Position numbers and translations under genes: made by a program | From: Candidatus Roizmanbacteria bacterium RIFCSPHIGHO2_12_FULL_37_23 | Lineage (GTDB): Bacteria > Patescibacteriota > Microgenomatia > UBA1406 > HO2-37-13b | Assembly: GCA_001788095.1 (NCBI GenBank) | Contig: MFZX01000026.1 | Location: 1-47,412, forward strand | DNA length: 47,412 bases | Reading direction: 5' to 3' | In this document: piece by piece, positions 1-47,412 of the stretch | Numbering within the stretch: the stretch's first letter is position 1 | How the letters are laid out: every line of letters starts with the position of its first letter | Notes under the pieces: model-generated | Database searches by the model: none | Told to the model about the DNA's origin: nothing | Seen by the model: only the letters and a program-made list of their open reading frames with translations

Positions 1-108
1 AGATATACGAAGTGGACCGACTGCAAAGGCAAATTCAGAAATCTTAACGGAAAAAGAGGAGTCGATATGACCAAAAAACACGGGATTGTCCTGCCAACCT
101 ATTTCTGA
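1..108 (+). CDS. C-terminal end of an unidentified ORF truncated by the window edge (…RYTKWTDCKGKFRNLNGKRGVDMTKKHGIVLPTYF*)
   Basis: Open frame 1 from base 1 to TGA at 106-108; no recognised domain. Confidence 0.3.
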   Translation, partial: RYTKWTDCKGKFRNLNGKRGVDMTKKHGIVLPTYF

Positions 109-138
109 CTGCTAGGTGCCAGTTTGTGGACGCTTCTG

Positions 139-224
139 CGGAGAGGGTGGGATTCGAACCCACGGAGGCTATGCACCTCACCGGTTTTCAAGACCGGCGC
201 ACTAGTCCGCTATGCGACCTCTCC
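139..224 (-). tRNA. tRNA-Ser(UGA)
   Basis: Reverse complement GGAGAGG…CTTGAAA anticodon loop…long variable arm…GGTTCGAATCC…CCTCTCC+G73; acceptor pairs 7/7. Confidence 0.93.
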
Positions 225-269
225 AATCACTATATTTTAACTTATGCGCTCGATGATTCCAACCTCAAA

Positions 270-299
270 TCCCACTCCCGAGGTGGGAGGTAGTATAAT
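270..299 (+). promoter_or_regulatory. Predicted promoter: -10 TATAAT (294-299) 6 nt before ATG at 306; -35 region occupied by hairpin TCCCAC-N7-GTGGGA (270-288)
   Basis: Direct reading of motif and inverted repeat. Confidence 0.6.
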
Positions 300-305
300 G
301 TTTAA

Positions 306-1361
306 ATGAAATTAACTGATTATTTTGACAAACATAAGGAAATAATTAGCAAGCATCTTACAACTTTTCTTGAAGAAAGAAGAAAAAATTCACCCGATAA
401 TGTTACTGATCATTATTATCGACTTTCGGATTTTACTATAAGAGGCAAAATGCTCAGAGGTATCTTCGTAATTCTGGCGTTTGAAGCTTACGGTGGAAAA
501 GTAAATGAGAATGTCCTTAATGCCGCTGCTGCTATGGAAATGGCCCAAGCTTCATTTCTTATCCATGATGATATTATGGATAGAGATCTGTTACGAAGAG
601 GTAGGGATACTATTTTTGCACAATACATAGAAGAAGGGAAAATACAAAAAGTTCGAAATCCAGAATTTTATGGTCAGTCTATGGGTATAGTTTCTGGCGA
701 TTTAACGATCTTGATGAGTTACGAATTGTTATCTCTAAGTTCAGGGGTAACAAAAATCTCCAACAACATAGTTACTCTTGCTGCCCGTGAAATGCAAAAT
801 GTAGCCTTAGGACAATTTATGGATTACGTATTTGGACAAACGCACAGTGAACCATCCGAGGATCAAATTTTAACAATGTATGAATATAAAACAGGCGGAT
901 ATACGTTTGCCCTTCCGTTTATTATCGGAGCTCTATTGGCCGGAGCTAACGATCGCGAAATCGCCCAATTGAACAAGATGGGAAGATATCTTGGTACTAT
1001 TTTTCAGATTAAAGATGACGAGATGGCGATTTTTGAAGATGAGGAAAAAATAGGAAAACCCGTGGGTTCAGACATCAGGGAGAATAAAAAAACCCTTATC
1101 CGTTGTTTGCTTTATAAAAAAGCCACCAACGAGGAAAGTAGATTTCTTGATTCATGTTTTGGTAATCAGAAAATTACACAGCAAAATATTAAAGAACTAC
1201 AAGATGTGATTATCAAATATCATATTCGAGATGAAATACATGAGCGGGTCGAAAATCTTTCTCAGAAGGCGCTTCAAATAATCCAAACATTCAATATCGT
1301 ACCAGAATACAACTTATTGTTTAAAGAGCTTGAGCATTATAATAAAACAAGATCCACATAA
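306..1361 (+). CDS. Polyprenyl diphosphate synthase (IspA/GGPPS family)
   Basis: First Asp-rich motif region LIHDDIMDRD, second motif QIKDDEMAIFEDEEKIGKPVGSD. Confidence 0.9.
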   Translation: MKLTDYFDKHKEIISKHLTTFLEERRKNSPDNVTDHYYRLSDFTIRGKMLRGIFVILAFEAYGGKVNENVLNAAAAMEMAQASFLIHDDIMDRDLLRRGRDTIFAQYIEEGKIQKVRNPEFYGQSMGIVSGDLTILMSYELLSLSSGVTKISNNIVTLAAREMQNVALGQFMDYVFGQTHSEPSEDQILTMYEYKTGGYTFALPFIIGALLAGANDREIAQLNKMGRYLGTIFQIKDDEMAIFEDEEKIGKPVGSDIRENKKTLIRCLLYKKATNEESRFLDSCFGNQKITQQNIKELQDVIIKYHIRDEIHERVENLSQKALQIIQTFNIVPEYNLLFKELEHYNKTRST

Positions 1362-1392
1362 TTTACTGCAGTCAATTAATTAATTGTATCTC

Positions 1393-2214
1393 ATGACATT
1401 TTCAGGCCATCGATTAGTTCAATTTCAGAAGAAAGTATATGATTATTATTCCCTTCATAGACGGAAAATGCCATGGAGGGAGATTTTATCACCTTACAGT
1501 ATATTCATCTCAGAGGTTATGCTCCAACAGACGCAGGTTGAAAGAGTAATAAGTAAATACAAAGTTTTTTTACATGTTTTTCCTTCGTTTAAAAGCCTTG
1601 CTGCAGCACCTCTGCGGGATATTTTATCACTTTGGAGTGGTCTTGGTTACAACAGACGAGCAGTATGGTTACATAGATCTGCAAAAATTATCGTAAATAA
1701 ATATCAAGGTAAACTACCTGCTGATCAAGCGACACTACAAATGCTTCCTGGAATTGGTCCTCATACTGCAGGCTCTATTATTGCTTTTGCATATAATAAA
1801 CCAGTAGTATTTATTGAAACTAATATACGATCTGCTCTTTTGCATGACTTTTATAAAAATAAAGATAATGTACACGACAAAGAACTTATGTCGCTTATTG
1901 AGATAACCTTAGATAAAGACAATCCTCGTACATGGTATTGGGCGCTCATGGATTATGGGTCATATATAAAAAAGAAATTCAGTAATCCCTCTCGTAGAAG
2001 CAAACATCATATACAACAAAAAGCATTCCATGGCTCTAATAGACAACTTAGGGGAAGAATTTTAAAGAACCTGTTACAAAAGGTTAAATTAACAAAAGAT
2101 GATCTTATTGTGCTTTGCGACGTTCATCCGTCAAAATTACAAAATAACCTAAAGGATCTTCAACGTGAGGGATTAATATCAAGAGATGGAGACACGTATT
2201 CGATTCCTCAATAA
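1393..2214 (+). CDS. mutY: MutY-like A/G-specific adenine glycosylase (HhH-GPD) lacking the C-terminal FeS cysteines
   Basis: SEVMLQQTQVERV, LPGIGPHTAGSI (HhH); ORF track start 1384 is a TTG, ATG at 1393 more likely. Confidence 0.8.
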   Translation: MTFSGHRLVQFQKKVYDYYSLHRRKMPWREILSPYSIFISEVMLQQTQVERVISKYKVFLHVFPSFKSLAAAPLRDILSLWSGLGYNRRAVWLHRSAKIIVNKYQGKLPADQATLQMLPGIGPHTAGSIIAFAYNKPVVFIETNIRSALLHDFYKNKDNVHDKELMSLIEITLDKDNPRTWYWALMDYGSYIKKKFSNPSRRSKHHIQQKAFHGSNRQLRGRILKNLLQKVKLTKDDLIVLCDVHPSKLQNNLKDLQREGLISRDGDTYSIPQ

Positions 2215-2537
2215 AATAGTTTAAGTTCTTTTCCAATCCTATATATCTGGATGAATCCAAGTATAAGCAGAACTGATCCAAAAATATTTGTGCCTATAAA
2301 AAAGATTCGGAGGTCTTCTACAGGAATTACAGTAGATTGTTTAAGCTCAATTATCAAAAGTATAATAAGGAGCAATATGTGAAATATTGCTCCAGCAGCA
2401 ACTTTTTTTAATCCTTGACCTAATTTTCCACCAACCGATTTTGAGGATAAAATCGCATAAACTACTGCAAGAAATCCAGTTGCAAATACAATTGAGAGGA
2501 AAATTTTCAGCAAAAAAGGATACGCAAATGCTGACAT
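2208..2537 (-). CDS. Hypothetical small membrane protein
   Basis: 109 aa ORF with several hydrophobic helices. Confidence 0.6.
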   Translation of the reverse strand: MSAFAYPFLLKIFLSIVFATGFLAVVYAILSSKSVGGKLGQGLKKVAAGAIFHILLLIILLIIELKQSTVIPVEDLRIFFIGTNIFGSVLLILGFIQIYRIGKELKLFY

Positions 2538-2568
2538 ATAAAAATACTATGTTAAATTTGGAAAAATG

Positions 2569-3786
2569 TCAAGAATCTAACTTTATTGTTGGGAAAAGAA
2601 ATTTTTTGCGCCTCATATCTCTACGCTTATCGAATAAACTTATCCCAAACTTAATCTTATTTTCTTCAAAAAGTGGATATAGATGCTTTAACTTCTCCTC
2701 GATATCTGCAGTTGCGTGAAACAACATAGGTTGAGATTCTGTTGTTTTTTCTAAATCGTACAACGTGCATCCCGAAGCTCTATACAGAGTATGTTGATGA
2801 TATATTTTATCGAATCCTTTTCTAACGTCCTTTCGTATTAGAAACGGATACTGAGTCTTTTCAGGTAATCTGATTTCCGTTGCATAATATCTAAATTGTT
2901 GTGTTTTAAGAAATATTGACATGCGCCCAACTTGATAATCATATCTTCGAGCTTTTGTAAAAGCATCTTCTATGTATTCCATGAGGCGTACAAAGAGGAT
3001 ATTTTTATCCATCGTTGCAGGAGTGACTGTATGTGTTTTAGATATAGATTGATATGTGATTTTTTTTGCAGTATTGAGTTGATATATCTGATTACCTTGA
3101 AGCTCGTGCCATATTTCTACAATCGGCTTATTAAATAGTTTTGTAATGATTTTTTCCTGTTCGTGTACAAAATCATATGCACTTTCTAATCCAAGAGTTT
3201 TCATCTTCGGAGCTGTTCTCCATCCGATGCCCCAAACATTCTCTATTTTAGTATTCTTAAGAAAGATATCTTTATTTATGTCATTTATTGTGATGCATCC
3301 CGAGGGTTTTTGATAGGACGAACCTATTTTTGCCAGCGATTTCGTTGGAGCAATTCCTACAGATACGGAGATTCCCAGAGATATTTCAATTGTTTTTTTT
3401 ATATGTTTTCCAATCGAACTGTAATCCATACACATAGTATTTTTAAGATCAGTAATATCTGCGAATGCTTCATCAATGGAATATCTTTCAACGTAAGGTG
3501 TGTAGGAGCGAATAATGTCCATCATTTTTTGGGAAAACATTTCGTATAATCGATAATCTGAAGATGCAATAATACATTGCGGACAGAGCTTTTTGATTTC
3601 GTGCATCAGCATGCCACGTTTTACTCCGTATGCCTTTGCTTCATATGAAATAGCTGTTGCGATACCTCGTTCTCTCCCAATAACTAAAGGTTTTCCCTTG
3701 GTAGAAGGATGTATTGCTTGATAGACCGAAGCAAAAAATGCATCACCGTCAATATGCATAAGAGCGCGTGACCAGTCAGTAGTCAT
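2569..3786 (-). CDS. dinB: Y-family DNA polymerase IV
   Basis: MHIDGDAFFASVYQ, YSIDEAFADIT, SVGIAPTKSLAKIGS motifs. Confidence 0.93.
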   Translation of the reverse strand: MTTDWSRALMHIDGDAFFASVYQAIHPSTKGKPLVIGRERGIATAISYEAKAYGVKRGMLMHEIKKLCPQCIIASSDYRLYEMFSQKMMDIIRSYTPYVERYSIDEAFADITDLKNTMCMDYSSIGKHIKKTIEISLGISVSVGIAPTKSLAKIGSSYQKPSGCITINDINKDIFLKNTKIENVWGIGWRTAPKMKTLGLESAYDFVHEQEKIITKLFNKPIVEIWHELQGNQIYQLNTAKKITYQSISKTHTVTPATMDKNILFVRLMEYIEDAFTKARRYDYQVGRMSIFLKTQQFRYYATEIRLPEKTQYPFLIRKDVRKGFDKIYHQHTLYRASGCTLYDLEKTTESQPMLFHATADIEEKLKHLYPLFEENKIKFGISLFDKRRDMRRKKFLFPTIKLDS

Positions 3787-3840
3787 AACTTAATCATTCT
3801 AGTAAACGTTTGTTCACTTTTCAAGGAGTTTGTTATACCC

Positions 3841-3915
3841 CTTCGCCCCGATTAAATCGGGGCTACGGTAGGCATATACCAATGGGCCCTTGGCGAAGCA
3901 AAGCAGAGTGGTATA
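3841..3915. repeat. Nested palindromic element: GCCCCGAT-TAA-ATCGGGGC (3845-3863), outer CTTCGCC/GGCGAAG (3841-3847/3892-3898), TATACCA/TGGTATA
   Basis: Inverted repeats read directly. Confidence 0.7.
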
Positions 3916-3929
3916 TAATAAGCAAGATA

Positions 3930-4409
3930 ATGATGAAACATGAAACAGCGGCAGGAGGAATCGTCTATAGAATTCTCCAATCTCACCGCCAGCCGGCGGT
4001 TCAAATTCTCAAATCAGTCCGGTGGCTGATTTGTCAGCATTCCCAACATAAGGGTTGGGTTTTCCCAAAGGGACTAGTCGGAGATACTCAAGAAGGAGAA
4101 TCATACGAAGAAGCTGCGTTAAGAGAGGTAGAAGAAGAAGGTGGAGTGAAAGCTGGCATTGTACAAAAAATACCTGGAGTTTTTGATTATATATATACGT
4201 TTAAAAGTGAGAGAATAAAAAAAACAGTCCACTATTTTTTAATGGAATATCTCTCAGGAGATCCGAAAGATCATGATTGGGAGATGCAGGATGCCAAGTT
4301 TATAACTGAAGAAGAAATCCGAAAATTATTAACATATCCATCAGAAAGAAAAGCATTTGATAGAGCGGTAAAGTTGTATGAGAATAGAGATTTAGGAATG
4401 TCATCCTGA
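3930..4409 (+). CDS. NUDIX hydrolase
   Basis: ETAAGGIVYR…GWVFPKGLVGDTQEGESYEEAALREVEEEGG (Nudix box); start at MMKHETAAGG rather than ORF-track 3810. Confidence 0.85.
   Translation: MMKHETAAGGIVYRILQSHRQPAVQILKSVRWLICQHSQHKGWVFPKGLVGDTQEGESYEEAALREVEEEGGVKAGIVQKIPGVFDYIYTFKSERIKKTVHYFLMEYLSGDPKDHDWEMQDAKFITEEEIRKLLTYPSERKAFDRAVKLYENRDLGMSS
3973..4032. repeat. Two palindromes inside the NUDIX CDS: ACCGCC-AGCC-GGCGGT (3985-4000) and AAATCAG-N8-CTGATTT (4011-4032)
   Basis: Inverted repeats; 13 nt ttctccaatctca at 3973-3985 recurs at 4489-4501 in the intergenic region before purA. Confidence 0.7.
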
Positions 4410-4476
4410 ACCCTGATATTTATCGGGGCAGGTTTAATTTTGAAGCTCGAGATTCCGAATCAAGTTCGGAATGACA
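4399..4476. repeat. Composite palindromic element TGTCATCCTGAA…TTCGGAATGACA with internal CCCTGATA/TATCGGGG
   Basis: Terminal inverted repeats; same TGTCATTC…GAATGACA ends as the element at 15796-15854. Confidence 0.75.
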
Positions 4477-4525
4477 CTCAACAAAGCATTCTCCAATCTC
4501 AAATATCAAATCTCAAATTCTAAAC

Positions 4526-5770
4526 ATGAATTTCGCAATTATCGGTACACAATGGGGAGATGAGGGAAAAGGAAAAATAGTTGACTACCTTTCTGAAAAA
4601 TTTGATTATATTGTCCGCTATCAAGGTGGTAATAATGCCGGACACACCGTTGTGTTGGGAGATCAGAAGTTTCCTCTTCATCATATACCAACAGGCATTC
4701 TTCATAAAAATAAAATTTGTTGTATTGGTTGTGGGGTGATTTTAAATCCAAAAGTTTTCCTAGAGGAATTACAAAGTCTTGATAAACGCGTGGGAAATAA
4801 TACCGCGCGATTGATTATAGATCCAAAAGCCCATCTTATCATGCCTTGGCACATTTTGAGAGATTCTTTAACTGGAGGGAAGATAGGAACAACAGGTCGT
4901 GGTATTGGTCCATGCTATGAAGATGCCATAGGGAGAAGAGGAATTCGGATTGGTGACTTTGTGTATAACAGGAATATTAAGAAACAGATACAAAGTACCA
5001 TAGGATATTATGCTGACTTAGCAAAGAAGCTCAACGCACAGACAATATATAAAGATTATTCAACAACTATTAAAGCAATTCTTAAGCGTCCGAGAGTTTC
5101 ACTTGGTGACGTTGGAGTTCTTTTGGATGAGAAACAAAAGAATCGGAATATTCTTTTTGAAGGCGCACAAGCAACACTTCTTGATATCTATTTTGGCACT
5201 TACCCTTTTGTTACCAGCTCTCATCCAACACTTGGTGGGATTTACATAGGTACCGGTTTTGCTCCACAAAATATTAAAACTGTAGGTGTTGTTAAAGCAT
5301 ATACAACTAGGGTTGGCGAAGGTCCTTTCCCAACAGAACTACATGATAAAGTCGGAAAACATCTCGCAGAAAAAGGCCATGAATTTGGCACTACAACTGG
5401 TCGGCCAAGACGTTGTGGCTGGTTGGATCTCACCATAATTCGTTATGCCAAGCGCATAAGTGGCCTTAGTGGCATTGCTCTAACAAAACTTGATATTCTC
5501 ACAGGATTAACTACTCTAAAAGTTGCAGTAGGTTATAAGCTTAAGGGTAAAGTCATTAAGGATTTTCCAGTGTTTGTCTATGATCTTGAACGCGTACAAT
5601 CAATCTATCATGAAATGGAAGGATGGAACGATGATATAACAGGTATAAAATCCTTTAATAATCTTCCAAAACAAGCAAAAAATTATGTGAAATTTATTGA
5701 AAAAGAAACGGGACTTCCTGTTAAATATATTGGAGTTGGTCCTGAGAGAAGTCAGTTAATTATCAGATAA
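4526..5770 (+). CDS. purA: Adenylosuccinate synthetase
   Basis: GTQWGDEGKGKIVDYL, GGNNAGHTVV, GTTGRGIGPCYEDAIGRRGIR, TTTGRPRRCGWLD. Confidence 0.97.
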   Translation: MNFAIIGTQWGDEGKGKIVDYLSEKFDYIVRYQGGNNAGHTVVLGDQKFPLHHIPTGILHKNKICCIGCGVILNPKVFLEELQSLDKRVGNNTARLIIDPKAHLIMPWHILRDSLTGGKIGTTGRGIGPCYEDAIGRRGIRIGDFVYNRNIKKQIQSTIGYYADLAKKLNAQTIYKDYSTTIKAILKRPRVSLGDVGVLLDEKQKNRNILFEGAQATLLDIYFGTYPFVTSSHPTLGGIYIGTGFAPQNIKTVGVVKAYTTRVGEGPFPTELHDKVGKHLAEKGHEFGTTTGRPRRCGWLDLTIIRYAKRISGLSGIALTKLDILTGLTTLKVAVGYKLKGKVIKDFPVFVYDLERVQSIYHEMEGWNDDITGIKSFNNLPKQAKNYVKFIEKETGLPVKYIGVGPERSQLIIR

Positions 5771-6118
5771 TATTTTTTTTGCTGCCTCAACATCTCGTTG
5801 AATTTCTTCTTTAAGTTCTTCCATTGAGCCAAAGTTCTTTATACCTCGGACGTATCCAGCGAGAGAGAATTCAATTTCTTCTCCATAAATAGTGCTATTG
5901 AAATCGAGAATGTATATTTCAAGAACATTATTAGTTTCGTCCTTAACTAACCGTGGTCCAAAGTAAAGAACACCTTTATATTGTTGGTTATAAATCTCTA
6001 ATCGTACAGCATAAATTCCTTCTTGGGTGCCTTGAGGAATAACAGACGGATCGAGATTAACTGTCGGGAAGCCAATAGTTCGCCCGCTTTGTTCGCCTTG
6101 TAGTACAGTCCCTCTCAT
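5756..6118 (-). CDS. Stand-alone riboflavin kinase (RibF C-terminal-like domain only)
   Basis: MRGTVLQGEQSGRTIGFPTVNL…GIYAV…EIYILDFNSTIYGEEIEF. Confidence 0.85.
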   Translation of the reverse strand: MRGTVLQGEQSGRTIGFPTVNLDPSVIPQGTQEGIYAVRLEIYNQQYKGVLYFGPRLVKDETNNVLEIYILDFNSTIYGEEIEFSLAGYVRGIKNFGSMEELKEEIQRDVEAAKKILSDN

Positions 6119-7014
6119 TTTTTGAATTGGGAGACTTTGTAGATAGAAACTGCTAAGATAGCTACTCCCACTATCTGTGTGGGCGATAAAGAGTTATGGA
6201 AATAAAAGTAGTCGATAAAAATCGCTGATGCTGGCCATGTTAATTCCGCAATAGAACTTACGCGTGCAGGAGTTTTTCTAAGGCCGTAATAATATATGAG
6301 TAAAGCCACCATTCCTGTAGAGAAAACAATTATTATTAGTCGTATCCACTGACTTTGATCCAGAGCAAGCAGAGAAGCTTGATTTCCAAAACCAAATACA
6401 AAGAGAATTGCAAAGAGGGGGGTGATAAGAAATCGAAGGAGTGTAGTTAATTGATAAGAGACTTTGTGCAAAACGATTTTAGAAAACGATGTGGAAACTG
6501 CCCAGACAAAACCGGCTCCTAATGCCAGTAATGCAGCAATAAGTGTTTGGTTTCCGGATGCAAGATTTATAGTGAGATCTTTAAAAGAAATAAGATATGT
6601 TGAGAGTATCCCAAGTGCTGCCCAATATATGAATTTTTTAGTAAGCTTTTCTTTTAGAATAATCGCTGCTGCCGAAATCGCCCAGATAGGCTGTAGCTGT
6701 TGAAGTAGGACTACGACTGAGAATTGAATATATTGAACTTTTCCTAAAGCGGCGGTGTACATTACTGTTCCAAGAACACCGGAGAACAAACTGATGATCC
6801 CTAAAGCAATCCATTCTTTTCGAGTTAATTGTGATATCTCTTTTCTCTTAATGAAAATGAAAGGAATTAACACAAGAGCACCAAGTAAGTGTTCCCAGAA
6901 GACGATTACTGTGGGGGGCAATGAAAATAAACTGGTTCGGATTATTCCATCAAGGCTCCAGAGAAGAGCGGCGATCATGATGAAAAGAGGGCCAATGGAG
7001 AGAATTTTCTTCAT
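6115..7014 (-). CDS. EamA/DMT-family transporter
   Basis: 10-TM EamA-like protein; start MKKILSIGPLF preferred over ORF-track start 7056. Confidence 0.85.
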   Translation of the reverse strand: MKKILSIGPLFIMIAALLWSLDGIIRTSLFSLPPTVIVFWEHLLGALVLIPFIFIKRKEISQLTRKEWIALGIISLFSGVLGTVMYTAALGKVQYIQFSVVVLLQQLQPIWAISAAAIILKEKLTKKFIYWAALGILSTYLISFKDLTINLASGNQTLIAALLALGAGFVWAVSTSFSKIVLHKVSYQLTTLLRFLITPLFAILFVFGFGNQASLLALDQSQWIRLIIIVFSTGMVALLIYYYGLRKTPARVSSIAELTWPASAIFIDYFYFHNSLSPTQIVGVAILAVSIYKVSQFKK

Positions 7015-7018
7015 ATTA

Positions 7019-7321
7019 TTATTCTGTAAGTATACACAAAGATTTAGAAAGGTCAACTTTATTTCCTATAAATAATACTCCTTCCTTTCTGAGTTTTTGA
7101 ATCTGAGCATTTTTTCCACCAAATGCGTATCCATGGGCAATATTGCCATCAGACCGGATCACGCGATGGCAGGGAAAAGCTTGCGGATCTATATTTCCAT
7201 GCAAAATTTGTCCTACCAGTCTTGGATTTTTCACCCCTGAGACTTGAGCTAACATTTTGTACGTTGTAATTTTTCCTCGAGGAATTTTTTTAAGCAAAGT
7301 GAGAACTTTTTTGTTATCCAT
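7019..7321 (-). CDS. MGMT-like methylated-DNA-cysteine alkyltransferase domain protein
   Basis: IPRGKITTYKMLA…PRLVGQILHGN…FPCHRVIRSDG; active-site PCHRV retained. Confidence 0.88.
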   Translation of the reverse strand: MDNKKVLTLLKKIPRGKITTYKMLAQVSGVKNPRLVGQILHGNIDPQAFPCHRVIRSDGNIAHGYAFGGKNAQIQKLRKEGVLFIGNKVDLSKSLCILTE

Positions 7322-7745
7322 GAAGTGAATTGAAATACATTTCTAAAACATTATAAATGTTTGTTTTTATTTTGAGTGTTTTTTTGTAACTATTTAGATC
7401 AACCCATTCATATCCATCGTGTTCTCTTTTATCTAGTTTAATATTCCCTGAGAGATAAAAACATTCATATACCACGCTAAAAATTTTCTTTCCAGCATTA
7501 TAGTGTTTTATTTTAGGATATTCAAAATAGGTTGTTGTGAAGGGTTTTTCAACTCTCACTTTGAGTTTGGTTTCTTCATCTATTTCTCTTAAAAAGGCTT
7601 TTTTGAAATCGGTTTCTCCTTCTTGAATTTTACCTCCAGGAAGGTCGTAGAGATTTATAAAGGAGTCGTAGAGGATAAGAACTTCACCGTTTTTGTTGAT
7701 TAAGGCTTTTTGCCCGACGTAAAAAAGTTGGTCATTTACAGACAT
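7314..7745 (-). CDS. NUDIX hydrolase
   Basis: GGKIQEGETDFKKAFLREIDEETKL Nudix box. Confidence 0.9.
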   Translation of the reverse strand: MSVNDQLFYVGQKALINKNGEVLILYDSFINLYDLPGGKIQEGETDFKKAFLREIDEETKLKVRVEKPFTTTYFEYPKIKHYNAGKKIFSVVYECFYLSGNIKLDKREHDGYEWVDLNSYKKTLKIKTNIYNVLEMYFNSLHG

Positions 7746-7751
7746 GGGACT

Positions 7752-7757
7752 AGTATA
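7752..7757 (-). promoter_or_regulatory. -10 box TATACT, 6 nt before ATG at 7745 (predicted leaderless)
   Basis: Motif spacing. Confidence 0.55.
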
Positions 7758-7777
7758 GCACAGAAAATTCGAGGGGA

Positions 7778-9019
7778 TTATTTTTTTTCTGGGTGATTAA
7801 GAAGCTTGTAAAGGAACACAATTGATATGAGTTGAAAAATCGCTGCGATAAGTAAATTAACTTTGAGTGATATCATCTGCGAGGTCAGTGACGCAATGTA
7901 GATAAAAAGTAAAGCACCCATAACCCTTCCCGCGTTCAAGAAAACTTCAAGGTCACAAATGCGCGCATAATTATGCCCCTTATTATCCGTATTGTCTTTC
8001 TCAATTGACTGATACATTATTGGAAGAAAGGCCAATTGTTCCATAGAATCAGCGATAGTGTCGAGGATCATAAAAATAAGTGCTCCCCAAAGAGCAAAAT
8101 TAATATTTAATATAACCGAGCCACTTGTCAGGATAATAAATCCGAGGATTGTGATTAGTAGTCTATGGTGAGTAGTTGATTTTCGTCCAATGGAATAAGT
8201 AATCAGCGCAGCCAATACTGCTGATAGTGAGAGAACAAATCCAAGAGCCCCTTCATCACCAATTAAAGATAACACGACAAGAGCTGGTGCATAAAAAAAT
8301 ACACCACTTTTCAGACCGGTAAAAAAACCCATAGCTCTTACTTTTTTCCATCTATCTGTAACGTTTTTCAATAAAAGTTGTATTGGATCGCGAGCAATTT
8401 TTACTGACCTGATATGATAACCCGCGAAGAAAAGAATGATCGTCGCAATAATAATCAGAATTTTATACGCTTGTTCGGGTGTGTAACTTTGTGAGTAAGA
8501 TCCGGCAACAATAAACCAGCCTATTAATGCTGGAATAATTATATTAATGAGCGTTGATATTGAAGAGGATACTCCTTCAAAATAATTTCGATTTTCATCA
8601 GGCATTGAATTGAGAGAAAAGTAGTGTCTGTTTGACCACCATAAACCAAAAAAGACTCCAAATAATAATCCAAAAAAGAAAACAAATGGGGTCGTAGTTT
8701 TTTGAAGAAAAATAAGCGGAATTATTGATATTCCCTGTGCGACAGAACTCATGAGAAACAACTTATTAGCAGTAAATTTTTTAAGTAGAATACCGTTTAT
8801 GTAAAAACCGAGAGGTAAACCGATAAAAGTTCCAATGCTGTAAAGTGCTATAGTTGAAAATCTTCCTGTTTGTCGATATAAAAAAGCATTAATGAAAATA
8901 GCTAGAAAAGGATAGGCAATTTTATAGAGCGAGTAGGAGACTATCAGTTTTTGCGCATGGACTGGGAGCGATTTAAAATGTGAAAATTCAGTAGTGATTG
9001 CTTTCCGAAGAAGATTCAT
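7778..9019 (-). CDS. MFS transporter
   Basis: 12-TM-like 413 aa protein. Confidence 0.8.
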   Translation of the reverse strand: MNLLRKAITTEFSHFKSLPVHAQKLIVSYSLYKIAYPFLAIFINAFLYRQTGRFSTIALYSIGTFIGLPLGFYINGILLKKFTANKLFLMSSVAQGISIIPLIFLQKTTTPFVFFFGLLFGVFFGLWWSNRHYFSLNSMPDENRNYFEGVSSSISTLINIIIPALIGWFIVAGSYSQSYTPEQAYKILIIIATIILFFAGYHIRSVKIARDPIQLLLKNVTDRWKKVRAMGFFTGLKSGVFFYAPALVVLSLIGDEGALGFVLSLSAVLAALITYSIGRKSTTHHRLLITILGFIILTSGSVILNINFALWGALIFMILDTIADSMEQLAFLPIMYQSIEKDNTDNKGHNYARICDLEVFLNAGRVMGALLFIYIASLTSQMISLKVNLLIAAIFQLISIVFLYKLLNHPEKK

Positions 9020-9025
9020 AATGAA

Positions 9026-9054
9026 AGTATCTCAACATCCCATCTCGATTGCAA
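9026..9054 (-). promoter_or_regulatory. Predicted promoter TTGCAA-N17-GATACT, 6 nt before ATG at 9019
   Basis: Motif spacing on minus strand. Confidence 0.45.
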
Positions 9055-9060
9055 ATTCGG

Positions 9061-9131
9061 AGCGGGTGAGGGGAATCGAACCCCCGGCTTCTCGTTGGCA
9101 ACGAGACATTGTACCACTCAACTACACCCGC
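9061..9131 (-). tRNA. tRNA-Gly(GCC)
   Basis: GCGGGTG…TTGCCAA…GGTTCGATTCC…CACCCGC+T73. Confidence 0.95.
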
Positions 9132-9153
9132 GGTGCGATTTATTATATCAAAG

Positions 9154-9226
9154 TGCCGAGGCTCAGAGTCGAACTGAGATCTCACGTTTTTCAGACGCGC
9201 GCCGTGACCACCTTGGCTACCTCGGC
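9154..9226 (-). tRNA. tRNA-Phe(GAA)
   Basis: GCCGAGG…CTGAAAA anticodon loop…AGTTCGACT…CCTCGGC+A73. Confidence 0.93.
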
Positions 9227-9228
9227 TG

Positions 9229-9302
9229 TGGGCCTGCTTGGATTCGAACCAAGGACTTCCATCTTATAAGGATGGCACTCTAAACCGCTGAGTTACAGGC
9301 CC
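9229..9302 (-). tRNA. tRNA-Ile(UAU)
   Basis: GGGCCTG…CCATC-CTTATAA-GATGG…GGTTCGAATCC…CAGGCCC+A73. Confidence 0.92.
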
Positions 9303-9334
9303 TCAGAAATATTCTTATTATACAACGAATCCTG

Positions 9335-9354
9335 CGCACCTGACAGGAATAGAA
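9335..9354 (-). pseudogene. 3' tRNA fragment (T-loop to acceptor, TTCTATTCCTGTCAGGTGC+G) matching the 5' fragment at 9512-9542
   Basis: CAGGTGC complements GCACCTG 7/7. Confidence 0.55.
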
Positions 9355-9389
9355 TCCTTCATTTCGTTCAGGACTGTAGCCCGCATCTT
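9352..9389 (-). repeat. 38-nt dispersed repeat AAGATGCGGGCTACAGTCCTGAACGAAATGAAGGATTC
   Basis: 35/38 identical to 14480-14517 on the opposite strand. Confidence 0.85.
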
Positions 9390-9415
9390 AGGCTTCGGCA
9401 TGTCCGTCAAAGCAG

Positions 9416-9487
9416 TGCCTTTAGCGGGATTCGAACCCACATCTCAAGCTCCGGAAGCTTGCATTCTATCCGTTAAACTATAAAGGC
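9416..9487 (-). tRNA. tRNA-Arg(CCG)
   Basis: GCCTTTA…CAAGC-TTCCGGA-GCTTG…GGTTCGAATCC…TAAAGGC+A73. Confidence 0.92.
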
Positions 9488-9511
9488 TGTAAAAAGCGTC
9501 GGTGGAAAGCC

Positions 9512-9542
9512 GCTTACATTCTATCCATTGAACTACAGGTGC
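9512..9542 (-). pseudogene. 5' half of a disrupted tRNA-Arg-like gene (GCACCTGTAGTTCAATGGATAGAATGTAAGC)
   Basis: D-arm very close to adjacent tRNA-Arg; no normal anticodon loop or T-arm follows. Confidence 0.6.
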
Positions 9543-9543
9543 T

Positions 9544-10320
9544 CTATATGAAGGCAGAAAAAACTATTATAGCTAATATGATGCGATAAAGTCCAAATAG
9601 TGTAAGACTGTTACTCTGCAGATATTTAATAAACCATTTGATAAACATAAGAGCAGAGAAAAATGACACGAGAAATCCGGTTCCGACGATCATTATGTTT
9701 TGGTTTGTGAGTAGAGAATAGTCGGTTTTAACCAAGTCTAATATTGATGCACCAATGATGGTTGGCACTGCCAGTAGATAGGAATAGACTGCCCCTTCTG
9801 ATCGCTTATATTTCATAAACATCATACCCACAATAACCGCACCAGCCCTTGATACGCCTGGGATTATAGCAAATGACTGGATAAGTCCGGCAAAAAATGC
9901 GTCCTGATATGATAAATCCGTTAGAGATTTCTTTAACGTAAGCTTTTTCTTTTGAATTAACATTTCAATAACTATAAATAAAATACCTACAATAAAAAGC
10001 GAACTTGCGATGATCGTCATGGACTGAAAAAACACAGTTTTAATTATTTCCCGCATAAAAAAACCAATAATTGCTGTGGGAACAAAAGAAATGAGAACTT
10101 TAGGAATAAGATCTTGGTGTTTACGAATATAGTCAAAATAGAGAAATATTACTGCCAAGATCGCTCCTGATTGAATAAAAACTTCAAAAAAACTAATAAA
10201 TTCGGATTGGGGTAAACGGAGGAATGAGCTTGTGATTATAAGGTGAGCTGTTGATGATATAGGAAGAAATTCAGTAGCACCTTCTACAAGTCCAAGAATC
10301 ATTACCTCAATGATGGTCAT
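9544..10320 (-). CDS. uppP: Undecaprenyl-diphosphatase
   Basis: EGATEFLPISSTAHLI and PGVSRAG motifs. Confidence 0.95.
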   Translation of the reverse strand: MTIIEVMILGLVEGATEFLPISSTAHLIITSSFLRLPQSEFISFFEVFIQSGAILAVIFLYFDYIRKHQDLIPKVLISFVPTAIIGFFMREIIKTVFFQSMTIIASSLFIVGILFIVIEMLIQKKKLTLKKSLTDLSYQDAFFAGLIQSFAIIPGVSRAGAVIVGMMFMKYKRSEGAVYSYLLAVPTIIGASILDLVKTDYSLLTNQNIMIVGTGFLVSFFSALMFIKWFIKYLQSNSLTLFGLYRIILAIIVFSAFI

Positions 10321-10326
10321 AGGAAC

Positions 10327-10336
10327 ATTATATAAT
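10327..10336. promoter_or_regulatory. Palindromic ATTATATAAT giving overlapping divergent TATAAT -10 boxes for uppP(-) and the GT4 gene(+)
   Basis: TATAAT-N6-ATG (10320,-) and TATAAT-N7-ATG (10344,+). Confidence 0.7.
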
Positions 10337-10343
10337 ACATAGC

Positions 10344-11468
10344 ATGAAGATGGCCTTAGTTCATGATCATTTACTTGAATTCGGTGGTGCCGAACGCGTC
10401 TTTTTTGCTTTAAAACATATTTTCCCCGATTCTGATATTTATACTGCTGCTTATAACAATAACATGTTAAAAAAGCATGTTCCCGAAAGTGCGAACTGGA
10501 AAATTAATTCATCATGGGCATCGCGAATTCCTTTTTTTTCAAAACTCTATTCGCCGCTCCGATTCCTCACTCCATGGATATGGGAGTCGTTTGATCTAAC
10601 TGACTATGATGTTGTTATTTCTTCCTCAGGTTGGTTTATGTCAAAAGGTGTCATCACAAAAGACCAAACACTTCATGTATGCTATCTTCATCATCAGCCC
10701 AGATATTTATACTATTATGAAACCGCTGTCGAGTGGCAGAAATATTTCCCCGTAAAAATTTATGCCCATTTTATTAATCATTTTTTAAGAATTTGGGATT
10801 TCCAATCGAGCCAACGACCAGATTACTTTATCGCAAATTCACATGAAACAAAGAAGCGTATTCAGAAATTCTATCGCCGCGATTCAGAAGTTATATACCC
10901 GCCTGTAGATATACCCAAAGATGAAGTTTTTAAGATGCAGAAATTTGAAAAACGAGATTATTATGTCACGTTATCACGATTATCTAAGACAAAGAATATT
11001 GATGTACTTATCAAAACAGCCAACGAACTTAAGATTAAACTTAAAATCGTTGGGGTGGGAAGGGATGAAGAATATCTACGTAGTCTTGCAGGAGATTCAA
11101 TAGAATTTCTCGGGCGTGTATCCGATGAAAAGTTTGGTTCGTTATACCAAGGATCTAAAGCGTTTCTTTTTGCAAGCGTTGATGAAGAATTTGGAATCGC
11201 GCCTGTAGAAGCAATGGGATATGGCGTTCCAGTTATAGCATACGCATCAGGAGGTCTTAAAGAGACAGTAAAAGACGGGTATAACGGATATTTGTATAAC
11301 AAATTACACAAGCGATATCTTATTGAGAAAATTAAGGAGTTAGAATTACTTTCAAATGAAGATTATATGAACATGGCAAAAAACGCTCGGAAGGAAGCTG
11401 AAAAATATTCTTATAAAAATTTTGAGAAAAATATTAAAAAATTCATCAATACCTACAATCATTCATAG
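10344..11468 (+). CDS. Glycosyltransferase family 4 (GT-B)
   Basis: HDHLLEFGGAERVF, SRLSKTKNIDVLI, EEFGIAPVEAMGYGVPVIAYASGGLKETV. Confidence 0.92.
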   Translation: MKMALVHDHLLEFGGAERVFFALKHIFPDSDIYTAAYNNNMLKKHVPESANWKINSSWASRIPFFSKLYSPLRFLTPWIWESFDLTDYDVVISSSGWFMSKGVITKDQTLHVCYLHHQPRYLYYYETAVEWQKYFPVKIYAHFINHFLRIWDFQSSQRPDYFIANSHETKKRIQKFYRRDSEVIYPPVDIPKDEVFKMQKFEKRDYYVTLSRLSKTKNIDVLIKTANELKIKLKIVGVGRDEEYLRSLAGDSIEFLGRVSDEKFGSLYQGSKAFLFASVDEEFGIAPVEAMGYGVPVIAYASGGLKETVKDGYNGYLYNKLHKRYLIEKIKELELLSNEDYMNMAKNARKEAEKYSYKNFEKNIKKFINTYNHS

Positions 11469-12667
11469 CGGATGGCCTCAATAGGTGACATATTTGCCGC
11501 TTTTCTTGCAGGTACAACACCAAAAATAATCCCTATAAGGGTTGAAACAACGAATGCAATAATAATTGAAAGTATATTTATCTGCGCAGGGAAATAAGAA
11601 TTTATTAATAATACGAATACTATTGAAATAATAATACCTCCAATTCCTCCGATAAGTGATAACAAGACGGCTTCGGTGAGGAATTGAATGAGAATGTTAT
11701 TTCTAGTTGCTCCAACAGCTCTTCTTATGCCGATTTCTTTTGTACGTTCAACAACAGATACGTACATGATATTCATAATACCTATACCACCAACAATAAG
11801 AGATATAGCTCCGATCATAACAAGGACAGTGTTTATTGCTCCAAAAACAGAATTAATAACATTTAATAAATCAGTTTGTTCAAGAACTGAAAAATCACCG
11901 CTTTCGTAACGTCTCTCTAAGATTCTTTGGATGTCACGTTTAGCGAGTTCATATACATCTTCACTCTTTGCGCTTACGTACAATGCAAAAAATTTTTTGT
12001 CTGGATTAAATGAAAGACCGGCAGTATAAGGCATATAAACAAAAGAATCAAAATTTGATCCTCCGAGTCCACCCCCACCTTTAGCTTCACTTATTCCAAT
12101 GATTTTATAGCGCTGATCCTCAATTTTTATATCTTCCCCAAGTGCACCTTCAAAATCATCAAAAAGTTTTTTTGCCAGCTCTGGTCCAATAACGATTACT
12201 TTATTTCTTTTATCAACATCTGTTTTTTTGTAGGATCTCCCATATTGCATTTTCAGATTAAGCACTGGAAAGACATCTTCTGTTGATGCAAGAAGATCTC
12301 CTATCTCAGTCTTATTCGTGGTCGAGATCTCAATTGTTTTAATAAATGCCGGAGAAACATATGCTATATATCGACTCTTTTTTAATGAATCAACATCACT
12401 CTTATCAAATTCAGCCCCACCTAACATACCACCGCCTGGGCGGAATGAATTTCCCTGTAAAAATTTTCCAGGATAAATAAATATGAGATTTGATCCTAAT
12501 CCTTTGAACTGATCTGTGATATATTGTTTAAGCCCTAAGCCTAAAGAGATGAGTAAGACTACTGAAGCAACTCCGATTAATATTCCTAAAGAAGTGAGAA
12601 AAGTACGAAGTTTGTTTCGTCTAAAATTTGTTGTAGCTGATAAGATCGTAAAAATGTAGTATTTCAT
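11459..12667 (-). CDS. MacB/FtsX-type ABC transporter permease
   Basis: N-terminal LRTFLTSLGILIGVASVV, periplasmic domain, C-term TKEIGIRRAVGATR…SPIEAIRYE. Confidence 0.93.
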   Translation of the reverse strand: MKYYIFTILSATTNFRRNKLRTFLTSLGILIGVASVVLLISLGLGLKQYITDQFKGLGSNLIFIYPGKFLQGNSFRPGGGMLGGAEFDKSDVDSLKKSRYIAYVSPAFIKTIEISTTNKTEIGDLLASTEDVFPVLNLKMQYGRSYKKTDVDKRNKVIVIGPELAKKLFDDFEGALGEDIKIEDQRYKIIGISEAKGGGGLGGSNFDSFVYMPYTAGLSFNPDKKFFALYVSAKSEDVYELAKRDIQRILERRYESGDFSVLEQTDLLNVINSVFGAINTVLVMIGAISLIVGGIGIMNIMYVSVVERTKEIGIRRAVGATRNNILIQFLTEAVLLSLIGGIGGIIISIVFVLLINSYFPAQINILSIIIAFVVSTLIGIIFGVVPARKAANMSPIEAIRYE

Positions 12668-12672
12668 TGTGT

Positions 12673-13341
12673 CTATTTAATAATTTTTCCGTCTTGAATG
12701 CTTATACTCCGCTTCGTTTTTTCTGCGATATGAGCTTCGTGAGTGACTATGACTATGGTAATTTTTTCTTTTTTGTTAAGATCTTCCAAAAGACTTAAAA
12801 TTGTCTCTCCTGTCTTCGTATCAAGATTTCCTGTTGGTTCATCTGCAAAAATGATTTCCGGTTCTAAGATAAGCGCTCGTGCAATAGCCGCTCTTTGTTG
12901 TTCTCCGCCAGATATTTTATTTGGATATGAATGCGTTCTATGGTCTAATCCAAATCTTTTCAAGAGGGTTATTGCTTTTATCTGAGGATCATAATCTAAT
13001 GTATGAGGATTGTATAACGTTGGTAATAAAATATTTTCTAATACAGTAAATTTATTTATTAGATTAAATTGCTGAAATACAAAACCAATTTTTTCATTTC
13101 GAAGTCTTGAGAGTTTTTCATCCGAGAGTTTTGAAGTATCTACATCATTCATCAATACTTTACCTTTTGTTGGTATATCAAGTAAACCCATCATGTACAT
13201 AAGCGTAGATTTTCCAGAACCAGACGGGCCAATTATAGAGATGAATTCACCCTTTTTGATTTCAAGATTGATATTTTGCAAGATCTCCAGGAGACTGTCT
13301 CCAATAGTATATTCTTTGTAGACATCCTGAAGTTTAATCAT
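12673..13341 (-). CDS. ABC transporter ATP-binding protein (MacB/LolD type)
   Basis: GPSGSGKST, SGGEQQRAAIARAL, IIFADEPTG; start MIKLQDVYKEYT. Confidence 0.95.
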   Translation of the reverse strand: MIKLQDVYKEYTIGDSLLEILQNINLEIKKGEFISIIGPSGSGKSTLMYMMGLLDIPTKGKVLMNDVDTSKLSDEKLSRLRNEKIGFVFQQFNLINKFTVLENILLPTLYNPHTLDYDPQIKAITLLKRFGLDHRTHSYPNKISGGEQQRAAIARALILEPEIIFADEPTGNLDTKTGETILSLLEDLNKKEKITIVIVTHEAHIAEKTKRSISIQDGKIIK

Positions 13342-14353
13342 AGACCATATCACCTTTGGATAATCCAGATAAGATTTCGATAAATTCATCAGTTTCTATG
13401 CCCGTAGTTACAGTTTGCCTGGTTTTTTTGTTATTTTTTATTATATAAACGAAAGTACCCTTGTCATCTTCCTGTAAAAATGCAAAAGGAATATAAAGCG
13501 TATTGTTTTTTGATTGTGTTATAAATTCAACATCTCCTGTCATGCCAACGCGATATTTTAGATTCCCATTACTCATATTAATGAATGACATTTTTACAGC
13601 ATAAACCGTCCCGGTCTCATTAGCCTTTGGAACAAATGCAACGTGGTCGACAGTCCCAACGATTTCTTCATCAAGGTATGAGTCAAATAATAATTTACCG
13701 GTAAGACCACTTTGCAATTTAGAGATTTCTGTTTGATCAGCAGTAACTTCAAAATAAAGTGAGTCAGGCGATATGATTTCAAACCCTGCTGTTGCGGCAG
13801 TAATATTCATACCAGGTTGAAGATTGTTTGTACTTGTCACAATACCATCAAGAGGAGAAAAGAGTTGTGAGTATTCTATTGATATTTGCTGTATCTCAAC
13901 ATCTGTAATAGTGTTATCTAAATCGAATTGGGATTTATCTAAGATCCTCTGCATTGCAACTGTTAAAGCCTTATCTTTGTAGTCATCTCTTTGTTGATCT
14001 AAATCCCACCGTGCGTTTAAAAAATCATTGAGGTCTTTTTTTAAAGTTTTCTGCAGTTGACGTTGATCAAGTAAGGCAATGAGTTGGCCTTTTTGCACAC
14101 TGTCTCCTTCTTTAACTTTAATACTTGCTATTTGTCCAGTAGTTTGAAAACGAAGTTCTGCTCGTTTATCAGCTTTTATTTCTCCTGAAAGGATAAGCGT
14201 TTCTTCAAGGTTCCCTCGTTTAACTTGTGTGCTTTGTATTTCTTCTTTTCCATTTACCAAACGCTGATAAAATATAAATCCAGATACAGCAAGTATTATT
14301 CCTATAATTATGAGCGTTCTCTTCTTTCGCTTAACAAAGGTCAGAATTTTCAT
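13334..14353 (-). CDS. HlyD/MFP-family membrane fusion protein
   Basis: N-terminal TM, biotinyl-lipoyl-like GQIASIKVKEGDSVQKGQLIALLD, SPLDGIVT. Confidence 0.92.
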   Translation of the reverse strand: MKILTFVKRKKRTLIIIGIILAVSGFIFYQRLVNGKEEIQSTQVKRGNLEETLILSGEIKADKRAELRFQTTGQIASIKVKEGDSVQKGQLIALLDQRQLQKTLKKDLNDFLNARWDLDQQRDDYKDKALTVAMQRILDKSQFDLDNTITDVEIQQISIEYSQLFSPLDGIVTSTNNLQPGMNITAATAGFEIISPDSLYFEVTADQTEISKLQSGLTGKLLFDSYLDEEIVGTVDHVAFVPKANETGTVYAVKMSFINMSNGNLKYRVGMTGDVEFITQSKNNTLYIPFAFLQEDDKGTFVYIIKNNKKTRQTVTTGIETDEFIEILSGLSKGDMVYD

Positions 14354-14406
14354 AAACATATGATATCAAATTAATTACAGCTTGGTATAATATGAAATAA
14401 GTACAT

Positions 14407-14478
14407 GGCTCGGTAGCCAAGTGGTAAGGCAAGGGTCTGCAAAACCCTTACACGCGGGTTCGATTCCCGCCCGGGCCT
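14407..14478 (+). tRNA. tRNA-Cys(GCA)
   Basis: GGCTCGG…GGGT-CTGCAAA-ACCC…GGTTCGATTCC…CCGGGCC+U73. Confidence 0.95.
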
Positions 14479-14479
14479 C

Positions 14480-14536
14480 AAGAAGCGGGCTATAGTCCTG
14501 AACGAAGTGAAGGATTCGATTCCCGCCCGGGCCTCA
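14480..14536 (+). repeat. 38-nt repeat (14480-14517) joined to a duplicate of the tRNA-Cys 3' end (TTCGATTCCCGCCCGGGCCTCA, 14515-14536 = 14459-14480)
   Basis: 22-nt exact direct repeat; 38-nt element 35/38 identical to 9352-9389(-). Confidence 0.88.
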
Positions 14537-14545
14537 TAAAAAAAT

Positions 14546-15325
14546 CTAGCTCCACACCTCAAAATAAGGATGAAATATGCGCCATCCTTGCGCTTGAGCA
14601 AGCTGTTCTCGAATAAATTTTTCTGTAATTCCTATTGTTCGCGCATTTAGGGCAAATTTTGTATGATCTTCTGTCCAACATACACTAAGGTCTCGTTTAT
14701 ATATTGGAATTCCAAAAATTTCAGCGTATATAGGAATTTTATATTCGAGAAAGCCAATTTCTTTGTCTTGAACCTTTTTATAGATGTCAAAAAATTTTCT
14801 AGGAAAAACCTCAAGAATAAATAAACAACAGGGTGGGGTGGATTTTGAATATCCATAGTTTGTTTTTACATATTGAAGAAATGCTAGGTAATCTTTTCTA
14901 TGTGGTGAATTTTCTCGAGTCCATGACCAATGATTTTCAAGCGTTTTATCGAGATTTCTAAATCCTGATAAGAAAATTTCGTCCTTTTTTAATCCTGAAA
15001 ATTGATTATCTAATGAGTCAAAAATAAGCATGTCCCATTGTGTGATTACAATACTCTCCCATGAGAAATTAATGCCGCGCCGTTCATACCAATCAAGTAA
15101 TACGAGATCACCATGCATCCATTTCCAGTCAGGATCAGTAAAAGGGGAGATATAAAGATCATCTAATAAAGAATTTAAGCTTCTGAATTGCCCAATGTCA
15201 TTTTGATTTCCTCCATAAAGGCCAAAAATTTTACTGTTTGGATTATTTTTTTTGAGTATCTCGAGATGATTTTTGCTGATTTCCGGTTCTTTATAAAACC
15301 AAAAGAGAATAGCTAAATCGAGCAT
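14546..15325 (-). CDS. Hypothetical protein, possibly glycosyltransferase-like
   Basis: Long ORF; TATAAT 7 nt before ATG at 15325; no firm domain. Confidence 0.55.
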   Translation of the reverse strand: MLDLAILFWFYKEPEISKNHLEILKKNNPNSKIFGLYGGNQNDIGQFRSLNSLLDDLYISPFTDPDWKWMHGDLVLLDWYERRGINFSWESIVITQWDMLIFDSLDNQFSGLKKDEIFLSGFRNLDKTLENHWSWTRENSPHRKDYLAFLQYVKTNYGYSKSTPPCCLFILEVFPRKFFDIYKKVQDKEIGFLEYKIPIYAEIFGIPIYKRDLSVCWTEDHTKFALNARTIGITEKFIREQLAQAQGWRIFHPYFEVWS

Positions 15326-15398
15326 GATCATAATTATATCAGGGATTATATGTACCTTGATAACGAGGATAAAATATGCAGCCTTCCAATCCCCGGCC

Positions 15399-15480
15399 TT
15401 CTAACCCTCGGTGTTAGTAGGTTCAAAATTTTTTATTCAGACTCAACCAACACCGAGGGTTATAACACCGAGGGTTAGAA
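15399..15480. repeat. Inverted repeat TTCTAACCCTCGGTGTTA (15399-15416) / TAACACCGAGGGTTAGAA (15463-15480) with an extra AACACCGAGGGTT copy (15449-15461)
   Basis: 18-bp perfect inverted repeat read directly. Confidence 0.85.
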
Positions 15481-15526
15481 ATGAGAGTTCATTTCTACCT
15501 TAGAGATTGAAAGTGGATTGCTATAG

Positions 15527-16774
15527 TTAAATGAACGGTGCCCAGTCGGTTATAGGTGCGATATTAAAAAGCATGAAATTCCAAGCATACAGATAGATTG
15601 CCGGAAGAAGAAAAATCAATACGATTAGAAACTTCTTTGACGTAAAAAATTTCTCAAATGTAATCAGAGCAACCGGTAGTAGGGGAATCGAATATCGCGC
15701 GATATCACGATGTTGTACTGAAATAAGAGAAAGAAAGAAAACAAACGAGAAATAGAAAAAAACCCGTTTTGTTCTCATTGTCTCTTTTCCTATGATGTCA
15801 TTCTGGACTCGACCAAGGATCTCTTTGAGATTTCGAAATAAATTCGGAATGACAGATGAGATCTTATTATTTAAGCCGGAAAATGGCAAGAGCTCTATAA
15901 CGGTTAGTCCATACAACAAAAAAATAAATAGAATTTCTTCTAACCATGCTGTATCAACCCAGTTTTTCTGGAAATTAAATACTTTAAAAGGTGGAAAGAG
16001 AAGATGAAGATTGTCACCTGATTTAAAATATGCCCAAAAGTCACCATATTGGATTCCATACAAAACGAACACTAAGAGTAAACTCCCAGGAATAATAATT
16101 AACCACAACCATCGAAAATCAATTTTTCTATTCTGGATATAGTCATATAATATTCCTCCTAAATAGGCTATAAATAATAAGCCTGCTGGAGTTTTTGTTG
16201 TTATTGCCAATCCTCCTAATAAACCTGCAAATAAATACCTTTTTTTCACAAAAAAGTATATTGACATAAGTATAAAAAGAACAAACATCGGCTCAGGACT
16301 ACCTACTGATCGTGTTACAAAGAATCGTGGAGTAATAAACATAAAAACACTTGTTAGTAAGAGGGGATTTCGTGAAAGTTTCAATGTGTTTACGAAATAG
16401 TAAAAAAACCAAAACAGCATTATTGAAAATATAAGAGTTGAAATGATAGTTGCCTTTGGAAATCCAAAAAGTGGAGCAAAAGCCCTGATAGTTAGTGGAT
16501 ACATTGGTAGGTGAGCTGCAAAATATTTTGTTTCGAGGCCAAGTGGGGCACCAGCAAGGATTTCATTTTTTGGATTGTATAAAGTTTTCGCAGGAATAAT
16601 ATACAGGGGTCCGTCCCAATGTTGTAAAACAGTTTGAAAACTTGTGTTTTTTGTATCAATGCCATAAAGATTATTTATCTTTAATATAAAAGGCATCCAA
16701 AGTAACAGAGTTGTGAATAATGTGAGCGCAGCAATTATGAAGTATGGATATAATTTAGTATATAATTGAGGCAT
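15527..16774 (-). CDS. Polytopic membrane GT-C (PMT/ArnT-like) protein carrying an in-frame palindromic element
   Basis: Multi-TM; contains SSVIPNLFRNLKEILGRVQNDI peptide encoded by repeat. Confidence 0.75.
   Translation of the reverse strand: MPQLYTKLYPYFIIAALTLFTTLLLWMPFILKINNLYGIDTKNTSFQTVLQHWDGPLYIIPAKTLYNPKNEILAGAPLGLETKYFAAHLPMYPLTIRAFAPLFGFPKATIISTLIFSIMLFWFFYYFVNTLKLSRNPLLLTSVFMFITPRFFVTRSVGSPEPMFVLFILMSIYFFVKKRYLFAGLLGGLAITTKTPAGLLFIAYLGGILYDYIQNRKIDFRWLWLIIIPGSLLLVFVLYGIQYGDFWAYFKSGDNLHLLFPPFKVFNFQKNWVDTAWLEEILFIFLLYGLTVIELLPFSGLNNKISSVIPNLFRNLKEILGRVQNDIIGKETMRTKRVFFYFSFVFFLSLISVQHRDIARYSIPLLPVALITFEKFFTSKKFLIVLIFLLPAIYLYAWNFMLFNIAPITDWAPFI
15796..15854. repeat. 59-nt palindromic element TGTCATTC…GAATGACA inside the 15527-16774 CDS
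   Basis: 8-bp terminal inverted repeats, inner GATCTC/GAGAT hairpin. Confidence 0.8.
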
Positions 16775-16786
16775 GAATCTAGTATA
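16761..16786. promoter_or_regulatory. Symmetrical divergent promoters: TATAAT(16761-16766,+)-N6-ATG 16773 and TATACT(16786-16781,-)-N6-ATG 16774
   Basis: Start codons overlap in CATG (16772-16775). Confidence 0.65.
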
Positions 16787-18245
16787 TCACATCTTTACAA
16801 AGCTCAAAACTTGGTCGCAGGATCCATTTAACAGAATTTTCATATTAATTTTATTATTTGGAATACTTTTGAGATTTTACCAGCTTGAAGGTTTTGTTAC
16901 GTTTCTTGGAGATCAGGGGAGAGATGCGATTATTTTAAAAAGGATCGTTACTTTTGAACATTTTCCTGCTATCGGGGCCCCGTCGTCAGTCGGTCAAGTC
17001 TTTCTTGGTCCCTTTTATTATTATTTCATTGCTCCCTGGCTTTTCTTCTCAGGATTTAATCCAATTGGACCTGCTATTGGTGTAGCATTTTTTTCATCAA
17101 TATTTCTCGTAATAGCTTATGTGGCAATTACAGAATTATTTAATAAAAAAGTAGCTCTTGTTTCAGTATTTCTACTAGCATTTTCAGAGGTTCTTATTAA
17201 TTTTTCGAGATTTTCCTGGAACCCTAACCTTTTACCCCTTGCATCGTTTCTACTATTTTATGTTTTAGTTAAAGGATTAAAAGATCATGATGTGAAAAAA
17301 TTTGTAATTTCTGGGGCACTTTTTTCAATCTCAATACAATTACATTATGTATCTCTAGCTTTAACTATGCCAATAGTGCTCGTTTTGATACATTACTTAT
17401 ATGTTAATAGGAAACGAACATCAAAAAACTTGATCCCAATTTTCGCAATGGGAGTATCGTTTTTTATTTTATCGCTCCCACTGTTAGTTTTTGATCTACG
17501 TCACAGTTTTCTTAATTCAAAAAATTTTATAACACTTTTCACAGATTCGAAAAGTATTGCAGGATCGGGGTTTCAGGAAATATTCAATACTTTTACTGCT
17601 CTTAATGTGTTTGCTTTTAGACAGAATTTTCATGCTTTTTTTTCTCTCCTGCTCTTGATTCTTCTGATTTTATCGATGATTTTCACATGGAAACAAAAGA
17701 GACAACTTTCTTTACTGATTCTATTTTTTCTGATTGGATTATTAATCACCTCTTTTTACACAGGTAGAAAAATTCCACATTATTTTGGAGCCCTATATTC
17801 TTACTATTACATCATCATCGCATATTTCGTTACACAGATTTTTTGGAATAAGAAACTTGGAATATTTTTAGTAATGTTTTTGATTGGATTTATTTTTATG
17901 AACATTCAAGGATATAGTTTTCTGTTTAACCATCCTAATAACCAAATACAAAAAGCACAAGAAGTAGCTCGCCTGATAGATCAAAACATAAGCATAAATA
18001 GGTATCAAGTTACCAGCCTTCCTCATCAATACAGCGACAGTACATATCGTTATTTTCTTGAAATTTGGAAAAAGCGTCCTATTGAAAAGGATAGTTTAGA
18101 AAAGGCTGAGGAATTATTTGTTGTTTGCGAAGACGAATGTACACCAATTGGTGATCCTCAATGGGATATAGCATATTTCGCTCCTCGAGAAATTATAGGG
18201 ACGTGGGATGTGGCGAATGTTAAACTATATAAGTTAATAAGATAG
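16773..18245 (+). CDS. Polytopic GT-C/PMT-like glycosyltransferase
   Basis: Multi-TM, N-terminal FLGDQGRDAIILKRI acidic loop typical of GT-C. Confidence 0.75.
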   Translation: MNLVYHIFTKLKTWSQDPFNRIFILILLFGILLRFYQLEGFVTFLGDQGRDAIILKRIVTFEHFPAIGAPSSVGQVFLGPFYYYFIAPWLFFSGFNPIGPAIGVAFFSSIFLVIAYVAITELFNKKVALVSVFLLAFSEVLINFSRFSWNPNLLPLASFLLFYVLVKGLKDHDVKKFVISGALFSISIQLHYVSLALTMPIVLVLIHYLYVNRKRTSKNLIPIFAMGVSFFILSLPLLVFDLRHSFLNSKNFITLFTDSKSIAGSGFQEIFNTFTALNVFAFRQNFHAFFSLLLLILLILSMIFTWKQKRQLSLLILFFLIGLLITSFYTGRKIPHYFGALYSYYYIIIAYFVTQIFWNKKLGIFLVMFLIGFIFMNIQGYSFLFNHPNNQIQKAQEVARLIDQNISINRYQVTSLPHQYSDSTYRYFLEIWKKRPIEKDSLEKAEELFVVCEDECTPIGDPQWDIAYFAPREIIGTWDVANVKLYKLIR

Positions 18246-18269
18246 GTAAGTTAGTAGTTTTAACCAAGT

Positions 18270-19016
18270 ATGACGATCTCTCTTATCATTCCTTGTTATA
18301 ACGAGGAACTTAATATTCAAAAAGGAGTATTGGACAAAATCGGAAACTTTACAGCTCATGACGCACAATTTAAGGAAGTTATCATTATTGATGATGGTTC
18401 AACTGATTCAACAGTAGAGATTATTAAAAAAAGATATTTATCCGAATTTCCTAAATTTAGACTCGTTGAGAAAAATCACCAAGGGAAAGCATTTGCTGTA
18501 ATTGAAGGTATCAAAGATGCTCATGGAGATTTCGTGATATTTTCTGACATGGATTTAGCAACACCACTTGAAGAAGCATATATTTTTATTGACGAATTTA
18601 AAAAAGGAAGTAAGATCGTCATAGGCTCAAGAAAAGGTAAAAGAGAAGGAGCACCTTTCAAACGAAAATTACAATCAGTGGGTTTTGTCATAATGAGAAA
18701 TATGCTTGTTGGACTTAATGGCATACAAGATACGCAGTGCGGTTTTAAAGGATTTGATAGGAAAGCTGCGATAAGAATCATTGAAAAATTACGCGTATTT
18801 CATGATGAAAGAAAAGCGCGTGGATCCTCGGTCTCAGCGGGTTTTGATTTAGAGTTTCTTTTTGTTGCACGTAAGCTCGGTTATGAAATTAAAGAAATTC
18901 CAGTCCATTGGAGACATGCAGAAACAAAAAAAGTAACGTTTATAAAAGATTCAGTGGAAACTATAACAGATTTATTGCGAATAAAATTCAATAGTTTAGG
19001 AAGAAAATATTCTTAA
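18270..19016 (+). CDS. GT2 glycosyltransferase, dolichyl-phosphate glucosyltransferase (ALG5)-like
   Basis: SLIIPCYNEELNI, IDDGSTDST, DMDLATP, DTQCGFKGF. Confidence 0.9.
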   Translation: MTISLIIPCYNEELNIQKGVLDKIGNFTAHDAQFKEVIIIDDGSTDSTVEIIKKRYLSEFPKFRLVEKNHQGKAFAVIEGIKDAHGDFVIFSDMDLATPLEEAYIFIDEFKKGSKIVIGSRKGKREGAPFKRKLQSVGFVIMRNMLVGLNGIQDTQCGFKGFDRKAAIRIIEKLRVFHDERKARGSSVSAGFDLEFLFVARKLGYEIKEIPVHWRHAETKKVTFIKDSVETITDLLRIKFNSLGRKYS

Positions 19017-19025
19017 CATTAAGAC

Positions 19026-20492
19026 ATGACACGTCGTATTTTTAAGATTTTGAAAAAACACTTCATTTTTATTCTTTTTGTAATTATTTATTCAACAATC
19101 CTCGCTCATAAACTAGTTGCTTATCCAACTCCTTTTGCTGATTGGGACGAATCGCTATATATTCAGTCAGGTAACGAAATGTTTGAGCAAAATTATTATC
19201 TTTTTCCCGTGTGGCAAGAAAAGCCTTGGCTTGATAAACCTCCGCTTGTACCATTTATTTACGCATCGACTGCAAAACTTTTCGTTGGAGTAGAGCCTGA
19301 AATTTCAACTCGTCTATTATCACTTTCCGTATCAATGCTTGTATTATTTTTTGCATATTTACTTTATAGGAGAGTTGCTGACGACACTATTGTGCCGACG
19401 TTGACAGTCATGATTACCGCCTTCACACCTATTTTTATCCAACGAGCTCAGATTATTAATTTAGATATTTTTCTATTACTGGGATGGTTAGGATACTTAT
19501 TATTTTTTAGAAATTTTATTCTGGGACTTCTTTTTTTAGGTATTGCAGTATTCAGTAAATCTCTCATTGGGTTTTATCCAGTTTTTATAATGCTCTTTTA
19601 TATTTTCTACCAATTTTTTCAAGGAAAAATTAAGCACGAAAAATTTATTAAAGATTTTAAGAAAATAAGTATACAAGCAGGAATTCTTTTACTTTGGTTT
19701 ATTGCAATGCTTCTTTTATATAAAGGAGTTTTTTGGAAACAACATATTATTGAATCACATTTTAATAGGGTCACTTCATCTATTGAATTTCACTTTGGCG
19801 AAAGAACTTATTATTTAGACTTAGTCCTCGAGCAATTTGCATTCATGTTTTCAGCAATCATCATAGGATTTTTCATAATTATCATGAAGTATTATAAAGA
19901 TACCAAAAAACTCCTTCTAGCACTTTTCTTTCTCCCTTGGTTTTTATTTTTAAATCTGACAAAAACTAAAATTTTTTGGTATTTGTACCCTGCAATTCCT
20001 CAACTTGCTTTTTTTTCGATAGCACCCTTATTGGTTCTCTCACATATGAAAAAACTTTATTGGATTGCAGCAGTAATGTTTATCGGAATCGTAATGTATT
20101 ATTGGCCTTCACTTAATAAAAACATACTTGAAAAGACATACGCCTCAGTAAATGATCCACATTATGAACTTTCGATTGCTGCGCGTCCTCGATGTAGTTA
20201 TTTGAATGTTTTATTAGATCAAAGTACGCGTGAAAGTTTTGCAACTCTTGAAAAAGCCAATCTTTTGATAACAACAACAAAATGGTGGGGTAATCATCCA
20301 TCGATAATTTACTATTTTGGGAAAAATACAACATTTTTCTATACCACAAATGATTTTAATTCAGCGCTTGCAAAGTCAAAAATTAATGATTGTTTTATAC
20401 TGGCAGAATCTGACCTCAAACAATATTCCCAAGACGATACGATTGCGAACTTGAAGAGCTCTGGATCAATGCATTTATTTATTAAGAAGTAA
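19026..20492 (+). CDS. PMT/ArnT-like GT39 membrane glycosyltransferase
   Basis: FADWDESLYIQSGNEM, WLDKPPLVPFIYA. Confidence 0.88.
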   Translation: MTRRIFKILKKHFIFILFVIIYSTILAHKLVAYPTPFADWDESLYIQSGNEMFEQNYYLFPVWQEKPWLDKPPLVPFIYASTAKLFVGVEPEISTRLLSLSVSMLVLFFAYLLYRRVADDTIVPTLTVMITAFTPIFIQRAQIINLDIFLLLGWLGYLLFFRNFILGLLFLGIAVFSKSLIGFYPVFIMLFYIFYQFFQGKIKHEKFIKDFKKISIQAGILLLWFIAMLLLYKGVFWKQHIIESHFNRVTSSIEFHFGERTYYLDLVLEQFAFMFSAIIIGFFIIIMKYYKDTKKLLLALFFLPWFLFLNLTKTKIFWYLYPAIPQLAFFSIAPLLVLSHMKKLYWIAAVMFIGIVMYYWPSLNKNILEKTYASVNDPHYELSIAARPRCSYLNVLLDQSTRESFATLEKANLLITTTKWWGNHPSIIYYFGKNTTFFYTTNDFNSALAKSKINDCFILAESDLKQYSQDDTIANLKSSGSMHLFIKK

Positions 20493-20496
20493 TTGA

Positions 20497-21423
20497 TTAA
20501 AAACCAATTGTCGATTCAACAATATATTCTGGACGTTGTTTAACCTCGTCATAAACACGTCGCAAATATTCTCCTAGAATTCCAATTGAGAAGAGATTTA
20601 AACCTCCGATAAATATAATAAGCAGTGTTGTTGTAGCGAATCCAGGAACTGCCTTATATGCTTCTGTGAAAAATTTGAAATATACAACTGCGAGCGCTCC
20701 AAAAGCAGATGTAGCTAGCCCTATGAGTCCAAGATAGAAGATCATTTCTAAAGGTACATATGAAAAAGAAAATATTCCGTCAAATGCAAGTTTGAAAAGT
20801 TTTCGAGGATTATATTTACTTTTTCCACCATATCGTCTATCCCTTTCGTACTCAAGACCAATTTGTTTCATACCTATCCAACTTCTTAATCCTCTTATAA
20901 ACCGATTTCTTTCAGGGAGTAGATTAATTGCATCAACTACCTTACGGTTCATTACAGAAAAATCACCGCTATCCACAGGAATATCTATGAATGTTATGGC
21001 TTTTAATAATCTATAAAAGAAACTATAAGCGGACTTTTTTAATAAGGATTCCTTCCTTTTTTTTCGAATTCCATATACAACGTCATATCCATCTGATAAT
21101 TTTTTAAAAAACCTTGGCAATTCTTCTGGGGGATCTTGTAAGTCTGCGTCTATTATAGCTATGAATTCTCCAGTTGAATAACGCATTCCAGCATTTACAG
21201 CTACTTGGTGACCAAAATTTCGAGAAAAGTTAATAACTTTCACATTGTGATCTTGATTATGTAATAGTACTAATGCATGAGGAGAGTTATCGCTGGAACC
21301 ATCATTAACAAAAATTAACTCATATGTTGACTTGAGTTGTTGCATCACTTTTGAAGTTCGATCATATAACTCTTGGATGATGCTTTCTTCGTTATAAACA
21401 GGAATGATAATTGAGTATTTCAT
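20497..21423 (-). CDS. GT2 polyprenyl-phosphate glycosyltransferase (ArnC/GtrB/DPM1-like) with C-terminal TMs
   Basis: SIIIPVYNEESII, VNDGSSDNS, IDADLQDPPEELPRF. Confidence 0.93.
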   Translation of the reverse strand: MKYSIIIPVYNEESIIQELYDRTSKVMQQLKSTYELIFVNDGSSDNSPHALVLLHNQDHNVKVINFSRNFGHQVAVNAGMRYSTGEFIAIIDADLQDPPEELPRFFKKLSDGYDVVYGIRKKRKESLLKKSAYSFFYRLLKAITFIDIPVDSGDFSVMNRKVVDAINLLPERNRFIRGLRSWIGMKQIGLEYERDRRYGGKSKYNPRKLFKLAFDGIFSFSYVPLEMIFYLGLIGLATSAFGALAVVYFKFFTEAYKAVPGFATTTLLIIFIGGLNLFSIGILGEYLRRVYDEVKQRPEYIVESTIGF

Positions 21424-21452
21424 TTGTTATAATAAGTAATTATACACAAAGA

Positions 21453-23021
21453 ATGTTAGACGTTAGCAAGGTTGTTTCTTTTCTGCGGTCCACATTTTCG
21501 CGTAAAGACGTTGTTATTATAGTAATACTCATACTTCTTTTTCTTTTCACTAGACTAATTAGGCTCGATGATATGCCAATTTTTTCTGATGAGGGAATCT
21601 ATATTCGCTGGGCAAAAGTAGCTTGGAAAGATGCATCATGGCGATTCATATCACTAACCGATGGACGTCAACCTTTACAAACATGGGGAATAATTCCTTT
21701 CTTAAAAATATTTCCTTATAATCCTCTGCTTGCTGGAAGATTATTTTCGGTTGCGAGTGGACTATTTGCTTTGGTAGGTATATTTAGCTCAGCTTTCTAT
21801 CTTTTTAATAAAAAGACTGCCTACATATCAGCGTTGCTTTATATTATTACTCCTTATTTTCTGTTTTATGACAGAATGACTCTCGCCGATTCTGCCGTTA
21901 ACGGTTTCGTTATCTGGATATTTTTTTTCTCAGTTCTTATGGCGAGAACTCTAAGATTAGACGTCGCAATTTTATTAGGTTTACTTTCAGGATTTGGACT
22001 TCTAGCTAAATCCTCTGTGAAAGTATATGTTGGTCTGATGGCTCTTGCACCAGTTTTTCTTTTATTTTCACACAAAGAAGGCGGTTTAAAAAATATGTTA
22101 CTAAGTCTAAAGAATAAATTTGTTGGGAAAGATAACAAAATTAATTCACTCGTAAGTTTTATCACTCTTTATTTTATTGTTATATCATTATCTGCATTGA
22201 TTTATAACGTTCAGAGATTATCTCCCTTTTTCCATTATGTTGCTGAAAAAAATAAAACATTTATTTTAACGGTTCCAGAATTATTGCAGAACCCTTTTGC
22301 ATATTTCCCACACAACATTGTCAATCTACCATATTATGTCTTCTCCGAAATGGGATATATCGTAGCTGTGCTTGGAATAGTAGGCTTATACTTTCTTTAT
22401 AAAAAAGATAGAATTTTAGCGATTTATTTAGGATTATGGCTTATTACTATTACTATACTTCTCTCATTTTTTGCAAAAGTACTTTTTCCACGATATGTGC
22501 TTCCGCTTGGTGGACTCTTGTTGATACCAGCTTCATATCTGCTCTCTAATATCAAAAATTCTAGAAATTTTATGGGTATCTTAGTAGTGATTATAGTTTC
22601 AATATTATATTTTGACTATACTATAATTTTCAATTATCCACGAATCCCGTTTCCTGAGATCGATCGCGGACAATATGTGGAAGGGCGAACTGCTGTTTGG
22701 GGGGCAAGAGAAATTGTTGATTTTGCTCGCGAGAAATCAAAAGAAAAACAAGTCATTCTAATAGCAGAGGGAAATTTTGGCTTAATTGGAGACGTTTTAG
22801 AAACCTTCAAATTACCTAATGATGCAATCAGCGTTAATGGTTACTGGCCATTAGATAAAGAAAATCTGATCGAAAATCAATCAAATCTAAATGACTCATA
22901 TGTTTATGTGGTATTTTCTCACAGAGAAGAATTCCCTTTAGATTGGCCGATTAAACTTATAAAAAGGTATGAAAAACCAGGAAGAAAAGCTAGTGTTTAT
23001 CTCTTTGAGTTAACAAAATAG
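21453..23021 (+). CDS. PMT-like membrane glycosyltransferase
   Basis: MPIFSDEGIYIRWAKVAW…DGRQPLQTW; start MLDVSKVV (TATACA-N6-ATG). Confidence 0.82.
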   Translation: MLDVSKVVSFLRSTFSRKDVVIIVILILLFLFTRLIRLDDMPIFSDEGIYIRWAKVAWKDASWRFISLTDGRQPLQTWGIIPFLKIFPYNPLLAGRLFSVASGLFALVGIFSSAFYLFNKKTAYISALLYIITPYFLFYDRMTLADSAVNGFVIWIFFFSVLMARTLRLDVAILLGLLSGFGLLAKSSVKVYVGLMALAPVFLLFSHKEGGLKNMLLSLKNKFVGKDNKINSLVSFITLYFIVISLSALIYNVQRLSPFFHYVAEKNKTFILTVPELLQNPFAYFPHNIVNLPYYVFSEMGYIVAVLGIVGLYFLYKKDRILAIYLGLWLITITILLSFFAKVLFPRYVLPLGGLLLIPASYLLSNIKNSRNFMGILVVIIVSILYFDYTIIFNYPRIPFPEIDRGQYVEGRTAVWGAREIVDFAREKSKEKQVILIAEGNFGLIGDVLETFKLPNDAISVNGYWPLDKENLIENQSNLNDSYVYVVFSHREEFPLDWPIKLIKRYEKPGRKASVYLFELTK

Positions 23022-24775
23022 AACTTTTTCAAAGTCCATCCTATTAAGATTAAGAACGTAAATAAAGATATAAATTCTGCAAGTTTTCTTACAAAAGTAT
23101 CTTCAAACTTAAATAACATCTCATGTTGGCCGCTGGGGATGACTACAGTAATAAGCTTAAAATCATTATCATCTGTAATATCTAACTTCGTTCCATTGAG
23201 ATAAGCGGTCCACCCCGGGAAGTTAAAAGTATTTAATCTAAATATTGTTTGTTCAGAAGTTTGTATGAAATATTCTTTTTGATGATATTTGTTATTTTTA
23301 ACTAAAACTTTAGCCTGCCCCATAAGAATTTCATATGATTGTTTTGGTATATCTTTTTGTGAAAGATCAGGAACCGTAGTATTATATTGTGATTTTTTTG
23401 TTCTAATCCCATTTGGAACAAATTCGAATGACGATTTACTAATATTCCATGCGATTTCTTCCCGTGAAGTACGTTCTGCATCTGTTACGATGAGAAGCTT
23501 AAATGGTTTGAAATATTTAGACTGAATCAAAATAACTACGAATACTATACAAATAGTTCCAATAATTTGTGTATAGATGTTGAAATTTTGAGGATGTTTA
23601 AATGTTTTTATAATTTCACCGGAGAAGTGAACTGTAGCTCCTGCAACTAAGGCTATAAAGATATTAACAAAGCTTAAAAATCTCCAGGGAAATTGTAAAT
23701 AAGCAAGAGGGGAGAATATTCTCCAAAGACCGTTAGAATATGGGATCATCATAAAGAAACTGAAAAGAAGCATAAAGAGAAATAAGGCATACATTTTATA
23801 TTGCTCCAATTTTTGTTTCTTCTGAGAAGTTATGTGGAGATAAAGTAAAAATAGAATAAATGAGATTATTGTTAAACCTATATATATTTTGCCTACTGCG
23901 AAAGAGATGCCATCTTCGGGTCCAGGAATTGATCCTCCAAAACCCCAGGGAGAATACCATAATTGATGAGGGTATACGAAGTGAATTACATAATCAGCGA
24001 GCTCACTTGTGAGGATTTTATCAGTGAAAGTAAATTTTTTTTCAAGCAAAGAAGGAATCCAAAAGAAAGCAGATAAGCCAAAACCGATTAGTCCACTTAA
24101 TAGAGAGTGTAGGAGAAAGGAAAGGCGTTCTTCTGAAAGAAATATGTAGAAAATAAAAAAGAACCCCAAAAAGATAATGGCAGGAAGTGTTACTAATAAG
24201 TGTCCTATTACCATCAGGGCAAGTGTAATGCCGAATAAGACGCTATTTCTAATCGTATGTTTTTTATAAAGATTGAAAAACGTAAGAAAAACAAATGGCA
24301 ATAAAGATGTAGTAAAAAATTCTGCGAGTGCGCCTCGTACATATACTGAAGTTGCTCGATATGCAAAATAAGCAAATAAGACAGCAGAAGCAAAACCAGC
24401 AAAGCGAGAAGTAGTTTTTCTGGCAAATAAATAGATTCCAAATGTACCCAATAGTATTCCAAGTATAATCATGCATTTAATAGACGTAATATATGAGAAG
24501 CCAACGATGTGGAACAAAAGCGAAATGTAGTAAATTAACGGAGGGTAAAAATTGAACAGTGGATAACCAAATCCAAATCCGAGATCACCAACCCAACGTG
24601 GATACCATGCACCTTGCCTGATGCCTTGCTCAAGTTCATAAAGACGCGCAATATGCTGATCGTCATGCATGGTGAAATATTGGCCGTTAAGAAGAATTGA
24701 AAAGGTTGGAAGTGTTATAATGAAAAGTAAGAGAAAAACAAGAAGATTCTTCTTTATAAACATGAACTTTACCAT
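22997..24775 (-). CDS. Large membrane protein (6-pyruvoyl-tetrahydropterin synthase-related membrane domain / YfhO-like)
   Basis: MHDDQHIARLYELEQGIRQGAWYPRWV…GYPLFNFYPPL; start MVKFMFIKK. Confidence 0.75.
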   Translation of the reverse strand: MVKFMFIKKNLLVFLLLFIITLPTFSILLNGQYFTMHDDQHIARLYELEQGIRQGAWYPRWVGDLGFGFGYPLFNFYPPLIYYISLLFHIVGFSYITSIKCMIILGILLGTFGIYLFARKTTSRFAGFASAVLFAYFAYRATSVYVRGALAEFFTTSLLPFVFLTFFNLYKKHTIRNSVLFGITLALMVIGHLLVTLPAIIFLGFFFIFYIFLSEERLSFLLHSLLSGLIGFGLSAFFWIPSLLEKKFTFTDKILTSELADYVIHFVYPHQLWYSPWGFGGSIPGPEDGISFAVGKIYIGLTIISFILFLLYLHITSQKKQKLEQYKMYALFLFMLLFSFFMMIPYSNGLWRIFSPLAYLQFPWRFLSFVNIFIALVAGATVHFSGEIIKTFKHPQNFNIYTQIIGTICIVFVVILIQSKYFKPFKLLIVTDAERTSREEIAWNISKSSFEFVPNGIRTKKSQYNTTVPDLSQKDIPKQSYEILMGQAKVLVKNNKYHQKEYFIQTSEQTIFRLNTFNFPGWTAYLNGTKLDITDDNDFKLITVVIPSGQHEMLFKFEDTFVRKLAEFISLFTFLILIGWTLKKFYFVNSKR

Positions 24776-24781
24776 GACATT

Positions 24782-24787
24782 ATTATA
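24782..24787 (-). promoter_or_regulatory. -10 TATAAT, 6 nt before ATG at 24775
   Basis: Motif spacing. Confidence 0.6.
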
Positions 24788-24810
24788 AATGGAGTGGCTC
24801 CCATAGTCCA

Positions 24811-26286
24811 ATGAACGAAGATTTGCTGCACGTTAAATCAAAAAGTTTTACAAGCGTAATTAGTTTACTCGCCCAAGGGTCGTATGCAGCGGTACTTGGT
24901 TTTATAGCCTTTTTTATATTGACATTTAAGTCGGGAGCTCATCTCCTTGGTATTTACAACACGGTATTAGCAACGCTTTCATCCTTTAATTATTTTACGA
25001 ATCTTGGCCTTGCTGCTGCAATAATGCAAAAAAAAGATGTGGAACAAATAGATCTTAATACTGCTTTTTATATACAGTTTGCTTTAACAATTTTAGGAGT
25101 AATGTTGGGTTTTTACCTTACCCCGAAAATATTCTCTTTTTACAAAGATTTACCTCAGACAGCCATTGCACTCTATTGGGCCATCCTCATCTCCTTTTTA
25201 CTCCTATCTTTAAAGTCCATCCCCTCAGTTTTACTTGAGAAAAAAATTGAAATATATAAAGTAGTTTTCGTTCAGGCGGTAGAAAATACTGTTTTTTATC
25301 TCATTATTATTGTAATGGTTTTATTGGGTTACGAGATTATGAGTATAGTTATTGCAGTTTTGGTACGAGCTATAGTTGGTCTTATTCTTATGTATATACT
25401 CAATCCTTGGATCCCGACACTTTCCTTTTCCCTAAAGTCAGCTAAAAGACTTTTGAGTTATGGAATCCCATTTCAAGGTAATTCATTTCTTGCATTAGTA
25501 AAAGATGACTTACTTATTGTTTATCTTGGTGGAGCAATAGGTTTAACCAATTTGGGAATAGTTACATTTGGAAAAAAATATGCAGAATTTTCAATTCGAC
25601 TCATAATGGATAATGTTAATCGAGTTGCGTTTCCATTATTTGCGCAGTTCCAAAAAGATAAAAAACTCTTGAGAAAATCTCTGCAAAAAGTATTCTTTTA
25701 TGAATCTTTCTTCATTTTTTCAGCAGTTATCGGCGCAATGTTTATATTTGATAGTCTTCTGAAGATCGTTCCTGGAGACTATTATGGTAAATGGAATTTA
25801 GCATTATTTTCTTTTTACTTCTTCTCGCTATCAGCACTGTTTGTAAGTCTTTACAGCCCCTTAATAAATTTTTTCAATGCGATCGGAAAAGTAAAAACGA
25901 GCTTATATTTCATGGTTTATTTTACCGTGATTACTTGGATTTTAATTCCACTTTTTATTCAATTTTTTGGATTTAATGGTATATCTATAGCATTTTTTGT
26001 AATGTCGCTTTCATTTATTTTTATTATTTTCCAAGCAAAAAAATATCTTTCGTTTCCATTTTTAACATTTATCCATCCCAATATTATTGCTGCGGTTACA
26101 ATGGCAGGATACCTGTTAATCATAAGAGTTATTACTCTCACTATTCTAGATTCGCCACTATTGCATGTTGTGCTTTCTGTAACAGGTGGAGTTTGTATCT
26201 TCTTCTATGTAACTTATCTAGTTAAAGGAAAAGCTCTTTATCAAGAAATTATTGATCTCATTAAATTAAAAAACCATAATGAATAA
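24811..26286 (+). CDS. Wzx-like polysaccharide flippase (MATE/MOP superfamily)
   Basis: Multi-TM, flippase pattern; genomic context. Confidence 0.88.
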   Translation: MNEDLLHVKSKSFTSVISLLAQGSYAAVLGFIAFFILTFKSGAHLLGIYNTVLATLSSFNYFTNLGLAAAIMQKKDVEQIDLNTAFYIQFALTILGVMLGFYLTPKIFSFYKDLPQTAIALYWAILISFLLLSLKSIPSVLLEKKIEIYKVVFVQAVENTVFYLIIIVMVLLGYEIMSIVIAVLVRAIVGLILMYILNPWIPTLSFSLKSAKRLLSYGIPFQGNSFLALVKDDLLIVYLGGAIGLTNLGIVTFGKKYAEFSIRLIMDNVNRVAFPLFAQFQKDKKLLRKSLQKVFFYESFFIFSAVIGAMFIFDSLLKIVPGDYYGKWNLALFSFYFFSLSALFVSLYSPLINFFNAIGKVKTSLYFMVYFTVITWILIPLFIQFFGFNGISIAFFVMSLSFIFIIFQAKKYLSFPFLTFIHPNIIAAVTMAGYLLIIRVITLTILDSPLLHVVLSVTGGVCIFFYVTYLVKGKALYQEIIDLIKLKNHNE

Positions 26287-27091
26287 TCTTGCAATCATAA
26301 CGGTAAACCATAGCGACTACGAGAACACAAGTGAGTTTTTAGAAAGTTTAAACAATCAGTCAAAAAAGGAATTCAAAGTTTTTATTTCTGATAATTCCGA
26401 TAAAAAAAAGGATTTTTCGTATCCAACATTTACCGACGTTTCCAAAGTAGAGAATAGGGGATATGCGTATGGACTCAATGAAGGTTTACGAAAAGCATTA
26501 GATCAAGGATTTAAAAAATTTGTTTGTATAAATAACGACACGACTGTTGCTTATGATTTTGTTGAAAATGTTTTGAAAAGTCTCGACAAATATAAAAAAT
26601 CTTTAATAGGAGGAAAAATTTACTATTACAAAGGTTTTGAATATCATAAAGATCGTTACGAGAGTAAAGATTTAGGTAGGATCTTGTGGTATGCAGGAGG
26701 TAATGTAGACTGGAAAAATGCTCTAATTCGGCATAGGGGAGTTGATGAGGTTGATAAGGGTCAGTATGATTCATTTGTTGAGACAAGCTTCGTAACGGGT
26801 TGTTTGATGTGTTTTGATAAAGAGCTTTTAGATGTCGTTGGATTCATGGATGATTCGTATTTTTTATATTTTGAAGACGCAGATTGGAACGAACGCATTA
26901 AGAGAAAAGCGCTTAAATTATTTTACGATCCATCAATTATAATTTGGCATAAGAATGCCCAGTCTACACAAGGATCTGGATCAAAATTGCATGTTAGGTT
27001 TCAGGAGAAAAATCGTTTGAAATTTGGTCTAAAATACGCTCCCTTAAGAACAAAATTACACCTTCTGAAGAATGCTATAATCAAATTATGA
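26279..27091 (+). CDS. GT2 glycosyltransferase (rhamnosyltransferase-like)
   Basis: IITVNHSDYENTSEFLESL, VENRGYAYGLNEGLR, INNDT, FLYFEDADWNERI. Confidence 0.92.
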   Translation: MNNLAIITVNHSDYENTSEFLESLNNQSKKEFKVFISDNSDKKKDFSYPTFTDVSKVENRGYAYGLNEGLRKALDQGFKKFVCINNDTTVAYDFVENVLKSLDKYKKSLIGGKIYYYKGFEYHKDRYESKDLGRILWYAGGNVDWKNALIRHRGVDEVDKGQYDSFVETSFVTGCLMCFDKELLDVVGFMDDSYFLYFEDADWNERIKRKALKLFYDPSIIIWHKNAQSTQGSGSKLHVRFQEKNRLKFGLKYAPLRTKLHLLKNAIIKL

Positions 27092-27558
27092 AAATACTCC
27101 TTTCATATGGAACTAATTCCGGAGGTACGTATTTCGCTGCTGAGACGGTCAGAAAGCAAAGTGAAGAAAGAGGTCACACCGTTGATTTAAAAGAAGCTCG
27201 AGAACTTGATTCAGCATCCATTCACAACTATGATTTGACTCTATTTGGGTCTAATACGTGGTTTTATAACAACAAAGAAGGACAACCTCATTTATGGTAT
27301 TTGAATTTGGAAGAATCCTTTAAAGCAAGAGATTATATAGGTAGAAATTTTGCAATCTTCGCCTTAGGGGATTCGTCATATGCTCAATTTGCCGAATCAT
27401 CAGATTACTTGGAAAACATGATCAGAGAGCGTAATGGAGTTATAGCGTGTCCTTCATTAAAAATTGATAGATATTATAAAGATGAAAAGAAAAATCAAAA
27501 TTTCATAAAGAAGTGGACGCTGGATCTTTTAAAAGAATGTAATAAATTTTCTACGTAA
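27088..27558 (+). CDS. Flavodoxin-domain protein
   Basis: ILLSYGTNSGGTYFAAETV, LFGSNTWFYN, FAIFALGDSSYAQF. Confidence 0.88.
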   Translation: MKILLSYGTNSGGTYFAAETVRKQSEERGHTVDLKEARELDSASIHNYDLTLFGSNTWFYNNKEGQPHLWYLNLEESFKARDYIGRNFAIFALGDSSYAQFAESSDYLENMIRERNGVIACPSLKIDRYYKDEKKNQNFIKKWTLDLLKECNKFST

Positions 27559-27560
27559 TT

Positions 27561-27731
27561 ATGAAACGCATACTAATTTCCACCCTCATTATTTCTATAA
27601 CAGCAAGTCTATTTATTCTGTTATTTGGAAGAGACTTTTTTAATATGGAGAATTTAGAGAAGAAAGAAAACAATGCAAGAGGTACCTTAAAATTTATTCA
27701 AGATGAATATTCCTCACAACCAAAAAGGTAA
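27561..27731 (+). CDS. Small ORF, 56 aa, N-terminal membrane anchor (MKRILISTLIISITASLFILLFGRDFFN…)
   Basis: Directly follows flavodoxin gene; below ORF-track length cutoff. Confidence 0.6.
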   Translation: MKRILISTLIISITASLFILLFGRDFFNMENLEKKENNARGTLKFIQDEYSSQPKR

Positions 27732-27737
27732 TCTACA

Positions 27738-28844
27738 CTACTCTTTTAAAGATAGTCTATTTCGAATGATCAAATATACAATATTAGCTACGGCAAAAAC
27801 AATAATAATGTTGTGTTTGAGTAAAATTTTTTCCGAACTATCCCATCCCCCAAGATATACATAAGGGTAGTATGAGAGGAGTAATCCTGCAAAAAATATT
27901 TGACTTCGATGAAGCGTTTTATAGAAAAATGGGAGAAGAGCGAAATAGTTTAGGAAATACCAAGGTTGTATCTCGCTAGTAAATGATAGATAAATAACAA
28001 TAACAGTGAGTACTATAAAAGTCAAACGAGGACTGGAAAATATACTTTCATTTTTTTTGCCTGATTTATTCGTGACATCTTTAGTCTGTAGAAGAACTAG
28101 AGGTAGTGTAATATATTTAATTCCGCCAGAAGCGAGTAGTAATACCCTACTCAACACCCCCCTTTTCTCATAGAGATAATAGATACCTACAAGAGCTAAA
28201 GATACGGCGATAAGATCGTTGTGGCCGTTTATGAGTCCCTCTATTATTATAAGCGGATGGGTTGCAAAAAAAATTGCCCATGTCTTATTAAGTTTATTAA
28301 GAAAGAAGATAGATGAAAGGTAAAAACCGCAAATTAATATTTTGAAAAAAACAAAACTCAGACTAAATTTACCAAATGCAAGAAATGAAGGAATTATTGT
28401 AAGTGGTAGAAACGTTGGTCCATAAGGGTAGGTTCTATGTGTCCATTGTAGAAATCGTAGCCATTGATCATTTGGGAAGTCAAGAGCTTTAAAGAGATAG
28501 GGATTCTGACCATGGACCGTCAGAATACGAGCATCAAACATATAATTAAAGAAATCATGAGATAAGAATGGATAAGAGAGTAATAATATAATCGTGACCA
28601 CGATCCCCAACCGAACTGGATCACGTCGTTTAATGTGTTTTAGAAAAATATTATGAAATACAAATAGAGAAATGATTATCAATGTGTAAATAATTATCGA
28701 TACTCCCCTATTGTGATAACCTAGATTAACCATGAAGTTCCTGAAAGTTTCCCAAACGCTATGATTAAACAAAGTAATATTTGGATCAACAAGCGCGTAA
28801 GAGTAAATTGATACAACAGCAAGAATAAGAGAATATAAGATCAT
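27738..28844 (-). CDS. Polytopic GT-C-like mannosyltransferase family protein
   Basis: Multi-TM; GHNDLIAVSLALVGIYYL. Confidence 0.72.
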   Translation of the reverse strand: MILYSLILAVVSIYSYALVDPNITLFNHSVWETFRNFMVNLGYHNRGVSIIIYTLIIISLFVFHNIFLKHIKRRDPVRLGIVVTIILLLSYPFLSHDFFNYMFDARILTVHGQNPYLFKALDFPNDQWLRFLQWTHRTYPYGPTFLPLTIIPSFLAFGKFSLSFVFFKILICGFYLSSIFFLNKLNKTWAIFFATHPLIIIEGLINGHNDLIAVSLALVGIYYLYEKRGVLSRVLLLASGGIKYITLPLVLLQTKDVTNKSGKKNESIFSSPRLTFIVLTVIVIYLSFTSEIQPWYFLNYFALLPFFYKTLHRSQIFFAGLLLSYYPYVYLGGWDSSEKILLKHNIIIVFAVANIVYLIIRNRLSLKE

Positions 28845-28901
28845 ATAAGTGTGTTATAATCGAGGTGACAAAAGGAAAATAAACCTAATTCTGCAATCAG
28901 T

Positions 28902-30392
28902 ATGAATAAAAAGATTGTGCTTCTCATTCTATTCTTTGCTCTTTTTAGCTATTTTAGACTAAAACCAATTTATTTACAAACAGTTCCCTATACATTTGAC
29001 CAGGGTAGGGATTTTCTTAAAACAATAGAAATTGTCAGAGATAGAAATTTAACGCTTATTGGGCCGACAACAGGAGCCGCAGGTGTCTTCCATGGTGCGT
29101 GGTGGTACTATTATCTTTCTATTCCCCACATTTTATTCCAGGGACATCCGTTAGGATATTATGTCTTTATATACTTAACACTTCTTGTGCAGGTTATTCT
29201 TTTCTATGTATTTCTTGATGAAAAATTTCATCCACACATTGCGCTATTTTTTCTCATGTTAATGATCGCTTCTCCTTATTTCATAACAACATCGATTTTT
29301 GCAATTAATAGTATTCTGACGCTTCCATTTATATTGCTGTTTTTTTATTCAGTATATTCATATTTGGAAAAAAATAGACTTAAATATCTTTTAGGGGTAA
29401 CAATAAGCATAGGCATGATCCTTGAAGCAGAATTGGCTTTTGGAGTATTTCTAGTTCCTGCGTTTCTCCTTACTCTTATTAGTATTAGAAAACTCAAATA
29501 CTTTTTTGGATCAAAAAATAAACTTATTTTGGGAGTTTTTGGATTTTTGCTCGCAATATTTCCGCGTATATTATTCGAGCTTAAGAATGATTTTTTCCAA
29601 ACACGTTCGATTTTAAATTTCTCTAAAAATCCTGGAACAAATCCCGTCACACTCCAAGGAGCTATATTAGACAGACTGCGACTTTTTAAAGATTTTTATA
29701 TTCAGATTTTCCCTCAGGGTAATGAGTTAATAGGTTATTCTATTGGTTTGTTAGCGATTGTTGGTTTAGTTCTAGGATATAAAAAACTTAAAAACATTCA
29801 TCAACGTTTTTTTATGTTCATTACCATTATTCTAGGTTGGCTTTTTCTTATATCTCTCCTCTATAGAAATAACTTCTTTTGGGCAAATTACTTGGAAGGG
29901 TTACCCTATTTCTTCATAATACTTGTACTATTTGGTTTATTTGGATTATCTAAATCATCAATTCCCTTTGCACGTAAGATATTATTACTATTATCGAGTC
30001 TGTTTATTATGATGTCTGTGTATTTAATTCAATCAGATATAGTCAAAAATGAAGAGGTTCCTACGATTGGATTACGCATGCAAAGTACGGCAATTGCTTA
30101 TATTTATAATAGAGTTGGTCAGAATAAATTTTGTTTAAAGATTTATACTCCACCTGTTCTTACTTATACGTACGATTACATAATTGATTATTACGTAACA
30201 CATAAGGGAGTAAAGAATCCACAATCTACGTTTATAAAACATCGGTGTTGGTATATCATTGAAAGAGATGATTATGCTGAACGATTAGCGAAATGGAGAA
30301 CAGATCAGATTCCTGAAAAATCTGCAATGATTGAGAGCAGAAAGATTAGCAAAGACGCAACTGTAGAATTATGGGAAATAAAAACAAAGTAG
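28902..30392 (+). CDS. PMT-like membrane glycosyltransferase
   Basis: YTFDQGRDFLKTIEIVRDR…WWYYYLSIP. Confidence 0.78.
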   Translation: MNKKIVLLILFFALFSYFRLKPIYLQTVPYTFDQGRDFLKTIEIVRDRNLTLIGPTTGAAGVFHGAWWYYYLSIPHILFQGHPLGYYVFIYLTLLVQVILFYVFLDEKFHPHIALFFLMLMIASPYFITTSIFAINSILTLPFILLFFYSVYSYLEKNRLKYLLGVTISIGMILEAELAFGVFLVPAFLLTLISIRKLKYFFGSKNKLILGVFGFLLAIFPRILFELKNDFFQTRSILNFSKNPGTNPVTLQGAILDRLRLFKDFYIQIFPQGNELIGYSIGLLAIVGLVLGYKKLKNIHQRFFMFITIILGWLFLISLLYRNNFFWANYLEGLPYFFIILVLFGLFGLSKSSIPFARKILLLLSSLFIMMSVYLIQSDIVKNEEVPTIGLRMQSTAIAYIYNRVGQNKFCLKIYTPPVLTYTYDYIIDYYVTHKGVKNPQSTFIKHRCWYIIERDDYAERLAKWRTDQIPEKSAMIESRKISKDATVELWEIKTK

Positions 30393-31147
30393 CAGTCATT
30401 ATTACAACTTATAATGAAGAGAATAACATCCGAGAATGTGTTCGTAGTGCCAAACATCTTACAGATAATATTATTGTTATTGACACTACAAGTACTGATC
30501 AAACGGTAAGTATTGCACAAGAACTCAAATGTAAAATAATACAGTATCCATATACAGTCTATGTCGAACCAACAAGAGATTTTGCTTTACAACAAACTGA
30601 CGCCGAATGGGTATTTATACTTGATGCTGACGAACGAATAACGCCGAAGTTAGCGGTTGAAGTTCTAAACACGATTACATCTACAAACAAAACTCACTAT
30701 AAAATATTACGTCAAAATATTTTTGCAAAAACCAAATGGCTTAAACATGGAGGATGGTATCCTGATTATATTATTCGACTCATAAGAAAAGACGCATTTC
30801 TCCAATGGCCAAAAGAAATTCATTCAACCCCAAGAATAAAAGGAGAGATGGGTTATCTCAAAGAACCTCTGGTTCATGAATTTCATTCTAGTCTTGAAAG
30901 CATGGTAGAGAAAACAATAATATTCGAAAATGTTGAATCAAATCTGCTTTTTAAAGCAAAAAGAAAGTCAGGGATATTGATTTTTCTTAGGAAATTTTTA
31001 GGAGAATTATACCGTCGGTTTGTAAAATGGGGAGGGTTTCTTGATGGAACTCCTGGAATAATTGAATCATTGTATCAAGCTTATTCAAAAACAATTACAT
31101 ACCTTATGCTTTATGAAAAAACTAAAAGGAAAAGTACTACTATATAG
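30371..31147 (+). CDS. GT2 glycosyltransferase (WaaE/KdtX-like)
   Basis: AVIITTYNEENNIRECV, DTTSTDQTV, ILDADERI, HGGWYPDYIIRLIRK. Confidence 0.92.
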   Translation: MGNKNKVAVIITTYNEENNIRECVRSAKHLTDNIIVIDTTSTDQTVSIAQELKCKIIQYPYTVYVEPTRDFALQQTDAEWVFILDADERITPKLAVEVLNTITSTNKTHYKILRQNIFAKTKWLKHGGWYPDYIIRLIRKDAFLQWPKEIHSTPRIKGEMGYLKEPLVHEFHSSLESMVEKTIIFENVESNLLFKAKRKSGILIFLRKFLGELYRRFVKWGGFLDGTPGIIESLYQAYSKTITYLMLYEKTKRKSTTI

Positions 31148-32207
31148 TCCATATATTGATATTCTGGGTGGTGGAGAGAGACATATTCTTTCTATACTTC
31201 AAGTATTTGATAAACGAAATTATTCAATCGATATCGCATGGAATGATAAGAGCATTAAGCATAAAATCTCGCAACGACTCAATTTAAATTTTAAAAATCT
31301 GCGTATTATTCCGAATTTTTTTCTAAAACAAAATAAATTTGCGAAAATACTAAATACATTTAAATATGACTATTTTTTTTATGTAACCGATGGAAGTTAT
31401 TTCATTTCTCGTGCTCGCCATAATTATATATACGCTATGTACCCCCAAAAAAGCATCTATAATATGAAATTTCTAAATAGACTCAAACTTTTTAATTACT
31501 CCGTCTTTACGACTAGTGAGTTTGCAGCGAAATACGTTGATAGGTGGTTTGGGAAAAAGCCTAAAGTTATACATCCGTATATTGATGAGGCTTTTTTCAA
31601 GATTAGAGAGCGACATCGTAAAAAAGAGAAGATAATATTAAGTGTAGGACGTTTTTTTGAACATCTTCATTCTAAAAGACACGATATCACAATTAGAGCA
31701 TTTAGAAAATTAAAGGATAGCGATCCACGTTTTAAAGATTTTAATTTAATAATTGCAGGAGGGTTGAAAGAAGGCGAAGAGAAAGAATCGTTAGTAAAAA
31801 TTAAGAACCTGATAAAAAATAAAAAAGATATTAAGGTAAAAACAAACTTATCATTTAAAGACCTTTTAGCATTATATGCTAAAGCACTTATTTATTGGCA
31901 CGCTGCTGGATATGGTATTAATGAACAAAAAGAGCCACAAAAAGTTGAACATTTCGGAATAACTCCATTCGAAGCTATGGCAGCAGGATGTATTGTTTTT
32001 TGTAATAACTCAGGAGGTCCAAAACAGTTGATAACCGACGGGCTAAATGGATATTTATATAACACGATTGACGAGCTAATCACAAAGACAAGTAATGTAA
32101 TGGTGAAGGATGAAAAGAAGCTCCTTAGAGAGTCTTATTTATTTGCTAAAAAGAATTTTTCATATAAAGTGTTTGAAGAAAATGTTGTTGATTTTTTCAA
32201 GATCTGA
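31113..32207 (+). CDS. GT4 glycosyltransferase
   Basis: DILGGGERHIL, SVGRFFEHLHSKRHD, HFGITPFEAMAAGCIVFCNNSGGPKQLI; start MKKLKGKVLLYSP. Confidence 0.9.
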   Translation: MKKLKGKVLLYSPYIDILGGGERHILSILQVFDKRNYSIDIAWNDKSIKHKISQRLNLNFKNLRIIPNFFLKQNKFAKILNTFKYDYFFYVTDGSYFISRARHNYIYAMYPQKSIYNMKFLNRLKLFNYSVFTTSEFAAKYVDRWFGKKPKVIHPYIDEAFFKIRERHRKKEKIILSVGRFFEHLHSKRHDITIRAFRKLKDSDPRFKDFNLIIAGGLKEGEEKESLVKIKNLIKNKKDIKVKTNLSFKDLLALYAKALIYWHAAGYGINEQKEPQKVEHFGITPFEAMAAGCIVFCNNSGGPKQLITDGLNGYLYNTIDELITKTSNVMVKDEKKLLRESYLFAKKNFSYKVFEENVVDFFKI

Positions 32208-32209
32208 AT

Positions 32210-33115
32210 ATGCGTATATCGATCATCATTCCTGTATATAAAAACAAAGAACTTTTTCTGCATAATTTTAAACTTAATTATCCACTACTAAAAAAGGACG
32301 AAATAATTATTATTGATGATGCTTCACAAGAAAATCTTGCTCCAGATGTAACAAAAATTGGCAAGAACATACAGATAATAGAGAATCATGAAAATCTTGG
32401 ATTTTCAAAATCTGTAAATATTGCATCCAAACAAGCTAACGGAGATATTATCGTACTACTTAATTCAGATGTGAGACTTCAGGAGAAATTCCAGGATCAG
32501 ATTATCAAGCATTTCAAGCAGGATGAAGACTTATGTGCAGTGAGCTTCCTTCAGATAGAGAAGAATGGAAAAAGCGTCGGAAAAAATATCATAGGATTTT
32601 CAAAAGGTCTTCCCTATCATAACGAGGCCAAGAATTTTAAGTTGGGTATAAATGCTTGGGCAGAAGGAGGATCATGCGCCATAAGAAAGAAATACTGGAA
32701 TTCATTGGGAGGCTTTAATCAGTTGTATACGCCGTTTTATTGGGAAGATATTGATTTTTCATATAGAGCACATGCGCGAGGATGGAAGATAATTTTTGAT
32801 CCGGAGATTATAGTTCAACATCATCATGAATCAACAATCAAGAAATATTTCAGTGAGAACTTCATTAAAACGATTGCGTATCGAAATCAACTCATCTTTA
32901 CGTGGTCAAATATTACTGATGTGTCACTAACATTGCAACACATCTTATTTCTTCCATATCACATTTTAAGACTTACTTTAAAAGGGGAAAGAGCCTTTCT
33001 TATTGGTCTTTTGCGTGCCATCATTATGATTCCACAAATTTATGCTATAAGAAATAAATTTATAACACAAAGAGTAGTGACTGATGTAGAATTGCTTAAG
33101 TTACTCAATAATTAA
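32210..33115 (+). CDS. GT2 glycosyltransferase
   Basis: SIIIPVYKNKELFL, IDDASQENL, LLNSDVRL, YWEDIDFSYRA. Confidence 0.92.
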   Translation: MRISIIIPVYKNKELFLHNFKLNYPLLKKDEIIIIDDASQENLAPDVTKIGKNIQIIENHENLGFSKSVNIASKQANGDIIVLLNSDVRLQEKFQDQIIKHFKQDEDLCAVSFLQIEKNGKSVGKNIIGFSKGLPYHNEAKNFKLGINAWAEGGSCAIRKKYWNSLGGFNQLYTPFYWEDIDFSYRAHARGWKIIFDPEIIVQHHHESTIKKYFSENFIKTIAYRNQLIFTWSNITDVSLTLQHILFLPYHILRLTLKGERAFLIGLLRAIIMIPQIYAIRNKFITQRVVTDVELLKLLNN

Positions 33116-33119
33116 AAGA

Positions 33120-34736
33120 ATGGGTAAGAACTTATCTAAAATTATACTTATCGTATGTATTTTTTTATCAATATTTTTTAATTTCTACAAACAGAACGAT
33201 GTTCCAGGATGCTTAAATGCAGATGAAGCAGCATTTGGTTACAACGCCTATTCCATCTTAAAAACAGGCAGAGATGAATTCGGGGCATTTCTACCACTCC
33301 GATTACAGTCGTTTAATGATTTTAAATTACCACTCTATTCATATCTTTCAATTCCTTTTATTGCATTTGGTGGTTTAGATATCTTTTCCACAAGACTGCT
33401 TAATAAACTCATAGGTATATTATTTGTACCGCTTGTTTATCTGGTTGTTTATGAAATTTCTAAGAAAAAAAAGATTGCGCTTATCGCAAGTTTTTTAACT
33501 GCAATCTCCCCTTGGATTATGATCTTATCTCGACAAGCTCATGAAGGAGTTTTAAGTGCTTTTTTTGTACTCTTAGCAGTTTACTTCATTATAAAATTCG
33601 AAAACGGTTTTGAAATACGAAGTCTCTTATTTGCCAATGGATCGTTGATACTATCTGCATTTTCCTATCATACGGGAAGAATATTTCTTGTTGGGCTTGT
33701 TTTATATCAGTCGTGGCTTTTCTTAAAAAGATTCAAGGATGAAAAGAAAACTCAATTAATGAGGTTTGGTGCAGTTGTTTTAATTTTGACATTCATGACC
33801 CCCTTTTTAATTGATGGGTTATATGGTGCAAATAGAGTAAAAAGTCTACTCTTTTTCCAGAGAAGTGGATTTCAACAACAACTCGATGAGTATTTAAACG
33901 AGCATCCTAATAGAATTATGCATAATAAAGGAACGGCCTCGATACAGGATGTCACTATACGTTATCTTTCTCAGTTTTCGACCGACTTTTTTATTCGTTT
34001 CGGAGATACAAATCCACGTTTTGGATTTGAAAGATTAAGTTTAATCACTCCAGTTGAGTATATTTTTTTACTTATTGGACTTTATTATCTTTTTAAACAT
34101 AATGCAAAATTCAAAGGATTAATATTATTGTTGATTCTTATTACACCCCTTGGGAATGCTCTTACCTGGCAAGAGAATTCCCTTGCTAGAACATATTTTT
34201 TGATATTTCCGATAATATTTGTTGTGGCTTATGGAGCGTATTCATTCTATAAACAAAAAACACATCCGAACATTAAAATTTTTCTCTTAATAAGCACAAG
34301 CTTCATGTTTCTCTTCTATCTGGTAAATACTTGGGATCTTTATTTAAACCATTATTTCAAAAGAGCTCTTGTAACAAGAGCATGGCAATGTGGCTATAAA
34401 GAGCTTACAACATATATAAATAATCGATATGAAAATTTTGATAAAGTTTACATTACAAAAAAACACGGTCAACCTTATATCTTCCTTCTATTTTTTAATC
34501 AATTTCCTCCTGATTCATACTGGCTGAGTGCTACAAAATCAGAACCAGACGAATATGGTTTCACGCAGGTAGAAGGATTTGATAAATTCATTTTCGATAT
34601 GCCGCAAGACCTACGACAAGAGAAGATAGTTGTTATTGGTTACCCAGACGACTTTCAAGATGCCAATCTAAACGGTGACAAAATCCATAAAGTCATGTAT
34701 GGTCATGAAGAAATGTTTTGGATCTATCAGGAGTAA
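33120..34736 (+). CDS. PMT/ArnT-like GT39 membrane glycosyltransferase
   Basis: CLNADEAAFGYNAYSILKTGRDEFGAFLPL. Confidence 0.88.
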   Translation: MGKNLSKIILIVCIFLSIFFNFYKQNDVPGCLNADEAAFGYNAYSILKTGRDEFGAFLPLRLQSFNDFKLPLYSYLSIPFIAFGGLDIFSTRLLNKLIGILFVPLVYLVVYEISKKKKIALIASFLTAISPWIMILSRQAHEGVLSAFFVLLAVYFIIKFENGFEIRSLLFANGSLILSAFSYHTGRIFLVGLVLYQSWLFLKRFKDEKKTQLMRFGAVVLILTFMTPFLIDGLYGANRVKSLLFFQRSGFQQQLDEYLNEHPNRIMHNKGTASIQDVTIRYLSQFSTDFFIRFGDTNPRFGFERLSLITPVEYIFLLIGLYYLFKHNAKFKGLILLLILITPLGNALTWQENSLARTYFLIFPIIFVVAYGAYSFYKQKTHPNIKIFLLISTSFMFLFYLVNTWDLYLNHYFKRALVTRAWQCGYKELTTYINNRYENFDKVYITKKHGQPYIFLLFFNQFPPDSYWLSATKSEPDEYGFTQVEGFDKFIFDMPQDLRQEKIVVIGYPDDFQDANLNGDKIHKVMYGHEEMFWIYQE

Positions 34737-34742
34737 TTGTGC

Positions 34743-35396
34743 TTATATATACAAAAGAATCGCAATATTATAAAACGCATGAATAAGAATCGGAGCAAGT
34801 AAGCTTTTTCTATCTAAATAAATAAAAGAATTCACAAGACTCAAAATAAAATCAGTAGCTAAGAAAAGTAATAAAAGCGAACCGGAAAGACCAGGGATGG
34901 TAAAAAGAATTGGTATATGCAAAATGAGAAACAGAATACTTGCCAAAAATGAAGAACTATACATGTTTTTTGAATCTTCATATAATCGTTTTAATATAAA
35001 TCCTCGTGATAGGATTTCCTCAGAGATCGATGTAGCAAATGGAATTAATAATACGATGAGAAATTTATTACTAAAGAATTCTTTTGCGAACTGAAAATCA
35101 CCATAGCGTGCATAATTGGCAAAGAGTGCTGAGCTTGCAAAAACTCCTCCGAGGAAGAGACTGATATAGATATCACCGAGCGAGTTATGAATTTTTAACC
35201 AAATTTGTTGGAGGAAAGGTTTTTGCTCAAACTTTTTAATAAAAATATACACTGGTAAAATAAAAACAACGGGTTTTGCGATAAATTCATCAAACCATTC
35301 AGGTAGTAGTACCTTGGTTCTATAAACGCTCCATATGATAAGTATTATTGCCCATACATTGAGTACTTGCTGAAGAGGTGATATGTTTTTTGACAT
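34743..35396 (-). CDS. CPBP-family intramembrane metalloprotease
   Basis: SEEILSRGFILKRL (EExxxR), FLILHIP, APILIHAFYN; start MSKNISPLQQ. Confidence 0.85.
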   Translation of the reverse strand: MSKNISPLQQVLNVWAIILIIWSVYRTKVLLPEWFDEFIAKPVVFILPVYIFIKKFEQKPFLQQIWLKIHNSLGDIYISLFLGGVFASSALFANYARYGDFQFAKEFFSNKFLIVLLIPFATSISEEILSRGFILKRLYEDSKNMYSSSFLASILFLILHIPILFTIPGLSGSLLLLFLATDFILSLVNSFIYLDRKSLLAPILIHAFYNIAILLYI

Positions 35397-35437
35397 GATA
35401 GTGTTATTTAAGATAGTACGCTCTTTATATCCTAAAA

Positions 35438-36583
35438 TCAAGCTTTTGCAGAATTATTCCAGATTATATAGTTATACATAACATAGGAATATGGAATGAT
35501 AAGAAATGCAATAATAAACATTTTATAAATGATCCATGAGGGAATAGAAAAAATTGCTACACGTAACATCTTATCTCCGAAGATGTGTAATGTAACAAAC
35601 ATACCAAACCATTGTATAAGAATCGAGCCAGAAGATATTACATTGAAATGAGTAAATTTTGAAATGTATGAATATGTTGAATGATCTATTTTTTTATGAC
35701 TAAAGCTCCAAAAATTATTCAAAACAAAATTGGATACGATAGCAATTTCAGCACTTATTGCATTAGCATGAGGCTTAAACATGTCGAAGGTAGTTATGAG
35801 TAATACAGCAATACTGAAGTCTATTACAAAACCAACAAGACCTACAATGACAAATTTTATAAAAGGGGAATTAGATACGATATATGATATTGATTCCAAA
35901 ATGTACTTTGATGGATTAAATTTAGATGAGCCCTCAAATCGTTCAATAAACTGCAGTGGTACTTCTACTATTTTAAGACCTTTTTTTCTAGCTTTATCAA
36001 GCAGTGCTATTTGAAATACATAACCGTTATATCCATGCATGTCACTTATTATTTCCTTTAAAAAGGATGATTTCATTGCTCTAAAACCAGATGTCCAATC
36101 ATGTACGCTTATACTCATGAAGCCAAACCGCGCGATGAGATTCCCCATAATGGAATAAAATTTTCGATCTGCGGTCCATTGCTCAGGAATAGAACCACCT
36201 CTTATATATCTGGATCCAATGACAAAATCAGCCCCCTTTTCTAGTGCGGTCAGAAATTTTGGAATAAGATCGGGTGGATGCTGACAATCTGCATCCATTT
36301 CAAATATGACATCAGCATGCACCTGTTTGAGAGCATAGGTGAAACCCCTAACATATGCAGTGCCTAATCCTTGTTTCTCTCCTTCGATAAGGTGAAGATT
36401 CTTGAATTTTTTTTGAAGTTTACGAATTTCCTGAGAAGTGCCATCTGGGGATTTATCGTCGACAACGAGAATATGAACATCCCACTTTTCAGACGCTCGA
36501 GTTAAAGTAAATATTTGAGGGATTAAAACTTTGACATTTTCTTTCTCATTATACGTTGGTAAAACAATGATTGCTTTTTTCAT
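35438..36583 (-). CDS. GT2 polyprenyl-phosphate mannosyltransferase (DPM1-like) fused to GtrA domain
   Basis: IVLPTYNEKENV, VVDDKSPDGT, MDADCQHPPDLIPKF; C-term KFVIVGLVGFVIDFS (GtrA). Confidence 0.93.
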   Translation of the reverse strand: MKKAIIVLPTYNEKENVKVLIPQIFTLTRASEKWDVHILVVDDKSPDGTSQEIRKLQKKFKNLHLIEGEKQGLGTAYVRGFTYALKQVHADVIFEMDADCQHPPDLIPKFLTALEKGADFVIGSRYIRGGSIPEQWTADRKFYSIMGNLIARFGFMSISVHDWTSGFRAMKSSFLKEIISDMHGYNGYVFQIALLDKARKKGLKIVEVPLQFIERFEGSSKFNPSKYILESISYIVSNSPFIKFVIVGLVGFVIDFSIAVLLITTFDMFKPHANAISAEIAIVSNFVLNNFWSFSHKKIDHSTYSYISKFTHFNVISSGSILIQWFGMFVTLHIFGDKMLRVAIFSIPSWIIYKMFIIAFLIIPYSYVMYNYIIWNNSAKA

Positions 36584-36585
36584 AT

Positions 36586-37545
36586 TTAGTTCAATGATAC
36601 GAAGTACTCTATAGTCTTTTTGAGACCTGTTTCTAGACTAACAGTTGGAGTCCAGTCTAAAAGATTCTTTGCTCGCTCAATATCAGGCTTTCGTTTTTTC
36701 GGATCATCTTGGGGAAGACTTTCTGACATGATTATTGTGCTTTTAGAATGAGTGAGTTCTTTTACCATGTGAGCATATTCTGCAACAGTATGTTCTATTG
36801 GGTTACCAAGATTTATGACATTCTCACTGAGTTTATTTGTGAACATTAATCGCATCAATCCCTCTACCAGATCGTCAACATAGCATAATGAGCGAGTTTG
36901 AGAACCATCACCATATATGGTAATTGATTCATGAGCTAATGCTTGTAATATAAAATTTACTATCATTCTCTTATCTTGTTTTTGCATTCGAGGCCCAAAC
37001 GTATTAAATATGCGGGCTATTCTCGTATCCACGTTTCTTTTTCTCTGAAAAAACGATGTAATTGTTTCACCAAAGCGTTTGGATTCATCATAGACTGAGC
37101 GTGGTCCTATGGTAGATGTATTTCCTTTATAATCCTCTGACTGTGGATGTTCTAGTGGATCCCCGTATATTTCCGAAGATGAACTAAAGAGGAATCGAGC
37201 TTTATTATGTTCTGCAATCTCAAGCATCTTAAGCGTTCCTATTGTGTTGACCATCATTGTTTCTAAACCCAAGGCGTGATAACTGATTTTACTATGATGG
37301 TTGGGTGAAGCAGGTGAAGCTAAGTGGAAAACGTAATGCACATCTCCAATGTCGTGAGTAAGATCTTCAGTTACGTTGTGTTTAATAAATTGGAAGTTCT
37401 TATTTTTTAACAACTGTCTGATATTGTTTTCACTCCCTGTAATGAGATTGTCTAAGCAAATAACCTTGAATTCGTCCTTAATAAGTTTATCGCACAGATG
37501 AGATCCTATAAATCCACAACCTCCGGAAACAAGAGCTGTTTTCAT
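36586..37545 (-). CDS. UDP-glucuronate decarboxylase-like NAD-dependent epimerase (UXS family)
   Basis: SGGCGFIGSHLCDKL, HLASPASP, IYGDPLEHPQSEDYKGN, GPRSVYDESKRFGE. Confidence 0.88.
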   Translation of the reverse strand: MKTALVSGGCGFIGSHLCDKLIKDEFKVICLDNLITGSENNIRQLLKNKNFQFIKHNVTEDLTHDIGDVHYVFHLASPASPNHHSKISYHALGLETMMVNTIGTLKMLEIAEHNKARFLFSSSSEIYGDPLEHPQSEDYKGNTSTIGPRSVYDESKRFGETITSFFQRKRNVDTRIARIFNTFGPRMQKQDKRMIVNFILQALAHESITIYGDGSQTRSLCYVDDLVEGLMRLMFTNKLSENVINLGNPIEHTVAEYAHMVKELTHSKSTIIMSESLPQDDPKKRKPDIERAKNLLDWTPTVSLETGLKKTIEYFVSLN

Positions 37546-37558
37546 ATAAGGTAAAAAA

Positions 37559-38848
37559 CTATTGTCGACCCACGGCATAGTAAGTAAATCCTATCTCCTT
37601 AATAGTTGTAGGGTCATAAATATTTCTTCCGTCAATAATAACTGGTGTCTTCATGAGATCCTTAATTGCATGCAAATTGATCTGTTTAAATTCATTCCAT
37701 TCAGTAAGGATAATAAGCGCATCGGTATCTTTTACTGCATCAAAAGCACTTCGTACAAAAATTATTCCATGATTTAACTCTTTCTTGGTGTGCTCCATTG
37801 CTTGGGGATCATAAGCTTTGATTTTGTAACCATGGGCGAGAAGTTTTTCTATGATATAAATAGAAGGAGCAAATCTTATATCATCAGTATTTGGTTTAAA
37901 CGAAAGCCCCCATATACCAATATTTTTTGATGGTGTTTTGGAAATAATTTTTTCTATAAAATTATCTCGTGCACGTTGATTGATATCATTAACAGCTATT
38001 AAAAGTTTCATATCAATTCCCAAAGATTCACCTGTTTTAATAAGTGCTAGAACATCTTTTGGGAAACAGCTACCACCGTATCCGATTCCAGGGAAAAGAA
38101 ATGATCTTCCAATCCGTTTATCAAGTCCTACGCCATCAAGAACTTCCTCGACATCCGCTCCTGTTTTTTCACACAAAAAGGATACAAGGTTGGCAAAGGA
38201 AATTTTTGTAGATAATATTGAATTCGAAGCGTACTTAATAATTTCAGCAGATTCGAGTCTGACGATTATCCTTTCTCCAGGTAAAGGTTTATGTAGTTTT
38301 AACAACATTTGTATAGCCCTTTTAGAATCAGATCCAACTACTACTCTGTCTGGAAAAAAAGTATCATTAACTGCAGTGCCCTCTCTTAAAAATTCCGGGC
38401 AAGAAGCAACATCGAATAGAGCATTTTTTGGCTTATTCTTTTCAATGATGTCTTTAATTTTTCTATTTGTACCTACTGGAACAGTGCTTTTACAAGATAT
38501 AACTGAATAATGTTTACCAAGATGCTTGCTAATTTCTTTTGCAACTGAAAAAATTGATGTGAGATCTGCTTCTCCGTTTTCCTTTGGTGGTGTACCGACA
38601 GCGAGAAATATTATTTCAGAAGAAGGAATCGCAACATTATAATCTGTAGTAAAAATTATACGTTTGGCAAGTAGGTTTCTTTTGAGGACCTCCTGTAGAC
38701 CAGGCTCAAAAATAATAGGATCCCCGCTTTCTAGTTTCTTAATTTTTTCAGGTGTTCTTCCAATAACGTAGACTGTATTTCCAAGATCAGCAAAGACGCA
38801 GGCAGTGACAATTCCCACATATCCGTGACCAACAAAAGTGATCGTCAT
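37559..38848 (-). CDS. ugd: UDP-glucose 6-dehydrogenase
   Basis: VGHGYVGIVTACVFA, FLAVGTPPKENGEADL, catalytic GIGYGGSCFPKD. Confidence 0.95.
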   Translation of the reverse strand: MTITFVGHGYVGIVTACVFADLGNTVYVIGRTPEKIKKLESGDPIIFEPGLQEVLKRNLLAKRIIFTTDYNVAIPSSEIIFLAVGTPPKENGEADLTSIFSVAKEISKHLGKHYSVISCKSTVPVGTNRKIKDIIEKNKPKNALFDVASCPEFLREGTAVNDTFFPDRVVVGSDSKRAIQMLLKLHKPLPGERIIVRLESAEIIKYASNSILSTKISFANLVSFLCEKTGADVEEVLDGVGLDKRIGRSFLFPGIGYGGSCFPKDVLALIKTGESLGIDMKLLIAVNDINQRARDNFIEKIISKTPSKNIGIWGLSFKPNTDDIRFAPSIYIIEKLLAHGYKIKAYDPQAMEHTKKELNHGIIFVRSAFDAVKDTDALIILTEWNEFKQINLHAIKDLMKTPVIIDGRNIYDPTTIKEIGFTYYAVGRQ

Positions 38849-38893
38849 AAGTCTCAATGATAAACCACGAGTTCACAAAAAACAAGGGAGCCA

Positions 38894-38922
38894 TTGACCG
38901 TCCATTCAGTATTTGTTAAACT
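38894..38922 (+). promoter_or_regulatory. Promoter TTGACC-N17-TAAACT, 7 nt before ATG at 38930
   Basis: Motif and spacing. Confidence 0.6.
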
Positions 38923-38929
38923 AGAAAAT

Positions 38930-39496
38930 ATGTCCAATAGCGACGAATTACAGGAAAATACTCGTGGTGCAAGAGAAATTGATTTTGAGGCTCATCTAGC
39001 CACTGAACAAACCGCACATCCGATTCTTGAAACAGTAATAAAGCGAATTCAGACTGAAGTTTTTCGATTACGCTTAGAAAGCGAATCAGCTGATCCAGAA
39101 TCGAGAGCAGACATTTTTGATAGAGTTTTGCAATTAGAAGCTGATCGAGGTTTTCTTGAACAAGTTGCAACACAGTATAGGGGATGGGGACGAATGAATG
39201 ATTTATCACACGCACTTATTTATAAAGGGAAAATTGATGAATTATTAACTAGATATGAAGATCTTGGTACTCTTGCATGGGGATATGAAACTGTCTATTT
39301 ACATGGGCAGTTATCTGCTCCTGAACTTCAAGGAAAAGGTATAGTTACAGAAAAACCTAGTTTTAAAACCAGGCAAGAATTTGATGCAATGAGTCCAACA
39401 CTCCAAAATAAATATGAACCGATGCAAGTTTTACGCTCCATCACTATTCCAGTAAGTACGGATGCTTTGGAACCAGTACTTGATAGAGTTGCTTAA
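38930..39496 (+). CDS. Hypothetical soluble protein
   Basis: ORF start MSNSDELQENTRGAREID; no recognisable domain. Confidence 0.65.
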   Translation: MSNSDELQENTRGAREIDFEAHLATEQTAHPILETVIKRIQTEVFRLRLESESADPESRADIFDRVLQLEADRGFLEQVATQYRGWGRMNDLSHALIYKGKIDELLTRYEDLGTLAWGYETVYLHGQLSAPELQGKGIVTEKPSFKTRQEFDAMSPTLQNKYEPMQVLRSITIPVSTDALEPVLDRVA

Positions 39497-40344
39497 ATGT
39501 GTGAAAGCATTTTCTTTAGATATAGTAGTCCTTCTTCAAATGATTTCATTGTATAAAAATGATTTCCCTTTGATTTTAGAATACTATTTTTTGGACGCAA
39601 TGCTTTATCTTTGTAAAATTCAGAATAGGTTGTTTTTCCAATAAGATCCTTATTAAATCCATAAACTTTGCATATAGTATGGATGATATCGTATCCAGTC
39701 AAACTATCTGCTCCTACAATGTGGAAAATTTTTGGTGAAAAGTTTGAGAAAAGATATTTGACAGCGTAGGCAACATCATCTATAAGGGTGGGTGTAAAAT
39801 ATTGATCTATAATACCCTTAATTTCTTTTCCTTGTTTGAGTCCTGATACAATACTTTCAACGATATCCTTCTTATATGAAACCTTTCCACCATATGGATA
39901 GTCTAGTCGTATTATCATACCCCTACCTTCAACAATTTTTTCACCTTCATATTTAGTTTTTCCATAAAATGAGATTGGATTTCTGGTCGAATCCTCATAA
40001 TACGGTGGGTGTTCCCCATCGAATACGAATCCAGTGGAAATAAATACCATTTTCTTACCTTTTTCTTCAACTGCTTCAAAGATATTCTTTGTTCCGTCAA
40101 CATTTATTTTCCATACTACCTCTTGCTTACTTTCCGCACTATCGACGTCAGTATATGCCGCAAGATGTAAAAAAATATCGAAATTGGTTTCACCGATTAT
40201 CTCATTGACCTTATCTTTATCAGTGATGTCCATTGAGCTCTCAGGAATATTGATGAATTCGAAATCATTTTTGAGAAGAGTGTTGATGCGTGAACCAATA
40301 AGTCCATCAAGTCCAGTTGCAGCGATTATAAGTTTTGGTTTCAT
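39493..40344 (-). CDS. dTDP-4-dehydrorhamnose reductase (RmlD)-like SDR
   Basis: TGLDGLIGSRI, LHLAAYTDVDSAE, YGKTKYEGEKIV. Confidence 0.88.
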   Translation of the reverse strand: MKPKLIIAATGLDGLIGSRINTLLKNDFEFINIPESSMDITDKDKVNEIIGETNFDIFLHLAAYTDVDSAESKQEVVWKINVDGTKNIFEAVEEKGKKMVFISTGFVFDGEHPPYYEDSTRNPISFYGKTKYEGEKIVEGRGMIIRLDYPYGGKVSYKKDIVESIVSGLKQGKEIKGIIDQYFTPTLIDDVAYAVKYLFSNFSPKIFHIVGADSLTGYDIIHTICKVYGFNKDLIGKTTYSEFYKDKALRPKNSILKSKGNHFYTMKSFEEGLLYLKKMLSHI

Positions 40345-40352
40345 GTAGATCC

Positions 40353-40381
40353 TTGACAATTATTATACATTGTAAGACAAT
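40353..40381 (+). promoter_or_regulatory. Promoter TTGACA-N17-GACAAT, 7 nt before ATG at 40389
   Basis: Motif and spacing. Confidence 0.5.
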
Positions 40382-40388
40382 CAATCAT

Positions 40389-40661
40389 ATGACTGATATT
40401 AATCAGATACTTATTGTAGCAGCAATCACAGTTATGACTATTATCTTAGCTATTATTGGTATCCAATTAATTTTTATGCTTAGAGAAGTGCGAAATCTCC
40501 TTAAACGAACGGATGCAATTATGAGTAAAGTAGAAAGTTTTGGGTTAAACATAGAGCATAGTTTCGGAGAAATCACTGGATTTGTTACAGGAATAAAAAA
40601 ACTTTTAGTTGTTGCAGAGCACTTATCTGAGAGAAAAAGGAAAAAAGATGGTAAAAAATAA
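40389..40661 (+). CDS. Hypothetical single-TM protein
   Basis: MTDINQILIVAAITVMTIILAIIGIQLIFMLREV…. Confidence 0.65.
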   Translation: MTDINQILIVAAITVMTIILAIIGIQLIFMLREVRNLLKRTDAIMSKVESFGLNIEHSFGEITGFVTGIKKLLVVAEHLSERKRKKDGKK

Positions 40662-40974
40662 CACACAAGATCAGAATAGTTTTTGGAATGGGTTAATGTT
40701 AGGAAGTATAGTGGGATCGTCCGTATTATATTTTTTCGGAACAAAAAAAGGTCGAGAGAAACTTCGTAATATATTAGACGCAGTTGATGATCTTGATGAT
40801 GTTATATTAGAGGAACTTGATCTAGGAAAAGAAGCGAGCATGAAAAAGAATAAAGATGAACACGAAGAGGTTACATCCAATATACACGCGGTTTTAGATA
40901 AAATTCAATCATCACTTCCTACGCGCAAAGAAATTCAAAAATATTTTGTAAAAGATGGCAAACTTCTTAAATAA
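40648..40974 (+). CDS. YtxH-like small membrane protein
   Basis: NSFWNGLMLGSIVGSSVLYFFGTKKGREKLRN. Confidence 0.65.
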   Translation: MVKNNTQDQNSFWNGLMLGSIVGSSVLYFFGTKKGREKLRNILDAVDDLDDVILEELDLGKEASMKKNKDEHEEVTSNIHAVLDKIQSSLPTRKEIQKYFVKDGKLLK

Positions 40975-40992
40975 TCTTTGGTACAATTTCGC

Positions 40993-41021
40993 TTGACAAG
41001 AAAGGATAGATTTAGTATAGT
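40993..41021 (+). promoter_or_regulatory. rpoBC promoter TTGACA-N17-TATAGT
   Basis: Perfect -35, 5/6 -10, 17 bp spacer. Confidence 0.75.
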
Positions 41022-41068
41022 AACGTCAATCGGAATGGTATTTTTTTCTTAAATTTGAGAGGATATAC

Positions 41069-41083
41069 ATGATAGGCCGTTAG
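41069..41083 (+). other. Candidate leader minicistron ATG-ATA-GGC-CGT-TAG (MIGR*)
   Basis: GAGAGG 6 nt upstream; overlaps hairpin below. Confidence 0.4.
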
Positions 41084-41103
41084 GTCGGCCTATATATTTT
41101 TTT
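41072..41103 (+). terminator. Intrinsic terminator-like hairpin ATAGGCCG-TTAGGT-CGGCCTAT followed by a 7-T run, in the rpoB leader
   Basis: 8-bp stem, T run 41097-41103. Confidence 0.7.
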
Positions 41104-41127
41104 ATACTATTTTCTAAAACACCTCGA

Positions 41128-44100
41128 ATGAAACAAGCTCTTACACGTCGAGTTAATATTGGTAGCACAGATAATTTTGAAGAGCTCGATCTTATCGAAA
41201 TTCAAAAACGTTCTTGGGAGCAGTTTCTTGATAAAGACCTCACTAAAATACTTCATGAATTCTTTCCAATAGAGGACTATACAAAGAAGAGTTATGTTTT
41301 AGAATTGCTTGATGTCTCTTATGGTGAACCACGATTTAGTGAAGAAGAATGCATTGATAAAAAACTGACATATCAATTTCCAGTATATATTAAGGTAAAA
41401 CTTCTAAATAAAAAAAGAGAGAAAGAAAAAATACAAGATGTGTATTTTTTTAATCTTCCCAGAATGACTTCTCGCGGAACATTTGTTATTAATGGAATTG
41501 AGCGCTGTATCATTAGTCAGATCGTTCGAGCACCAGGTGTTTACTTTACTGCAGAAGTAGATAAATCAACAGGAGCAACAGTATACAACGCAGAAGTTAG
41601 ACCATATATTGGTGCTTGGCTAGATTTTACAATCTCTAAACATAATCTTATTGAAGCAAAAATTAATAAACGTAGAAAGTTTCTAGCAACCTCATTACTG
41701 AGGAGCTTAAAGGATTTATCTGACAATGAACTTTTAAGCTTGTTTAAAGACTTAGATAGGGAATTAGTCACCAAGTTTATTGTACCTACTTTAGAAAAAG
41801 ATGGACCAAAAACAAAGGACGAATCGATTCTCGAGATTTATAAAAAACTTAGACCTGGAGAACCTTTAGTTCTTTCAACTGCAAACGAAACTTTCAAAAA
41901 CTTATTTTTCAATCCAAGAAGATATACTCTTTCCGAGATTGGTAGATATAAAATGAACAGAAAGTTTAACGTCGATGTTCCTCTTGAAAAGGACAATCTC
42001 GTGCTTCGACTTGAAGATGTTGTCCAGATTATTTCATATCTCGTTAACTTAACTCAAGAAAAGGGAGGGTTTGATGATATTGATCATCTTGCAAATAGAC
42101 GACTTAGAACCGCAGGAGAGCTTGTTGGTATGTATGGCGTGAGAGTAGGTATGGTTCGAACAGAACGAGATATTAAATCGCGTATGAGTATGACTGTAGC
42201 GGATGGTGATGTTATGCCTTCACAAGTAATAAATAGTAAATCACTTGTTGCAACAACAAATTCATTCTTTAGAACAAGCCAGCTTTCTACGATCGTTGAT
42301 CAAACAAATCCTCTTTCCGAAGCAGATAACTTAAGAAGACTAACAGTTGGTGGGCCAGGAGGCATCCAGAAAGAAAGAGCATCATTCTCAATAAGAGATA
42401 TTTCTTCATCTCAATACGGCAGAATTTGTCCAGTCAGATCTCCTGAAGGACCAAATATTGGTGTAGTGACATATTTAGCTATGTATGCGCGCGTGAATAG
42501 ATTTGGTTTTATTGAAAGTCCTTATCGGAAGGTCGAACCTTATAAAAAAGGAGCCAAGAATACAGTAAGAATTACTGACAAAATTGAATATCTTCAAGCA
42601 GACGATGAGGAAAATCATTACATTACACATTCAGGTATTGATATTGATAATGATGATGTCATTCAGCAAGACAGAGTTGCTGCACGATACAAAGGAGAAA
42701 TAATAGAAATTCCTGCTGAACAGATAGAATTTATTGACATCTCGCCACGCCAGGTGTTTGGTATTGCCGCTGCTCTCATTCCCTTCCTCCAGCATGATGA
42801 TGCAAGCCGTGCATTAATGGGGAGCCATATGTTATGTCAGGCTGTCCCCTTGGTTAATCCTACAGCCCCCTATGTTGGAACTGGTTTAGAAAGTAAAATT
42901 GCAACAGCACTTGGTAGAACGATTTATTCTCCAGAAGATGCTGTCGTAGATTATGTTGATTCAAACAAGCTTATTTTAATAGGTAAATCAAAGAAGAAGT
43001 ATACGTACAATCTCGAACGATTTGTAAAGACGAACAAGGATGTAGTATTTGACCAAAGACCACGGGTTAATCTCGGTCAAAAGGTAAAAAAAGGAGACGT
43101 TATTATAGATGGTCCAGCAACTGAGAATGGCGAACTTGCTGTAGGCCAGAATCTCGTTGTTGCCTATGCCTCATTGGATGGACTTGGATATGAAGATGGT
43201 TTTGTCGTGTCTGAAAGACTTGTCAAACAAGATCTTTTAACATCAAGCGTCATGGAAGAGTTTACCGCAGATGTTGTTGATACGAAGTTGGGTGCAGAAG
43301 AACTTACACGAGATATTCCAAACGTACGTGATGAGATTTTAGCAAATCTTGACAACGATGGTCTTGTAATAGTTGGAGCTGAAGTACAGGCGGGAGATAT
43401 CCTCGTTGGGAAAGTTGCTCCAAAAGGGGAAAAGGAATTAAGCGCAGAGGAGAGACTTCTGAGAGCTATATTTGGAGAGAAAGCAAAAGATGTAAAAGAT
43501 ACGTCGCTTCGTATGCCATATGGCAAAAAGGGTCTTGTTGTCGATGTAAAGGTTATCGATGCAAAAAAAGAACCTAACGAACTCGACCCTGGGATTTTGA
43601 AAAGAATCATCGTTACAATTGGAGAGGTAAGAAAAATTAAGGTTGGTGATAAACTAGCTGGAAGACACGGTAATAAAGGTGTTATCTCTAAGATCTTACC
43701 AGCGCAAGACATGCCTTATTTAGAAGATGGAACCCCTGTTGATATTGTAATATCACCTTTGTCGGTTCTTTCAAGAATGAACCTAGGTCAGTTATATGAA
43801 ACAATGCTAGGTATGGCTGCATATAAACAAAAAACGAAATTCGCTATTCCAGTTTTCGAAAAAATAAGCGAAGAATTTGTTCGCAAGGAATTAGAGAAGG
43901 TTGGTATTAATTTCGATGGAAAAACAATTTTACGTGATGGAAGGACAGGTCAAGCGTACGAAAAACCAGTTCTTGTAGGAATAGGATATATTTTAAAACT
44001 TGTCCATATGATAGAGGATAAGTTCCATGCGCGGTCAACAGGACCTTACTCTCTTGTCACACAACAGCCGCTTGGGGGCAAATCCCAGATGGGTGGTCAG

Positions 44101-44322
44101 AGATTTGGAGAAATGGAGGTTTGGGCCCTTGAGAGCCATAGAATGCCACATGCTCTTCAAGAACTACTCACAGTTAAAAGTGACGATGTACAGGGCAGAA
44201 GAAAGGCATTTGAGGCAATTATAAAAGGCGTAGATATTCCTCAATCAACAATTCCAGAATCGTTTAATGTACTTGTAAAGGAATTAAATGCATTAGGTTT
44301 AGATGTTAAACCAGTCAAATAA
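41128..44322 (+). CDS. rpoB: DNA-directed RNA polymerase subunit beta
   Basis: [40 protein letters not shown]. Confidence 0.98.
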
Positions 44323-44326
44323 AACA

Positions 44327-47300
44327 ATGAATAATACAAACGAACAAAGAGATTTACAACTGGGTGAATTTTCAGGAATTAAGCTAATGCTCGCGTCTCC
44401 TGAAATAATCGCAGGATGGTCTCATGGTGAAGTATTAAAACCAGAAACTATTAACTATAGAACTTTTAAGCCAGAGAAAGACGGATTATTTGATGAGAGA
44501 ATCTTTGGACCAACAAAAGATTATGAGTGTTATTGTGGAAAATATAAACGAATTCGATATAAAGGTATTGTTTGTGACAGATGCGGTGTTGAGATAACAA
44601 CAAGTGCTGTCAGACGAGAGCGGATGGGTCATATTAAATTGGCGACACCAGTTGCTCACATATGGTATTTTAAAGGTGCTTCATCTCCTCTAAGTATTTT
44701 ACTTAACATCACCGCTAACAATTTAGAAAGAATAATTTACTACGCGCTTTATCTTGTTAAAGACGTAAATGAAGATAAAAGAAAAAGTACGCTTGAAAAA
44801 ATTGAGGAAGTTCGAGAGAAGGAGCTTGAAGAATTGAAAGTATGGCACGATGCGGAAAAAGAGAAAGTTAAAAAAGAAGAGCAAGATGCCCAGCAATCTG
44901 CAAAAGGAAAAGTGAAAAACAAAGAACAGTTAGACTTGACCTTGAACGAAATCGAGTTTAAATTCCGGGAGAAATATACTTCACTAACTAAACAATTTGC
45001 TGATAAGAAAAATGAAAAAGAAACATATTTTGAGAGGATTGGTAAGGTAGTGAAAAATTCAACAAAACTTTCTATTATCGAAGAGGAAGATTATCTTTTC
45101 CTTAAAGAAATTAAAGCGGAAGATTATGCTATCGTAGGAATGGGTTCTGAGGTTTTGCTTGAGGTGCTCGCGAGTCTAGATCTTAAAAATGAATATTTAA
45201 AAGTTACTAAAAAATTAACAAGACAAAAGGGAGACAAACGCACAAAGCTTTTGAAACGAATTCGTCTTATGGAGGCATTTATTAAGTCCGGAATTTCGCC
45301 TCAATGGATGATTCTTGTAGTTCTTCCTGTTATTCCTCCAGATTTACGACCAGTTGTCCAGCTTGCAGGAGGTAAATTTGCGACCTCGGATCTTAACGAT
45401 TTTTATAGAAGAGTGATCAACAGAAATAATCGCCTAAAGCATCTTATTGAACTCGGTGCACCGGAAATAATTTTACGTAATGAAAAAAGAATGCTTCAGG
45501 AAGCAGTAGATTCTCTTATTGATTTGTCAAAATCACGTGGTTCCAAGAGACGAACAATCCGCACACGTGCTTTGAAGTCTTTATCAGATATACTCAAAGG
45601 GAAACAAGGAAGATTCCGACAAAATTTGCTTGGTAAACGTGTAGATTATTCTGGTCGATCAGTCATTATTGTTGGACCAGAGCTGAAACTTAACCAATGC
45701 GGATTACCTAAGGAGATGGCCCTGGAGCTTTTTAAGCCATTTCTTTTACGTGAAATTATTATTAGGGGTTTGGCACAGAACATAAAAAGTGCTAAGAATT
45801 ATTTGGAAACTAAAGATCCGATTATCTATGATATTCTTGAGGAAATTACAAAAGACCACCCCGTGATGCTTAACCGCGCGCCCACGCTTCACAAACTCTC
45901 AATTCTCGGTTTTTATCCAGTATTAACAGATGATTATGCTATCAAGCTTCATCCTGTTGTATGTCAAGGATATAATGCCGATTTTGACGGAGATCAAATG
46001 GGAGTTTATGTACCTTTATCTAAAAAAGCAATTGAAGAAATTGAAGATAGAATGCTACCTGAAAACAACTTTTTGAAACCTTCAGACGGAACTCCTATAC
46101 TTGTACCTAATAAAGAAATGGCTCTTGGATGTTATTATTTAACCACAGTAAATGAAGAATATAAAGATGTAAAGGATGAAGAACTCAAATTTCATGGAAG
46201 TGAAAATGAAGCTTTACTGGCGTATGCCCTAACCACTCTTAAATTAAGACAACCAATATTGGTAAGAATAAATGAAAAGGTGATTCGTACAACAATTGGT
46301 CGAATCCTTTTAAATCAACAACTTCCTGAAGAACTTCAATATATTAATGAATCAGTCAAAGCAGCTGATCTTAAAGGGCTTGTCGTTCAAGCAACTCAAA
46401 TATTTAAAGATGATGAAAAGAAAGTAGCTGACCTTATTGACCGTTTGAAAGAGCTTGGTTTCTGGGGAGCAACAATTGCAGGCGGTGTTTCTGTTTCTGT
46501 ATTTGATTGCTCAATTGTCAAAGAGAAAAATTTACTTATTATTGAGGCTGAAAAGAAAGTTCGAGATATTGAACAAAATTATTACAAAGGTCTTATAACT
46601 GATGAAGAAAAGAAAAGAATGTCCAATAATATTTGGATTGATACAACAGAACAAATAGCAAATAAAACATGGGACTTAATCGAAGAAGAAAATCCCGTCA
46701 AAATCATCATTAAATCTGGGGGAGCAAGAGCCTCAAGAGAACAACTGAAACAGCTCTCTGCGATGAAAGGATTAGTCATTGACCCTCTTGGTAAAATCAT
46801 TGAAGTTCCAACAAAATCAAATTATCGAGAGGGATTATCTATTTTTGAATACATCATTAATGCTCGCGGTGCAAGAAAAGGTCTTATAGACTCAGCTCTA
46901 AAAACAGCAGATGCCGGATATCTTACAAGACGTCTCGTTGATGTATCTCACGACGTGATTGTGAGGGAAGACGATTGTAAAAGCCCGGAGGGATTACTTA
47001 TTGAGAAAGAAGGAGAACGTGGGGAGAAGTTCCTTGAGAGAATCAGAGGAAGACATCTATCTAAACCTCTTCATAACAAAAATAAGAAACTCCTGTTTAA
47101 GAGAAATGAACTTATTACGGATGCAGTTCTTAAAGAAATAACCACAAATGGGATTGATAAGGTTTGGGTGAGGTCCCCTCTTCAATGTCAGACTGAATAC
47201 GGTGTATGTTTAAAATGTTATGGTATTGATTGGTCAACAAACAAGATGGTGGAGATTGGAACTCCTGTTGGAGTTCTTGCTGCTCAATCGATTGGTGAAC

Positions 47301-47412
47301 CTGGTACTCAATTAACCATGCGTGTGAGACACTTTGGAGGAATTGTTATAGCTGACGTAACTCAGGGTCTTCCTCGTGTTGAAGAATTATTTGAGGTAAG
47401 AACACCTAAAGT
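44327..47412 (+). CDS. rpoC: DNA-directed RNA polymerase subunit beta' (partial, runs off window)
   Basis: Zn ribbon [25 protein letters not shown]; catalytic NADFDGDQM (about 45974-46000); open to window end. Confidence 0.97.

Follow-up and report, generated by a model that had tools for sequence, protein, structure and literature searches.

How are two genes transcribed when they point away from each other and nothing lies between them? The window analysed here (the whole stretch of 47,412 nucleotides) contains such a pair. A reading made from the letters alone (the sequence-only reading) had placed the start codons of both genes in a single CATG, with the -10 element of each gene inside the other, and had proposed that, if both genes are leaderless, the arrangement is a possible transcriptional toggle between two GT-C glycosyltransferases. 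The CATG at 16772-16775 does supply both start codons, and the coordinates given for it are correct to the base. The junction and its two genes comprise the following features:

15527..16774, minus strand: minus gene, an open reading frame of 415 aa, PMT_2-type GT-C glycosyltransferase (Pfam PF13231, 31 bits), with matches in 36 of 38 genomes
16773..18245, plus strand: plus gene, an open reading frame of 490 aa, PMT_2-type GT-C glycosyltransferase (Pfam PF13231, 44.9 bits), with matches in 38 of 38 genomes, paralogues included
16772..16775, no strand: CATG, overlapping starts of both genes, a 2-nt 5' overlap in codon phase 123:213
16761..16766, plus strand: TATAAT, predicted -10 element 6 nt upstream of the plus-gene ATG and inside codons 3-5 of the minus gene
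16781..16789, minus strand: TGATATACT, predicted extended -10 element 6 nt upstream of the minus-gene ATG and inside the first codons of the plus gene
16767..16769, plus strand: in-frame TGA closing the plus frame directly upstream of its ATG, read from the sequence
16787..16789, minus strand: stop codon TGA, in frame ahead of the minus-gene ATG and closing that frame, doubling as the TGN of the extended -10

Along the plus strand TATAAT is followed by TGAGGC and ATG; along the minus strand TATACT (16786-16781) is followed by AGATTC and ATG. Each hexamer thus sits exactly 6 nt from its own ATG (12 nt upstream of the A when counted from the first T), and the minus-gene element carries in addition an extended TGN whose TGA is that frame's own upstream stop. 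As had been claimed, an intergenic region is absent, and the sequence with its open reading frames makes each predicted promoter coding sequence of its neighbour. Both starts are firm, given the in-frame upstream TGA stops and the lack of any other ATG, GTG or TTG within about 20 codons of either one. Neither start has a usable Shine-Dalgarno element: the minus spacer AGATTC contains none, and the GAGG before the plus gene lies just 1 nt from the ATG, which is too close. A -35/-10 consensus scan around the junction gave no excess over shuffled sequence and reported neither promoter, and neither has a good -35. Note that the two hexamers are not improbable at this junction alone (p = 0.16 and 0.21 when codons are recoded synonymously given the amino acids and codon usage), so that the weight of evidence has to come from relatives.

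The spacing has a precedent in published leaderless bacterial genes, where TANNNT lies about 12 nt upstream of the start codon (PMC3160421). In the 667 kb of the approximately 1.09 Mb genome that were taken as stretches, with 477 open reading frames of at least 150 aa read from their first ATG, TANNNT stands exactly 6 nt before that ATG in 90 genes, versus about 22 at neighbouring spacers, and TA[TAC]AAT occurs at the 6-nt spacer 39 times against an expectation of about 2-3. The same TANNNT peak recurs in G018, a genome from another family of the order (40 of 232 genes), and neither there nor in the 667 kb does Shine-Dalgarno show a clear or comparable peak. This strong leaderless signature was seen in stretches L074-L113 of the genome itself and L114-L128 of G018. 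With TANNNT modal at 6 nt before the ATG, leaderless transcription appears to be ordinary in this genome. The -10 spacing of both genes equals the genome-wide peak and matches the published geometry, and leaderless initiation, as predicted earlier, is the expected reading for both, with transcription probably starting at or next to the start codons. In several relatives 8-13 nt separate the plus-gene -10 from its ATG and an AAGG-like stretch is present; there the plus mRNA may have a very short leader rather than being strictly leaderless.

The leaderless TA-led genes of Actinobacteria and Deinococcus-Thermus (PMC3160421, PMC12340547, PMC3898074) show the same genome-wide pattern, namely a TANNNT whose first T lies 12 nt upstream of the start codon and little Shine-Dalgarno signal, whereas the host here is a Roizmanbacteria-like genome. 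We place it as a Roizmanbacteria-like member of the Candidate Phyla Radiation from the labels of related contigs (Roizmanbacteria, Microgenomates or Patescibacteria). Our literature searches returned no report of the TANNNT leaderless signal in Candidate Phyla Radiation bacteria.

Both products exceed the curated PF13231 (PMT_2) cut-off of 26.1 bits, which supports the earlier assignment of the pair to the GT-C enzymes. PMT_2 is the only Pfam match in either product, with no DNA-binding family among the matches, and phmmer found no PDB chain related to either protein at E up to 0.1. The two enzymes may well be functionally linked. The minus gene also contains an in-frame insert of about 40 aa (residues 296-335; 15770-15889, minus strand) with VIPNLFRNLKEILGRVQNDI, absent from most orthologues; it resembles a dispersed-repeat peptide, yet has one short further DNA match only in the genome (28 nt on C27).

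The pair itself is conserved. In nearly every genome of the order in which both orthologues lie on one contig they are divergently adjacent, giving 63 distinct junctions, a count that includes one locus from another order with a gap of more than 200 nt (L209). In other orders of the same class, a GT2 gene is usually the divergent neighbour of the minus gene instead, and the head-to-head GT-C pair is on that ground essentially specific to this order. In those other orders (L131, L132, L136, L137, L178-L210) the minus orthologue usually lies about 10-135 nt from a GT2 gene resembling polyprenyl-phosphate-sugar synthases, which suggests a module for lipid-linked sugar donors.

Within the order, 61 junctions have assignable starts. 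The 5' ends overlap by 2-53 nt in 47 of them, 13 are gapped (15-49 nt; L016 and L043 are counted here, although each has an upstream ATG that would give an overlap), and one shows an implausible overlap of 122 nt. The commonest overlap lengths are 11 nt (16 junctions), 14 nt (15), 2 nt (6) and 29 nt (4), and every overlap falls in a single antisense phase, codon positions 123 facing 213. Parsimony on a tree of both proteins makes overlap the ancestral condition and requires 8 changes; each of 500 shuffles needed more. The 11-nt class is the most telling. Its shared ATGCGNCGCAT reads M-R-R in both genes; positions 4, 5, 7 and 8 are fixed in 15 of its 16 loci, and every base occurs at the N, where alone a change is synonymous in both frames (C in 7, T in 6, A in 2 and G in 1). 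This confinement of variation to the doubly synonymous position is strong evidence that both overlapping starts are translated.

Are the embedded promoters conserved as well? Upstream of the minus ATG the extended -10 TGNTANAAT is found in 47 of 60 junctions, comprising 37 of 47 overlapping and 10 of 13 gapped ones, where shuffling leads one to expect 0.5 and 0.1, respectively. At most gapped junctions the called plus gene does not include TGNTANAAT, which means that the plus protein does not account for its conservation there. At overlapping junctions, synonymous recoding of the plus gene reproduces the element with a median p of 0.034 (74% of loci below 0.1), or 0.045 when spacing is fixed (62% of loci below 0.05), bearing in mind that the loci are related and these per-locus tests therefore not independent. 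Where it lies inside the plus gene, the minus-gene -10 is conserved more strongly than the encoded residues demand. On the plus side a -10 of some form, mostly TAAAAT, is present at 43 of 47 overlapping junctions, and recoding gives median p values of 0.44 and 0.66, that is, no constraint beyond the residues of the minus protein. The sequence-only reading had named preservation of synonymous positions within both hexamers as a check; this holds for the minus-gene element, and no such signal appears for the plus-gene one.

For conservation of the layout, named as a further check, the outcome is mixed: relatives throughout the order share the head-to-head overlap and the two -10 hexamers, but the exact CATG with two 6-nt spacers is not found in the closest relatives (G003, G004 and G005). 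The overlap is least stable in the genome's own clade, with 2 nt here and in G003 and gaps of 46, 35 and 24 nt in G004, G005 and G028. G003, a member of the same family (L012), keeps CATG and TATAAT-N6-ATG and has TGATATACT about 21 nt from its minus ATG. In this sample, CATG with both -10 elements at 6 nt is particular to this genome.

Taken together, we favour reading the junction as a compact head-to-head pair served by two leaderless, sigma70-type promoters that face each other, with both enzymes expressed under some interference; we put the probability of this at roughly 70%. Each -10 would lie within the opening codons of its partner, and transcription in either direction would begin at or beside the shared start codons. 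The predicted -10 elements (16761-16766 and 16781-16786) flank the starts at 16773/16774 from the outside, placing the predicted transcription starts 1-2 nt apart, and the polymerase footprints overlap. Given this geometry and the known footprint of RNA polymerase, two polymerases could not bind together, and mutually exclusive binding, as proposed earlier, is likely from the arrangement of the predicted sites. Only one promoter would be occupied at a time and each transcript would cross the -10 of the other, so that initiation would alternate and both GT-C enzymes would be made with some mutual interference rather than being switched.

Does the overlap have a function of its own? The alternative that survives best holds that it does not. 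A leaderless gene needs a promoter of only about 12 nt, so that its start codon can drift cheaply into a neighbour, and the resulting overlap would persist since undoing it breaks a promoter or a start. This account shares the anatomy of the preferred reading and is compatible with it, differing only in denying the overlap a selected role; we consider it about evenly balanced between true and false. Leaderless promoters are common, divergent gaps are short genome-wide (median 98 nt here and 58 nt in G018), overlap length varies widely, and gapped relatives have the same minus-gene -10 outside the plus gene, as though the plus start had moved across it. Against this, parsimony makes overlap ancestral on the tree, as described above, and credible overlap is rare at the other conserved divergent pairs of these compact genomes: of the pairs conserved among three genomes, nearly all those whose starts are credible are separated by about 20-130 nt.

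Apparent overlaps at other pairs mostly come from the choice of the first ATG. Three such cases in this genome and G018 look, by eye, like artefacts of this kind: the TpiA-like protein at L113 probably begins further downstream, at MKFVIGNWK, the UbiA-like protein at L119 has a later Met that fits better, and the PIN-like open reading frame at L094 also contains a later Met. Even for the pair under study, the value of -191 obtained in G021 is a first-ATG artefact, the credible value being -29 (L022).

Two other divergent pairs deserve mention in their own right. Genes 136/137 of G018 (L120, 16493-16518) and their G021 counterparts show apparent overlaps of 26-29 nt (-26 and -29) at candidate starts; the apparent counterpart in the present genome (L105) has a 19-nt gap. 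At 10320-10344 of the window a UppP/BacA-like gene and a glycosyltransferase-like gene are separated by 21-23 nt, a gap kept in G018 and G021, and the TATAAT-like element within it is a candidate back-to-back leaderless bidirectional promoter.

A stronger proposition than the preferred reading is that selection across the order interlocks the two leaderless promoters, a single polymerase-sized site fixing the ratio of the two GT-C enzymes without a regulator. We regard this as unlikely. The overlap most probably began as tight packing of leaderless genes, and selection for ratio control may or may not act on it today.

Could one of the genes simply start downstream, leaving no overlap at all? 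All divergent overlaps longer than 60 bp in the databases proved to be misannotations (PMC2478687), and first-ATG calls produce several false overlaps in this very genome. We nevertheless hold this to be very improbable, as neither side offers another start codon within the distance given above, the 11-nt class varies only where both frames permit it, and the -10 spacing at this junction fits the present ATGs.

Least probable of all is the toggle, in which polymerase exclusion would make expression of the two GT-C genes mutually exclusive and so create alternative states of cell-surface glycosylation: predicted starts 1-2 nt apart, with each promoter inside the transcribed region of the other, and a tight layout kept across the order speak for it, but a toggle needs feedback, in its genetic form a product that represses the other's promoter, and here neither PMT_2 product is a regulator that could sustain two stable states, 13 of 60 junctions lack the overlap, the exact geometry is not found in the closest relatives, and bidirectional promoters of E. 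coli operate at a basal activity too low for measurable polymerase competition, strong activation of one side being needed before it shows, and interference lowers noise (PMC12825309).

The preferred arrangement of alternating, mutually interfering promoters also differs from those E. coli promoters in layout. In the pseudo-symmetric bidirectional promoters transcripts leave a shared core without crossing each other's -10 (PMC12825309), whereas here the -10 elements lie outside the start sites and polymerases would first run toward each other's promoter. Closer in geometry are face-to-face divergent promoters, in which two polymerase sites overlap. The argE-argCBH and bioA-bioB regions are of this type. 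They lie, as do the EcoRV and CfrBI promoters, in control regions with a dedicated regulator, in contrast to the present pair, which lies in partner coding sequence and has no regulator among its products. At the EcoRV and CfrBI restriction-modification loci, divergent promoters likewise have overlapping polymerase sites, so that binding is mutually exclusive (PMC5333194). Compared with known 5'-5' overlapping genes, the phase is unsurprising, 123:213 being the commonest for divergent overlaps; such overlaps are, however, strongly under-represented in prokaryotes (PMC2174442), and the present one is conserved throughout an order, with predicted promoters embedded in both reading frames.

Overlapping divergent promoters and leaderless genes are thus known in themselves; what is new is a doubly coded 5' overlap maintained across an order, with at least one embedded promoter under constraint. 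This matters because 5'-5' overlaps between divergent genes are seldom seen, and the long examples studied earlier turned out to be errors of annotation, whereas here the evidence indicates translation of both frames and conservation of one promoter inside a coding region. The finding also suggests that leaderless transcription is widespread in an uncultured branch of the Candidate Phyla Radiation. With an overlap that recurs across the order at roughly 35-58% protein identity, the pair is a clean natural example in which to ask whether selection maintains interlocked promoters or simply tolerates them.
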